Shown here in pieces: positions 1 to 43,814 of a stretch of 43,814 bases of DNA. The position numbers and the translations under genes were made by a program. The stretch lies in NCBI GenBank assembly GCA_029219285.1, contig JAQXTC010000048.1, positions 1 through 43,814 of the forward strand, in the 5' to 3' direction. The stretch comes from Clostridiaceae bacterium (GTDB lineage Bacteria > Bacillota > Clostridia > Clostridiales > Clostridiaceae). Every line of letters starts with the position of its first letter. Within the stretch, counting starts at the first letter, position 1. The notes under the pieces are model-generated. The model was not told the DNA's origin. It did not search any database and saw nothing but the letters and a program-made list of their open reading frames with translations.

Positions 1-1
1 A

Positions 2-418
2 GCAGAACATGTAGTAGGAGTTGCACAAGGATCACCAGAAGATATAATGGCTGATCTAAGAGCTAACTTTGAAGGAGAATGGTGTGAAGTAGGTATGTAC
101 TTAGCTATGGCTAGAGTTGCTCATAGAGAAGGTTATCCAGAAGTAGGTATGTATTATGAAAAGGCTGCATGGGAAGAAGCAGAACATGCTGCTAAGTTTG
201 CAGAATTATTAGGAGAAGTTGTAACTAATTCTACTAAAAAGAACTTACAATTAAGAGTTGATGCTGAAAATGGTGCAACTGCTGGTAAGTTTGATTTAGC
301 AAAGAGAGCTAAAGAAGCTAACTTAGATGCTATTCACGATACAGTTCATGAAATGGCTAAGGATGAAGCTAGACATGGAAAAGCTTTTGAAGGATTATTA
401 AATAGATATTTTGGATAA
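2..418 (+). CDS. Reverse rubrerythrin (NADH peroxidase-type), 3' part
   Basis: The reading frame is open from the window edge, so the gene is truncated at its 5' end; the in-frame ATG at 47 is internal and has no ribosome binding site. The visible part is a ferritin-like four-helix domain with the diiron ligand patterns [12 protein letters not shown] and [11 protein letters not shown], ending in LLNRYFG. These match clostridial reverse rubrerythrins, which carry an N-terminal rubredoxin domain (outside this window) and reduce H2O2 and help detoxify O2 with electrons from NADH-linked reductases. That role comes from the family; only the diiron domain is seen here. Cytoplasmic. A hairpin terminator follows directly. 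Confidence 0.88.
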
Positions 419-424
419 TAAGTA

Positions 425-457
425 AAAAGGATGGATTTTCAAAATCCATCCTTTTTT
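425..457. terminator. Bidirectional rho-independent terminator
   Basis: Inverted repeat GGATGGATTTT / AAAATCCATCC flanked by A-rich sequence on the left and TTTTTT on the right. It can therefore terminate both the rubrerythrin (plus strand) and the convergent minus-strand gene whose stop lies at 463. Confidence 0.88.
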
Positions 458-462
458 GTATT

Positions 463-1113
463 TTAATAAGATAAGTAAAATTTTAATGTTTGCTCTGAAT
501 CTTTTGAATCATTATAAGTTACAACTATTAAATCATGTGCAGAAAATTTTGACCAAGAAGAATCTTTATTAGTTATTTCTTTCATTGAGATATTATCTTT
601 TGATCCATATAATTCATAACATTTTGTACTCTCAGAAGATACTTCAATTTGGGGTTCGAATTGAGATATAGAGTATGAAATGTGGTAATCATTTATTCCC
701 AATTCTTTCATTTTACTACCAATATATAAAGAATATTTGTCCAATATTTTTACTTGATTATCATATTTAACACCTGCTACATTATGTTTTGATTCTTTGT
801 TAAATTTAACTTTATTATCAGATTGAAGTTCTCCAGAATATCTAGATTTATCATCCATAATTACAATGTTTAAAGATTTTATATCATCATTACGTACATT
901 AATTGAAAAACTTTGTATAGCTGAATCGCCAGTTTTAAAGAAACTATAACCATCATTAAATTGTGAATTTAAATCTTCAATACTAAATTTAGACATTGTA
1001 GTATCAATCTTAAAACTTTGTTTACTGAATATAAACATATATGCAACTAATGCAATTAGTATTACAGCAGCTAGTCCCCTTATTATTGACATAAAATTAA
1101 TTTTTTTATTCAT
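463..1113 (-). CDS. Unknown membrane-anchored protein, 216 aa
   Basis: I do not recognise the family. The protein has a short basic N-terminus (MNKKINFMS) and one hydrophobic segment at about residues 9-30, which looks like an uncleaved signal anchor because there is no lipobox cysteine. A polar domain of about 185 residues rich in Ser, Asp, Lys and Asn, with mixed beta character, would face the outside. The start is supported by GGAG eight bases upstream. It lies 72 bp downstream of the hydrolase on the same strand and could be co-transcribed with it. It shares a terminator with the converging rubrerythrin gene. Confidence 0.7.
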   Translation of the reverse strand: MNKKINFMSIIRGLAAVILIALVAYMFIFSKQSFKIDTTMSKFSIEDLNSQFNDGYSFFKTGDSAIQSFSINVRNDDIKSLNIVIMDDKSRYSGELQSDNKVKFNKESKHNVAGVKYDNQVKILDKYSLYIGSKMKELGINDYHISYSISQFEPQIEVSSESTKCYELYGSKDNISMKEITNKDSSWSKFSAHDLIVVTYNDSKDSEQTLKFYLSY

Positions 1114-1185
1114 TTGTAAATCTCCTATTCATTATAAATAGCTTCCTGTGCTCACCCATATAGAACATTAAACCATAAATACAAA

Positions 1186-2127
1186 TCAAAGTAAAATAGA
1201 TTTTATGACAGAGAGAATTATATCATTATTATTATCGTGGATATAATGATCTGAATTTTCGATAATAATTTGACTACTTTCTGAAGAAAATTTACCCATG
1301 TTCTTTTGAGATTCCATCCAAGCATCATTTAAATCTTTAGAAAAAAATTCTCTGTTTTCTGCTGTAAGGATTTTTAGTGGAAGATTATCAAAATTTATTC
1401 TGTCATTTAATATAATAGTACAATTTTTTTGGAAATTTTTTATTTCATTAGTCATATTTTGACTCCACATATTTTTTACAGTAAGACGTAGTTTCATTTT
1501 ATTTAAATGTGAAGATAAGTTAGAATTTATATATTTATTTTTTATATATGGAAATGATAATAATAACCTATATAATCCAATATATTTTATAAATTGAAAT
1601 AGTCGTATAACTATTAGTGAAGGAAGTGGTATTTTATCCTTAAATTCAGGATTTACTCCTTCTTCTAAAATAATTCCTTTTATTTCTTTGGGATATAGTT
1701 GAGCATATCGGAACACTTCTAAGCTAGCCATTGAATGAGCAACAAAAATATAAGGAGGGTTAAGTGAAGCTTTTCTTAATGCAAGGCGTATATCATCAAC
1801 TAATGTATCAAGAGGAACTTCTTTATTTGTATCGCTGCTAAATCCATATCCATATCTTTCGTATATAGCAGTTTTTGTAAATTTAGAAACTTCATTCTGA
1901 AGCAGATAGTAATCTATTTGAGGAGAAGGAACGCAATATGAAGATGTAAAAACCACGGTAGTTCTTCCTAATCCTTTTGATACTACATGTATTAAGCCAT
2001 GAGAACAGTTGATAAAAGTTCCGTCAATATCATTGTTTTTAGAGTTTTGAATTGCCAAAATAATTTCTTCTGATATTAAGCCAATGATAAGAATAATAAT
2101 AATAGCCAGTATAATAAATAAATTCAT
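1186..2127 (-). CDS. Alpha/beta hydrolase, membrane-anchored
   Basis: A 313-aa protein with an N-terminal hydrophobic segment (about residues 2-26) followed by an alpha/beta-hydrolase fold. Visible are YERYGYGFSS (about 89-98), the position of the YDRxGxGxS strand-turn in this superfamily; the nucleophile elbow VAHSMAS with Ser132; and a C-terminal NSDHYIH whose His would complete the triad. The elbow reads AHSMA instead of the usual GxSxG, so both flanking glycines are replaced by alanine. Substrate unknown; esterase or lipase-like activity is only a family-level inference. The start has an AGGTGATT ribosome binding site. It is divergent from cls and has its own good promoter at 2161-2189. 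Confidence 0.82.
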   Translation of the reverse strand: MNLFIILAIIIILIIGLISEEIILAIQNSKNNDIDGTFINCSHGLIHVVSKGLGRTTVVFTSSYCVPSPQIDYYLLQNEVSKFTKTAIYERYGYGFSSDTNKEVPLDTLVDDIRLALRKASLNPPYIFVAHSMASLEVFRYAQLYPKEIKGIILEEGVNPEFKDKIPLPSLIVIRLFQFIKYIGLYRLLLSFPYIKNKYINSNLSSHLNKMKLRLTVKNMWSQNMTNEIKNFQKNCTIILNDRINFDNLPLKILTAENREFFSKDLNDAWMESQKNMGKFSSESSQIIIENSDHYIHDNNNDIILSVIKSILL

Positions 2128-2160
2128 ATATAATCACCTTTTTTATTTTTATATATATTA

Positions 2161-2189
2161 AGAATAAATTTATTTCCAGAATATGTCAA
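2161..2189 (-). promoter_or_regulatory. Predicted sigma-A promoter of the hydrolase gene
   Basis: On the minus strand the -35 is TTGACA (2184-2189), followed by a 17-bp spacer and a -10 TATTCT (2161-2166). The -35 is perfect and the -10 matches 4 of 6. It lies 33 bp upstream of the start codon. Confidence 0.6.
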
Positions 2190-2193
2190 CAGC

Positions 2194-2217
2194 ATATGGC
2201 TTTTATTAAAGCCATAT
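2194..2217. repeat. Interrupted palindrome between divergent promoters
   Basis: Perfect 10-bp arms ATATGGCTTT (2194-2203) and AAAGCCATAT (2208-2217) around TATT. No T-tract follows on either strand, so it is not a terminator. It sits between the -35 boxes of the divergent hydrolase and cls promoters, which suits an operator for both. The regulator is unknown. Confidence 0.6.
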
Positions 2218-2225
2218 AGACTAAT

Positions 2226-2254
2226 TTGATTAGAGCAATGAAAAAATATATAAT
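2226..2254 (+). promoter_or_regulatory. Predicted sigma-A promoter of cls
   Basis: -35 TTGATT (2226-2231), 17-bp spacer, -10 TATAAT (2249-2254); about 33 bp upstream of the cls start. Confidence 0.65.
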
Positions 2255-2286
2255 TTAGACATAACAAATTGTGGAGGAAAAGGCAG

Positions 2287-3717
2287 ATGAAATTTGTCCT
2301 GTTAGTAATAGTTATTGCATTTATAATAAATATAGTGTTAAGTTTGTCTTTAATATTTATAGAAAGAAAAGATACATCTACAACGTGGGCTTGGCTATTA
2401 ATAATGATAATGCTACCTGGTGGTGGTTTTGCTATATATCTTTTACTAGGTCAAAATCTTAGTAGAGAAAAACTATTTAAAGAGAAGAGAGTTATAGATT
2501 CAGAGAAAAAGAAAGAAATATTGAATAATTATACAAAAAATAATAATAGTCAACATATTAAGAATGAATATTTAGACTTGATGAAAATGAATTTTAATAA
2601 TTGTGATAGTAAATATACAACATCAAATAAAGTAGATATATATTATGATGGGGTGGATAAATTTAATCAATTATTAATTGATTTAGAAAATGCTGAAAAG
2701 TTTATTCATATTCAATATTATATTTTTAAAAGAGATGTAATTGGTAAAAAAATAATAAAAATATTAGAGAAAAAAGCTAGTGAAGGAGTGGAAGTAAGAC
2801 TTTTAGTTGATAGTATGGGTTCATATACTATTACTAAGAGACTTATGAAAAAATTTATTTTAAATGGAGGTAAATTTGAAATATTCTTTCCAGGTATTTT
2901 TCCACATATAAATACTCGAATTAATTATAGAAATCATAGAAAGATAGTAGTTATAGATGGAAAGTATGGTTATGTTGGTGGATTTAATGTGGGAAAAGAA
3001 TACATTAATGAAGATAAAAAAATAGGATATTGGAGAGATACTCATATAAGAATTAGAGGAGAAGCTATTAATGATTTAACTGATAGATTTTTGTTGGATT
3101 GGTGTTATGCATCTGGAGAAGAAATTGATAATTTCTCAAAGTATTATAGCCATGAGAAATTTGATGGGGATATAGGAATGCAAATAGTAACTAGTGGTCC
3201 AGATCATGATGAACAATATATAAAACATGGATACATGAAAATGATAAATAATGCAAAGAATAATATTTATTTAGAAACGCCATATTTTGTTCCCGATGAA
3301 CCAATTCTAGAGGCACTCAAATTAGCTGCATTATCAGGAGTAGATGTTCGAATAGTTATACCAGGAAAACCAGACCATAAATTTATGAAATGGGCAGCAA
3401 GTGCTTATATTGGAGAACTATTAGATTCTGGTGTAAGAGTTTATTGTTATAACAATGGTTTTATACATGCTAAGAATATAGTTATTGATGGTCAAGTATC
3501 TTCCATAGGAACTGCAAATATGGATATTAGAAGTTTTAAGTTAAACTTTGAAGTTAATGCATTTATATTTGATGATAGAATAGCTAAAAATTTGGAAAAA
3601 CAATTTTTTATTGATATAAAGAATTCAAGCCTTATAACAAAGGAAGCACATCATAGTAGGAGTGTCAATCTTAGAATCAAAGAATCTTTAATTAGGTTAA
3701 TTGCTCCAATTCTGTAA
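2287..3717 (+). CDS. cls: Cardiolipin synthase (PLD superfamily)
   Basis: A 476-aa membrane enzyme that condenses two phosphatidylglycerol molecules into cardiolipin and glycerol. Two N-terminal transmembrane segments (about residues 1-21 and 28-50, the second with LPGGGFAIYLLLG) are followed by two phospholipase-D HKD motifs: NHRKIVVIDG with GGFNVG, and FIHAKNIVIDG with GTANMDIRS. Length and layout are those of bacterial Cls. I place the start at the ATG at 2287 because GGAGG (2273-2277) lies nine bases upstream; the in-frame TTG at 2269 would put that site inside the gene. It is transcribed away from the hydrolase from a strong promoter. No terminator is evident after the stop; the aro promoter begins 19 bp later. 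Confidence 0.95.
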   Translation: MKFVLLVIVIAFIINIVLSLSLIFIERKDTSTTWAWLLIMIMLPGGGFAIYLLLGQNLSREKLFKEKRVIDSEKKKEILNNYTKNNNSQHIKNEYLDLMKMNFNNCDSKYTTSNKVDIYYDGVDKFNQLLIDLENAEKFIHIQYYIFKRDVIGKKIIKILEKKASEGVEVRLLVDSMGSYTITKRLMKKFILNGGKFEIFFPGIFPHINTRINYRNHRKIVVIDGKYGYVGGFNVGKEYINEDKKIGYWRDTHIRIRGEAINDLTDRFLLDWCYASGEEIDNFSKYYSHEKFDGDIGMQIVTSGPDHDEQYIKHGYMKMINNAKNNIYLETPYFVPDEPILEALKLAALSGVDVRIVIPGKPDHKFMKWAASAYIGELLDSGVRVYCYNNGFIHAKNIVIDGQVSSIGTANMDIRSFKLNFEVNAFIFDDRIAKNLEKQFFIDIKNSSLITKEAHHSRSVNLRIKESLIRLIAPIL

Positions 3718-3736
3718 TTAATTATATAGAAAAACA

Positions 3737-3764
3737 TTGACAAGATTATACAATTTGGTATAAT
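3737..3764 (+). promoter_or_regulatory. Strong sigma-A promoter of the aromatic operon
   Basis: Perfect -35 TTGACA (3737-3742) and perfect -10 TATAAT (3759-3764) with a 16-bp spacer. Transcription would start near 3771, giving a 5' leader of about 310 nt before the first aro gene at 4079. Confidence 0.8.
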
Positions 3765-3845
3765 TATAAAAAACGACGAAATATTATATTACATTATTAA
3801 AGAAAGTGAAAAATTCTTATCTATGTAATATTTAGGAGGATAAAA

Positions 3846-3974
3846 ATGAAAGGAATTCATAATTTATTAGCAAAATTTAATAGATTTTATTACTTTATAT
3901 TCTGGGGCTTTTACTTTAGCGCTGGCTATTTATTTTGCAATAAAAAAAATAAATCCTTTCTAGTGAGTATATAA
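3846..3974 (+). CDS. Aromatic-rich leader peptide, 42 aa (predicted attenuator)
   Basis: A 42-codon ORF beginning with ATG, five bases after a strong Shine-Dalgarno TAGGAGGA (3833-3840). It has 8 Phe, 4 Tyr and 1 Trp; twelve of the twenty residues 11-30 (codons 3876-3935) are aromatic, including the runs FYYF and FWGFYF. It lies inside the leader transcript of an operon that makes Phe and Tyr and the chorismate used for Trp, 46 bp ahead of a perfect intrinsic terminator. This is the arrangement of classical leader peptides, in which ribosome stalling at scarce aminoacyl-tRNAs prevents termination. The alternative is a small one-helix membrane protein, since the run is hydrophobic. The ORF and its site are seen directly; the attenuator role is inferred. 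Confidence 0.75.
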   Translation: MKGIHNLLAKFNRFYYFIFWGFYFSAGYLFCNKKNKSFLVSI

Positions 3975-4032
3975 TCTTTAAAGATAGCATAAAGTATTTT
4001 ATATTATTTTTGTAATTTTAGAGAACTCATTA
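3961..4032 (+). promoter_or_regulatory. Candidate antiterminator pairing
   Basis: TAGTGAGT at 3961-3968, the last codons of the leader ORF, recurs exactly at 4031-4038 within the terminator loop and 3' arm. The upstream copy can pair over 8 contiguous positions (one G-U) with ACTCATTA at 4025-4032, which occupies most of the terminator 5' arm and its loop. A ribosome at the stop codon 3972-3974 would cover 3961-3968 and free the terminator; one stalled in the aromatic run would leave it exposed. Additional pairing of GAAAGGA (3848-3854) with TCCTTTC (3954-3960) is possible. Confidence 0.6.
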
Positions 4033-4048
4033 GTGAGTTCTCTTTTTT
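4021..4048 (+). terminator. Leader terminator (attenuator) before the aro operon
   Basis: Perfect 9-bp stem GAGAACTCA / TGAGTTCTC with loop TTAG and a run of six T. It is located between the leader ORF and the first aro gene with no other gene in between, so its position only makes sense as a regulated terminator. Confidence 0.88.
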
Positions 4049-4078
4049 AATATATTAAATAAAATTGGGGGCAAAAAT

Positions 4079-5092
4079 ATGATAGTAATTTTAAAACCAG
4101 GAACAGAACAAAAAGAAATAGACACATTAACAAAGGCATTAGAAAATAATGGGGTAGAGGTTAATCCGGTAATAGGAAAAGATCTTATAATACTTGGACT
4201 TGTAGGTGATACAAGTAAATTAGATCCTACTCAAATTGAAGCAAATAGAAATGTAGAAAGAGTTATGCATGTAGTAGAACCTTTTAAGAAAGCAAATAGA
4301 ATGTTTCATCCTGAACCAACAATAATTGATGTAAATGGCAATAAGATTGGTGGAAAGAAATTAACAATGATAGCAGGTCCTTGCTCAGTAGAAACTGCAG
4401 AACAAATTGTTGGAATTGCAGAGGATGTTAAGAATATGGGGGCAAATTTCTTAAGAGGTGGAGCATTTAAACCAAGAACTTCACCATACTCTTTCCAAGG
4501 ATTAAAATATGAAGGACTAGAACTTTTAGAAGAAGCAAAGGAGAAGACAGGTCTTCCTATTGTTACAGAATTAATGTCACCATATGATATTGATACATTT
4601 GTAGAACATGTTGATGTAATACAAGTTGGTGCAAGAAATATGCAAAACTTTGACTTATTAAAAGAGCTTGGTAAAACTAATAAACCAATACTATTAAAAA
4701 GAGGTTTATCTGCAACAATTGAAGAATTATTAATGTCTGCTGAATATATAATGGCTGGAGGAAATGAAAATGTAATTCTTTGTGAAAGAGGTATAAGAAC
4801 ATTTGAAACTTATACAAGAAACACTTTAGATTTAAGTGCAGTACCAGCAATTAAAAAATTAAGTCATTTACCTGTAATAATTGATCCAAGTCACGCTACA
4901 GGAAAGTGGTGGATGGTAGAACCACTAGCAAAAGCCGCAGTAGCTGTTGGAGCAGATGGACTTATAATTGAAGTTCATAATGATCCAGCAAATGCATTAT
5001 GTGATGGTGCACAATCAATTAAACCAAGTAAATATGGTAAACTTATGGAGGAATTAAAAGTAATAGCTAAGGCTGTTGGTAGAGAAATATAA
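4079..5092 (+). CDS. aroF: 3-deoxy-7-phosphoheptulonate (DAHP) synthase, first copy
   Basis: A 337-aa enzyme that condenses phosphoenolpyruvate and erythrose-4-phosphate, the first step of the shikimate pathway. The catalytic barrel shows the GPCSVE metal-ligand motif (Cys102), RGGAFKPRTSPYSFQG, GARNMQNF, KPILLKRG, CERGIRTFETYTRNTLDLSAV and IDPSHATG. These identify the type I-beta (KDO8P-synthase-like) family. Residues 1-75 form the ferredoxin-like regulatory domain that binds Phe or Tyr in the Thermotoga-type enzyme. It is the first gene after the attenuator, with GGGGG (4067-4071) as ribosome binding site. A close paralogue is the eighth gene of the same operon. The aroF name follows family usage; aroG is equally used. 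Confidence 0.95.
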   Translation: MIVILKPGTEQKEIDTLTKALENNGVEVNPVIGKDLIILGLVGDTSKLDPTQIEANRNVERVMHVVEPFKKANRMFHPEPTIIDVNGNKIGGKKLTMIAGPCSVETAEQIVGIAEDVKNMGANFLRGGAFKPRTSPYSFQGLKYEGLELLEEAKEKTGLPIVTELMSPYDIDTFVEHVDVIQVGARNMQNFDLLKELGKTNKPILLKRGLSATIEELLMSAEYIMAGGNENVILCERGIRTFETYTRNTLDLSAVPAIKKLSHLPVIIDPSHATGKWWMVEPLAKAAVAVGADGLIIEVHNDPANALCDGAQSIKPSKYGKLMEELKVIAKAVGREI

Positions 5093-5107
5093 AAAAGGAT
5101 GATTAAT

Positions 5108-6172
5108 ATGGCCAAAAATCTATATGTAGATTTAAAAGAAAATAGTTATAACATAAAAATAGAAAAAGGACTTTTAAATAAAATAGGAAAAGAAATAAAG
5201 TCAATTTATAAAGGTAATAAAATATTTATTATTACAGATGATAATGTAGATGAATTTTACGGTGAAAAAGTCAAGAATTCTTTAGAAGGTGAAGGCTTTA
5301 TAGTAAGAAAACTTGTTATGAAAGCAGGCGAAGAAACTAAGTCTTTTAATAGCCTTCCTAAGATATACAAAGAATTATTAGATTTTAAGCTTACTAGAAA
5401 AGAACTAATCATTACTTTAGGTTGTGGAGTTATAGGTGATTTAGGAGGTTTTGCTGCAGCTTCTTATTTAAGAGGAGTACCATTTATTCAGATACCAACT
5501 TCATTACTAGCACAAGTCGATAGCTCTGTTGGAGGAAAAGTTGCAGTAGATTTACCAGAAGGAAAAAATTTAGTTGGTGCATTTTATCAACCTAAAGCTG
5601 TTTTTATAGATCCAGAAGTACTAAATACATTATCTGAAAAATTCTATAAAGATGGCATGGGAGAAGTAATAAAATATGGATGTATAAAAGATAAAGAGCT
5701 TTTTGATAAACTTGATATGTTAAAATCCAGAGAAGAAGTAATGGATCATATTGAAGAGATTATATATACATGCTGTAATATTAAAAGAATAGTAGTTGAA
5801 AAAGATGAAAAAGATCTTGGAGAAAGAATGCTTTTAAATTTTGGCCATACATTAGGTCATGCTATTGAGAAATATTATAATTTTACTGGCTTTAGCCACG
5901 GGGAAGCTGTTTCTATAGGAATGTATAATATATCATTAATAAGTGAGGCAAAAGGACTAACAAGTAAGGGAACAGCTGATCGAATAAAAGAAATTTTAAT
6001 AAATTATAACCTTCCATATCAAGTAGATATAAATGATAATTCTTCAATTATTGAGACTATATCTTTAGATAAAAAGAACATGGGAAATGTTTTAAAAGTG
6101 ATACTTCTTAATAATATTGGAGAAAGTATGATATATAACACAACACCGGCTTTTTTTAAGGTGGTGGATTAA
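5108..6172 (+). CDS. aroB: 3-dehydroquinate synthase
   Basis: Converts DAHP to 3-dehydroquinate using NAD+ and a divalent metal. Visible family signatures are [26 protein letters not shown], the metal-binding region [21 protein letters not shown] and [11 protein letters not shown], with the full family length of 354 aa. I chose the ATG at 5108: an SD-like AAGGATGAT ends shortly before it, whereas the in-frame ATG at 5099 abuts the GG of that site and has no spacer. The stop overlaps the aroA start by one base (TAATG), so the two genes are probably translationally coupled. Confidence 0.95.
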
Positions 6173-7470
6173 TGGGGAACTTTAAAGTATATCCTAAAAA
6201 ATTAAAAGGTGAGGTTAAAATACCACCTTCAAAGAGTATGGCACATAGAGCATTAATATGTGCCTCTTTAGGAGATGGAATTAGTAGAATAAGTAATATT
6301 AATTTATCTGATGATATTATTGCAACAATAAATGGATTAAGGGCATTAGGTGCTGTTATTACGGAAAAAGAAAACTATGTTGAAGTTAAAGGAATAAATT
6401 CTAATGATTTAGCTAATATGCGAGACTTTGAAAGGGTTATTGATTGCAATGAATCAGGATCAACATTAAGGTTCTTAGTACCAATATCCTTAGTATTTGA
6501 AGGTACTACTAGATTCGTAGGAAGAGGCAATCTTGGAAAAAGACCTTTGAATACCTATTATGATATATTTGATAGTCAAGGAATTGAATATAGTTATAAA
6601 GAAGGAGAACTTGATTTAATAGTAAAAGGAGTACTTAATAATGATGAATTTAGGGTTAAGGGTAACATTAGCTCTCAATTTATAACTGGACTATTATTCT
6701 CACTTCCTATGCTTAATGGTGATTCAAAGATAGTTATAACTACAGAATTAGAATCTAAAGGTTACATTGATTTAACATTATCCATAATGAAAGAATTTGG
6801 AATAGAAATTGAAAATAGAGATTATGAAGAATTTATAATAAAAGGAAAACAAAAGTATAATTCAAAGGATTATAGAGTTGAAGGAGATTACTCTCAAGGT
6901 GCATTTTATCTTTGTGCTGATGCTTTAGGAGCTAATGTAAATGTACTTGATTTAAAGGATGATTCTCTTCAAGGAGATAAAGAAGTAATAGATATATTAT
7001 CAAGGATGGGAGCAAAAATTACTATAGTAAATAACGGATTAAAGCTATCAGCAGATTCTTTAAATTCAACAGTAATTGATGCGTCTATGTGCCCGGATAT
7101 TATACCAGTTTTATCTGTAGTTGCTTCTTTAGCGGAGGGAACCACCAATATAATTAAAGCAGGAAGACTTAGAATTAAGGAATGTGATAGATTACATGCT
7201 ATTGTAAGCGAGCTAAGTAAAATAGGTGCTAATATAGAAGAAAAAGAGGATAGTATAATTATTCATGGCGTTAAGGAATTTAAAGGTGGATGTACTGTAT
7301 GGAGTCATAGAGATCATAGGATGGCAATGAGTCTTGCTATAGCTTCTACAAGATGTATTGAACCTATTATTCTTAAGGATTATGAATGTGTGTCAAAATC
7401 CTATCCAAACTTTTTTATTGATTTTAAAGCTTTAGGAGGAAAAATAATTGAGTGGAGTATGGGGGAATAA
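6172..7470 (+). CDS. aroA: 3-phosphoshikimate 1-carboxyvinyltransferase (EPSP synthase)
   Basis: Transfers the enolpyruvyl group from PEP to shikimate-3-phosphate. Diagnostic stretches are PPSKSMAHRALICASL near the N-terminus, DCNESGSTLRFLVPI, GRGNLGKRPLNTY, ISSQFITGLL, EGDYSQGAFYLCADAL, CPDIIPVLSVVASLAEGTT, RLRIKECDRL and HRDHRMAMSLAIAS. The 432-aa length and two-lobed arrangement are normal. It starts in the TAATG overlap with aroB. Its last 23 bases overlap the start of aroC. It is the step in common to all three aromatic amino acids. Confidence 0.96.
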   Translation: MGNFKVYPKKLKGEVKIPPSKSMAHRALICASLGDGISRISNINLSDDIIATINGLRALGAVITEKENYVEVKGINSNDLANMRDFERVIDCNESGSTLRFLVPISLVFEGTTRFVGRGNLGKRPLNTYYDIFDSQGIEYSYKEGELDLIVKGVLNNDEFRVKGNISSQFITGLLFSLPMLNGDSKIVITTELESKGYIDLTLSIMKEFGIEIENRDYEEFIIKGKQKYNSKDYRVEGDYSQGAFYLCADALGANVNVLDLKDDSLQGDKEVIDILSRMGAKITIVNNGLKLSADSLNSTVIDASMCPDIIPVLSVVASLAEGTTNIIKAGRLRIKECDRLHAIVSELSKIGANIEEKEDSIIIHGVKEFKGGCTVWSHRDHRMAMSLAIASTRCIEPIILKDYECVSKSYPNFFIDFKALGGKIIEWSMGE

Positions 7471-8530
7471 TTTAAAAGTATCAATATTTGGTGAATCGCA
7501 TGGAAATGCTATAGGAATAACAATAGATGGACTTCCAGCAGGAGTTCAAATTGATTTGAATGAAATAGATATAGAGATGAAAAGAAGAGCTCCTGGAAGA
7601 AATAAATTATCTACTGCTAGAAAAGAAAGTGATATTCCGGAAATATTAAGTGGTTTTTTTGAAGGAAAAACAACAGGAACACCTCTTTGTGCAATAATAA
7701 GGAATTCAGATACTCGTTCCAAAGATTATGGAAAACTTAAAGATTTAATGAGACCAGGTCATGCTGATTATACTGGGTTTGTAAAGTATAATGGTTTTAA
7801 TGATTATAGAGGTGGAGGACATTTTTCAGGGAGGATAACAGCTCCATTAGTATTTGCAGGTTCAATTGCAAAGCAAATATTAAGAAAAGAAGGAATAGAA
7901 ATAGGAGCACATATAAAGAGTGTTAAGGGAGTTAAGGATTCTTCATTTAATTATGTAGATATCTCAAAGGAAGAATTGGTAGATTTAAGAAATAAGGAAC
8001 TTCCGATAATAAATGATTCAGTAAAAGAAGAAATGATAAAAACTATATTGAATGCAAGAAAAGTTGGGGATTCTGTAGGCGGAATAATAGAGTGTGCTGC
8101 AATTGGAATTAGTGCAGGATATGGTGATCCATTTTTTGATTCAGTTGAATCAAAGTTATCACATATTTTATTCTCTGTACCAGCAGTAAAAGGTGTTGAA
8201 TTTGGATTAGGATTTGAAATGGCAGAAAAGTATGGCTCGGAGAATAATGACAGTTATTATTATGAAGATGGAAATGTAAAAACTTCAACAAATAATAATG
8301 GAGGAATACTTGGTGGTATAACAAATGGAATGCCAATAGTATTTAAAGTAGTTATAAAACCAACACCATCAATTTCAAAAGAACAGAATACCATTAATAT
8401 AAAGGAAAAGAAAAACGAAACCTTGATTATTGAAGGAAGACATGATCCTTGTATAGTCCAGAGAGCGGTTCCTGTAATTGAAGCAGTTACAGCAATAGCA
8501 TTACTAGATTTAATTAAAGGGAGTAAGTAG
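7448..8530 (+). CDS. aroC: Chorismate synthase (TTG start)
   Basis: Converts EPSP to chorismate with reduced FMN. N-terminal SGVWGNNLKVSIFGESHG, MKRRAPGRNKLSTARKE, RPGHADYTG and RGGGHFSGRITA are chorismate synthase hallmarks, as is RHDPCIVQRAVPVIEAV near the end. The 360-aa length fits. The start is TTG at 7448: AGGAGGA (7434-7440) lies seven bases upstream and the family-conserved Ser-Gly-x-Trp-Gly begins at residue 2. This start lies inside aroA, overlapping it by 23 bp in another frame, so translation is probably coupled to aroA. Confidence 0.95.
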   Translation: MSGVWGNNLKVSIFGESHGNAIGITIDGLPAGVQIDLNEIDIEMKRRAPGRNKLSTARKESDIPEILSGFFEGKTTGTPLCAIIRNSDTRSKDYGKLKDLMRPGHADYTGFVKYNGFNDYRGGGHFSGRITAPLVFAGSIAKQILRKEGIEIGAHIKSVKGVKDSSFNYVDISKEELVDLRNKELPIINDSVKEEMIKTILNARKVGDSVGGIIECAAIGISAGYGDPFFDSVESKLSHILFSVPAVKGVEFGLGFEMAEKYGSENNDSYYYEDGNVKTSTNNNGGILGGITNGMPIVFKVVIKPTPSISKEQNTINIKEKKNETLIIEGRHDPCIVQRAVPVIEAVTAIALLDLIKGSK

Positions 8531-8532
8531 TT

Positions 8533-9669
8533 ATGGAGGAATTAGAAAAGTATAGAACTGAAATAGATGAAATAGATAAGAGTATTGTAGAATTATTTGA
8601 AAAGAGAATGGATGCAGTACTTAATGTTGCAGAATATAAAAAGAAGAACAATATGCAAGTATTCCATAAGAATAGAGAAGATATTGTAATTAATAAAGCT
8701 ATAAATAATCTTAAAAACAAAGATTATTCAAAAGAAGTAGTAGAATTGTTTAATGATTTAATGCAAATAAGTAAAGAATATCAAAGAAGACAAATTAGTA
8801 AAAGTAGAATTGTTAATAATATTGATATAAAAAGAGGGGATATCTTAAAAAATAAGCTTATAGGATTTCCTGGAGTAAAAGGAGCTTTTACTGAAGAGGC
8901 TGCAATTCATTTCTTTGGGCAAGATTCGAATAGAAAAGAGTATAGAGAATTTGAAGATGTATTTAAAGCCTTAGAAAATGGTGAAATATATTATGGAATT
9001 CTGCCTTTAGAGAATTCATCTACAGGTGCAGTATCAATAACTTTTGATCTTTTAAGAAAATATAATTTTTACATTATTGGTGAAGAAGTCTTGAAAATTG
9101 AGGAAAATTTAGTTGGAATAAAGGGTGCTAAATTAAGTGATATAAAAGAAGTTTATTCACATGCTCAAGGAATTTCTCAATGTAGTAGGTTTTTAAAAGA
9201 TTACAGAGATTGGAAATTAATTCCGTATGTTAATACTGCTACTAGCGCAAAACTTGTTAGAGATTTGAATGATAAAAGCAAGGCAGCTATTTCTAGTAGG
9301 AGAGCTGCGGAAATTTATAATCTTGATATTATAAAAAAGGGAATAAATGATGAAAATGAAAATAATACAAGATTTATAATTATTACAAAAGATTTAAAGA
9401 TTACTAATGACTCTGACAAAATAAGTGTTGTATTTTCACTTGAGAATGAGGCTGGTACATTATATAGATTATTAAGTTTTTTTGCTGAGAATAATTTAAA
9501 TATGATTAAGATTGAATCTAGACCAGTTCAAAACACACCATGGAAGTATTTCCTATATGTCGATTTTGAAGGTGATATAGAAAGCGAAGAAGTTCAAAAT
9601 GCATTAAGATTAATTGAAAAAAATTCAGCTTATTATAAGCTTTTAGGTAGTTATAAGAGAAAAATATAG
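8533..9669 (+). CDS. pheA: Bifunctional chorismate mutase / prephenate dehydratase
   Basis: A 378-aa three-domain enzyme that takes chorismate to phenylpyruvate. Residues 1-85 are an AroQ-type chorismate mutase helix bundle (EIDEIDKSIVELFEKRM). Residues about 112-290 are prephenate dehydratase (FPGVKGAFTEEAA, LPLENSSTGAV and the catalytic-site NNTRF). Residues about 298-378 are an ACT domain with the Phe-binding ESRP motif. Feedback inhibition by Phe is therefore expected from the family. It lies two bases after aroC, with GGGAG upstream of the ATG. Its presence makes the operon specific for Phe and Tyr as well as the common pathway. Confidence 0.95.
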   Translation: MEELEKYRTEIDEIDKSIVELFEKRMDAVLNVAEYKKKNNMQVFHKNREDIVINKAINNLKNKDYSKEVVELFNDLMQISKEYQRRQISKSRIVNNIDIKRGDILKNKLIGFPGVKGAFTEEAAIHFFGQDSNRKEYREFEDVFKALENGEIYYGILPLENSSTGAVSITFDLLRKYNFYIIGEEVLKIEENLVGIKGAKLSDIKEVYSHAQGISQCSRFLKDYRDWKLIPYVNTATSAKLVRDLNDKSKAAISSRRAAEIYNLDIIKKGINDENENNTRFIIITKDLKITNDSDKISVVFSLENEAGTLYRLLSFFAENNLNMIKIESRPVQNTPWKYFLYVDFEGDIESEEVQNALRLIEKNSAYYKLLGSYKRKI

Positions 9670-9684
9670 AAGGTTGGGGAGATT

Positions 9685-10494
9685 ATGCATTTTTATGGAT
9701 TAGTAGGAGAAAAGTTATCACATAGTTTATCACCTAAGATTAATACTATGATTTTTAATGCTTTAAATATTGATGCTGGGTATAAGTTATTTGAGATACC
9801 AAAAACTAAAATTAGTGAACTTGGAAGTGCAATGAAGCTATTAGATATAAAAGGTGTTAATGTAACTATTCCTTATAAACAGGAAGTTATGAAACAACTT
9901 GATTTTATAGCAGATGAAGCGAAAAATATTGGAGCAGTAAACACAATATTAAATAAAGATGGAAAGCTTTATGGATACAATACTGATTATTTCGGTTTTA
10001 AGAAAACTCTAGAAATTAATGATATTGAAGTAGAGAATAAAGTAGTTGTTGTTCTAGGTAATGGTGGTGCGGCAAAAGCATTAAACCAAGTATTTATTGA
10101 TATGAAAGCTGCTAATATATATTTGGTTACTAGACATAAAGATAATGCATGCAAACTCAATCCTAAAATAAAACTTATTGATTATAATGAACTAAAAGAA
10201 ATAAGTGGAGATATTTTAGTTAATGCAACACCTGTAGGAATGTATCCTAATGTAGGCATATCTCCTGTTGATGAAGAGGTTATAAATAAATTTAATAGTA
10301 TCATTGATATTGTATATAACCCTAAGATGACTGAATTTTTAAAGATAGGAAAGAAATTAAATAAAAAGATATGCGGTGGTCTTTATATGTTAGTAGGTCA
10401 AGCCATTAAGTCAGAGGAAATATGGCAAAATACTAATATAGACAAGTCTATATTAAATGACATTTATAAAAAAATTGAGAATGAGTTTAAGTAG
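9685..10494 (+). CDS. aroE: Shikimate dehydrogenase
   Basis: A 269-aa NADPH-dependent enzyme reducing 3-dehydroshikimate to shikimate. The substrate domain has KLSHSLSPKINTMIFNAL and NVTIPYKQEVM (catalytic Lys), followed by GAVNTIL. The Rossmann domain has GNGGAAKALNQVF and NATPVGMYPN. It is monofunctional, not fused to dehydroquinase or chorismate mutase. The start follows GGGGA with normal spacing. No aroD or aroQ gene for the preceding step is present in the operon. Confidence 0.95.
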   Translation: MHFYGLVGEKLSHSLSPKINTMIFNALNIDAGYKLFEIPKTKISELGSAMKLLDIKGVNVTIPYKQEVMKQLDFIADEAKNIGAVNTILNKDGKLYGYNTDYFGFKKTLEINDIEVENKVVVVLGNGGAAKALNQVFIDMKAANIYLVTRHKDNACKLNPKIKLIDYNELKEISGDILVNATPVGMYPNVGISPVDEEVINKFNSIIDIVYNPKMTEFLKIGKKLNKKICGGLYMLVGQAIKSEEIWQNTNIDKSILNDIYKKIENEFK

Positions 10495-10508
10495 GGGGCT
10501 AAATTCAA

Positions 10509-11024
10509 ATGGCCAATTTAACAGATAAAATAGTAATGATAGGAATGCCTGGATGTGGTAAAAGCACACTAGGCGAAATATTTGCCAAAGAAATAAACTA
10601 TAATTTTTACGATATGGATAATTATATTGAAAGTATATCACAGGAAACTATTCCACACTTATTTGAAAAAGGTGAAGATTATTTTAGGGAATGGGAAACG
10701 AAAGCATGCAAAGAAATGAGTAAATTAAAAAGATCTGTAATAGCATGTGGTGGTGGAGTAGTTAAGAAAGATATTAACATGGAAATCTTAAAAAAAGAAT
10801 GTTTAATTATTTTTATAGATAGACCTGTTGAAAATATTGTTGAAGATGTTAATGTAAAAACAAGACCCTTATTAAAGGAAGGGGTACATAAAGTATACGA
10901 TTTGTATAATGAGAGGTATAATTTATATATAAAAGCTGCGGACATAAGAATTGAAAACAGAGGAACAATAGATGAAATTATTTTGAAGATAAAATCATCG
11001 GTAAAAGAAAGAATAGTAAAATAA
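10509..11024 (+). CDS. aroK: Shikimate kinase
   Basis: A 171-aa P-loop kinase that phosphorylates shikimate at O3. Walker A is GMPGCGKST (residues 12-20), followed by DMDNYIE (the DxD metal/substrate motif), FEKGEDYFREWE (the FRxxE shikimate-binding motif) and ACGGGVV. The LID region has KTRPLL. Ribosome binding site GGGGG lies about ten bases before the ATG. It sits between aroE and the second DAHP synthase. Confidence 0.94.
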   Translation: MANLTDKIVMIGMPGCGKSTLGEIFAKEINYNFYDMDNYIESISQETIPHLFEKGEDYFREWETKACKEMSKLKRSVIACGGGVVKKDINMEILKKECLIIFIDRPVENIVEDVNVKTRPLLKEGVHKVYDLYNERYNLYIKAADIRIENRGTIDEIILKIKSSVKERIVK

Positions 11025-11056
11025 ATATTTGAAATAGATTTTGGAGGGTGATAGAT

Positions 11057-12070
11057 ATGATTATTATTATGAACCATCAGTGTGGCGATAAACAAATCAA
11101 AAAAATTGTTGATTTTATAGAAAGTAAGGGGCTGCAAACTAATTTATCAAAGGGTGCATTAAATACTATTGTAGGATGCATAGGTGATACATCCGTTTTA
11201 GATCCTGATAAGTTACTAAGAATTGAAGGAGTAGAAAAGGTATTAAAAGTACAAGAACCATTTAAAAAAGCTAACAAGAAGTTCAAAAATGAACCAACTA
11301 TAGTGAATGTAGATGGAGTTAAAGTTGGAGGAACACATCTTGGTATTATGGCAGGTCCATGTTCTGTAGAATCTGAAGAGCAAATTGTTCAAGTAGCTAA
11401 ATCAGTTAAGGCTTCAGGAGCAAACTTTTTAAGAGGAGGAGCATTTAAACCAAGAACTTCACCTTATAGTTTCCAAGGATTAGAACTTGAAGGATTAAAG
11501 TTATTAAAGACAGCTAAGCAAGAAACAGGACTTCCTATTGTAACAGAACTTATGTCTACAGATTATATAGATGAATTTGTTGAAAATGTAGATGTTATTC
11601 AAATAGGTGCAAGAAATATGCAAAACTTTGATTTATTAAAGCAGGTAGGAAAAACAAATAAACCTATACTTTTAAAAAGAGGATTATCTGCCACAATAGA
11701 AGAATGGTTAATGTCAGCTGAATACATAATGGCTGGAGGTAATGAAAATGTTATTCTTTGTGAAAGAGGAATAAGAACATTTGAAACTTATACAAGAAAT
11801 ACTCTTGATTTAAGTGCAGTTCCAGTAATAAAAAGATTATCTCATTTACCAATAATAATAGATCCAAGTCATGCAAGTGGATATTGGTATTTAGTAGAAC
11901 CATTAGCAAAGGCATCAATTATGGCTGGAGCAGATGGACTTATGATAGAAGTACATAATGACCCAGAAAATGCTTTGAGTGATGGTCAACAATCAATTAA
12001 ACCAGAAAACTTTAAGGCATTAATGGATAAAGTAAAAATACTTGCAAAGATGGAAGGTAAAGAGCTATAA
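11057..12070 (+). CDS. DAHP synthase, second copy
   Basis: A second type I-beta DAHP synthase of 337 aa, the same length as the first, with the same catalytic motifs (AGPCSVE, RGGAFKPRTSPYSFQG, GARNMQNF, LLKRG, FETYTRNTLDLSAV, IDPSHASG). The catalytic halves of the two copies are nearly identical, while the first 80 residues (the regulatory domain) and the extreme C-termini have diverged. A likely reading is duplication followed by specialisation to different feedback inhibitors. The ATG at 11057 is preferred over the in-frame GTG at 11048 because GGAGGGTGA (11043-11051) is the ribosome binding site and contains that GTG. Confidence 0.93.
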   Translation: MIIIMNHQCGDKQIKKIVDFIESKGLQTNLSKGALNTIVGCIGDTSVLDPDKLLRIEGVEKVLKVQEPFKKANKKFKNEPTIVNVDGVKVGGTHLGIMAGPCSVESEEQIVQVAKSVKASGANFLRGGAFKPRTSPYSFQGLELEGLKLLKTAKQETGLPIVTELMSTDYIDEFVENVDVIQIGARNMQNFDLLKQVGKTNKPILLKRGLSATIEEWLMSAEYIMAGGNENVILCERGIRTFETYTRNTLDLSAVPVIKRLSHLPIIIDPSHASGYWYLVEPLAKASIMAGADGLMIEVHNDPENALSDGQQSIKPENFKALMDKVKILAKMEGKEL

Positions 12071-12096
12071 AATAGATTTATAAAGAGGGGCAAAAA

Positions 12097-12933
12097 ATGA
12101 AAATAGTAATAGTAGGGCTTGGAGTAATTGGGGGCTCTTATGCAATGGCTTTGAAAAAAGCAGGCTATGAAGATGTATATGGTGTAGATACAAATATGGA
12201 AACTTTAGAAAAGGCTAAAAGAAATGGTCTTATAAAAGAAGGATCTACATCAGGTGAAAATTTTTTTAAAGAGGCCGACTTAACAATCATATCTATTTAT
12301 CCAAAGACTATAGTGGGGTTTATAGAAAAGAATAGAAATAATTTCAAGAAAAATTCAATTATTACTGATGCTACAGGAATAAAGAAAATGGTTGTAGATA
12401 AGATTATTAGCGTCATTCCTGATGATGTAGATTTTATTCCTAGTCATCCTATGGCGGGAAGAGAGAAAAAAGGAATAGATTTTGCAACAGATAAGGTTTT
12501 TCAAGGTGCAAATTTTATTATCACACCTGTTAAAGGAAACAAAGAAAAAAATATTCAATTGTTAGAAGAACTTGTATTGAAAATAGGATTTAAGAGAGTA
12601 AAAAGAATTACTACGGATTTTCATGATGAAATGATAGGATTTACGTCTCAATTACCTCATGCAATGGCTGTGGCATTAATAAATAGTGATGAAGAAGGAA
12701 GAGATACAGGAAGTTTTATTGGTGATAGCTATAGAGATTTAACCCGTATTGCCAATATTAATGAGGAATTATGGAGTGAACTTTTCCTGGGAAATAAAGA
12801 GAATTTGTTGAAATGTATAAGTAATTTTCAAGAGCAATTACAACTTATAAAAGAAGCTGTAGAAAATGATGATAAAAAAGGACTTGAAGAGTATTTTAGA
12901 AAGTCAACTAAAAGAAGAGAGTCTTTAGAATAA
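12097..12933 (+). CDS. tyrA: Prephenate dehydrogenase
   Basis: A 278-aa NAD-dependent enzyme that makes 4-hydroxyphenylpyruvate for tyrosine. It has an N-terminal Rossmann motif VGLGVIGGSYA, the family signature SHPMAGREKKG (catalytic His; Arg where many homologues have Ser) and an all-helical C-terminal dimerisation domain containing QLPHAMAVAL and RDLTRIA. There is no ACT or chorismate mutase extension, unlike longer TyrA proteins. It is the last gene of the operon and ends just before a perfect bidirectional terminator. Confidence 0.94.
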   Translation: MKIVIVGLGVIGGSYAMALKKAGYEDVYGVDTNMETLEKAKRNGLIKEGSTSGENFFKEADLTIISIYPKTIVGFIEKNRNNFKKNSIITDATGIKKMVVDKIISVIPDDVDFIPSHPMAGREKKGIDFATDKVFQGANFIITPVKGNKEKNIQLLEELVLKIGFKRVKRITTDFHDEMIGFTSQLPHAMAVALINSDEEGRDTGSFIGDSYRDLTRIANINEELWSELFLGNKENLLKCISNFQEQLQLIKEAVENDDKKGLEEYFRKSTKRRESLE

Positions 12934-12957
12934 AAAAGGAGCATATGCTCCTTTTTT
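12932..12957. terminator. Bidirectional terminator, end of the aro operon
   Basis: AAAAAAGGAGC ATAT GCTCCTTTTTT is a perfect palindrome with A and T tails, functional in both directions. It ends the aro operon and the convergent CYTH-domain gene, whose stop codon (12956-12958) overlaps the end of the T-run. Confidence 0.92.
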
Positions 12958-13489
12958 ATTTATTTTCTTCTATTAATTCATAAATAGTCTTTGAGGTAGT
13001 ATCTTCCATAGTATAACCTAAAAGCTTTACTATTTTTTCTAAGTTTTCTTCACTATTTGTTTCAATTTCGATATAAGGAAAAGGACAAAAAGTTGTATCA
13101 TTAATATCAATTTCAACTAAGCCGCCTTCAATAGAATAACTTTCTCTATATTTGTTTATTGATTGTTTAAGCTTTAAACCTAGTGATGCAAAAATTCCTT
13201 CAGCAGCAAGTTTGTCATCTACAATTGTTTCATTTTCTTCCATTTCTTTAAATTTACCTTGAGAGAGCATTTTTTTAGTAGTCATATAGAATACTTGCTT
13301 TTTATTAAGTAAATCATCTATAGTTCTAATACGTGCATAACCTTTTTGAGCTAAAAGTCTACCGTCTTCAAAGTCATATATATCATTTATTTGATTTTCT
13401 TCTTTAACTTTAATGCCGCCTTTTTCAATAAGAGTTTTTCTAATATTGGCAACATCAATTTTTATTATTCTAGTTTCTAATTCTTTCAT
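12956..13489 (-). CDS. CYTH-domain protein (CyaB/ThTPase-like)
   Basis: A 177-aa single-domain protein. It opens with ELETRIIKID, the position of the ExExK signature of the CYTH superfamily, and continues with alternating charged strands (YARIRT, FYMTTKK, EMEENETIVDD, LVEIDIN, YIEIET) that would line a triphosphate-binding beta-tunnel. Families with this fold include class IV adenylate cyclases and thiamine or inorganic triphosphatases. The sequence does not decide the substrate; many clostridial copies are annotated class IV adenylate cyclase. AAGGAGGA lies just upstream of the start. It is a single gene converging on tyrA. Confidence 0.85.
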   Translation of the reverse strand: MKELETRIIKIDVANIRKTLIEKGGIKVKEENQINDIYDFEDGRLLAQKGYARIRTIDDLLNKKQVFYMTTKKMLSQGKFKEMEENETIVDDKLAAEGIFASLGLKLKQSINKYRESYSIEGGLVEIDINDTTFCPFPYIEIETNSEENLEKIVKLLGYTMEDTTSKTIYELIEENK

Positions 13490-13659
13490 GATATCCTCCT
13501 TATGAAGCTATATAAGAATATTATATCACATATGGCATTTTAAATTCATATTGTAAGAATTATGTTTATGCATTCTTGTATTGATATACTAAAAACTCCT
13601 TTCTTTTCTAAATAACAATGGTTATAATAGTAAGTATAACATTAAGAGGAGGTATCATT

Positions 13660-14361
13660 ATGGGAAAACATTTGCACATAATGGCAGAAGAAGGAGCAAT
13701 TGCAGAAAAGGTATTATTACCTGGAGATCCATTAAGAGCAAAATTTATAGCAGAAAATTATTTAGAAGATGTTAAGTGCTACAATACAGTTAGGGGAATG
13801 TATGGTTATACTGGAACATACAAGGGACAAAGAGTATCAGTACAAGGAACAGGTATGGGATTACCATCTCATTCAATATATGTTAATGAATTAATTAGAT
13901 TTTATGGTTGCAAGAAACTTATAAGGGTGGGTTCAGCTGGATCTATTAGTGATAATGTTAAAGTAAGAGATATTGTTTTAGCTCAAAGTGCTTCAACAAA
14001 TTCAGGAATAAATAAAAGAAGATTTAAAGGAATGGATTATGCTCCAACAGGGGATTTTGACCTGATTTTATCAGCTTATAATAAGGCTAAGACAAGAGGT
14101 TCAAATGTTAAGGTTGGTAATGTATTGTCTTCAGATTTGTTTTATGATGATACAGATGTATCAGTAAAATTATGGTCAGATTATGGATGTTTAGCAATTG
14201 ATATGGAAACAGCAGAACTTTATACATTAGCAGCAAAGTATGATGTTCAAGCATTATCTATTTTAACTATATCTGATCATGTATTTACTGGAGAAGAAAC
14301 AACACCAGAAGAAAGAGAAACTAGTTTCACTGAAATGATGGAAATAGCATTAGAAATATAG
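13660..14361 (+). CDS. deoD: Purine nucleoside phosphorylase, DeoD type
   Basis: A 233-aa hexameric-type phosphorylase that splits purine (deoxy)nucleosides with phosphate into base and (deoxy)ribose-1-phosphate. The signatures are [57 protein letters not shown], the ribose-binding [13 protein letters not shown] and the catalytic Asp region [12 protein letters not shown]. The start at 13660 is chosen because AGAGGAGGT (13645-13653) precedes it; an upstream ATG at 13618 would add 14 residues not found in the family. A TATAAT at 13623-13628 could be the -10, but no good -35 is visible. Eighteen bases separate it from sortase B. Confidence 0.95.
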
Positions 14362-14379
14362 TAGGGGTGTAGTGATTAT

Positions 14380-15198
14380 ATGAGCAAAAAATCTTCCAAA
14401 ATAATAAAAGATGATATTAAAAAAAAGAAAAAAAAGAAATCTTCATTTAAAGATACTATGAGAAATATTATATTTATCATATCAATTGTAGTGTTTACTG
14501 TATGTGCTTTTAAGTTATTTAATATTTGGAAAGGATATCATGATAATGCGAAGTCTTATGAGGAAGTTCAAGAATCTTTTGCACCAAAGCAGGTTATTAA
14601 TGAAGATAATGGTGAAAAAAAATATGTATTAAGTGATGAAGACTTTGATAAATTAATAGCTGAAAATCCTGACTTTAAGGCATGGATAACAATAGAAGAT
14701 ACTGCAATCAATTATCCTGTAGTTCAAACAGATAATAATGAGTACTATTTAACACATAACTTTAAGAAGCAAAATAATGTAGGAGGAGCTTTATTTATTA
14801 CATTAAATAATTCAAATCCTTTCGAAGATAAAAATACTATCATTCATGGACATCACATGAGAGATGGTAGTATGTTTGCTGATTTAATGAAGTTTAAAGA
14901 TGAAAACTTTACTAAAGAGCATTATATTTATATAAGCTTAAAGGGAAAAGTTCTTAAGTACCAAGTATTCTCTGCATTTACAGAAACAGCAAATGATGAT
15001 TCTTATCAGGTTGGATTTGCTACTGATAAAGGTTATTTAGATTATATTAATAAATTAGCTAGTAAATCATTATTTAAATTAGATAATGATTCATTAACTG
15101 AAAATGATAAGATAATAACATTATCAACATGTGATTATGATGAAGAGGATGGAAGAATGCTTGTATGCGCTAAGCTTATTTCAGTAGAAAATAATTAA
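14380..15198 (+). CDS. srtB: Class B sortase
   Basis: A 272-aa membrane-anchored transpeptidase. A very basic N-terminus (about ten lysines by residue 20) precedes one transmembrane helix at about 28-49, and the sortase barrel faces outward. The catalytic set is visible: GHHM with His158, TLSTC with Cys251, and Arg259 in EEDGRM. The HGHHMRDGSMFADL stretch and the extra helical region are typical of class B. In other Gram-positives class B enzymes anchor proteins with NPQTN-like signals or, in clostridia, related motifs; no substrate with such a signal lies in this window. It probably shares a transcript with deoD and ends in a strong terminator. Confidence 0.93.
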   Translation: MSKKSSKIIKDDIKKKKKKKSSFKDTMRNIIFIISIVVFTVCAFKLFNIWKGYHDNAKSYEEVQESFAPKQVINEDNGEKKYVLSDEDFDKLIAENPDFKAWITIEDTAINYPVVQTDNNEYYLTHNFKKQNNVGGALFITLNNSNPFEDKNTIIHGHHMRDGSMFADLMKFKDENFTKEHYIYISLKGKVLKYQVFSAFTETANDDSYQVGFATDKGYLDYINKLASKSLFKLDNDSLTENDKIITLSTCDYDEEDGRMLVCAKLISVENN

Positions 15199-15202
15199 AT
15201 TT

Positions 15203-15241
15203 GGTGACGGAAACTTAGGTTTTCTGTCACCTTTCTATTTT
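15203..15241 (+). terminator. Terminator after sortase B
   Basis: Stem GGTGACGGAAA / TTTCTGTCACC (11 bp with one G-T pair), 7-base loop, followed by a T-rich stretch TTTCTATTTT. Confidence 0.85.
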
Positions 15242-15315
15242 GTATTTTTACTGATAAAATTATTGTGTTGAAATTGTAAGAGGTGATAGTGAATGGATTA
15301 TATTAGTGTTAGGGG

Positions 15316-15343
15316 GCTGTATCAAAATTTATTTTGATACAGC
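15316..15343. terminator. Hairpin, probable terminator of the DUF2628 gene
   Basis: Perfect 12-bp stem GCTGTATCAAAA / TTTTGATACAGC with loop TTTA, just downstream of the minus-strand stop. The T-tract is weak on both strands, so termination efficiency is uncertain. Confidence 0.5.
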
Positions 15344-15349
15344 TTCTTT

Positions 15350-15820
15350 CTAAATAAATAAATTAATAGTTAACTGTATAATTGTATATACGGCAAGTGG
15401 ATAAAATAAGCTAATCCCACCTGCAATTCTAATAAAAGAATTCATTGATTGGGCATTAAGATCTTGATTTAAAGATTTATATTTCATAATTGTTCTTGAA
15501 GCAAAGTCAAGATAGATATTACTACCATAAATACCAAGAAAAATGAATAATGCAACTGAAAGCAATGTCGATATAGGCATAGGTAAAACCAATGTCCATG
15601 CTATTTGAATAACAGATAGAATTAAACCTATAAGCAAGGCTTTTCTATAAATAAACCAAAATGAGCCTACTAAAAATGCAGACCAACACCAAGTTTTCTT
15701 ATTTGGATTTTGCAAATAATTATCTAAAGCCTTTGTGAAAAATTTACTTTTAGACATCGGGCCAATAAAAATTTCAAGTTCTTCTCTTGTTACAGAGTCA
15801 TATTTTTTAAATAATTTCAT
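15350..15820 (-). CDS. DUF2628 family membrane protein
   Basis: A 156-aa protein with a soluble, charged N-terminus of about 45 residues and then three or four hydrophobic segments (about 48-62, 64-82, 86-104 and 134-155). The segment WCWSAFLVGSFWFIYRKALLIGL is the characteristic core of DUF2628, a family of small membrane proteins of unknown function found across bacteria. No catalytic residues are apparent. It is a single gene with its own good promoter (15860-15889) and an AAAGGA ribosome binding site. Confidence 0.85.
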   Translation of the reverse strand: MKLFKKYDSVTREELEIFIGPMSKSKFFTKALDNYLQNPNKKTWCWSAFLVGSFWFIYRKALLIGLILSVIQIAWTLVLPMPISTLLSVALFIFLGIYGSNIYLDFASRTIMKYKSLNQDLNAQSMNSFIRIAGGISLFYPLAVYTIIQLTINLFI

Positions 15821-15859
15821 GGAATAATCCTTTCTTTATCTTTTGATGAATTATAGAAA

Positions 15860-15889
15860 ATTATATCTTATAATTTAAAATAAAGTCAA
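15860..15889 (-). promoter_or_regulatory. Predicted sigma-A promoter of the DUF2628 gene
   Basis: On the minus strand, -35 TTGACT (15884-15889), 18-bp spacer, -10 TATAAT (15860-15865). Confidence 0.6.
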
Positions 15890-15906
15890 TAACAATTATT
15901 TAATAA

Positions 15907-15940
15907 CAAAAAAAGAGCTCTTCTAGTAGAAGGGCTCTTT
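15907..15940 (-). terminator. Terminator after fba
   Basis: On the minus strand, AAAGAGCCCTTCT / AGAAGAGCTCTTT (13-bp stem with one G-T pair, 3-base loop) followed by a run of T. It directly follows the fba stop. Confidence 0.88.
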
Positions 15941-15948
15941 TCCATATA

Positions 15949-16812
15949 TTAAGCTCTGTTAACTGATCCGAATAATTCCATCTTTTCTTTAACTTTAGCT
16001 TTTATTGCTTCAAAACCAGGAGCAAGAAGTTTTCTTGGGTCAAATCCCTTTCCTTCTAAGTCCTTACCAGCTTCGATATATTTTCTAGTAGCTTCTGCGA
16101 AAACTAATTGACATTCAGTATTAACGTTGATTTTAGCTACTCCTAAAGATATAGCTTTAGCTATCATATCATCAGGAATACCAGTACCACCGTGAAGTAC
16201 TAATGGCATATCTCCAACAGCTTTCTTAATTTCTGCTAATGCATCGAAATCAAGACCTTTCCAGTTAGCTGGGTATTTACCGTGGATGTTTCCGATACCA
16301 GCAGCAAGCATAGATGTTCCTAAATCTGCTATCTTCTTACATTCTTGAGGATCTGCGATTTCTCCAGCTCCTACAACACCGTCTTCTTCTCCACCGATTG
16401 AACCAACTTCACATTCAACAGAGATTCCCTTAGCTGAAGCGTCAGCTATTAATTGCTTACTCTTTTCAATGTTTTCTTCGATTGGGTAGTGAGATCCATC
16501 AAACATAACTGATGAGAATCCAGCTTCGATACATTTGTATGCACCATCAAAGCTACCGTGATCTAAGTGTAGAGCAACTGGTACAGTGATGTTTAAGTCT
16601 TTGATTAGACCATTAACCATACCAACGATTGCATTGTATCCTCCCATGTACTTACCAGCACCTTCAGAAACACCAAGTATAACTGGTGAATTGTTTTCTT
16701 GTGCAGTTAAAAGAATAGCTTTTGTCCATTCTAAGTTATTAATGTTAAATTGACCTACAGCATATTTACCATCTCTAGCCTTGTTTAACATTTCTTTAGC
16801 TGAAACTAACAT
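15949..16812 (-). CDS. fba: Fructose-1,6-bisphosphate aldolase, class II
   Basis: A 287-aa zinc-dependent aldolase of glycolysis and gluconeogenesis that cleaves fructose-1,6-bisphosphate to DHAP and glyceraldehyde-3-phosphate. VALHLDHGS carries the catalytic Asp84 and zinc-ligand His85. Further zinc and phosphate ligands are in GNIHGKYP and LVLHGGTGIPD, followed by KINVNTE. The length fits the class II gatY/fba group. A strong ribosome binding site (TTGGAGGTTG) precedes the start. Codon use is more biased and more C-containing than in the neighbours, as expected for a highly expressed enzyme. It has its own terminator and probably its own promoter, separate from the arg operon. Confidence 0.96.
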   Translation of the reverse strand: MLVSAKEMLNKARDGKYAVGQFNINNLEWTKAILLTAQENNSPVILGVSEGAGKYMGGYNAIVGMVNGLIKDLNITVPVALHLDHGSFDGAYKCIEAGFSSVMFDGSHYPIEENIEKSKQLIADASAKGISVECEVGSIGGEEDGVVGAGEIADPQECKKIADLGTSMLAAGIGNIHGKYPANWKGLDFDALAEIKKAVGDMPLVLHGGTGIPDDMIAKAISLGVAKINVNTECQLVFAEATRKYIEAGKDLEGKGFDPRKLLAPGFEAIKAKVKEKMELFGSVNRA

Positions 16813-16861
16813 AATTCAACCTCCAATAATTAAATAAATTTGGGTTAATAATGTATGTACA

Positions 16862-16890
16862 ATTATATTACCCACTAACGCTTATTATAA
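16862..16890 (-). promoter_or_regulatory. Candidate promoter of fba
   Basis: On the minus strand, -10 TATAAT (16862-16867), 17-bp spacer, weak -35 TTATAA (16885-16890). A second TATAAT at 16884-16889 has a TTGTTT at 20 bp, which is too far. No clear terminator separates argF from fba, so some read-through is possible. Confidence 0.4.
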
Positions 16891-16931
16891 CTTTTATTTG
16901 TGAAAAAAGAAACAACATTGCGTAAATTTTC

Positions 16932-17858
16932 TTAATTGTTTTTCAAAAGTTTTACTAAAATTGCTTTTTGAGCATGCAATCTATTTTCAGATTCATCAAA
17001 AATTTCATCTTTATGGCTTTCGATTATGTCATTAGTTATTTCTTCACCTCTATGAGCAGGTAAACAATGAAGAACCATTGCATTTTCATCTGCAAATTTC
17101 ATAAGGTCAGAATTAATTTGAAATCCCTTGAAAGCTTCTTTGCGTATATTTCTTTCACTTTCGTGTCCCATACTAGTCCAAGCATCTGTTATAACAACAT
17201 CAGCATCTTTAATTGCTTCTTTGGGAGAAGTAGTTATAACAAAGTTAGTACCTTCTATTTCAGCAAGTTCTTTTCCGCGATTAATATATTCTTTGTTTGG
17301 CATATAGTCTGAAGGACAAGCTACAGAAAGATTCATGCCTATTTTTAAAGTTCCAATAATTAATGAGTGAGCCATATTATTGCCATCGCCGATATAAGCA
17401 ACTTTTAATCCTTCAAGAATGTTTTTATATTCTCTAATTGTCATTAAGTCAGCAAGAACTTGACAAGGATGTTCCTTGTCAGTTAAGCCATTAATTATAG
17501 GAACTGAAGAGTACTTAGCCAAGGTTTCAATTTCATCTTGTTCAAAAGTTCTTATCATTATTCCATTAAGGAATCTAGATAATGATCTCGCAGTATCTTG
17601 GATAGGTTCACCACGACCAATTTGCAAGTCTTTGCTACTTAAGAATAAAGCGGTACCTCCAAGTTGATACATACCAACTTCAAAAGATACTCTAGTTCTT
17701 GTAGAATTTTTTTCAAAAATCATGCCAAGGCTTTGACCTTTTAAGTATTCATGGGAAATATTATGCTTAAGTTCATATTTAAGCTGATCCGCAAGATTTA
17801 GTATATCTAAAATTTCTTCTTTTGATAGGTCATCTAATTTTAATAAGTTTTTTACCAT
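16932..17858 (-). CDS. argF: Ornithine carbamoyltransferase
   Basis: A 308-aa enzyme making citrulline from ornithine and carbamoyl phosphate. The carbamoyl-phosphate loop is STRTR (residues 52-56), with GRGEPIQDTARSLSR as the second binding stretch. HPCQVLADL, DAWTSMGHE and HCLPAHRGEEI are the ornithine-side signatures, and the last distinguishes OTC from aspartate transcarbamylase. It is the last gene of the arg operon, 12 bp after argD, with GGGAGGT as ribosome binding site. An arcB (catabolic) role is unlikely in this biosynthetic context. Confidence 0.96.
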   Translation of the reverse strand: MVKNLLKLDDLSKEEILDILNLADQLKYELKHNISHEYLKGQSLGMIFEKNSTRTRVSFEVGMYQLGGTALFLSSKDLQIGRGEPIQDTARSLSRFLNGIMIRTFEQDEIETLAKYSSVPIINGLTDKEHPCQVLADLMTIREYKNILEGLKVAYIGDGNNMAHSLIIGTLKIGMNLSVACPSDYMPNKEYINRGKELAEIEGTNFVITTSPKEAIKDADVVITDAWTSMGHESERNIRKEAFKGFQINSDLMKFADENAMVLHCLPAHRGEEITNDIIESHKDEIFDESENRLHAQKAILVKLLKNN

Positions 17859-17870
17859 TTAAAGACCTCC

Positions 17871-19025
17871 CTAACGATTTAGTACGTCAATTAATATATC
17901 AGCACCTTTTTCAGCATCTTCTAAAGATAGTACTAAAGGTGGAAGTAGACGTACTACATTGCTTCCAGCTGTCAATACAATAAGGCCTTTTTCTAGAGCT
18001 GCTTTTTGGATATCAGAAGGAGATGATTTTACTTCGATTCCAATCATCAATCCTTTACCTCTAACATCAACAACATTTTTTAAGTTTGCATTTTTTATTT
18101 TAGTTGTAATAAGTGAACCTGTTTTAACTACTCTTGAGTAAGTTTCTTCATTACATAATTCATCTAAAACTACAGAAGCACCAGAACATGCAACAGGATT
18201 TCCACCAAAGGTTGAACCGTGATCGCCAGGATTAAATACAGCAGAAACTTTTTTACTGCATAGAACAGCACCTATAGGCAATCCTGCACCTAATCCTTTG
18301 GCACAGGTAACTATATCAGCATCTATATCAAAGTAATTATAAGCAAATAGCTTACCACTTCTTGCAATACCACATTGAACTTCATCAAAAATAAGAAGAA
18401 TATCTTTTTGCTTACAAATTTCAGCTACTTGTTGAACAAATTTAGTATCTAGAGGATTAACTCCACTTTCACCTTGAATTGCTTCCATTATTATTGCGCA
18501 AACTTTGTTTGTAGCTTTAGATTTGAAATCTTCTATATTGTTTGATTCAACATAATCAAAGCTCTCAGGAAAAGGGAAGAAGTAGTTGTGAAATTTTTCT
18601 TGACCAGTAGATTTTAATGTGGCAAGAGTTCTTCCGTGAAAGGATTTCTTTAATGATAAGATCACATCTCTTCCTTTACCGTATTTATCAAAACTATATT
18701 TTCTTGCTAACTTAAATGCACATTCATTTGCTTCTGCACCGGAATTTGCAAAAAATACTTTATCCATACCGCTTAGTTTAGTAATCTTGTTGCTAAGGTC
18801 TGCAGTAACATTATTCACAAATATATTAGAAGAATGTTGAAGTGTTTTAATTTGATTAGTTGTTGCATTAGTCCATTTTGGATGATTATATCCTAAGGAA
18901 TTGACACCAATTCCACTGCTGAAATCTAAATATTCCTTTCCGTCTGTATCGTAAAGATAAACTCCTTGTCCTTTACATATAACCGGTGAAAGGTAAGAAT
19001 AGTTAGTTAATAGTGAATTCTTCAT
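17871..19025 (-). CDS. argD: Acetylornithine aminotransferase
   Basis: A 384-aa PLP-dependent class III aminotransferase that converts N-acetylglutamate semialdehyde to N-acetylornithine with glutamate. YLDFSSGIGVNSLGYNHP, FFANSGAEANECAFKLARK, SFHGRTLATL, LIFDEVQCGIARSG, the PLP-lysine segment CAKGLGAGLPIGAV and GDHGSTFGGNPVAC are all present. Full family length. It lies 13 bp after argB, with AGGAGATGAT as ribosome binding site. Confidence 0.95.
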   Translation of the reverse strand: MKNSLLTNYSYLSPVICKGQGVYLYDTDGKEYLDFSSGIGVNSLGYNHPKWTNATTNQIKTLQHSSNIFVNNVTADLSNKITKLSGMDKVFFANSGAEANECAFKLARKYSFDKYGKGRDVILSLKKSFHGRTLATLKSTGQEKFHNYFFPFPESFDYVESNNIEDFKSKATNKVCAIIMEAIQGESGVNPLDTKFVQQVAEICKQKDILLIFDEVQCGIARSGKLFAYNYFDIDADIVTCAKGLGAGLPIGAVLCSKKVSAVFNPGDHGSTFGGNPVACSGASVVLDELCNEETYSRVVKTGSLITTKIKNANLKNVVDVRGKGLMIGIEVKSSPSDIQKAALEKGLIVLTAGSNVVRLLPPLVLSLEDAEKGADILIDVLNR

Positions 19026-19038
19026 ATATAATCATCTC

Positions 19039-19899
19039 CTAATAAATCATAGTTCCGATACCATCGTCGGAGAAAAGTTCTAATAATATTGAGTGAGGGA
19101 TTCTTCCATCAATTATATGAGCTCGTTCAACGCCCATACGAACAGCTTCTACACAACAATTGACTTTTGGAATCATTCCTCCTTTAATTACTTTTTCGAA
19201 AAGAAGTTTTGGAACTTGGTGTAGTCTTAATATAGAAATTAATGTTGAAATATCTCCAGAAGTTTTTAGTACACCAGGTACATCTGTTAATAGAATTAAC
19301 TTTTCAGCCTTTAACGCAGAAGCAATTTTTGATGCACAAGTATCAGCATTAATGTTGTAAAGACAATCGTCATCTTCGCCTAAAGCAACACTTCCTACAA
19401 CAGGAATAAAGTCAGAGTTTAATGCCATTTTTAAGATTTCTGTATTAACTGAGGTAATATCCCCCACATAACCAAGATCTACATTACTTTCAGAAACATG
19501 TTTCTTTGCCTTTAATAAAGAGCCATCCATTCCACAAAGACCTAAGGCTTTACCACCAGCTTTTTCAATTAAAGAAACGATATTTTTATTTACTTTACCG
19601 CCAAGAACCATTTGAACTATATCCATAGCATTTTTATCTGTATATCTTAGCCCATTAATAAATGTACTTTTTTCACCGATACGGTTCATGAAATTAGTTA
19701 TATCAGGACCTCCACCATGAACTATAATGGGCTTAAAACCAACGCATTTCATAAGTACAATATCATTGATTACAGTCTTTTTTAGTTCTTCACTAACCAT
19801 GGCATTTCCACCGTATTTAACAACAATTATTTTATTGTTGTATTGCTGTATATATGGTAAAGATTGAACCAAGATATTAGCACGATCATTTAAATTCAT
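19039..19899 (-). CDS. argB: Acetylglutamate kinase
   Basis: A 286-aa amino-acid kinase phosphorylating N-acetylglutamate. KYGGNAM near residue 30 holds the phosphate-binding Lys, VHGGGPDITNFMNRIG the second glycine loop, and NINADTCASKIASALKAEKLILLTDVPGVL the nucleotide site. The long N-terminal extension before KYGG is the feature linked in other bacteria to arginine-sensitive hexameric enzymes, so feedback by arginine is plausible. It is preceded by an AGGGGGC ribosome binding site, 19 bp after argJ. Confidence 0.95.
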   Translation of the reverse strand: MNLNDRANILVQSLPYIQQYNNKIIVVKYGGNAMVSEELKKTVINDIVLMKCVGFKPIIVHGGGPDITNFMNRIGEKSTFINGLRYTDKNAMDIVQMVLGGKVNKNIVSLIEKAGGKALGLCGMDGSLLKAKKHVSESNVDLGYVGDITSVNTEILKMALNSDFIPVVGSVALGEDDDCLYNINADTCASKIASALKAEKLILLTDVPGVLKTSGDISTLISILRLHQVPKLLFEKVIKGGMIPKVNCCVEAVRMGVERAHIIDGRIPHSILLELFSDDGIGTMIY

Positions 19900-19918
19900 A
19901 TTTTTTGCCCCCTAAAGA

Positions 19919-21136
19919 TTAACTTCTATATTCACCATTGATTTTTACATATTCATAACTTAAATCGCAGCCCCATGTAGATATTTCAGCATTACCATTA
20001 TTCATATTAACGTCAATTAGTATTTCATCTTGCTTTAATATATTTAATGCTAAATCTTCATCAAAGTTAACGCTACTACCTTGTTTGCATACACATATTT
20101 TTCCAAAGTTACTCTTAAAGGAAACATCAACTTTATTAGGATCAAAGTCTACTTTAGAATAACCTAGAGCACATAAAATTCTTCCCCAATTGGCATCACA
20201 ACCAAACATAGCAGTTTTAACAAGTGAAGATTTAATTACACTTTTAGATAGTAGTAAGGCATTTTCTTCAGTATCACATCCACTGACTTTACATTCTAAA
20301 AGTTTTGTTGCACCTTCACCATCTTTGGCAATTTTTTTTGCTAAAATTACATTTATATAATTTAAGGCATTTAAGAATGTGTAATAACTATCATCTTTTT
20401 TTGATATTAGCTTGTTGCCTGATTTACCGTTAGCTAATATAAAGACTGAATCGTTTGTACTAGTATCACCATCAACGCTTATTCTGTTGTAACTTACATC
20501 TACAGAAGATTTTAATGCTGATTGTAGTAATTCAGGTGTTATTGATACATCTGTAGTAATATATGAAAGCATTGTACACATATTAGGTTCAATCATTCCA
20601 GAACCTTTACACATAGCACCAATAGTTACTGTGGTTCCGTCTATATCAACCTTAACGGCTATTTCTTTTGGTGAGGTATCAGTTGTCATAATACCTAATA
20701 ATGCATCTGTATGCCCGTCTTTAGATAATGATGAAACAAGTGTAGGGGTGAATTCTTTAATGGGTTCTAAATTTAAAGGAACTCCAATAACTCCGGTAGA
20801 AGCAACAAGTACATTTTCAATAGATACCCCAAGGGCTTTAGCAGCATATTTAGTCATTTCAGTAGCTTTTTTAATTCCATCATCACCATTGCAAGTATTG
20901 GCATTTCCACTGTTAGTTATAATGGCTTGTGCCAAGTTATTTTTTAGATGGTCTTTTGATACAAGTATAGGTGCTCCTTTAACCTTATTGCTTGTGAATA
21001 CAGCAGCTGCTGTACATATGTTTTCTGAATAGATTAAGGATAAATCTTTTTTATGTTTTTTTAGTCCGCAGTGGATTCCTGCAGCTAAAAAGCCCCTTGC
21101 TGCAGTTATCCCACCTTTTATTTCTTTTATATTCAA
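19919..21136 (-). CDS. argJ: Glutamate N-acetyltransferase ArgJ (TTG start)
   Basis: A 405-aa enzyme that recycles the acetyl group from N-acetylornithine to glutamate, and in bifunctional forms also uses acetyl-CoA. The precursor self-cleaves before a conserved Thr, which here is in NMCTMLSYITTD. Also seen are NSGNANTCNGDDG, VASTGVIGVPL, KGSGMIEPNM, NRISVDGDTSTND and FGCDANWGRILCALGY. Its presence implies the cyclic arginine pathway, and no argA or argE is present in the operon. The start is TTG at 21134-21136, preceded by GGGGGC, giving MNIKEIKGGITAARGF as in homologues. Confidence 0.94.
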   Translation of the reverse strand: MNIKEIKGGITAARGFLAAGIHCGLKKHKKDLSLIYSENICTAAAVFTSNKVKGAPILVSKDHLKNNLAQAIITNSGNANTCNGDDGIKKATEMTKYAAKALGVSIENVLVASTGVIGVPLNLEPIKEFTPTLVSSLSKDGHTDALLGIMTTDTSPKEIAVKVDIDGTTVTIGAMCKGSGMIEPNMCTMLSYITTDVSITPELLQSALKSSVDVSYNRISVDGDTSTNDSVFILANGKSGNKLISKKDDSYYTFLNALNYINVILAKKIAKDGEGATKLLECKVSGCDTEENALLLSKSVIKSSLVKTAMFGCDANWGRILCALGYSKVDFDPNKVDVSFKSNFGKICVCKQGSSVNFDEDLALNILKQDEILIDVNMNNGNAEISTWGCDLSYEYVKINGEYRS

Positions 21137-21150
21137 ATATTTTGCCCCCT

Positions 21151-22185
21151 TTAGAATGACGGAGAGATAAACTTTAACCCTTCATCTTCATTAAATCCTA
21201 GTATTAAGTTCATATTTTGGACTGCTTGCCCAGCAGCACCTTTAACCATATTATCTATGGCTGATATAATTATTAGTTGATTTTTTCTATGATTTGCATG
21301 TATTGAGATATTGCAATAATTTGAGTAGCGTACATTTTTAGTGCAGGCTATATCTGAAAGTGGTAATACATTTACGAATGGTTCATTTTTATATACATCA
21401 CAATAAAGTGCATGGATTTTCTTTAAATCAATTTCATCTTTAGGTGTGCAATATATTGTAGATAAAATACCTCTATTAATTGGTAGTAGGTGAGGAGTAA
21501 ATGTAACTGTTACTCCTTCACCAGCCATAGTACTTAAAATTTCTTCTATCTCAGGTGTATGTCTATGTTCACCTACTTTATATGGTGCAAAGTTTTCATT
21601 TAATTCTGCAAAATGACTTGTTTGAGTTAATCCTCTACCAGAACCAGTAGCACCTGATTTTGAATCACAAATGATATTTTTAGTTTCTATTAATGAATTT
21701 TTTAGTAATGGCATTAGTGCTAACTCTATTGAAGTAGGGTAGCAACCAGGATTAGCTATAAGCTTAGATGATTTAATTTTTTCTCGATTTAATTCTGGCA
21801 ATCCATAACAACTAATTTGGTGTAATTGAGGATGAGAAAAATCACGTCCATACCAATATTTATATTCTTCTTCACTTGATAATCTAAAGTCTGCCCCAAA
21901 ATCTATACATACTTTTCCTTCATTTATACATTTGCAAGCAATGTTTTCACTTAATCCATGAGGAAGAGCAGTAAATATAACTTCTGATTTATCAATTACT
22001 TCATCAGAAGTGCTACAAATTAAATTAGTTTTTGAAAAGAAACTCTTATATATTGAGCTAAACTCTTTACCTTCAAAGGATACAGAACTGATAGCAGTAA
22101 CCTCAACTTTACTGTGATTTAATAGAATTCTTAATAATTCGCATCCTGCATACCCAGTAGCACCAATAATACCAACTTTTACCAT
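21151..22185 (-). CDS. argC: N-acetyl-gamma-glutamyl-phosphate reductase
   Basis: A 344-aa NADPH-dependent reductase producing N-acetylglutamate semialdehyde. The N-terminal Rossmann loop is GIIGATGYAGCELLRIL. ALPHGLSE, CIDFGADFRL, the catalytic-Cys segment LIANPGCYPTSIELALMPLL, SKSGATGSGRG and HRHTPEIEE follow, with TFTPHLLPINRGILSTIY near the C-terminal domain. Normal length. AAGGGGGCT precedes the ATG, five bp after argH. Confidence 0.96.
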   Translation of the reverse strand: MVKVGIIGATGYAGCELLRILLNHSKVEVTAISSVSFEGKEFSSIYKSFFSKTNLICSTSDEVIDKSEVIFTALPHGLSENIACKCINEGKVCIDFGADFRLSSEEEYKYWYGRDFSHPQLHQISCYGLPELNREKIKSSKLIANPGCYPTSIELALMPLLKNSLIETKNIICDSKSGATGSGRGLTQTSHFAELNENFAPYKVGEHRHTPEIEEILSTMAGEGVTVTFTPHLLPINRGILSTIYCTPKDEIDLKKIHALYCDVYKNEPFVNVLPLSDIACTKNVRYSNYCNISIHANHRKNQLIIISAIDNMVKGAAGQAVQNMNLILGFNEDEGLKFISPSF

Positions 22186-22190
22186 ATATC

Positions 22191-23576
22191 TTAAGCCCCC
22201 TTAGTTTCTGATATAAATTTCTTTAGCTCTGATAGTTGTAAAGCGATAGAAGATGAAGAAGGTCCCCCAATTACCTTTCTTTCTTCAACGCAAGTAACTA
22301 AATCTATTGCTTTATAAACATCTTCTTCAAATAAATTAGAAAATGATTTTAAAGTTTCAAGTGGTAAGTCTTCAATAAACTTATTATTTTCTATACAGTA
22401 AAGCACGATTTCTCCAATAATTGAATGTGCTGTTCTAAAACTTTCACCTTTTTTAACAAGATAATCAGCTGCATCGGTAGCATTGGTAAATCCACCTTTT
22501 GCACCTTTTCTCATAATATCTTTATTAATTTTCATTGTTTTGATCATTCCAGCAAAGGTTTTTAAAGCTAATGAGGCTGTATCTAAGGCATCAAAAATAC
22601 TTTCTTTATCTTCTTGCATATCTTTGTTATATGCTAAAGGAATGCCTTTCATAACAGTTAATAAAGTCATTAAATCTCCATAAACTCTTCCTGTTTTCCC
22701 TCTTATAAGTTCAGCAACGTCAGGGTTTTTTTTCTGTGGCATTATTGAACTTCCTGTGCTATATTCATCAGATAATTCAACAAATTTAAATTCGTTTGTG
22801 CACCATAAGATGATTTCTTCTGAAAATCTAGATAGGTGCATCATAATCATTGATATAGCTGATAATGTTTCTATAACATAATCCCTGTCAGACACTGAAT
22901 CTAAACTATTTAAAGTTATTTTAGAGAATCCTAACTCTTTTGCTACAAAAACTCTATCTATAGGATAAGTAGAAGTAGCTAATGCACCTGATCCAAGAGG
23001 CATTTCATCAGTTCTTTTATAAGAGTCTTTAAGTCTACCGATATCTCTTTTAAACATTTCTGAATAAGCAAGTAAATGATGAGCAAGAGTTATAGGTTGG
23101 GCCTTTTGCATATGAGTGTATCCAGGCATTATGGTATCAACATTTTCGCTGGCTTTGTTATATAAAACTTCTTCTAAATTTATGATATCTGAAATTAAAT
23201 CGTTTATAGCATTTTTTAAATACATTCTTAAATCTAGAGTTACTTGGTCATTTCTACTTCTTCCTGTATGAAGTTTTTTGCCGCATGGACCAATGTAGTA
23301 AGTTAAAATTCCTTCAGTAAAACTATGAATATCTTCCGAAGCCTCATCAATATCAATAACTCCATTTTCGATACGAGTTAATATTTCATCAAGTCCAGAA
23401 GCAATCTTTTCAGCAGATTCTTTTGGGATTATTCCTTGATTACCTAACATTTTTACGTGTGCTATACTGCCAACAATATCTTCCTTATAAATTCTTTGAT
23501 CAACTCTAATTGAAGAGTTAAAATCATTAACTAAATCATTTGTAGATGATTTGAAACGTCCGCCCCAAAGTTTCAT
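22191..23576 (-). CDS. argH: Argininosuccinate lyase
   Basis: A 461-aa enzyme of the fumarase/aspartase superfamily that cleaves argininosuccinate to arginine and fumarate. KLWGGRF at the N-terminus, [39 protein letters not shown] and the superfamily signature [12 protein letters not shown] are unmistakable. It begins one base after the argG stop, and its ribosome binding site GAGG lies within the end of argG. Confidence 0.96.
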
Positions 23577-23577
23577 T

Positions 23578-24801
23578 TTATTTTTCCTCGCTTTGCAAAT
23601 TTTGCTTCATTTTAGATTGAACAACTATTGGAAGTCCAAAAAGATTAATGAATCCTGCAGAATCTTTTTGGTTATATACAGCATCTTCGCCGAATGTTGC
23701 ATATTCTTCGTTATATAATGAATAAGGAGATTTCATACCAGCATTTACTATGTTACCTTTATATAATTTAAGTTTTATAGTACCAGTAACAGTTTCTTGA
23801 GTTTTTTCTATAAAAGCAGAAAGTGCCTCTCTAAGTGGAGTGTACCATTGACCGTTATAAACTATATCAGCAAATTTTAATGCAACCATTTCTTTATAAT
23901 GAGAAGTTTCTTTATCTAAACAGATTTCTTCTAAGTCTTTATGTGCTTTATATAATATTGTTCCACCTGGAGTTTCATATACACCTCTAGATTTCATACC
24001 TACAAGTCTATTTTCAACCATGTCAATAATGCCAATACCATTATCTCCACCAAGTTTGTTTAATTTTTCAATTAGTTCAACTCCAGATAATTTTTCTCCA
24101 TTTAATGCAACAGGAATTCCTTTTTCAAAATCTAGTGTAATATAAGTAGGTTTATCAGGTGCAGCTTCAATAGTCTTTGAAAGTTCTAGTATCTTATCAT
24201 ATTGAGGTTCATTTTCTGGATCTTCAAGATCAAGACCTTCGTGACTTAGATGCCATAGATTCATATCCTTACTATAGTTAGTTTCTTTATTTATTTTTAT
24301 TTGAATATTATTTTTTTCTGCATAATCAATTTCTTCTTCTCTTGATTTAATATCCCAAATTCTCCATGGTGCTATAATTGGCATTTCAGGATCAAATGCT
24401 TTAATTGCAAGTTCGAATCTAACTTGGTCATTTCCCTTACCAGTGCAACCATGGCATATAGCGTCTGCTCCTTCTTTCTTGGCAATTTCAACAAGTCTTT
24501 TACCTATTAAAGGTCTTGCAAAAGAAGTACCAAGTAGATATTTTCCTTCATAAACAGCGTTTGCTTGAATAGTAGGGAATATGTAGTCATTAACAAATTC
24601 CTCAGTTAAATCTTCAATATATATTTTTGATGCCCCAGTTTTTAATGCTCTTTCTTTTAATCCTTCAAGTTCAGATTTTTGTCCAACGTTACCTGCAACT
24701 GCAATTACTTCACAACCATAATTTTCTTTAAGCCAATTAATAATTATTGATGTATCTAATCCTCCTGAATAAGCTAAAACAACTTTATTAAATTTTTTCA
24801 T
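23578..24801 (-). CDS. argG: Argininosuccinate synthase
   Basis: A 407-aa ATP-dependent enzyme that joins citrulline and aspartate. The N-type ATP pyrophosphatase P-loop is [10 protein letters not shown] (about residues 9-18). [37 protein letters not shown] and [11 protein letters not shown] are family signatures. I place the start at 24801, where AGAGGGGGC precedes an ATG leading directly into [13 protein letters not shown]. The frame stays open for 32 more codons upstream, but those would run through the promoter and lack a ribosome binding site. It is the first gene of argG-H-C-J-B-D-F, which lacks carAB. Confidence 0.96.
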
Positions 24802-24838
24802 AACAAAAAGCCCCCTCTGTATATATTTGTTAATTATA

Positions 24839-24867
24839 ATTATACATGTACGTGTAAAAATATGCAA
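24839..24867 (-). promoter_or_regulatory. Promoter of the arginine operon
   Basis: On the minus strand, -35 TTGCAT (24862-24867), exactly 17-bp spacer, -10 TATAAT (24839-24844), 38 bp upstream of argG. Confidence 0.7.
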
Positions 24868-24889
24868 TAAAAATTTATAAATATACACA
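24851..24889. promoter_or_regulatory. Candidate paired ARG boxes (ArgR operator)
   Basis: Two AT-rich 18-bp half-sites, 24851-24868 (core TGTAAAAATATGCA, 10 of 14 to TGAATWWWWATTCA) and 24872-24889 (core on the minus strand TGTATATTTATAAA, 11 of 14). Three bases separate them, so their centres are 21 bp apart, the spacing of ArgR/AhrC hexamer operators. The first overlaps the -35 and spacer. Confidence 0.5.
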
Positions 24890-25021
24890 ATAAACATAAA
24901 ATGGAAAAGGCGTTACTAATCAAGTTTATGTGACAGCTGTGTAATTTATTAGGGATTTTTAGAGTTAGAATTGAATTTTAGCAACAATAATTTAGTAATA
25001 ATATACAATTTTTTATTGTAT

Positions 25022-25038
25022 TTAAGGTTATTGTAAGG
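25022..25038 (+). repeat. Direct repeat upstream of the ABC promoter
   Basis: TTAAGG (25022-25027) and GTAAGG (25033-25038) repeat with an 11-bp period just upstream of the -35. One-turn direct repeats are typical of OmpR/PhoB-family response-regulator sites. The remaining gene-free sequence 24890-25021 shows only an ATACAAT/ATTGTAT hairpin (25003-25021). Confidence 0.35.
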
Positions 25039-25048
25039 AATTAGAAAT

Positions 25049-25078
25049 TTTACATTAATTTAAGATGGCTAATATAAT
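25049..25078 (+). promoter_or_regulatory. Predicted promoter of the ABC exporter operon
   Basis: -35 TTTACA (25049-25054), 18-bp spacer, -10 TATAAT (25073-25078), about 32 bp before the start codon. Confidence 0.6.
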
Positions 25079-25110
25079 AATATAAGTTTTATTTAAGAAG
25101 GAGAAAAAAT

Positions 25111-25791
25111 ATGATAGAAGTTAAAGGTGTCTCAAAGGTATATAGAATGGGAAAAGAACAGGTTGTAGCATTGAATGACGTTTCCTTGAGTATAGAAAAA
25201 GGAGAATTTGTTGCTATTATTGGTCCTTCTGGTTCGGGAAAATCTACACTAATGCATATAATTGGAGGATTAGATAGTCCTACAGTTGGAAATGTATTGA
25301 TGGAAGGAAATGATATTAGCAAGTTAAAAGACAAGCAATTATCAAAATATAGAAATGAAAAAATAGGTTTTGTATTCCAAGCATTTAATCTAGAGAATTC
25401 GCAAACTGCATTAGAAAATGTCATGATGCCACTAATATTTGCAGGAGTTAGTAAAAAGGAAAGAAAACAAAGAGCATTAAAGGCTTTAGAACAAGTTGGA
25501 CTTGCTGATTATGTTAAACATAAACCAAATGAAATGTCTGGGGGGCAAAGACAAAGGGTATCTATTGCAAGAGCGCTAGTTAATAATCCAGAAATAATAT
25601 TTGCTGATGAACCAACAGGAAATCTTGATTCTAAATCAGGGGAGAAGATTATAGAATTATTTAAGGAGATAAATGCAAAAGGTTATACAGTAATAATGGT
25701 TACACACAATCCTATTGAAGCAAATAAGGCAAAGCGTGTTGTTAAAATAATGGATGGTAAACTTATATCAGACATAATAAAAGAAGAGTAA
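25111..25791 (+). CDS. ABC transporter ATP-binding protein (MacB/LolD type)
   Basis: A 226-aa nucleotide-binding subunit. Walker A is GPSGSGKST (residues 38-46), the Q-loop is in GFVFQAFNL, the ABC signature is MSGGQRQRVSIARAL, Walker B is IIFADEPTGNLDS and the H-loop is VTHN. The EPTGNLDS form and the 226-aa length are those of the MacB/LolD/BceA branch. Those proteins couple to FtsX-type permeases and work in peptide or antibiotic export, lipoprotein handling or mechanotransmission. It forms an operon with two permease genes (20 and 12 bp gaps). AAGGAG precedes the start. Confidence 0.95.
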   Translation: MIEVKGVSKVYRMGKEQVVALNDVSLSIEKGEFVAIIGPSGSGKSTLMHIIGGLDSPTVGNVLMEGNDISKLKDKQLSKYRNEKIGFVFQAFNLENSQTALENVMMPLIFAGVSKKERKQRALKALEQVGLADYVKHKPNEMSGGQRQRVSIARALVNNPEIIFADEPTGNLDSKSGEKIIELFKEINAKGYTVIMVTHNPIEANKAKRVVKIMDGKLISDIIKEE

Positions 25792-25811
25792 TCCTTGAGG
25801 AGGGAAGAATA

Positions 25812-27131
25812 ATGAAATTTAAAGAAAGCATACTTATGGCCCTTAGGGATTTAAACAGGAGAAAAGGAAGAACAATTCTTACATCTTTAGGTATTACAAT
25901 AGGTACACTTCTTATAGTAACAATGGTGGGACTTGGAATTGGACTTCAGAACTTTATGGTAGCTACTGTTAATGATGAAGAATCAGCAAGACAAATAACT
26001 GTATTACCTTATAAGAATTATGATGATTCTGAAATGGATAATATTCAAGATATGGATGAGTTTGATGAAAATTATGGAAAAGTACTAGATAATAAATTAA
26101 TTAATAAAATCAAAGAAACTAATAAAGTAGAAACTATTATTGCACAGATATCTTTTTCACCATCTCAGATTAAATATAAAGATAAAGAATACTCTGGAAA
26201 TTTATCATGTGTTGCGAATAATGAAGGTGCAGAATATTTTTCAGATAGTAATATAGAGAATGTTAGAAGAAAAGAGAAGGATGATACATTAAAACCATTA
26301 AAGTATGGCGAGAAAATTGAGCCTAAAGACGGTGAAGTAGTGGTTGGAGAAGAGGTTGTAGATAGTTTGGATACAACAGCTGAAGATATCTTAAATCATG
26401 AAATTGAAATTATAGTAAATGAAGCAAACGGTATAAAAGTTCAACCTATGATAAAAAAGGTTAAAGTGGTTGGGGTAATTGATAAGAATTTTGATCTTTC
26501 TAATGCGATGATATTATCAATAAATGACCTTTCAGATTTAAAGGGATATCAAACATTCCAAAATAATTATTTTGAGAATAATGGATATGAAAGAATGGTA
26601 GTATTAGCTAATGATGTAGATAGCGTTGAATCTTTAAGCAATGAAATTAAAGACTTAGATTTTAAAACACAATCATCAATTGATGCTGCTAACAGTATTA
26701 AACAAACTATAGATGGAGTTAATACTGCATTTGCTGTTTTAGGTGTAATTGTATTAATCGTTGCAGCAATAGGAATAGTAAATACTATGTCTATGGCAGT
26801 TCTTGAAAGAACTAAAAGTATTGGTATTATGAAATCGTTAGGTGCAAATACAACTAATATAAGACAAATGTTTCTTGTTCAGTCCTCATTAATTGGATTT
26901 ATAGGAGGAGTATTTGGTATATTATTAGGAACAGGATTAACATCAATAGCACAGTATTTTATTAATTTAAAAGTATCTTATTCAGGTATGAATGCAAGTG
27001 TATCTGTAGGATTACCTTGGTACATGCTTTTATTAATATTAGTTTTTGCAATGATAATAGCTCTTGTTTCAGGAATTTATCCAGCAAATAAAGCTTCAAA
27101 GTTAGATCCTATTGAAGCTCTAAGAAGATAG
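25812..27131 (+). CDS. ABC transporter permease, MacB/FtsX family (1)
   Basis: A 439-aa permease subunit. The amphipathic start LMALRDLNRRKGRTILTSLGITIGTLL leads into the first transmembrane helix (about 21-44). A large extracytoplasmic MacB_PCD-like domain follows (about 50-300, acidic, including NIQDMDEFDENYG), then three C-terminal helices (about 305-330, 355-382 and 400-428). AVLERTKSIGIMKSLGA is the FtsX coupling helix and IYPANKASKLDPIEALRR the family ending. It would pair with the next gene as a heterodimer. Substrate unknown. Confidence 0.92.
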   Translation: MKFKESILMALRDLNRRKGRTILTSLGITIGTLLIVTMVGLGIGLQNFMVATVNDEESARQITVLPYKNYDDSEMDNIQDMDEFDENYGKVLDNKLINKIKETNKVETIIAQISFSPSQIKYKDKEYSGNLSCVANNEGAEYFSDSNIENVRRKEKDDTLKPLKYGEKIEPKDGEVVVGEEVVDSLDTTAEDILNHEIEIIVNEANGIKVQPMIKKVKVVGVIDKNFDLSNAMILSINDLSDLKGYQTFQNNYFENNGYERMVVLANDVDSVESLSNEIKDLDFKTQSSIDAANSIKQTIDGVNTAFAVLGVIVLIVAAIGIVNTMSMAVLERTKSIGIMKSLGANTTNIRQMFLVQSSLIGFIGGVFGILLGTGLTSIAQYFINLKVSYSGMNASVSVGLPWYMLLLILVFAMIIALVSGIYPANKASKLDPIEALRR

Positions 27132-27143
27132 GAGGCTAGAATA

Positions 27144-28460
27144 ATGAAGTTATCAGATAAAATAAAAATTGCTTTTAAAGATTTAATTAATAGAAAACTT
27201 AGAACAGTATTAACTGTAATAGCCATTTCAATTGGTTCATTATTACTTATTATAATGATGGGTATAGGTGATGGTGTTGTTAATCAATTTAAAGACATGG
27301 TTAATAGTTTTGGTGATACAAATTTAATTCAAGTTATGCCTATTGATGTCGATAAAGTAGGAAATGTAGATGTTTCAGGAGAGGTTACTATATCAACTGG
27401 TGATAAAAAAGATGATGTACAGTTAAATGAGCAAAAAGATGAACAAGATTATACTAAAAAAATAACTGATGAAGATGCTGCCAATTTAGAAAATATTGAT
27501 GGTGTAGAAAAAATTAAAGCAGAAATTACAGGGAATGCAACATCACTAAAATTAAGTGATAAAGATTATGTAGATAAAAATATATCTATAATTGGTGTTA
27601 GCTTTAAATATAATTATGATTATAGTGAAAAGCTAATAGCAGGTAAGAATTTAGAAGATGAAGACAATGATATTTTAGTTAGTGAGACTTTTATTAAGAA
27701 ACTTGGTGTAAGTGATAATGATGAGTTACTTGGAAAAGAAGTAACTATAAAAGCAGAGTATCCAAAGATGGAAGGTGTTGAAGTAAAAGCACCAAAAGAA
27801 GTTACAGGAAAAGTGGTAGGTATCTTACCTAGAAAGGATTATAGAGATACAGTAATCATGAGTGAAAAGAAAGCTAATTCTATAGCTGGATATTTTGAAA
27901 ATAAGGATGATTATTTTTCAACTAATGGATATTCACAAGTTGGTGTTTTTGTTAAAGAAGGAACTAAAGTAGCAGATATAAGTACAAAAATAAATAATGA
28001 ATATAAATATCAAACATTTTACTTAACTATGCTTAATAGTATATTTGATGCTATAGGTACAGTAATTAAGAGTATATTATCTATTGCCGGAATAATAGTA
28101 TTAATTGTTGCAGCACTTGGACTTGTTAATACGGTTGGAATGATACTTCAAGAAAAAAGAAAAATGATTGGTGTTATGAGATCTGTTGGAGGATCAAAGC
28201 ATAATATTAGAATGATATTTCTATTCCAATCAATTATGTTAGGTATCTTTGGTGGAGCAGTAGGAGCATTATTATCGTCTGCTGGTATAGTTTTTGCTAA
28301 TGAAGTTGTTACAAAAGGTAGTAGTTTTAAAATAGCATTAACTACAAATAATGTAGTAATTTCATTTGTAATTACTGTTATAATTTCATTAATTGCAGGT
28401 TTAATACCAGCAAGTAGAGCTGCAAAGCTTAATGTAGTTGAGGCTGTAGCTGAAGAATAG
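27144..28460 (+). CDS. ABC transporter permease, MacB/FtsX family (2)
   Basis: A 438-aa paralogue of the preceding permease with the same plan: IAFKDLINRKLRTVLTVIAISIGSLLL into helix 1, a large external domain (about 50-305) rich in Lys, Asp and Glu, and three C-terminal helices. The coupling motif is LQEKRKMIGVMRSVGGS and the end is LIPASRAAKLNVVEAVAEE. The external domains of the two permeases differ strongly although the membrane parts are alike, which suggests a heterodimer. No two-component system or accessory periplasmic-type protein is adjacent. The operon ends in a terminator at 28522. Confidence 0.92.
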   Translation: MKLSDKIKIAFKDLINRKLRTVLTVIAISIGSLLLIIMMGIGDGVVNQFKDMVNSFGDTNLIQVMPIDVDKVGNVDVSGEVTISTGDKKDDVQLNEQKDEQDYTKKITDEDAANLENIDGVEKIKAEITGNATSLKLSDKDYVDKNISIIGVSFKYNYDYSEKLIAGKNLEDEDNDILVSETFIKKLGVSDNDELLGKEVTIKAEYPKMEGVEVKAPKEVTGKVVGILPRKDYRDTVIMSEKKANSIAGYFENKDDYFSTNGYSQVGVFVKEGTKVADISTKINNEYKYQTFYLTMLNSIFDAIGTVIKSILSIAGIIVLIVAALGLVNTVGMILQEKRKMIGVMRSVGGSKHNIRMIFLFQSIMLGIFGGAVGALLSSAGIVFANEVVTKGSSFKIALTTNNVVISFVITVIISLIAGLIPASRAAKLNVVEAVAEE

Positions 28461-28521
28461 AGATAATGATGAAAACTAATAATTATAATTTGATAACCCT
28501 TTAATATTTTTATATTATATG

Positions 28522-28553
28522 AGAAGAAGGCTTATGTTAGCCTTCTTCTTTTT
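28522..28553 (+). terminator. Terminator after the ABC operon
   Basis: Perfect 11-bp stem AGAAGAAGGCT / AGCCTTCTTCT, 6-base loop, then TTTTT. Confidence 0.9.
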
Positions 28554-28591
28554 CATAAAGCTCAATACTTTAATTCTGTTTTATATTTATT

Positions 28592-28972
28592 TTAAAAGAT
28601 ATTTTCAATAGTAGTTTGATGAAGTTGCTTTATATTTGTAGCTGAGTTTTTAAGAGATTTAACTGATATTATGCTTTCCATGTGATTTTCCTCTTTAGTA
28701 TAAATTGATAGCTGTATAGCTTCATCAGTTATATGATCATAATCATTATGATTTACATAAACTGATACTATAACTTCTTCATCTTCAATTAATTCAATTA
28801 AATCAAGTGACTTATTTTGAGCTTCTTGCCAATCACCGAGTTCTATTAATTCATATATTTCTTCAGTATATAAAATAATGTCATCACATAAGTTTAGCAA
28901 AATATTATTAGCATAAAAAACAAAACCCAATAAAAGACCAAAAATTATTATGGTAGCTATGGTGTTTTTCAT
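28592..28972 (-). CDS. DUF4363 family protein
   Basis: A 126-aa protein with one N-terminal hydrophobic segment (about 4-22) and an acidic helical remainder (LIELGDWQEAQNKSLDLIELIEDEE), the pattern of DUF4363, a clostridial family of unknown function. It overlaps the upstream DUF421 gene by four bases (ATGA), which indicates tight translational coupling and a joint role at the membrane. Confidence 0.82.
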   Translation of the reverse strand: MKNTIATIIIFGLLLGFVFYANNILLNLCDDIILYTEEIYELIELGDWQEAQNKSLDLIELIEDEEVIVSVYVNHNDYDHITDEAIQLSIYTKEENHMESIISVKSLKNSATNIKQLHQTTIENIF

Positions 28973-29727
28973 TTGTTACACTCCTTTTCATATTCATCAT
29001 ATAGTTGATATCTAAATTTACCATTTGTATCATACATAGCTAAAAATACTTTATCCATAGAATCGATATTGTGATTTTTTAATACATTTTCAATCCATTT
29101 CTTGTCTTTATTAATAGATGTCAAAGCATTTAAATTAATTTTTCCATCCGTAACAAGAATCTTTGGAAGAAAAGGTTTGCTTTCAGAATTTGATTTATTA
29201 GAACTTGAATTCGATTCTTTTTTTGTAGTGTTTGCATCAGAATTACCAGAGAATGAAGAAGAAGCACTACTAGAATTTGAACTGGATGACTTTGGCAATA
29301 TAGATAATTGACCATTGTTTTCTAATATTGCATATTGGATTTCTTCTAAATCAAAATAGCCTGCTAAACGTAATTCTTCTAGAAGTTCATCTAAATGAAT
29401 TTGTTGCTTCTTTATAACATTGTAATTAATTTTACTGTTATATATTAAAATGCATGGTTCACCATCTACTATTTTCCTAGCATATTGGCTTTTAAGTTGA
29501 ATTTGAGATAGAATAGTCTTCATAAAAAGTAATGTAATTATAGGAATAACTCCTAATAGAAGCGGAAACCTTGTATCTTGCATTGGCAATGAAGCTAAAT
29601 CAGATATCATTATAGTTATTACAAATTCATAAGGTTGAAGTTCTCCTATCTGTCTTTTTCCCATAAGACGCATAACAGCAACTACTAGGGTATATAAAAT
29701 TGCAGTTCTAATAAATACTATAAGCAT
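28969..29727 (-). CDS. DUF421 family membrane protein (YetF-like)
   Basis: A 252-aa protein with N-terminal helices at about 2-20, 34-49 and 53-74. LMGKRQIGELQPYEFVITIMISDLASLPMQD is the DUF421 signature. The cytoplasmic DUF421 domain includes DGEPCILIYNSKIN and DLEEIQYAILENNGQLSILPK. At residues 147-183 comes an unusual insert of almost only Ser, Asn, Lys and Glu, followed by a conserved ending with VTDGKINLNAL. Relatives in Bacillus include YetF and spore proteins of the same fold; the function is poorly known. It is coupled to a DUF4363 gene. Confidence 0.88.
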   Translation of the reverse strand: MLIVFIRTAILYTLVVAVMRLMGKRQIGELQPYEFVITIMISDLASLPMQDTRFPLLLGVIPIITLLFMKTILSQIQLKSQYARKIVDGEPCILIYNSKINYNVIKKQQIHLDELLEELRLAGYFDLEEIQYAILENNGQLSILPKSSSSNSSSASSSFSGNSDANTTKKESNSSSNKSNSESKPFLPKILVTDGKINLNALTSINKDKKWIENVLKNHNIDSMDKVFLAMYDTNGKFRYQLYDEYEKECNK

Positions 29728-29928
29728 TATGTTAACACTCCTCTAATTCTTTAATAAAAAACATCTTAAATTAGTATTTCTTTAATGGGAAAAAATATTC
29801 TATAATCTTTTGTATTGGACTGGTAATTTTAGTGTGTAAGAAATGTAGTTTTTTGAGGATATTTTTGGGTTATTGTATATAATATAAATAGGGAACTTTT
29901 GTTTTAAAAACGGGAGGAGAGAAGAGTT

Positions 29929-31581
29929 ATGGAGAAAATTAAGATTGAACTTGAAAATAATGAAGTTATATTAGTTGATAAAGGCATAACATTTAAAGAA
30001 GTAGTGGACAATTATTTTAATGATGAGGACATAGTTCTTTGTGATTTAAATGGAAGCTTTTATGAATTATCATTAGAGATACCTTTTGGAGGACGATTAA
30101 AAACTATAAACTCTAATAGCGATATGGGGTGGAAGGTATATTCTAGAACACTTCAGTTTATATTTATAAAAGTTATTAAGGATATGTTCCCAGAAGCCAA
30201 GATAACAATAGAGCATTCAATTTCTAAGGGGATTTTTGGAGAGATAGAAAAAGATAGTCCTTTAAATGATGATGAAGTTAATAAAATTAAAGAAAAGATG
30301 AAGGAAATAATAGATAAGGATATTCCAATAAAGAGAACAGTAGTGGATATAAGTCAAATAGATGATATTATAGTTGATAGTGATGAGGAGAGAAAGATAA
30401 AATTATTTAAACAATGTGATGCTAAAAAGGTTAAATTGTATGAACTTGATGGTGTCTATGATTATTTTTATGGTGAAATGGCATATTCTACAGGAATAAT
30501 AAAAGCATTTGATCTAATAACTTATGAACATGGCTTTATTTTAAGAAATCCACCAGTAGGTGACGTATATAATTTGCAGCCTTTTAAAGAACAAAAGAAA
30601 CTTGCAAAAATATTCTATGAGACAAAAGAATGGCTAAAAATAATAGGAATTAGTGAGATTAGCGATTTAAATGAAAAAATAATCAATAATGATTTAAAGG
30701 ATGTTATTCTTGTATCAGAGGCATTACATGAAAAGAAAATTGCTTATATAGCTGATGAAATAAAAAATAGAAATGATGTGAAAGTAGTATTGATTGCAGG
30801 ACCATCATCATCTGGTAAAACCACATTTGCAAATAGGCTAGCTATTCAAACTAGAGTTAATGGACTTATTCCAATACCTATTTCATTAGATGATTATTTT
30901 GTCTCTAGAGATAAGACCCCTAGAGATGAAAATGGAGATTATGATTTTGAATCGATATATGCAATAGATTTGGATTTATTTAATGAAAATTTGATGTCGC
31001 TTTTAGATGGAAAGGAAGTTGAAATACCCTCTTATAATTTTAGAACAGGAAAAAGGGAATGGAATGGCAATAAACTTAAATTACCTGAGAATGGAGTTTT
31101 AATAGTTGAAGGAATTCATGGATTAAATCCAATACTTACTGATAAAATTCCAGATGAAAATAAATTTAAAATTTATATCTCTGCATTAACTCAATTAAAT
31201 TTTGATAATCATAACAGGATAGCAACAACTGATGTTAGAAAGATTAGAAGAATAGTAAGGGATTATCTTTCTAGGGGATATGGTGCAGAAGATACATTAA
31301 AGATGTGGCCATCTATTAAAGCTGGAGAGAAGAAAAATATTTTTATATATCAAGAAGAAGCAGATGTTATGTTTAATTCAACACTTGTATATGAATTAAG
31401 TGTTTTGAAGTCTTATGCTATAAAAGAACTTGATAAAATTAAACCAGGAAGTACGGTATATCATGAAGCACAAAGACTTAAATGCTTTTTGAGTTTTTTT
31501 AAAGAAATAGAATTTGATGATGTTCCAGACAATTCTCTATTACGTGAATTTATTGGAGGTAGCTGTTTTTATAAATATTAG
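29929..31581 (+). CDS. Nucleoside (uridine) kinase with ThrRS-like N-terminal domains
   Basis: A 550-aa protein. Residues about 1-60 resemble a TGS domain, and about 70-200 resemble the second additional domain of threonyl-tRNA synthetase (IEHSISKGIFGEIE). The C-terminal half is a uridine kinase/phosphoribulokinase-like P-loop kinase with Walker A GPSSSGKTT (residues 291-299), DDYFVSRDKTPRDENGDYDFES, and VEGIHGLNP as Walker B region. The kinase would phosphorylate a nucleoside such as uridine or cytidine; the purpose of the tRNA-synthetase-like part is not known. It is a single gene with GGGAGGAG ribosome binding site and its own terminator. Confidence 0.9.
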   Translation: MEKIKIELENNEVILVDKGITFKEVVDNYFNDEDIVLCDLNGSFYELSLEIPFGGRLKTINSNSDMGWKVYSRTLQFIFIKVIKDMFPEAKITIEHSISKGIFGEIEKDSPLNDDEVNKIKEKMKEIIDKDIPIKRTVVDISQIDDIIVDSDEERKIKLFKQCDAKKVKLYELDGVYDYFYGEMAYSTGIIKAFDLITYEHGFILRNPPVGDVYNLQPFKEQKKLAKIFYETKEWLKIIGISEISDLNEKIINNDLKDVILVSEALHEKKIAYIADEIKNRNDVKVVLIAGPSSSGKTTFANRLAIQTRVNGLIPIPISLDDYFVSRDKTPRDENGDYDFESIYAIDLDLFNENLMSLLDGKEVEIPSYNFRTGKREWNGNKLKLPENGVLIVEGIHGLNPILTDKIPDENKFKIYISALTQLNFDNHNRIATTDVRKIRRIVRDYLSRGYGAEDTLKMWPSIKAGEKKNIFIYQEEADVMFNSTLVYELSVLKSYAIKELDKIKPGSTVYHEAQRLKCFLSFFKEIEFDDVPDNSLLREFIGGSCFYKY

Positions 31582-31602
31582 ACAAATATTTTTAATTTAG
31601 AT

Positions 31603-31629
31603 GATAGACTAATTTTTAGTCTATCTTTT
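31603..31629 (+). terminator. Terminator after the nucleoside kinase
   Basis: Perfect 10-bp stem GATAGACTAA / TTAGTCTATC with a 3-base loop and TTTT. Confidence 0.82.
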
Positions 31630-31693
31630 CTTGTGAAAAATTTTAAAAAATAAATCTTACATATATAAAACTATAAAAAATAAGTTAATTCGG

Positions 31694-31729
31694 ATTTTCA
31701 TTGATAATAATATGAAAATTACTTAAACT
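31694..31729 (+). promoter_or_regulatory. Candidate promoter and operator of sdaAB-sdaAA
   Basis: -35 TTGATA (31701-31706), 17-bp spacer, -10 TAAACT (31724-31729). An inverted repeat ATTTTCAT (31694-31701) / ATGAAAAT (31712-31719) encloses the -35, so a regulator bound there would block the promoter. Confidence 0.4.
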
Positions 31730-31765
31730 ATTTATGTAGAATTATGAATTATTAAGGAGAAAAAT

Positions 31766-32446
31766 ATGAAAAATCCAAGTGTTTTTGATATACTGGGACC
31801 TATAATGGTTGGACCATCAAGTTCACATACGGCAGGTGCAGCAAGACTCGGAAAGGTGGCTAGAAGCATTGCTGGAGAAGAAATTAAAAAAGTAACTTTC
31901 TTGCTTCATGGTTCCTTTGCAAAAACTTATAAAGGTCATGGGACTGATAGAGCATTACTTGCAGGAATTCTTGGAATGGAACCAAGCGATGCAAGACTTA
32001 GAGATGCAATAGTAATTGCTAAAAATCAAGGACTAGAATTCGAATTTGTTGAATCAGATTTAGGTGATGTACATCCTAATACAGTTAAGTTTTTAATGGA
32101 AACTGAAGAGGGTACAAGATGTGATGTTATGGGTTCATCAATAGGAGGTGGAAGTATTGTAATTACTGAGGTTAATAGTAATTCAGTTGAATTTACAGGA
32201 GAATATCCAACACTGATTATTTCTAATATTGATGTTCCAGGGGTAGTTTCTAAAGTGACTACAGTATTATCAAATAGGAATATTAATATTGCCTTCATGA
32301 AAGTTTTTAGAAGTCAAAAAGGAAAAGAGGCTAATATGGTTTTTGAAGTGGATCATAAACTTGATGAAGAAATAATAGAAGAAATATGTAATATAGATTC
32401 AATTAAAAAGGTTATTAACATAAATCCAGTTACGGAGGATGAATAG
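31766..32446 (+). CDS. sdaAB: L-serine dehydratase, beta subunit
   Basis: A 226-aa subunit of the iron-sulfur L-serine ammonia-lyase, which converts serine to pyruvate and ammonia. DILGPIMVGPSSSHTAGAAR at the N-terminus and GHGTDRALLAGILGM identify the beta domain. An ACT domain occupies about residues 148-226 (TLIISNIDVPGVVSKVTTVL). AAGGAG precedes the ATG. It is followed after one base by the alpha subunit, the two-gene arrangement of clostridia and Bacillus, where Escherichia has one fused chain. Confidence 0.95.
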   Translation: MKNPSVFDILGPIMVGPSSSHTAGAARLGKVARSIAGEEIKKVTFLLHGSFAKTYKGHGTDRALLAGILGMEPSDARLRDAIVIAKNQGLEFEFVESDLGDVHPNTVKFLMETEEGTRCDVMGSSIGGGSIVITEVNSNSVEFTGEYPTLIISNIDVPGVVSKVTTVLSNRNINIAFMKVFRSQKGKEANMVFEVDHKLDEEIIEEICNIDSIKKVININPVTEDE

Positions 32447-32447
32447 T

Positions 32448-33329
32448 ATGGACATAGCAAGAAGTGGTGAAGATCTTCTACGTATATGTGAAGAAGAAAA
32501 AATTAGTTTAAGTGAGTACGCAATAAGAAGAGAAATGGAAGATAGGGATGTATCTAGAGAAGAACTTTTTTATAAGATGAAAAAGAATCTAGATGTTATG
32601 GCAAAATCAGCTAATGATGCTATGGAGAAAGAAGTTTATTCTGTAAGTGGACTTATTGGTGGTGATTCTTATAAATTAAAGCAGTACTTAGATAGAGGAG
32701 AAACTCTTACTGGGGAAACGATGGTACTTGGAATGGCAATGGCATTATCTTCTTCAGAGGTTAATGCATCAATGGGGAAGATAGTAGCATGTCCAACAGC
32801 TGGTTCTTGTGGTATTTTGCCAGCAGTTGTATTAACAGCAGGTAAGAAGCTTGGAAAGAATACAGATGAATTAGTAAAAGCTTTATTTACTGCAGCAGCT
32901 GTAGGCATGATAATTGGAATGAATGCAACTCTTTCGGGGGCAGAAGGTGGATGCCAGGCAGAATGTGGATCTGCAGCTGCAATGGGGTCAGCTGCAGTAG
33001 TTGAAATGATGGGGGGAACACCTAAGATGGCATTAGATGCAGGGGCTATAGTATTAAAGAATATATTAGGTCTTGTGTGTGATCCTGTTGCAGGACTTGT
33101 AGAAATTCCATGTGCTAAAAGAAATGCATCAGGAGCAGTGAGTGCTTTGGCTACAGCTGATCTTGTAATGGCGGGTATAGAGTCGAAAATTCCATTTGAT
33201 GATACTGTTGAAGCCATGTATAAAGTGGGAAAGGCATTGCCAACATCTTTAAGAGAAACTGCTTTGGGAGGCGTAGCGATTACAAATGCAGGTTTAATGC
33301 TAAAGAAGAAGGTTTACGGAGAAGAATAA
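32448..33329 (+). CDS. sdaAA: L-serine dehydratase, alpha subunit
   Basis: A 293-aa catalytic subunit that binds an oxygen-labile [4Fe-4S] cluster. Candidate cluster cysteines are in CPTAGSCGILPAVV, EGGCQAECGSAAAMGSAA and CDPVAGLVEIPC. I place the start at the ATG at 32448, nine bases after CGGAGG (32433-32438); the in-frame ATG at 32439 abuts that site. The last 17 bases carry the -35 box of the downstream thiamine transcription unit. Confidence 0.95.
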   Translation: MDIARSGEDLLRICEEEKISLSEYAIRREMEDRDVSREELFYKMKKNLDVMAKSANDAMEKEVYSVSGLIGGDSYKLKQYLDRGETLTGETMVLGMAMALSSSEVNASMGKIVACPTAGSCGILPAVVLTAGKKLGKNTDELVKALFTAAAVGMIIGMNATLSGAEGGCQAECGSAAAMGSAAVVEMMGGTPKMALDAGAIVLKNILGLVCDPVAGLVEIPCAKRNASGAVSALATADLVMAGIESKIPFDDTVEAMYKVGKALPTSLRETALGGVAITNAGLMLKKKVYGEE

Positions 33330-33341
33330 TAGTGGTAAAAT
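33313..33341 (+). promoter_or_regulatory. Candidate promoter of the thiW-thiD unit
   Basis: -35 TTTACG (33313-33318, inside sdaAA), 17-bp spacer, -10 TAAAAT (33336-33341). Transcription from here would begin just before the riboswitch. Confidence 0.5.
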
Positions 33342-33357
33342 AATTAAAGAATTACAT

Positions 33358-33448
33358 AGTTTGCTAGGGGAGCTAAAAAAGGCTGAGAATGAAGATGTAT
33401 CTTCTAAACCCTCTACCTGATGTGGTTAGTACCACCGTAGGGAAGTTT
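33358..33448 (+). promoter_or_regulatory. TPP riboswitch (THI element)
   Basis: All conserved core pieces occur in order: GGGGAGC (33367-33373), GGCTGAGA (33381-33388), a variable hairpin GAAGA/TCTTC, ACCCT (33408-33412), CTACCTGAT, the GTGG/CCAC stem and CGTAGGGAAG (33436-33445). Base pairing AGGG-CCCT and CTAC-GTAG is intact. It senses thiamine pyrophosphate and, with the terminator at 33508, should shut off thiW-thiD when TPP is abundant. Confidence 0.95.
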
Positions 33449-33507
33449 TCGTTTAGTGTAAAGATTTAATTAACAATCTGAAATAAATTTAATTTTTTAT
33501 ATATAAG

Positions 33508-33534
33508 CATAGCTTCCTGGAAGCTATGTTTTTT
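33508..33534 (+). terminator. Riboswitch-controlled terminator
   Basis: Stem CATAGCTT / AAGCTATG with loop CCTGG, followed by TTTTTT. It lies between the TPP aptamer and thiW, so it is the expression platform. Confidence 0.88.
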
Positions 33535-33562
33535 ATTTTATTTGGGAAGTAGGTAAAGAATA

Positions 33563-34066
33563 ATGAACAAAAGAAATATAGCCTATAAATTGGCTATAAG
33601 TGGTGTGCTTATTGCTATAGCGACTATTTTTGGAACATTTTCTATCCCTGTATTTGGGGCGAAAATGTCGCCAGTTCAACATTTTATTAATGTTGTAACA
33701 GCAGTTATTTTAGGACCAGCATATGCATGTGGAAATGCATTTATTACTTCAATTTTAAGAAATGCTGTTGGTACAGGGAGTCTTTTGGCATTTCCGGGAA
33801 GTATGGTTGGAGCTCTTTTGGCAGGTCTCTTTTATAAGAAGTTTAAAACAACGATTACTGCTTTAATTGGAGAGGTGATAGGTACAGGAATAATTGGAGC
33901 AATTCTTTGTTATCCTATAACAAAATTATTGCTTGGTAAGGATGTAGCATTATTTGCATATGTGATTCCTTTTTCCATAAGTTGTATAGGGGGCTCATTA
34001 ATTGCTTTTATATTTTTAAATGTACCACAGATTAAAAAGATATTAAAACTTAAGGGGGAAAAATAA
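33563..34066 (+). CDS. thiW: ThiW, energy-coupling-factor S component for thiazole
   Basis: A 167-aa integral membrane protein with five or six hydrophobic segments. YKLAISGVLIAIATIFGTFSIPVFGAK and the loop FITSILRNAVGTGSLLAFPGSMVGALLAG match the ThiW family, S components proposed to bring in the thiazole precursor of thiamine through a shared ECF module. Substrate assignment rests on genomic association in the family. It sits directly under a TPP riboswitch and one base before thiD, and no ECF A/A'/T genes lie in the window. Confidence 0.92.
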   Translation: MNKRNIAYKLAISGVLIAIATIFGTFSIPVFGAKMSPVQHFINVVTAVILGPAYACGNAFITSILRNAVGTGSLLAFPGSMVGALLAGLFYKKFKTTITALIGEVIGTGIIGAILCYPITKLLLGKDVALFAYVIPFSISCIGGSLIAFIFLNVPQIKKILKLKGEK

Positions 34067-34067
34067 A

Positions 34068-34871
34068 ATGGGAGAAAAATTAAAAACAGCCTTAACAATT
34101 GCAGGATCAGACACTTGTGGAGGTGCAGGTATACAAGCTGATATTAAATCAATGTCAGCCAATGGTGTATATGCAATGAGTGTAATATCAGCGGTAACAG
34201 TTCAAAATACACAAGGTGTATTTGGTGTACAAGACATAGAACCCAATATAATTAAAGATCAAATAAAAGTAATATTTGATGATATAAAAGTTGATGCAAT
34301 AAAAATAGGAATGGTATCAAAAATTGAGTCTATTAAAGCCATATCAAGTGCATTAAAACAAGTAGAAGATTTACCACCGGTAGTTTTAGATCCAGTAATG
34401 GTTTCCAAGAGTGGTTTTAAGTTATTATCAGATGATGCAAAGAATACTTTAGTAAAAGAATTATTTACTTTAGCAACATTGATAACACCAAATCTTCCTG
34501 AGGCAGAAGAAATATTAGGTATTGAAATTAAAACTTTAGAGGAGATGAAATCTGCAGCAATAGAGTTAACTAAACTTGGAGCAAAATGTGTTTTAGTTAA
34601 AGGTGGACATCTTGAAGATGATGCTACAGACCTTTTATTTGATGGTAAAGAATTTGTATATTTTAAACAAGAGAGAATACATACAAAAAATACACATGGA
34701 ACAGGCTGTACTCTTTCATCAGCAATAGCAGCAAATCTTGCTAAAGGAATGAACATTAAAGATGCTGTAAGAGAAGGAAAAAGATATATTACAGTAGCAA
34801 TTGAACATAGTCTTGAACTTGGAAAAGGCGTTGGACCTACAAATCATTTTTATGAATTATATAATAAATAA
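34068..34871 (+). CDS. thiD: Hydroxymethylpyrimidine/phosphomethylpyrimidine kinase
   Basis: A 267-aa ribokinase-fold enzyme that phosphorylates HMP and HMP-phosphate for thiamine synthesis. AGSDTCGGAGIQADIKSM, GVYAMSVISAVTVQNT, VVLDPVMVSKSG, ITPNLPEAEEILG, CVLVKGGH and the anion hole HGTGCTLSSAIAANLAKG are diagnostic. GGGGG in the end of thiW serves as ribosome binding site. Together with thiW it forms a salvage unit under TPP control; synthesis genes such as thiC, thiE or thiM are not in the window. Confidence 0.95.
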   Translation: MGEKLKTALTIAGSDTCGGAGIQADIKSMSANGVYAMSVISAVTVQNTQGVFGVQDIEPNIIKDQIKVIFDDIKVDAIKIGMVSKIESIKAISSALKQVEDLPPVVLDPVMVSKSGFKLLSDDAKNTLVKELFTLATLITPNLPEAEEILGIEIKTLEEMKSAAIELTKLGAKCVLVKGGHLEDDATDLLFDGKEFVYFKQERIHTKNTHGTGCTLSSAIAANLAKGMNIKDAVREGKRYITVAIEHSLELGKGVGPTNHFYELYNK

Positions 34872-34893
34872 AGATGCGTTAATAAAAAAAAGA

Positions 34894-34927
34894 TGACAGG
34901 CACCTATAAGGTGCCTGTCACCTTTTT
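34894..34927 (+). terminator. Terminator after thiD
   Basis: Perfect 11-bp stem TGACAGGCACC / GGTGCCTGTCA, 5-base loop, then CCTTTTT. Confidence 0.9.
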
Positions 34928-34936
34928 ATGCACATA

Positions 34937-34964
34937 TATATGTATTTTATGCAAAATACATATA
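34937..34964. repeat. Perfect 12-bp inverted repeat in the thiD-recQ gap
   Basis: TATATGTATTTT (34937-34948) and AAAATACATATA (34953-34964) around ATGC. No T-tail. The rest of the 415-bp gap (34872-35286) is very AT-rich and shows only the thiD terminator and a candidate recQ promoter; I see no gene in it. Confidence 0.5.
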
Positions 34965-35130
34965 AATTATGAATAAATATTAAGTTAAATGCATAAACAC
35001 GCTATAAAAATGAATAAGACGAACAAAATTAAGAAAACTTGCGAAAAAGTTTATAAAAACATATAGATAATTTGTTTTAAGCAGTATTATTTACGCAGTT
35101 TGCTAATAATAATAGATATTAAAATAAGAA

Positions 35131-35160
35131 TTACATTGTGTTTATATGTTAAAATATAAA
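35131..35160 (+). promoter_or_regulatory. Candidate promoter of recQ
   Basis: -35 TTACAT (35131-35136), 18-bp spacer, -10 TATAAA (35155-35160), about 126 bp before the start codon. Several other AT-rich options exist. Confidence 0.35.
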
Positions 35161-35286
35161 ATAGATTAAAGTTCTATTTTAGGTTAGAATAGATATGCAA
35201 AAAATAAATAATTAATTCTAAGAATTAGTGATTAAATTAAGCAAAAGTGATAATAGTTAATAAAGATGAATAGAGGTGAGAGAGAA

Positions 35287-37068
35287 ATGAACGATAAAGA
35301 AAAAGTATTTTATGCATTAAAAAAGTTTTATGGTTATGACAAATTTAGACCAGGTCAGCTTCAAATAATTCTAAGTATTCTTTCTGGAAAAGATGTTTTT
35401 AGCATTATGCCTACTGGAGCTGGTAAGTCTATATGTTATCAAATACCTGCATTAATTATGAATGGAATCACAATAGTAGTTTCTCCTCTTATATCGTTAA
35501 TGAAGGATCAAGTTGATAATCTTTTAGATACTGGTATAAAGGCTGCATATATAAATAGTACACAAGATAATAATGAGATTATTAGGGTAATAAAAGATGC
35601 TGCTTTGGGGGAATATAAGATTATATATATATCACCAGAGAGACTTGAATCTAGGTCTTTTGTTCAAATGATAAAGACATTGAAAATATCTCAAGTAGCT
35701 GTTGATGAAGCTCATTGTGTTTCAGAATGGGGACACGATTTTAGAATGAGTTATAGATATATAAGTCCTTTTATTGAAAGTCTTGAAAAAAGACCAGTTG
35801 TATCAGCTTTTACAGGTACTGCCACAGATGAAGTTAAAGAAGATACAATTAATTTATTAGGATTAAAGCAACCATATAAATTTATTGGAGACATAAACAG
35901 AGAAAATTTAGCTATAAATGTTTACAAGGAAGAAGATAAACTTGAAGGAATTAAATCTATAATACAAAATCATGAAGACGAATCAGGAATAATTTATTGT
36001 TTAGCTAGAAAAGAAGTTGATCATCTTTATGAGTATTTAAGAGAACTAGGTTATAGCGTTACTAAGTATCATGGTGGTCTTAGTGATGAAGAAAAAAATA
36101 AGAATCAAGAAGAATTCTTATTTGATAGAGTTAATACTATGATTGCTACAAATGCTTTTGGAATGGGCATTGATAAATCTAATGTAAGATATGTTATTCA
36201 TTGTACTATTCCCAAAAATTTAGAGAATTATTATCAAGAGATTGGTAGAGGAGGACGAGATGGAGCACCTTGCGATTGTTACCTTTTCTATAATAGAGAT
36301 GATATAAGAAGAGTAGAGTTTATAATTAATAATAGTACAACTATGGCCAGGAGAGAAATATCTTTGAAAAAGTTACAGTCTATGATTGAGTTTTGTGAAG
36401 AAACAAGATGTTATAGAACTAATCTTTTGCGTTATTTTGATAAGAACTGGACTAGAGAATATTGTGTTAATTGTAGTAATTGTTTAAAAAATGAGAAACT
36501 TAGAGATTATATGAGAGAAGCACAAATGATTTTATCTACAGTATATAGAACTAAGGAATCATATGGAATATCAGTTCTTATGGATATATTAAAAGGTGTT
36601 AAAGGTCCTAAAATAATAAAAAACAATCTTGATAATTTAACTACTTTTGGAATAATGAAAGAATATAGTTCAACTTTTATACGAAGTTTAATAAAAGAAA
36701 TGATAAGGCAGGATTTTGTGGCACTTAAAGAAGGAACATATTCAATGCTAAGATTAACGCAAAAATCAATAGAAATACTTCGCGGAAAAAGGAAGGTTCT
36801 CTTGCTAATTAAAGAGGAAGAAACACCGCTTAATCCTGAATTATTTAAGCATCTTAAGGATTGGAGGAAATCTAAATCTATTGATGAAGGAATTAAACCG
36901 TATATAATTTTTTCTGATGCAACACTTATAGAAATAGTTAATAAATTACCCAAAAGTAAAGAAGAACTATTTAAGATTAGAGGTGTAGGAGAAAAGAAGA
37001 TTATAAAGTATGGAGATGAAATTTTGAAACTTATTAATCTTAAGAATAATGTTAATAAGGGAATAAAT
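35287..37068 (+). CDS. recQ: ATP-dependent DNA helicase RecQ
   Basis: A 593-residue 3'-5' DNA helicase of recombination and repair. Motif I is TGAGKSICYQIPA, the DEAH box is DEAHCVSEWGHDFR, motif V is ATNAFGMGIDKSNVRYVIH and motif VI is QEIGRGGRDG. A four-cysteine zinc site follows (CRTNLLRYF, CVNCSNC), then a winged-helix RQC region and a C-terminal HRDC domain ending in LPKSKEELFKIRGVGEKKI. The ATG at 35287 is chosen because GAGGTGAG lies eight bases upstream; the earlier ATG at 35266 precedes that site. The stop TAA occupies the three bases after the last codon (to 37071). Single gene. Confidence 0.95.
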
Positions 37069-37144
37069 TAATGAATAAGAATAAAAATATATGTAGTGTT
37101 AATTTCTTTTTTTGATATGTGTAACAATAATATAAGATGGTTAA

Positions 37145-37192
37145 GTTAAATTTAGGTTAAACAAGTGTTAAAGTTAAAGAAAAAAATATACT
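37145..37192 (+). promoter_or_regulatory. Pho-box-like direct repeats and -10
   Basis: GTTAAA occurs at 37145, 37156 and 37167, with exact 11-bp spacing, and once more directly after at 37173. This is the layout of PhoP sites (TTAACA-type repeats every 11 bp). A -10-like TATACT at 37187-37192 follows with no good -35, as in PhoP-activated promoters. Confidence 0.55.
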
Positions 37193-37307
37193 ATTTTTAA
37201 ATTATATATTAAAATAGAAAAGAGACAGGTTAATGATTAGTTAAGAATGTTAAAACTAAAAAAATAATTGATGAAAATCTGATGTAGAATTAAAGGAGAG
37301 ATAAGAC

Positions 37308-38909
37308 GTGAATGTACTTAACGTTATTATTGAGTTAATCGGAGGCTTGGGGCTATTACTATTTGGTATGAAATTAATGGGTGATGGTTTAGAGAATGCT
37401 GCTGGTGAAAAACTTAAAGTTATATTAGAAAAAGTAACTAGCAATAAATTCATGGGAGTATTAGTTGGGGCTTTTGTAACTGCTGTAATTCAAAGTTCAG
37501 GTGCAACTACTGTAATGGTAGTTAGTTTTGTTAATTCTGGCCTTATGACATTGATGCAGGCAACTGGTGTCATTATGGGAGCAAATATAGGAACTACTAT
37601 TACTGCACAAATGGTTTCTTTCAAATTAGATGGAATTGCCCCTTTATTTATAGGTATGGGAGCAGTTTTATTATTAACTGCAAAAAAGAAAAGACTTAAA
37701 GATATTGCATACATAGTATTAGGTTTTGGTTTATTATTCTTAGGTATGGGGACCATGTCAAGTGCTATGAAACCTTTAGCACAATCAGAAGAATTTAAAA
37801 CTGTTATACAAGTTATAGGTGGAAATAAATTCTTGGGTATTATGGTTGGTCTTGCAATGACTGCTATATCACAAAGTTCATCAGTAACAACCGGTGTTTT
37901 AGTAGCATTAGCATCAACAGGAAGCATCGATATGAATGTAGCATTACCAATAATATTTGGAGGAAATATAGGAAGTTGTGTAACAGCATTTTTAGCATCA
38001 ATAAGTTCTAATAAAACAGCTAAAAAGGCTGCAATAATACATATATTATTTAATGTTATCGGGGTAGTAATATTCTTACCATTTATGGACTTATTAAGTA
38101 AGTTGGTTCAATATATTAGTCCAGACAATGTTGCAAGACAAGTAGCTAATTCGCATACAATATTTAATCTTATAGTTACTGCAATATTATTACCACTTTC
38201 TAAGTATTTGGTTGTACTAGCAAATAAGATATTACCAGGTGAAGATGAAATAGAAAGTACAGGTGCTTTATATTTAGACAAAAAATTATTAGATACACCA
38301 ATAGTAGCTACTGGACAAGTATTTAAGGAAACTACAAGAATGGGTGAATTAGCTAAGAAAAATGTAAGTTTAGCAATGAAAGCATTGTTAGATGATGATG
38401 AAAAAGCTATTGAAGAAGCATACTATAATGAAAGTATTATAAATACTTTAGAGAGAGAAATAACAAATTACTTAGTTTTATTATCATCACATGAATTACC
38501 AGATGAAGATAGTAAAATATTGAGTGTAACTTTCCATATAATAAATGATATAGAGAGAATAGGAGATCATGCTAAAAACATTATTGAATTAGCTGTAGAA
38601 AAGCAAAAAAATAATGTTAAAATTGAGGGGCAAGCTAAAGAAGAAGTTATAAATATGTATAATAAAACTATTGAAGGTGTTGAGTTGGCTTTAGATTGCT
38701 ACAATAAAAAGGATGCTGTTAGAGCGAAATCAATAAGAGAAATAGAAGCTAGTATAGATAGATATGAAAAAGAGCTTAGAGATAATAATATCTCAAGATT
38801 AAATAAAAGAGTATGTTCTGCCAATGTTAGTGCCATTTTCTTGGATTTAATAAGTAATTTAGAAAGAATTGGTGACCATTCAACTAATATTGCTGAGAGA
38901 GTAATTTAA
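37308..38909 (+). CDS. Na+/phosphate cotransporter with PhoU-like domain (GTG start)
   Basis: A 533-aa protein. The membrane part (residues about 1-305) has two inverted Na_Pi_cotrans repeats with the signature motifs QSSGATT and QSSSVTT, and the glycine-rich LIGGLGLLLFGMKLMGDGLE at the start. The C-terminal part (about 340-533) is a helical PhoU-like domain with the repeated RIGDHAKNI and RIGDHSTNIAE motifs. It should import phosphate with sodium. The start is GTG at 37308, nine bases after AGGAG (37294-37298). Direct repeats upstream resemble a Pho box, consistent with phosphate-starvation control. Confidence 0.93.
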   Translation: MNVLNVIIELIGGLGLLLFGMKLMGDGLENAAGEKLKVILEKVTSNKFMGVLVGAFVTAVIQSSGATTVMVVSFVNSGLMTLMQATGVIMGANIGTTITAQMVSFKLDGIAPLFIGMGAVLLLTAKKKRLKDIAYIVLGFGLLFLGMGTMSSAMKPLAQSEEFKTVIQVIGGNKFLGIMVGLAMTAISQSSSVTTGVLVALASTGSIDMNVALPIIFGGNIGSCVTAFLASISSNKTAKKAAIIHILFNVIGVVIFLPFMDLLSKLVQYISPDNVARQVANSHTIFNLIVTAILLPLSKYLVVLANKILPGEDEIESTGALYLDKKLLDTPIVATGQVFKETTRMGELAKKNVSLAMKALLDDDEKAIEEAYYNESIINTLEREITNYLVLLSSHELPDEDSKILSVTFHIINDIERIGDHAKNIIELAVEKQKNNVKIEGQAKEEVINMYNKTIEGVELALDCYNKKDAVRAKSIREIEASIDRYEKELRDNNISRLNKRVCSANVSAIFLDLISNLERIGDHSTNIAERVI

Positions 38910-38950
38910 AAGTTTTATTTGTCTATAAAACAAATAAAAATAAGATTAAT

Positions 38951-38989
38951 AAAAATGATTTTTGCAATTTGCAAAAATCATTTTTTTTT
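38951..38989 (+). terminator. Terminator after the Na/Pi cotransporter
   Basis: Very long stem AAAAATGATTTTTGCA / TGCAAAAATCATTTTT (16 bp, 3-base loop) running into a T-tract. Confidence 0.9.
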
Positions 38990-39048
38990 ATAAAAAATAA
39001 TATTTCATAATTTTCATTATATGTTAATAAAACAAAATTGAATTTTAT

Positions 39049-39079
39049 GTCATAGAGTTATGCTTTCGATGAATATATT
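39049..39079 (+). promoter_or_regulatory. Candidate sigma-E-like sporulation promoter of prkA
   Basis: GTCATA (39049-39054), 16 bp, then GAATATATT (39071-39079). This partly resembles sigma-E elements (GTCATATT and CATACAATT types). The match is imperfect; it is proposed because prkA, yhbH and spoVR are mother-cell genes in Bacillus. The remaining gap sequence is AT-rich without other features. Confidence 0.35.
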
Positions 39080-39103
39080 TTAGTAAAAGGAGGGAGTGTG
39101 TAT

Positions 39104-41026
39104 ATGGACTTTAAAGAATTTATAGAAAATGATAGAGAAAATAGAAATAAGGAAAAATTTGCAGGGACATTCCTTGATTACTTAGAAATCATTAAAAAAA
39201 ATCCTGACATAGCTAAGCTCTCACATAAAAGATTATATGATATTATTATGAGTCAAGGCGTTGAGGTATTAAAAGGAGAAGAGAATCCTAGAATTAAAAG
39301 AATATATGGAAATGAACCTGTTAGAAGATATGGATTTTTTAAGAATGATTTCTTTGGAATTGATAAAGTAATAATGAAATTAGTTAATTACTTTAATTCT
39401 GCAGCAATGAAAGGTGAAGAATCTAGACAGGTATTATACTTGGTAGGGCCAGTAGGTGCTGGTAAATCTTCATTAGTTGAAAGCTTGAAAAAAGCATTAG
39501 AAAGCTGTCCACCTATTTATTCTTTGGAAGGATGTCCGATGCATGAAGAACCATTACATCTTATTCCAAAACATTTGAGACCTCAATTTGAGAAATTACT
39601 TGGTGTTCAAATTGAAGGAGACCTATGCCCAGTATGTAGATATAAACTTAAGCATGAGTTAAACGGAAAATATGAAGATTTTGGAGTTGTAAGTAATACT
39701 TTTTCAATTAGGTCTAGAAAGGGTGTTGGAGTAGTACCACCAGTTGATCCTAATAATCAAGATACATCAATACTTACCGGATCTGTTGATATTTCTAAGA
39801 TGGATTTGTATTCAGAAGATGATCCTAGAATTTTTTCATTAAATGGTGCATTTAATGTTGGTAATAGAGGACTTGTTGAATTTATTGAAGTATTTAAAAA
39901 TGATGTTGAATATTTACACACTATTATAACAGCTACACAAGAAAAATCTGTTCCTTCTCCGGGTAAAGGTGCAATGATTTACTTTGATGGTGTCATTGTA
40001 GCTCATTCTAATGAAGCTGAGTGGAATAAGTTTAAATCAGATCACACTAATGAAGCTATCCTTGATAGAATAGTAAAAATTGAAGTGCCATATTGTTTGG
40101 AACTGGATGAAGAAAAAAAGATTTATGAAAAGATACTTAAAAAGAGTAATTTTACTGCTCATATAGCACCACATACTATTGAAGTAGCAGCTATGTTTGC
40201 GATACTTACAAGACTTAGTGCATCTGCTAAAGCAGATCCTATGACTAAGCTTAAGATTTATAACGGAGAAGAAATCGTAGAAAAAGGAACTACAAAGAGA
40301 ATTGATATTATGGAACTTAGAGAAGAAGCAGGACCTTATGAAGGTATGAAGGGTATTTCAACACGTTTTATTGTTAAAGCAATAGATAATGCTTTATCAA
40401 ATTCAGAGTATGACTGTATTAATCCACTAAGCATAATGGAAAGCATCATTAAGTCAATAAAAGAACTGGATATAGGTGCTGAGGAAAAGAAAAAGTATCT
40501 AGGATATGTACAAGATACTATTAGAAAAGAATATAATAAGATTCTTGAGAAAGAAATAACTAAGGCTTTTATACACTCATTTAAGGAGCAAGCAGAAAGT
40601 CTTTTCAATAATTATATAGATAATGCTGAAGCATATGTAAATAAGAATAAGATAAAAGATGAATCAACAGGTGAAGAATTAAATCCAGATGAAGAATTCA
40701 TGAGGAATATTGAAGAACAAATAGGTGTTTCTGAAAGTTCATCAAAAGGATTTAGAGCAGATGTTGCTTCATATATGTTTTACCTTGTAAGAAATGGCGG
40801 AAAGATAGATTATACCTCCTATGAACCTTTGAAGGAAGCTATAGAAAAGAAACTAATGGCCTCAGTAAAAGACCTTTCAAGAATTATCACAAAATCAAGA
40901 GTTCGTGATAAGGAACAAGCAGAAAAATATGATGCTATGGTAGAGGAAATGAAGAGTCAAGGTTATTGCATGCATTGCTGTGATGTAATTCTTAAGTATG
41001 CTGCCAATAATTTGTGGAAGGATTGA
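39104..41026 (+). CDS. prkA: PrkA family serine protein kinase
   Basis: A 640-aa protein with an N-terminal AAA-type nucleotide-binding region, Walker [10 protein letters not shown] at residues 115-123, and a C-terminal PrkA domain. [23 protein letters not shown] and the [20 protein letters not shown] block are typical of the family. In Bacillus subtilis PrkA is a spore-related protein described as a kinase and also as a Lon-like protease; which applies here cannot be read from the sequence. The ATG at 39104 is preferred to the GTG at 39098 because AAGGAGG (39088-39094) then has a normal spacer. First gene of prkA-yhbH-spoVR. Confidence 0.93.
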
Positions 41027-41033
41027 AGTAATA

Positions 41034-42206
41034 ATGGCGATCTTTAGGGACAATGCTGAAAATCCTGTAGATCACGATAGATCCATAGAGGATAGAAGAA
41101 GACATAGGCAATTAGTAGAAAAATCAATAAAAGAAAATTTAGGAGACATTTTATCTGAGGAAAGCATCATTGGGGAAGGGAAAAATAAAAAATTTAAAAT
41201 TCCAATTAGAGGAATTAAAGAATATCAATTTGTTTATGGAAGAAATAGTAAGGGTGTTGCAAGTGGTACTGGTGAAGAAAAAAGGGGAGACAAACTAGGT
41301 TCATCTAGGCCTAATAGTGGTCAAGGGAATCAAGGTGCAGGAAATAATGAAGGTGAAGATATTTATGAAACTGAAATAACTTTGGAAGAATTACTTGATT
41401 ATATAACTGAAGATTTAGATCTTCCTAATCTAGATAGAAAAAAATATTCTGAAATAATTACTGATAGTGCAGGAAAGAAAAAAGGTTATCAGAAGTATGG
41501 TATAAATCCAAGGCTTGCTAAAAAGAAAACTGTCATGACAAAGATTGCAAGAAAGCAAGGAAAAAAGAGGGCATTAAAAGAAGAAAATCTTGATGATAAC
41601 ATTGGTAGATTTCCTTTTAAAGAAGAAGATTTAAGATATTATAGAGTTAAAAAGAAACCTAAGAGAGAAAGTAATGCTGTTATGATTTTTATAATGGATG
41701 TATCAGGTTCTATGGATAGCTCTAAAAAATTCTTAGCAAGATCGTTTTTCTTTGTTTTATCTAAATTTTTAAGAAGAAAATATAACAATATAGCCTTTGA
41801 ATTTATATCACATACTACAGTAGCAAAATTAGTTGATGAATATGAATTTTTCCACAAGGCAGAATCAGGAGGAACATATATTTCAAGTGGATTAAATTTA
41901 GCTCTAGATTTAATTCATGAAAAGTATTCACCAGATATGTGGAACATCTATCCTGTGTATGCATCAGATGGAGATAACTGGACTGAAGATAATGAAAAAG
42001 CAATAAAAGCTGTAAATGATTTATGTGAAGTTAGTAATATGTTTGGATATGCAGAACTTTTACCTTCAACTTACTCAACAACAATGTTTTATAGGTTTCA
42101 AAAAAACATTAATGATAAAAAATTCATTCCTGTAATAGTTAAAGAAAAGAAAGATTTATGGGATGCACTAAAATTTATGCTTAGTAAAGAGTTGAAGGAG
42201 GAATAG
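41034..42206 (+). CDS. yhbH: YhbH-like protein (DUF444), sporulation-associated
   Basis: A 390-aa protein of the DUF444 family. [20 protein letters not shown] starts the conserved N-terminal region. A Gly/Asn/Gln-rich linker lies at about 75-105. The second half is a von Willebrand A-like domain with the MIDAS-type motif DVSGSMDSS and [13 protein letters not shown]. In many bacteria this gene stands between prkA and spoVR and the three are thought to act together in sporulation or stress. The start at 41034 lies 7 bp after prkA, with GGAAGGATTGAAG upstream; an ATG at 40998 within prkA would add residues foreign to the family. Confidence 0.92.
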
Positions 42207-42210
42207 GACT

Positions 42211-42513
42211 TTGGATTATAATCTTAAAGATTTAGAAAAATGGAATGAAAAGATAGAAACAAAGTCTGTTGAAGAAGGATTAGATTTTTATCCTCAGGAA
42301 TTTGAGATTGTAGGATTTGATGAAATGCTTGGATATGAGGCATACGTAGGTATGCCTTCAAGATATCCTCATTGGAGTTTTGGAAAGTCATACGAGAAAA
42401 ATAAAACTCTATATTCCTTTAACTTAACAGGATTACCTTATGAGATGGTTATTAATTCTGATCCTTGTTTGGCGTACTTAATGAGAGAAAATAGTATTCT
42501 TTTACAGATATAA
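42211..42513 (+). CDS. SpoVR, N-terminal fragment (TTG start)
   Basis: 100 residues beginning with TTG at 42211, nine bases after AAGGAGG (42195-42201) at the end of yhbH. EGLDFYPQEFEIVGFDEMLGYEAYVGMPSRYPHWSFGKSYE and the LTGLPYEMVINSDPCLAYLMREN block are SpoVR N-terminal sequence (each quoted as it spans several motifs). On its own the fragment lacks the larger part of the protein. Bacillus SpoVR is needed for normal spore cortex formation. Confidence 0.75.
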   Translation: MDYNLKDLEKWNEKIETKSVEEGLDFYPQEFEIVGFDEMLGYEAYVGMPSRYPHWSFGKSYEKNKTLYSFNLTGLPYEMVINSDPCLAYLMRENSILLQI

Positions 42514-42516
42514 ACT

Positions 42517-43596
42517 ATGGCCCATGTTTATGGACATAATGATTTTTTTAAAAATAATAGATTATTTAAAGAGGGCACAAATGCAAAGTTTACTTTACAA
42601 ATGTTTAAACTTGATGGTGATAGAATACGAGAGTATATAAATACTCCAGGTATAGGCTATGACAATGTTGAAAGAATTCTAGATGCAGCTCATGCAATAA
42701 AGTTTAATATACCTAGAATAGCGGGGCAGAAGGCTAGAAGTGACGAAGAAATTAAAAAATCAATACTAGAAGAATATCATAGAAAAATTGAAAATAGGAG
42801 TGTATTAGATGCAGATCAAAAAATAGAACTTCCTAATTTGGATAAAGTTCCATTAGAACCATGTGATGATGTTATTCAATTTATAATAGACCATGGTGTA
42901 CTAAAGGAATGGGAAAAAGATATTTTAAAGATTGTTAGAAGAGAAACAGAATATTTTATTCCTCAAATAGAGACTAAGACTATGAATGAAGGTTGGGCTA
43001 GTTTTTGGCATTATACTACTCTCAAAGAATTACACTTACCTCAAGGGCTTCATTTTGAATTTTTAAAGAGGCATAATGATGTAGTAGCACCAATGATTGG
43101 AGGATTAAATCCATATTATATTGGATTTAAAATTTTTCAAGATATTGAGAAGAGATATGGAAGAGAAAAGTTATTCGAAGTTCGTGCATTAGAGAGAGAT
43201 GCATCATTTATACGTAAATATTTAACTAAGGATTTATGCGAAGAATTGAATTTGTTTCAATATGATAAGAGAAGTTTTGATTATGTTATTGAAGAAGTTT
43301 CTGATGAATTTGGATGGAAGGAAATCAGGGATAATTTATCTTTTACCAGTGGTATTGGAAGTATTCCTTATATAAGAGTAATAGACTTGAATAGCAAAAA
43401 TAATGTTCTAACATTAGAGCATGTATTTGATGGACGAGAATTAGAGATTGTCTATGCTAAAGAAACATTAAAATATTTACAACGATTATGGCAATATCCA
43501 GTAAGATTAATTACAAAAACTAAGGAAGGAAAAGAGTTTTATATTGATTGTGATGATCAAGGAAAGGTTCTTGTTAAGGAAAGTAGCAAAAGATAA
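42517..43596 (+). CDS. SpoVR, C-terminal fragment
   Basis: 359 codons from an ATG that follows the stop after one codon (TAA ACT ATG). There is no Shine-Dalgarno in front of it, so expression would need reinitiation or read-through. AHVYGHNDFFKNN, TMNEGWASFWHYTTL and FLKRHNDVVAPMIGGLNPYY are the conserved SpoVR motifs, with His and Glu residues that could bind metal. The rest is intact to the normal C-terminus with no further stops or frameshifts, which suggests that the break is recent. Confidence 0.75.
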   Translation: MAHVYGHNDFFKNNRLFKEGTNAKFTLQMFKLDGDRIREYINTPGIGYDNVERILDAAHAIKFNIPRIAGQKARSDEEIKKSILEEYHRKIENRSVLDADQKIELPNLDKVPLEPCDDVIQFIIDHGVLKEWEKDILKIVRRETEYFIPQIETKTMNEGWASFWHYTTLKELHLPQGLHFEFLKRHNDVVAPMIGGLNPYYIGFKIFQDIEKRYGREKLFEVRALERDASFIRKYLTKDLCEELNLFQYDKRSFDYVIEEVSDEFGWKEIRDNLSFTSGIGSIPYIRVIDLNSKNNVLTLEHVFDGRELEIVYAKETLKYLQRLWQYPVRLITKTKEGKEFYIDCDDQGKVLVKESSKR

Positions 43597-43634
43597 GTAT
43601 TACGAATACTTTATTAAATATAAAGTAATACTTA
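43594..43634 (+). repeat. Overlapping inverted repeats before the rubrerythrin gene
   Basis: TAAGTATTAC (43594-43603) pairs perfectly with GTAATACTTA (43625-43634). A second hairpin, TACTTTAT (43607-43614) with ATAAAGTA (43620-43627), shares part of the right arm, so the two are mutually exclusive. The outer arm begins at the spoVR stop codon and ends at the first A of the AGGAGA ribosome binding site (43634-43639). Confidence 0.5.
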
Positions 43635-43644
43635 GGAGAATATA

Positions 43645-43814
43645 ATGAATTTAAAAGGAAGTATAACAGAAAGAAATCTTTATAAAACTTTTGCAGGAGA
43701 ATCTAGGGCTAGAACAAAATATTCTTTATATGCTGAAAAAGCTAGGAAGGAAGGGTATAGGTGGGTTGGAGAGTTATTTGATGAGATATCAAATAATGAG
43801 AAAGCTCATGCTAG
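43645..43814 (+). CDS. Rubrerythrin, 5' part
   Basis: Cut by the window end after 56 codons. MNLKGSITERNLYKTFAGES followed by RARTKYSLYAEKARKEGY, VGELFDEIS and NEKAHA is the first half of a ferritin-like diiron domain, with diiron ligands in GES and EKAH. It is of the classical orientation (diiron domain first), unlike the reverse rubrerythrin at the other window edge. Role: reduction of hydrogen peroxide in an anaerobe. AGGAGA lies five bases before the ATG. A C-terminal rubredoxin domain cannot be confirmed here. Confidence 0.87.
   Translation, partial: MNLKGSITERNLYKTFAGESRARTKYSLYAEKARKEGYRWVGELFDEISNNEKAHA

Follow-up and report, generated by a model that had tools for sequence, protein, structure and literature searches.

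The window, that is, the whole stretch of 43,814 nucleotides analysed, was found to contain a short leader ORF rich in aromatic codons, which lay between a promoter and an intrinsic terminator and ahead of an operon for aromatic amino acid synthesis. With a probability of roughly 0.9, this leader is a ribosome-mediated transcription attenuator, which would read the charging of tRNA-Phe and tRNA-Tyr (perhaps also of tRNA-Trp) and set the expression of the shikimate–Phe–Tyr operon. The aromatic-codon ORF, a pairing of two RNA segments (2:3) that is an alternative to the terminator, a competing pairing (1:2) in a large part of the family, and hairpin P1 inside the ORF emerged from the comparison of related leaders. 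Leader-peptide attenuation itself is a known kind of regulation. A preliminary description of this DNA had proposed attenuation by ribosome stalling; the comparative support for this proposal was strong, and the antiterminator and anti-antiterminator, which were absent from that description, were added.

The layout of the locus was examined from the sequence. The upstream neighbour was a phospholipase-D-like gene, whose end was placed by eye at 3717. A sigma-70-type promoter (3737..3764, plus strand, as are all features given below) read TTGACA-N16-TATAAT, matched at 12 of 12 positions, and carried a TG before the -10 box (extended -10). The Shine–Dalgarno sequence AGGAGGA (3834..3840) preceded the leader peptide ORF (3846..3974), which has an ATG start and 42 codons and was supported by its translation, MKGIHNLLAKFNRFYYFIFWGFYFSAGYLFCNKKNKSFLVSI, and by conservation. 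Codons 11–30 (3876..3935) comprised 7 Phe, 4 Tyr, and 1 Trp, the aromatic columns being conserved across 127 leaders, and F38, beyond this run, was the 13th aromatic residue of the peptide. The intrinsic terminator (4020..4048) consisted of a perfect stem of 10 pairs (4020-4029/4034-4043) with a loop of 4 and a T run. The promoter, the strong Shine–Dalgarno sequence, and the aromatic counts had been described exactly in the preliminary description, as had the DAHP synthase gene after the terminator; the terminator had been placed at 4021-4048, and its perfect stem and T run stood, but its true start was one base earlier. The aromatic density was 12 in 20 codons, compared with 7 in the next best of the 19 short ORFs of the window with a good Shine–Dalgarno sequence, and no more than 9 occurred in any of 20 first-order Markov copies of the window.

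The operon (4079..12933) was assigned by family search and comprised nine genes in the order DAHP synthase, aroB, aroA, aroC, pheA (chorismate mutase/prephenate dehydratase), aroE, aroK, a second DAHP synthase, and tyrA. The gaps between them were at most 26 bases and some genes overlapped; we infer that the nine genes form one transcript. The first DAHP synthase, which starts at 4079, scored 519.5 bits against NCBIfam NF006421 (cut-off 335) and was closest to the enzymes of named Clostridium species, with 82% to C. chromiireducens.

The distribution of the leader was explored with the single peptide and with a peptide profile built from 25 rows. The single peptide gave matches in 29 of 59 genomes (its own counted), all of one genus. 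The profile matched in 56 of the 68 genomes of the genus (its own counted), in 56 of 391 genomes sampled from the class, representing 31 of 222 genera, and in 66 of 250 genomes from the class of Sporomusa acidovorans, which is Negativicutes in the NCBI taxonomy. The aromatic run, Shine–Dalgarno sequence, promoter, and terminator were kept in relatives, the comparison that the preliminary description had set as a test, while its suggestion of a clostridial peculiarity fell with the Negativicutes matches. The collected set held 127 leaders with distinct ORF DNA and a profile E below 0.01. Genome-wide searches provided 93 of them, from 116 loci after 22 repeats of kept ORFs and one locus without a start codon (L227) were dropped; 31 came from a search next to DAHP synthase genes, for which adjacency to an aro gene holds by construction, and 3 from another search. 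With a first, narrower profile, the DAHP-neighbour search had given 29 of 80 loci below 0.01.

The elements around the ORF were also retained. Among the 123 leaders with enough upstream DNA, promoter-like sites of at least 10 of 12 matches were present in 116 and perfect sites in 72, compared with 17 and 0, respectively, in base-shuffled copies. Start codons were chosen for the best Shine–Dalgarno sequence, and one of at least 4 nt was present in 125 of 127 leaders; a script found a terminator in 118, with at least 8 pairs in 106. An aromatic-pathway gene followed within 1.4 kb in 90 of the 93 distinct leaders from the genome-wide searches, the exceptions being L015, at a contig end, and L214 and L229. 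From Negativicutes, 42 loci were examined (roughly half supplied by the search tool and 20 selected by the authors, with the core placed by a rough text pattern); 40 held a leader with a start codon and 2 lacked one. The genes after the 40 leaders were DAHP synthase (34), aroK (3), aroA (2), and tyrA (1). These neighbours bear on whether the ORF encodes a small secreted or membrane peptide with a role of its own that precedes the operon by chance. The peptide is hydrophobic and has its own promoter and Shine–Dalgarno sequence, as such a peptide would, and yet an aromatic-pathway gene follows in 90 of 93 cases, the RNA pairing persists across C-termini that differ in frame and length, the window peptide had no match in Pfam, and a search of 25 leaders against NCBIfam gave nothing credible. 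This explanation is scarcely credible.

Several loci differed from the common arrangement. In 12 of the 68 genus genomes, the profile search found no leader; no aroB was seen in two of these, and no T-box was found in 15 loci from the leaderless genomes (10 aroB, 5 DAHP). In L233 (genome G012, about 1200-1515), the promoter, an AATGAGT arm, and the terminator were kept before aroB, and the aromatic run and the DAHP synthase gene were absent; by its sequence, this locus is a natural partial deletion with loss of run and enzyme. In L015 (G031), the place of the aro gene downstream of the leader terminator is occupied by a sequence that we take to be group-II-intron-like, and the contig ends shortly beyond it. 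Three genomes (G475, G925, and G935) carried two leaders each on opposite strands (L244, L245, and L273–L276), with DAHP synthase downstream of one and aroK downstream of the other. Three weak matches among 395 genomes in the class of the Erysipelotrichaceae record (L090) were judged spurious: L246 and L248 had neither a Shine–Dalgarno sequence nor an aro gene, and L247 had no start codon.

The composition of the run was evaluated across the 127 leaders. Phe, Tyr, and Trp made up 25%, 18%, and 3% of run codons, whereas in the downstream genes Phe stood at 3.1% and Tyr at 2.3%. Codons of similar base content, namely those for Leu (TTA/TTG), Ile, and Asn, were rare (2.7–3.4% each), and aromatic codons amounted to 46% in frame compared with 17 and 19% in the other two frames. 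Phe and Tyr interchanged at the conserved aromatic columns, one of which held 100 F and 26 Y in 126 rows. The charging of tRNA-Phe and tRNA-Tyr as the signals is thus well supported by the codon comparison, in agreement with the preliminary description for these two amino acids. Its third signal, Trp, is uncertain: the Trp column held W in 89 of 126 rows and otherwise mostly Leu, Gln, or Gly, and W occurred anywhere in 98 of 127 leaders and in all of the 29 leaders L001–L029 of the genus. The residue may have been retained for pairing because its UGG codon sits in hairpin P1.

The balance between the two signals varied among leaders. The leader L208, the only one directly before a prephenate dehydratase gene, had the lowest Tyr share of the set (7F/1Y, rank 1 of 127); the two tyrA leaders ranked 118 and 122, and two symporter leaders ranked 125 and 126. 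The gene downstream of L214 (8Y/1F) and L229 (5Y/1F), two leaders of the class sample, encodes a sodium/solute symporter-like protein; given these Tyr-rich leaders, it may be a tyrosine transporter. A Tyr share that depends on the gene is what codon sensing would predict, although this comparison was made post hoc on five picked leaders and is confounded by lineage. Tyr-rich leaders also stood before DAHP synthase in L183, L189 (9Y/1F), and L211. The near-all-Tyr leaders L189 and L214 and the near-all-Phe leader L208 are also what would be seen if the mechanism were the same and each species sensed Phe only or Tyr only, with the other aromatics as bystanders. This version overlaps the best explanation and is rather unlikely, since F (7) and Y (4) are interleaved in the run of the window and at least two Phe and two Tyr codons were present in 123 of 127 leaders.

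The RNA pairings were then compared with shuffled sequences. Segment 2, the 5' arm of the antiterminator, is CUAGUGAGU (3960..3968) and lies in the last codons of the ORF; it is complementary to segment 3, ACUCAUUAG (4025..4033), which spans the 5' arm and loop of the terminator and shares its first bases with that arm. The duplex of the window was equalled by 4 of 200 dinucleotide shuffles. In the family, the test took the 106 leaders whose terminator had 8 or more pairs; 48 reached at most 10/200 (mean z -1.70), and 58 were above this value, several having their best duplex elsewhere. The pairing was kept by divergent sequences, for example as AAAGCCC:GGGCUUU in L097. In a swap test of three pairs with fixed windows (125, 100, and 102 distinct rows), the native 2:3 and 1:2 partners were each matched by 0 of 2000 permutations, compared with 266 of 2000 for the control pair 1x3; these counts are not probabilities because the leader rows are related. 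In Negativicutes, 2:3 was no better than the control, with 259 versus 172 of 5000 (2:3 n=26), and again no better without repeats, with 178 (n=23) versus 169 of 5000.

Segment 1 is GAAAGGA (3848..3854), which pairs with 3954-3960. In the window this helix had 7 pairs, overlapped 2:3 by only one base, and was not significant (z -0.19, 77 of 200 shuffles); across the family, the pairing was strong. Among the 111 leaders with a locatable segment 2, 65 reached at most 10/200 for 1:2 (mean z -2.21). In L182, up to 20 uninterrupted pairs were present, and the start of the ORF was complementary to segment 2 in many lineages. The later Negativicutes searches repeated the result for 1:2, with 0 of 5000 at n=39 and 0 of 5000 at n=35 after removal of four repeated ORFs.

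The position of segment 2 was constant relative to the core of the peptide. Its motif RRTGRG was present in 90 of 127 leaders at a median of 35 nt (10–90%: 34–37) past the core Gly codon. It began in frame 2 in 54 leaders, in frame 0 in 33, and in frame 1 in 3. The distance from the motif to the end of the ORF ranged from 2 to 69 nt. Because the spacing was fixed and the frame and ORF-end distance were variable, it is the spacing and the RNA that are conserved rather than the end of the peptide.

Hairpin P1 (3902..3925) forms within the ORF by pairing of 3902-3909 with 3918-3925, with one mismatch, and is predicted in the window to be surrounded by an outer helix (3870..3938) of 3870-3876 with 3932-3938 and 3879-3883 with 3926-3930. 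The Cys codon of the window pairs in this outer helix. The fold of the window was reached by 1 of 200 synonymous shuffles, and the core codons beat such shuffles at 10/200 or better in 68 of 127 leaders. In the codon alignment (124 rows), 80.0% of the cells of the P1 arms were paired over 63 distinct arm pairs, compared with at most 78.9% in row shuffles. Outside the FWG type, 81.1% were paired (57 arm pairs), 2000 row shuffles gave at most 80.4%, and slides gave 22–53%. The margin over row shuffles was small because most columns are nearly invariant, and the evidence for P1 pairing is carried by compensatory cases such as L213, L225, and L057.

The conservation of the peptide core could also be read as nascent-peptide arrest. 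TnaC, a peptide of this type, senses Trp; in the same way, the core W-G-F-Y-F-S-A-G-Y would stall the ribosome on free aromatic amino acids and operate the same RNA switch. The core is conserved across Clostridia and Negativicutes, and the non-aromatic S-x-G and Cys are kept. The conserved non-aromatic residues, however, fall mostly in RNA helices, and P1 covaries. Ser was encoded by AGC in 249 of 307 run codons of the 127 leaders, compared with 18% in the downstream genes. Moreover, the N-terminal residues lie in segment 1, the C-terminal RNA motif is read in different frames, and the interchange of F and Y suits codon sensing better than recognition of one chain. Arrest by the nascent chain was set aside because the conserved S-A-G residues of the core are found in pairing RNA, and it is considered improbable. 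Cys was encoded by TGC in 91 of 93 run codons.

Codon sensing would operate as follows. When the aromatic tRNAs are charged, the ribosome would run on and cover segment 2, the terminator would form, and the operon would be off. When they are short, the ribosome would stall in codons 11–30 and leave segment 2 free; the free segment would pair with segment 3, and RNA polymerase would read through. A long segment 1, which is present in many relatives and not clearly in the window, would lock segment 2 of an untranslated leader in the 1:2 helix and lead to termination. P1 probably acts as a pause hairpin and gives the first ribosome time to catch up.

These steps were followed in the window by a ribosome walk model, in which the RNA was free to pair beginning 13 nt downstream of the A-site codon. 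Before the 3' arm of the terminator was made, the antiterminator stood at 0.99 with the A site at codons 2–34 and fell to 0.87 at codon 35, 0.52 at codon 36, and 0 from codon 37. All 12 aromatic codons of the run lie at codons 11–30; therefore, a stall there would leave the antiterminator free, and run-on would cover it. With the terminator complete and at equilibrium, the antiterminator was strongly favoured with the A site at codons 14–15 and 23–33, and the terminator was favoured at codons 4–12, 17–19, and 21 (nearly even at 12 and 19). Since the equilibrium thus lay with the terminator for many positions of a stalled ribosome, regulation would have to depend on kinetics, that is, on the order of folding. 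Without a ribosome, the model was undecided, with 0.43 for the antiterminator and 0.50 for the terminator.

The leader was compared with known attenuators. The trp, pheA, and his leaders of E. coli are textbook examples. The leader family studied here resembles them in its end-product codons in a translated ORF, its mutually exclusive 1:2, 2:3, and 3:4 pairings, and a terminator before the operon. In contrast to them, most leaders of the family carry segments 1 and 2 and P1 within the ORF, segment 2 follows the core by about 35 nt with a reading frame that differs between leaders, the codons are mixed Phe/Tyr(/Trp), the first gene is usually DAHP synthase, and the hosts are Clostridia and Negativicutes. 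The general scheme of leader attenuation is also described in PMC9413887. In Firmicutes, the his leader attenuators are of the classical leader-peptide type (PMC9413887, PMC2965389); according to these accounts, they belong to the same class in a phylum better known for T-boxes, but with histidine codons and his/hisS genes. At the leader of the window, the Rfam family Phe_leader (RF01859) scored 15.2 bits against a cut-off of 55 (E 7.2).

Upstream ORFs at aromatic genes have been mentioned previously. The uORFC-13-1 motif of Acholeplasma aroF has promoter boxes, a ribosome-binding site, U-rich Phe coding, and a terminator; it comprises 24 sequences, from Acholeplasma and environmental samples only, with at least one Phe, and its published account, as far as available, describes no Tyr/Trp run or antiterminator, unlike the leader of the window (Brewer 2021, PMC8632094). 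No family named uORFC-13-1 was among the matches of the Rfam scans of the window and leader, and credible leaders were present in 0 of the 395 genomes in the class of the Erysipelotrichaceae record, a sample that may not include Acholeplasma. A survey of five genomes, one of which was Clostridium novyi, listed two candidate uORFs that contain Phe and Tyr and lie at genes of the shikimate pathway (Stav 2019, PMC6429828, Fig. 6b legend). By this figure legend, they are quite possibly the same kind of element as the leader of the window. In view of these mentions (PMC6429828, PMC8632094), the earlier remark that the element may be undescribed was only partly right; a description of the antiterminator, the 1:2 pairing, the spacing ruler, or the spread was not found in the literature available, which was mainly open access.

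T-box riboswitches also sense tRNA charging and, unlike this leader, have no translated ORF; each binds one uncharged tRNA. No match to the T-box family (RF00230) was found in the window, in which the Rfam scan found only a TPP riboswitch. The TPP riboswitch lies at 33356-33460 (plus strand), with downstream ORFs that we take to be thiW- and thiD-like. The same genome had 22 T-box matches, 19 of them above the cut-off. Four of them were followed by trpS, by tyrS, by a pheS-like frame and then pheT, and by a trpE-like frame that opens about 168 bases downstream of the T-box and runs off the contig; pheS was named by eye, and the other genes (trpS, tyrS, pheT, and trpE) were identified by family search. 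In this genome, the leader thus stands at the common pathway, and T-boxes stand at the Trp branch and at the synthetases named. At two other loci, L073 and L090, the DAHP synthase gene is immediately preceded by a T-box.

A Rfam riboswitch or T-box at the locus was rejected, no family being above its cut-off at the leader. A related explanation is that the RNA responds to an aromatic compound, as a riboswitch of the aptamer type or as a protein-binding attenuator, and that the ORF is incidental. A structured RNA (P1 and the outer helix) does precede the terminator, and RNA-seq in Streptococcus, as far as the report was available, led to proposed aromatic riboswitches at other genes, one copy of which stands before an Enterococcus aro operon (PMC4448216). 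However, the frame, the Shine–Dalgarno sequence, and the aromatic codon class are conserved although the helices constrain them only partly, P1 is small, and no Rfam riboswitch exceeded its cut-off at the leader. Such a riboswitch or protein-binding attenuator is highly improbable.

The synthesis of all aromatic amino acids begins with DAHP synthase. Attenuation by ribosome stalling at this point means that a single ORF could read two or three tRNAs, whereas T-boxes read one at a time. The family is widespread and provides natural variants for testing ribosome position against termination, and the partial loss in L233, with arm and terminator and without run or enzyme, is a natural contrast. 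Aromatic regulation would be predictable by annotators in gut and industrial anaerobes, and the leader is relevant to engineers of aromatic production in Clostridium. Beyond the window, the odds are about even that these leaders form an ancient class of attenuators of Clostridia and Negativicutes, in which the leader ORF is nearly wholly doubly coded, a ruler of about 35 nt positions the ribosome, three tRNAs are integrated, and the codon mix is retuned by gene. If so, Phe and Tyr codons, and Trp codons too in Clostridium, would be interleaved with segment 1, P1, and segment 2, and the mix would favour Phe before pheA and Tyr before tyrA and the putative symporter. The common pathway would then be controlled by three tRNAs at once and its branches by single-tRNA T-boxes.
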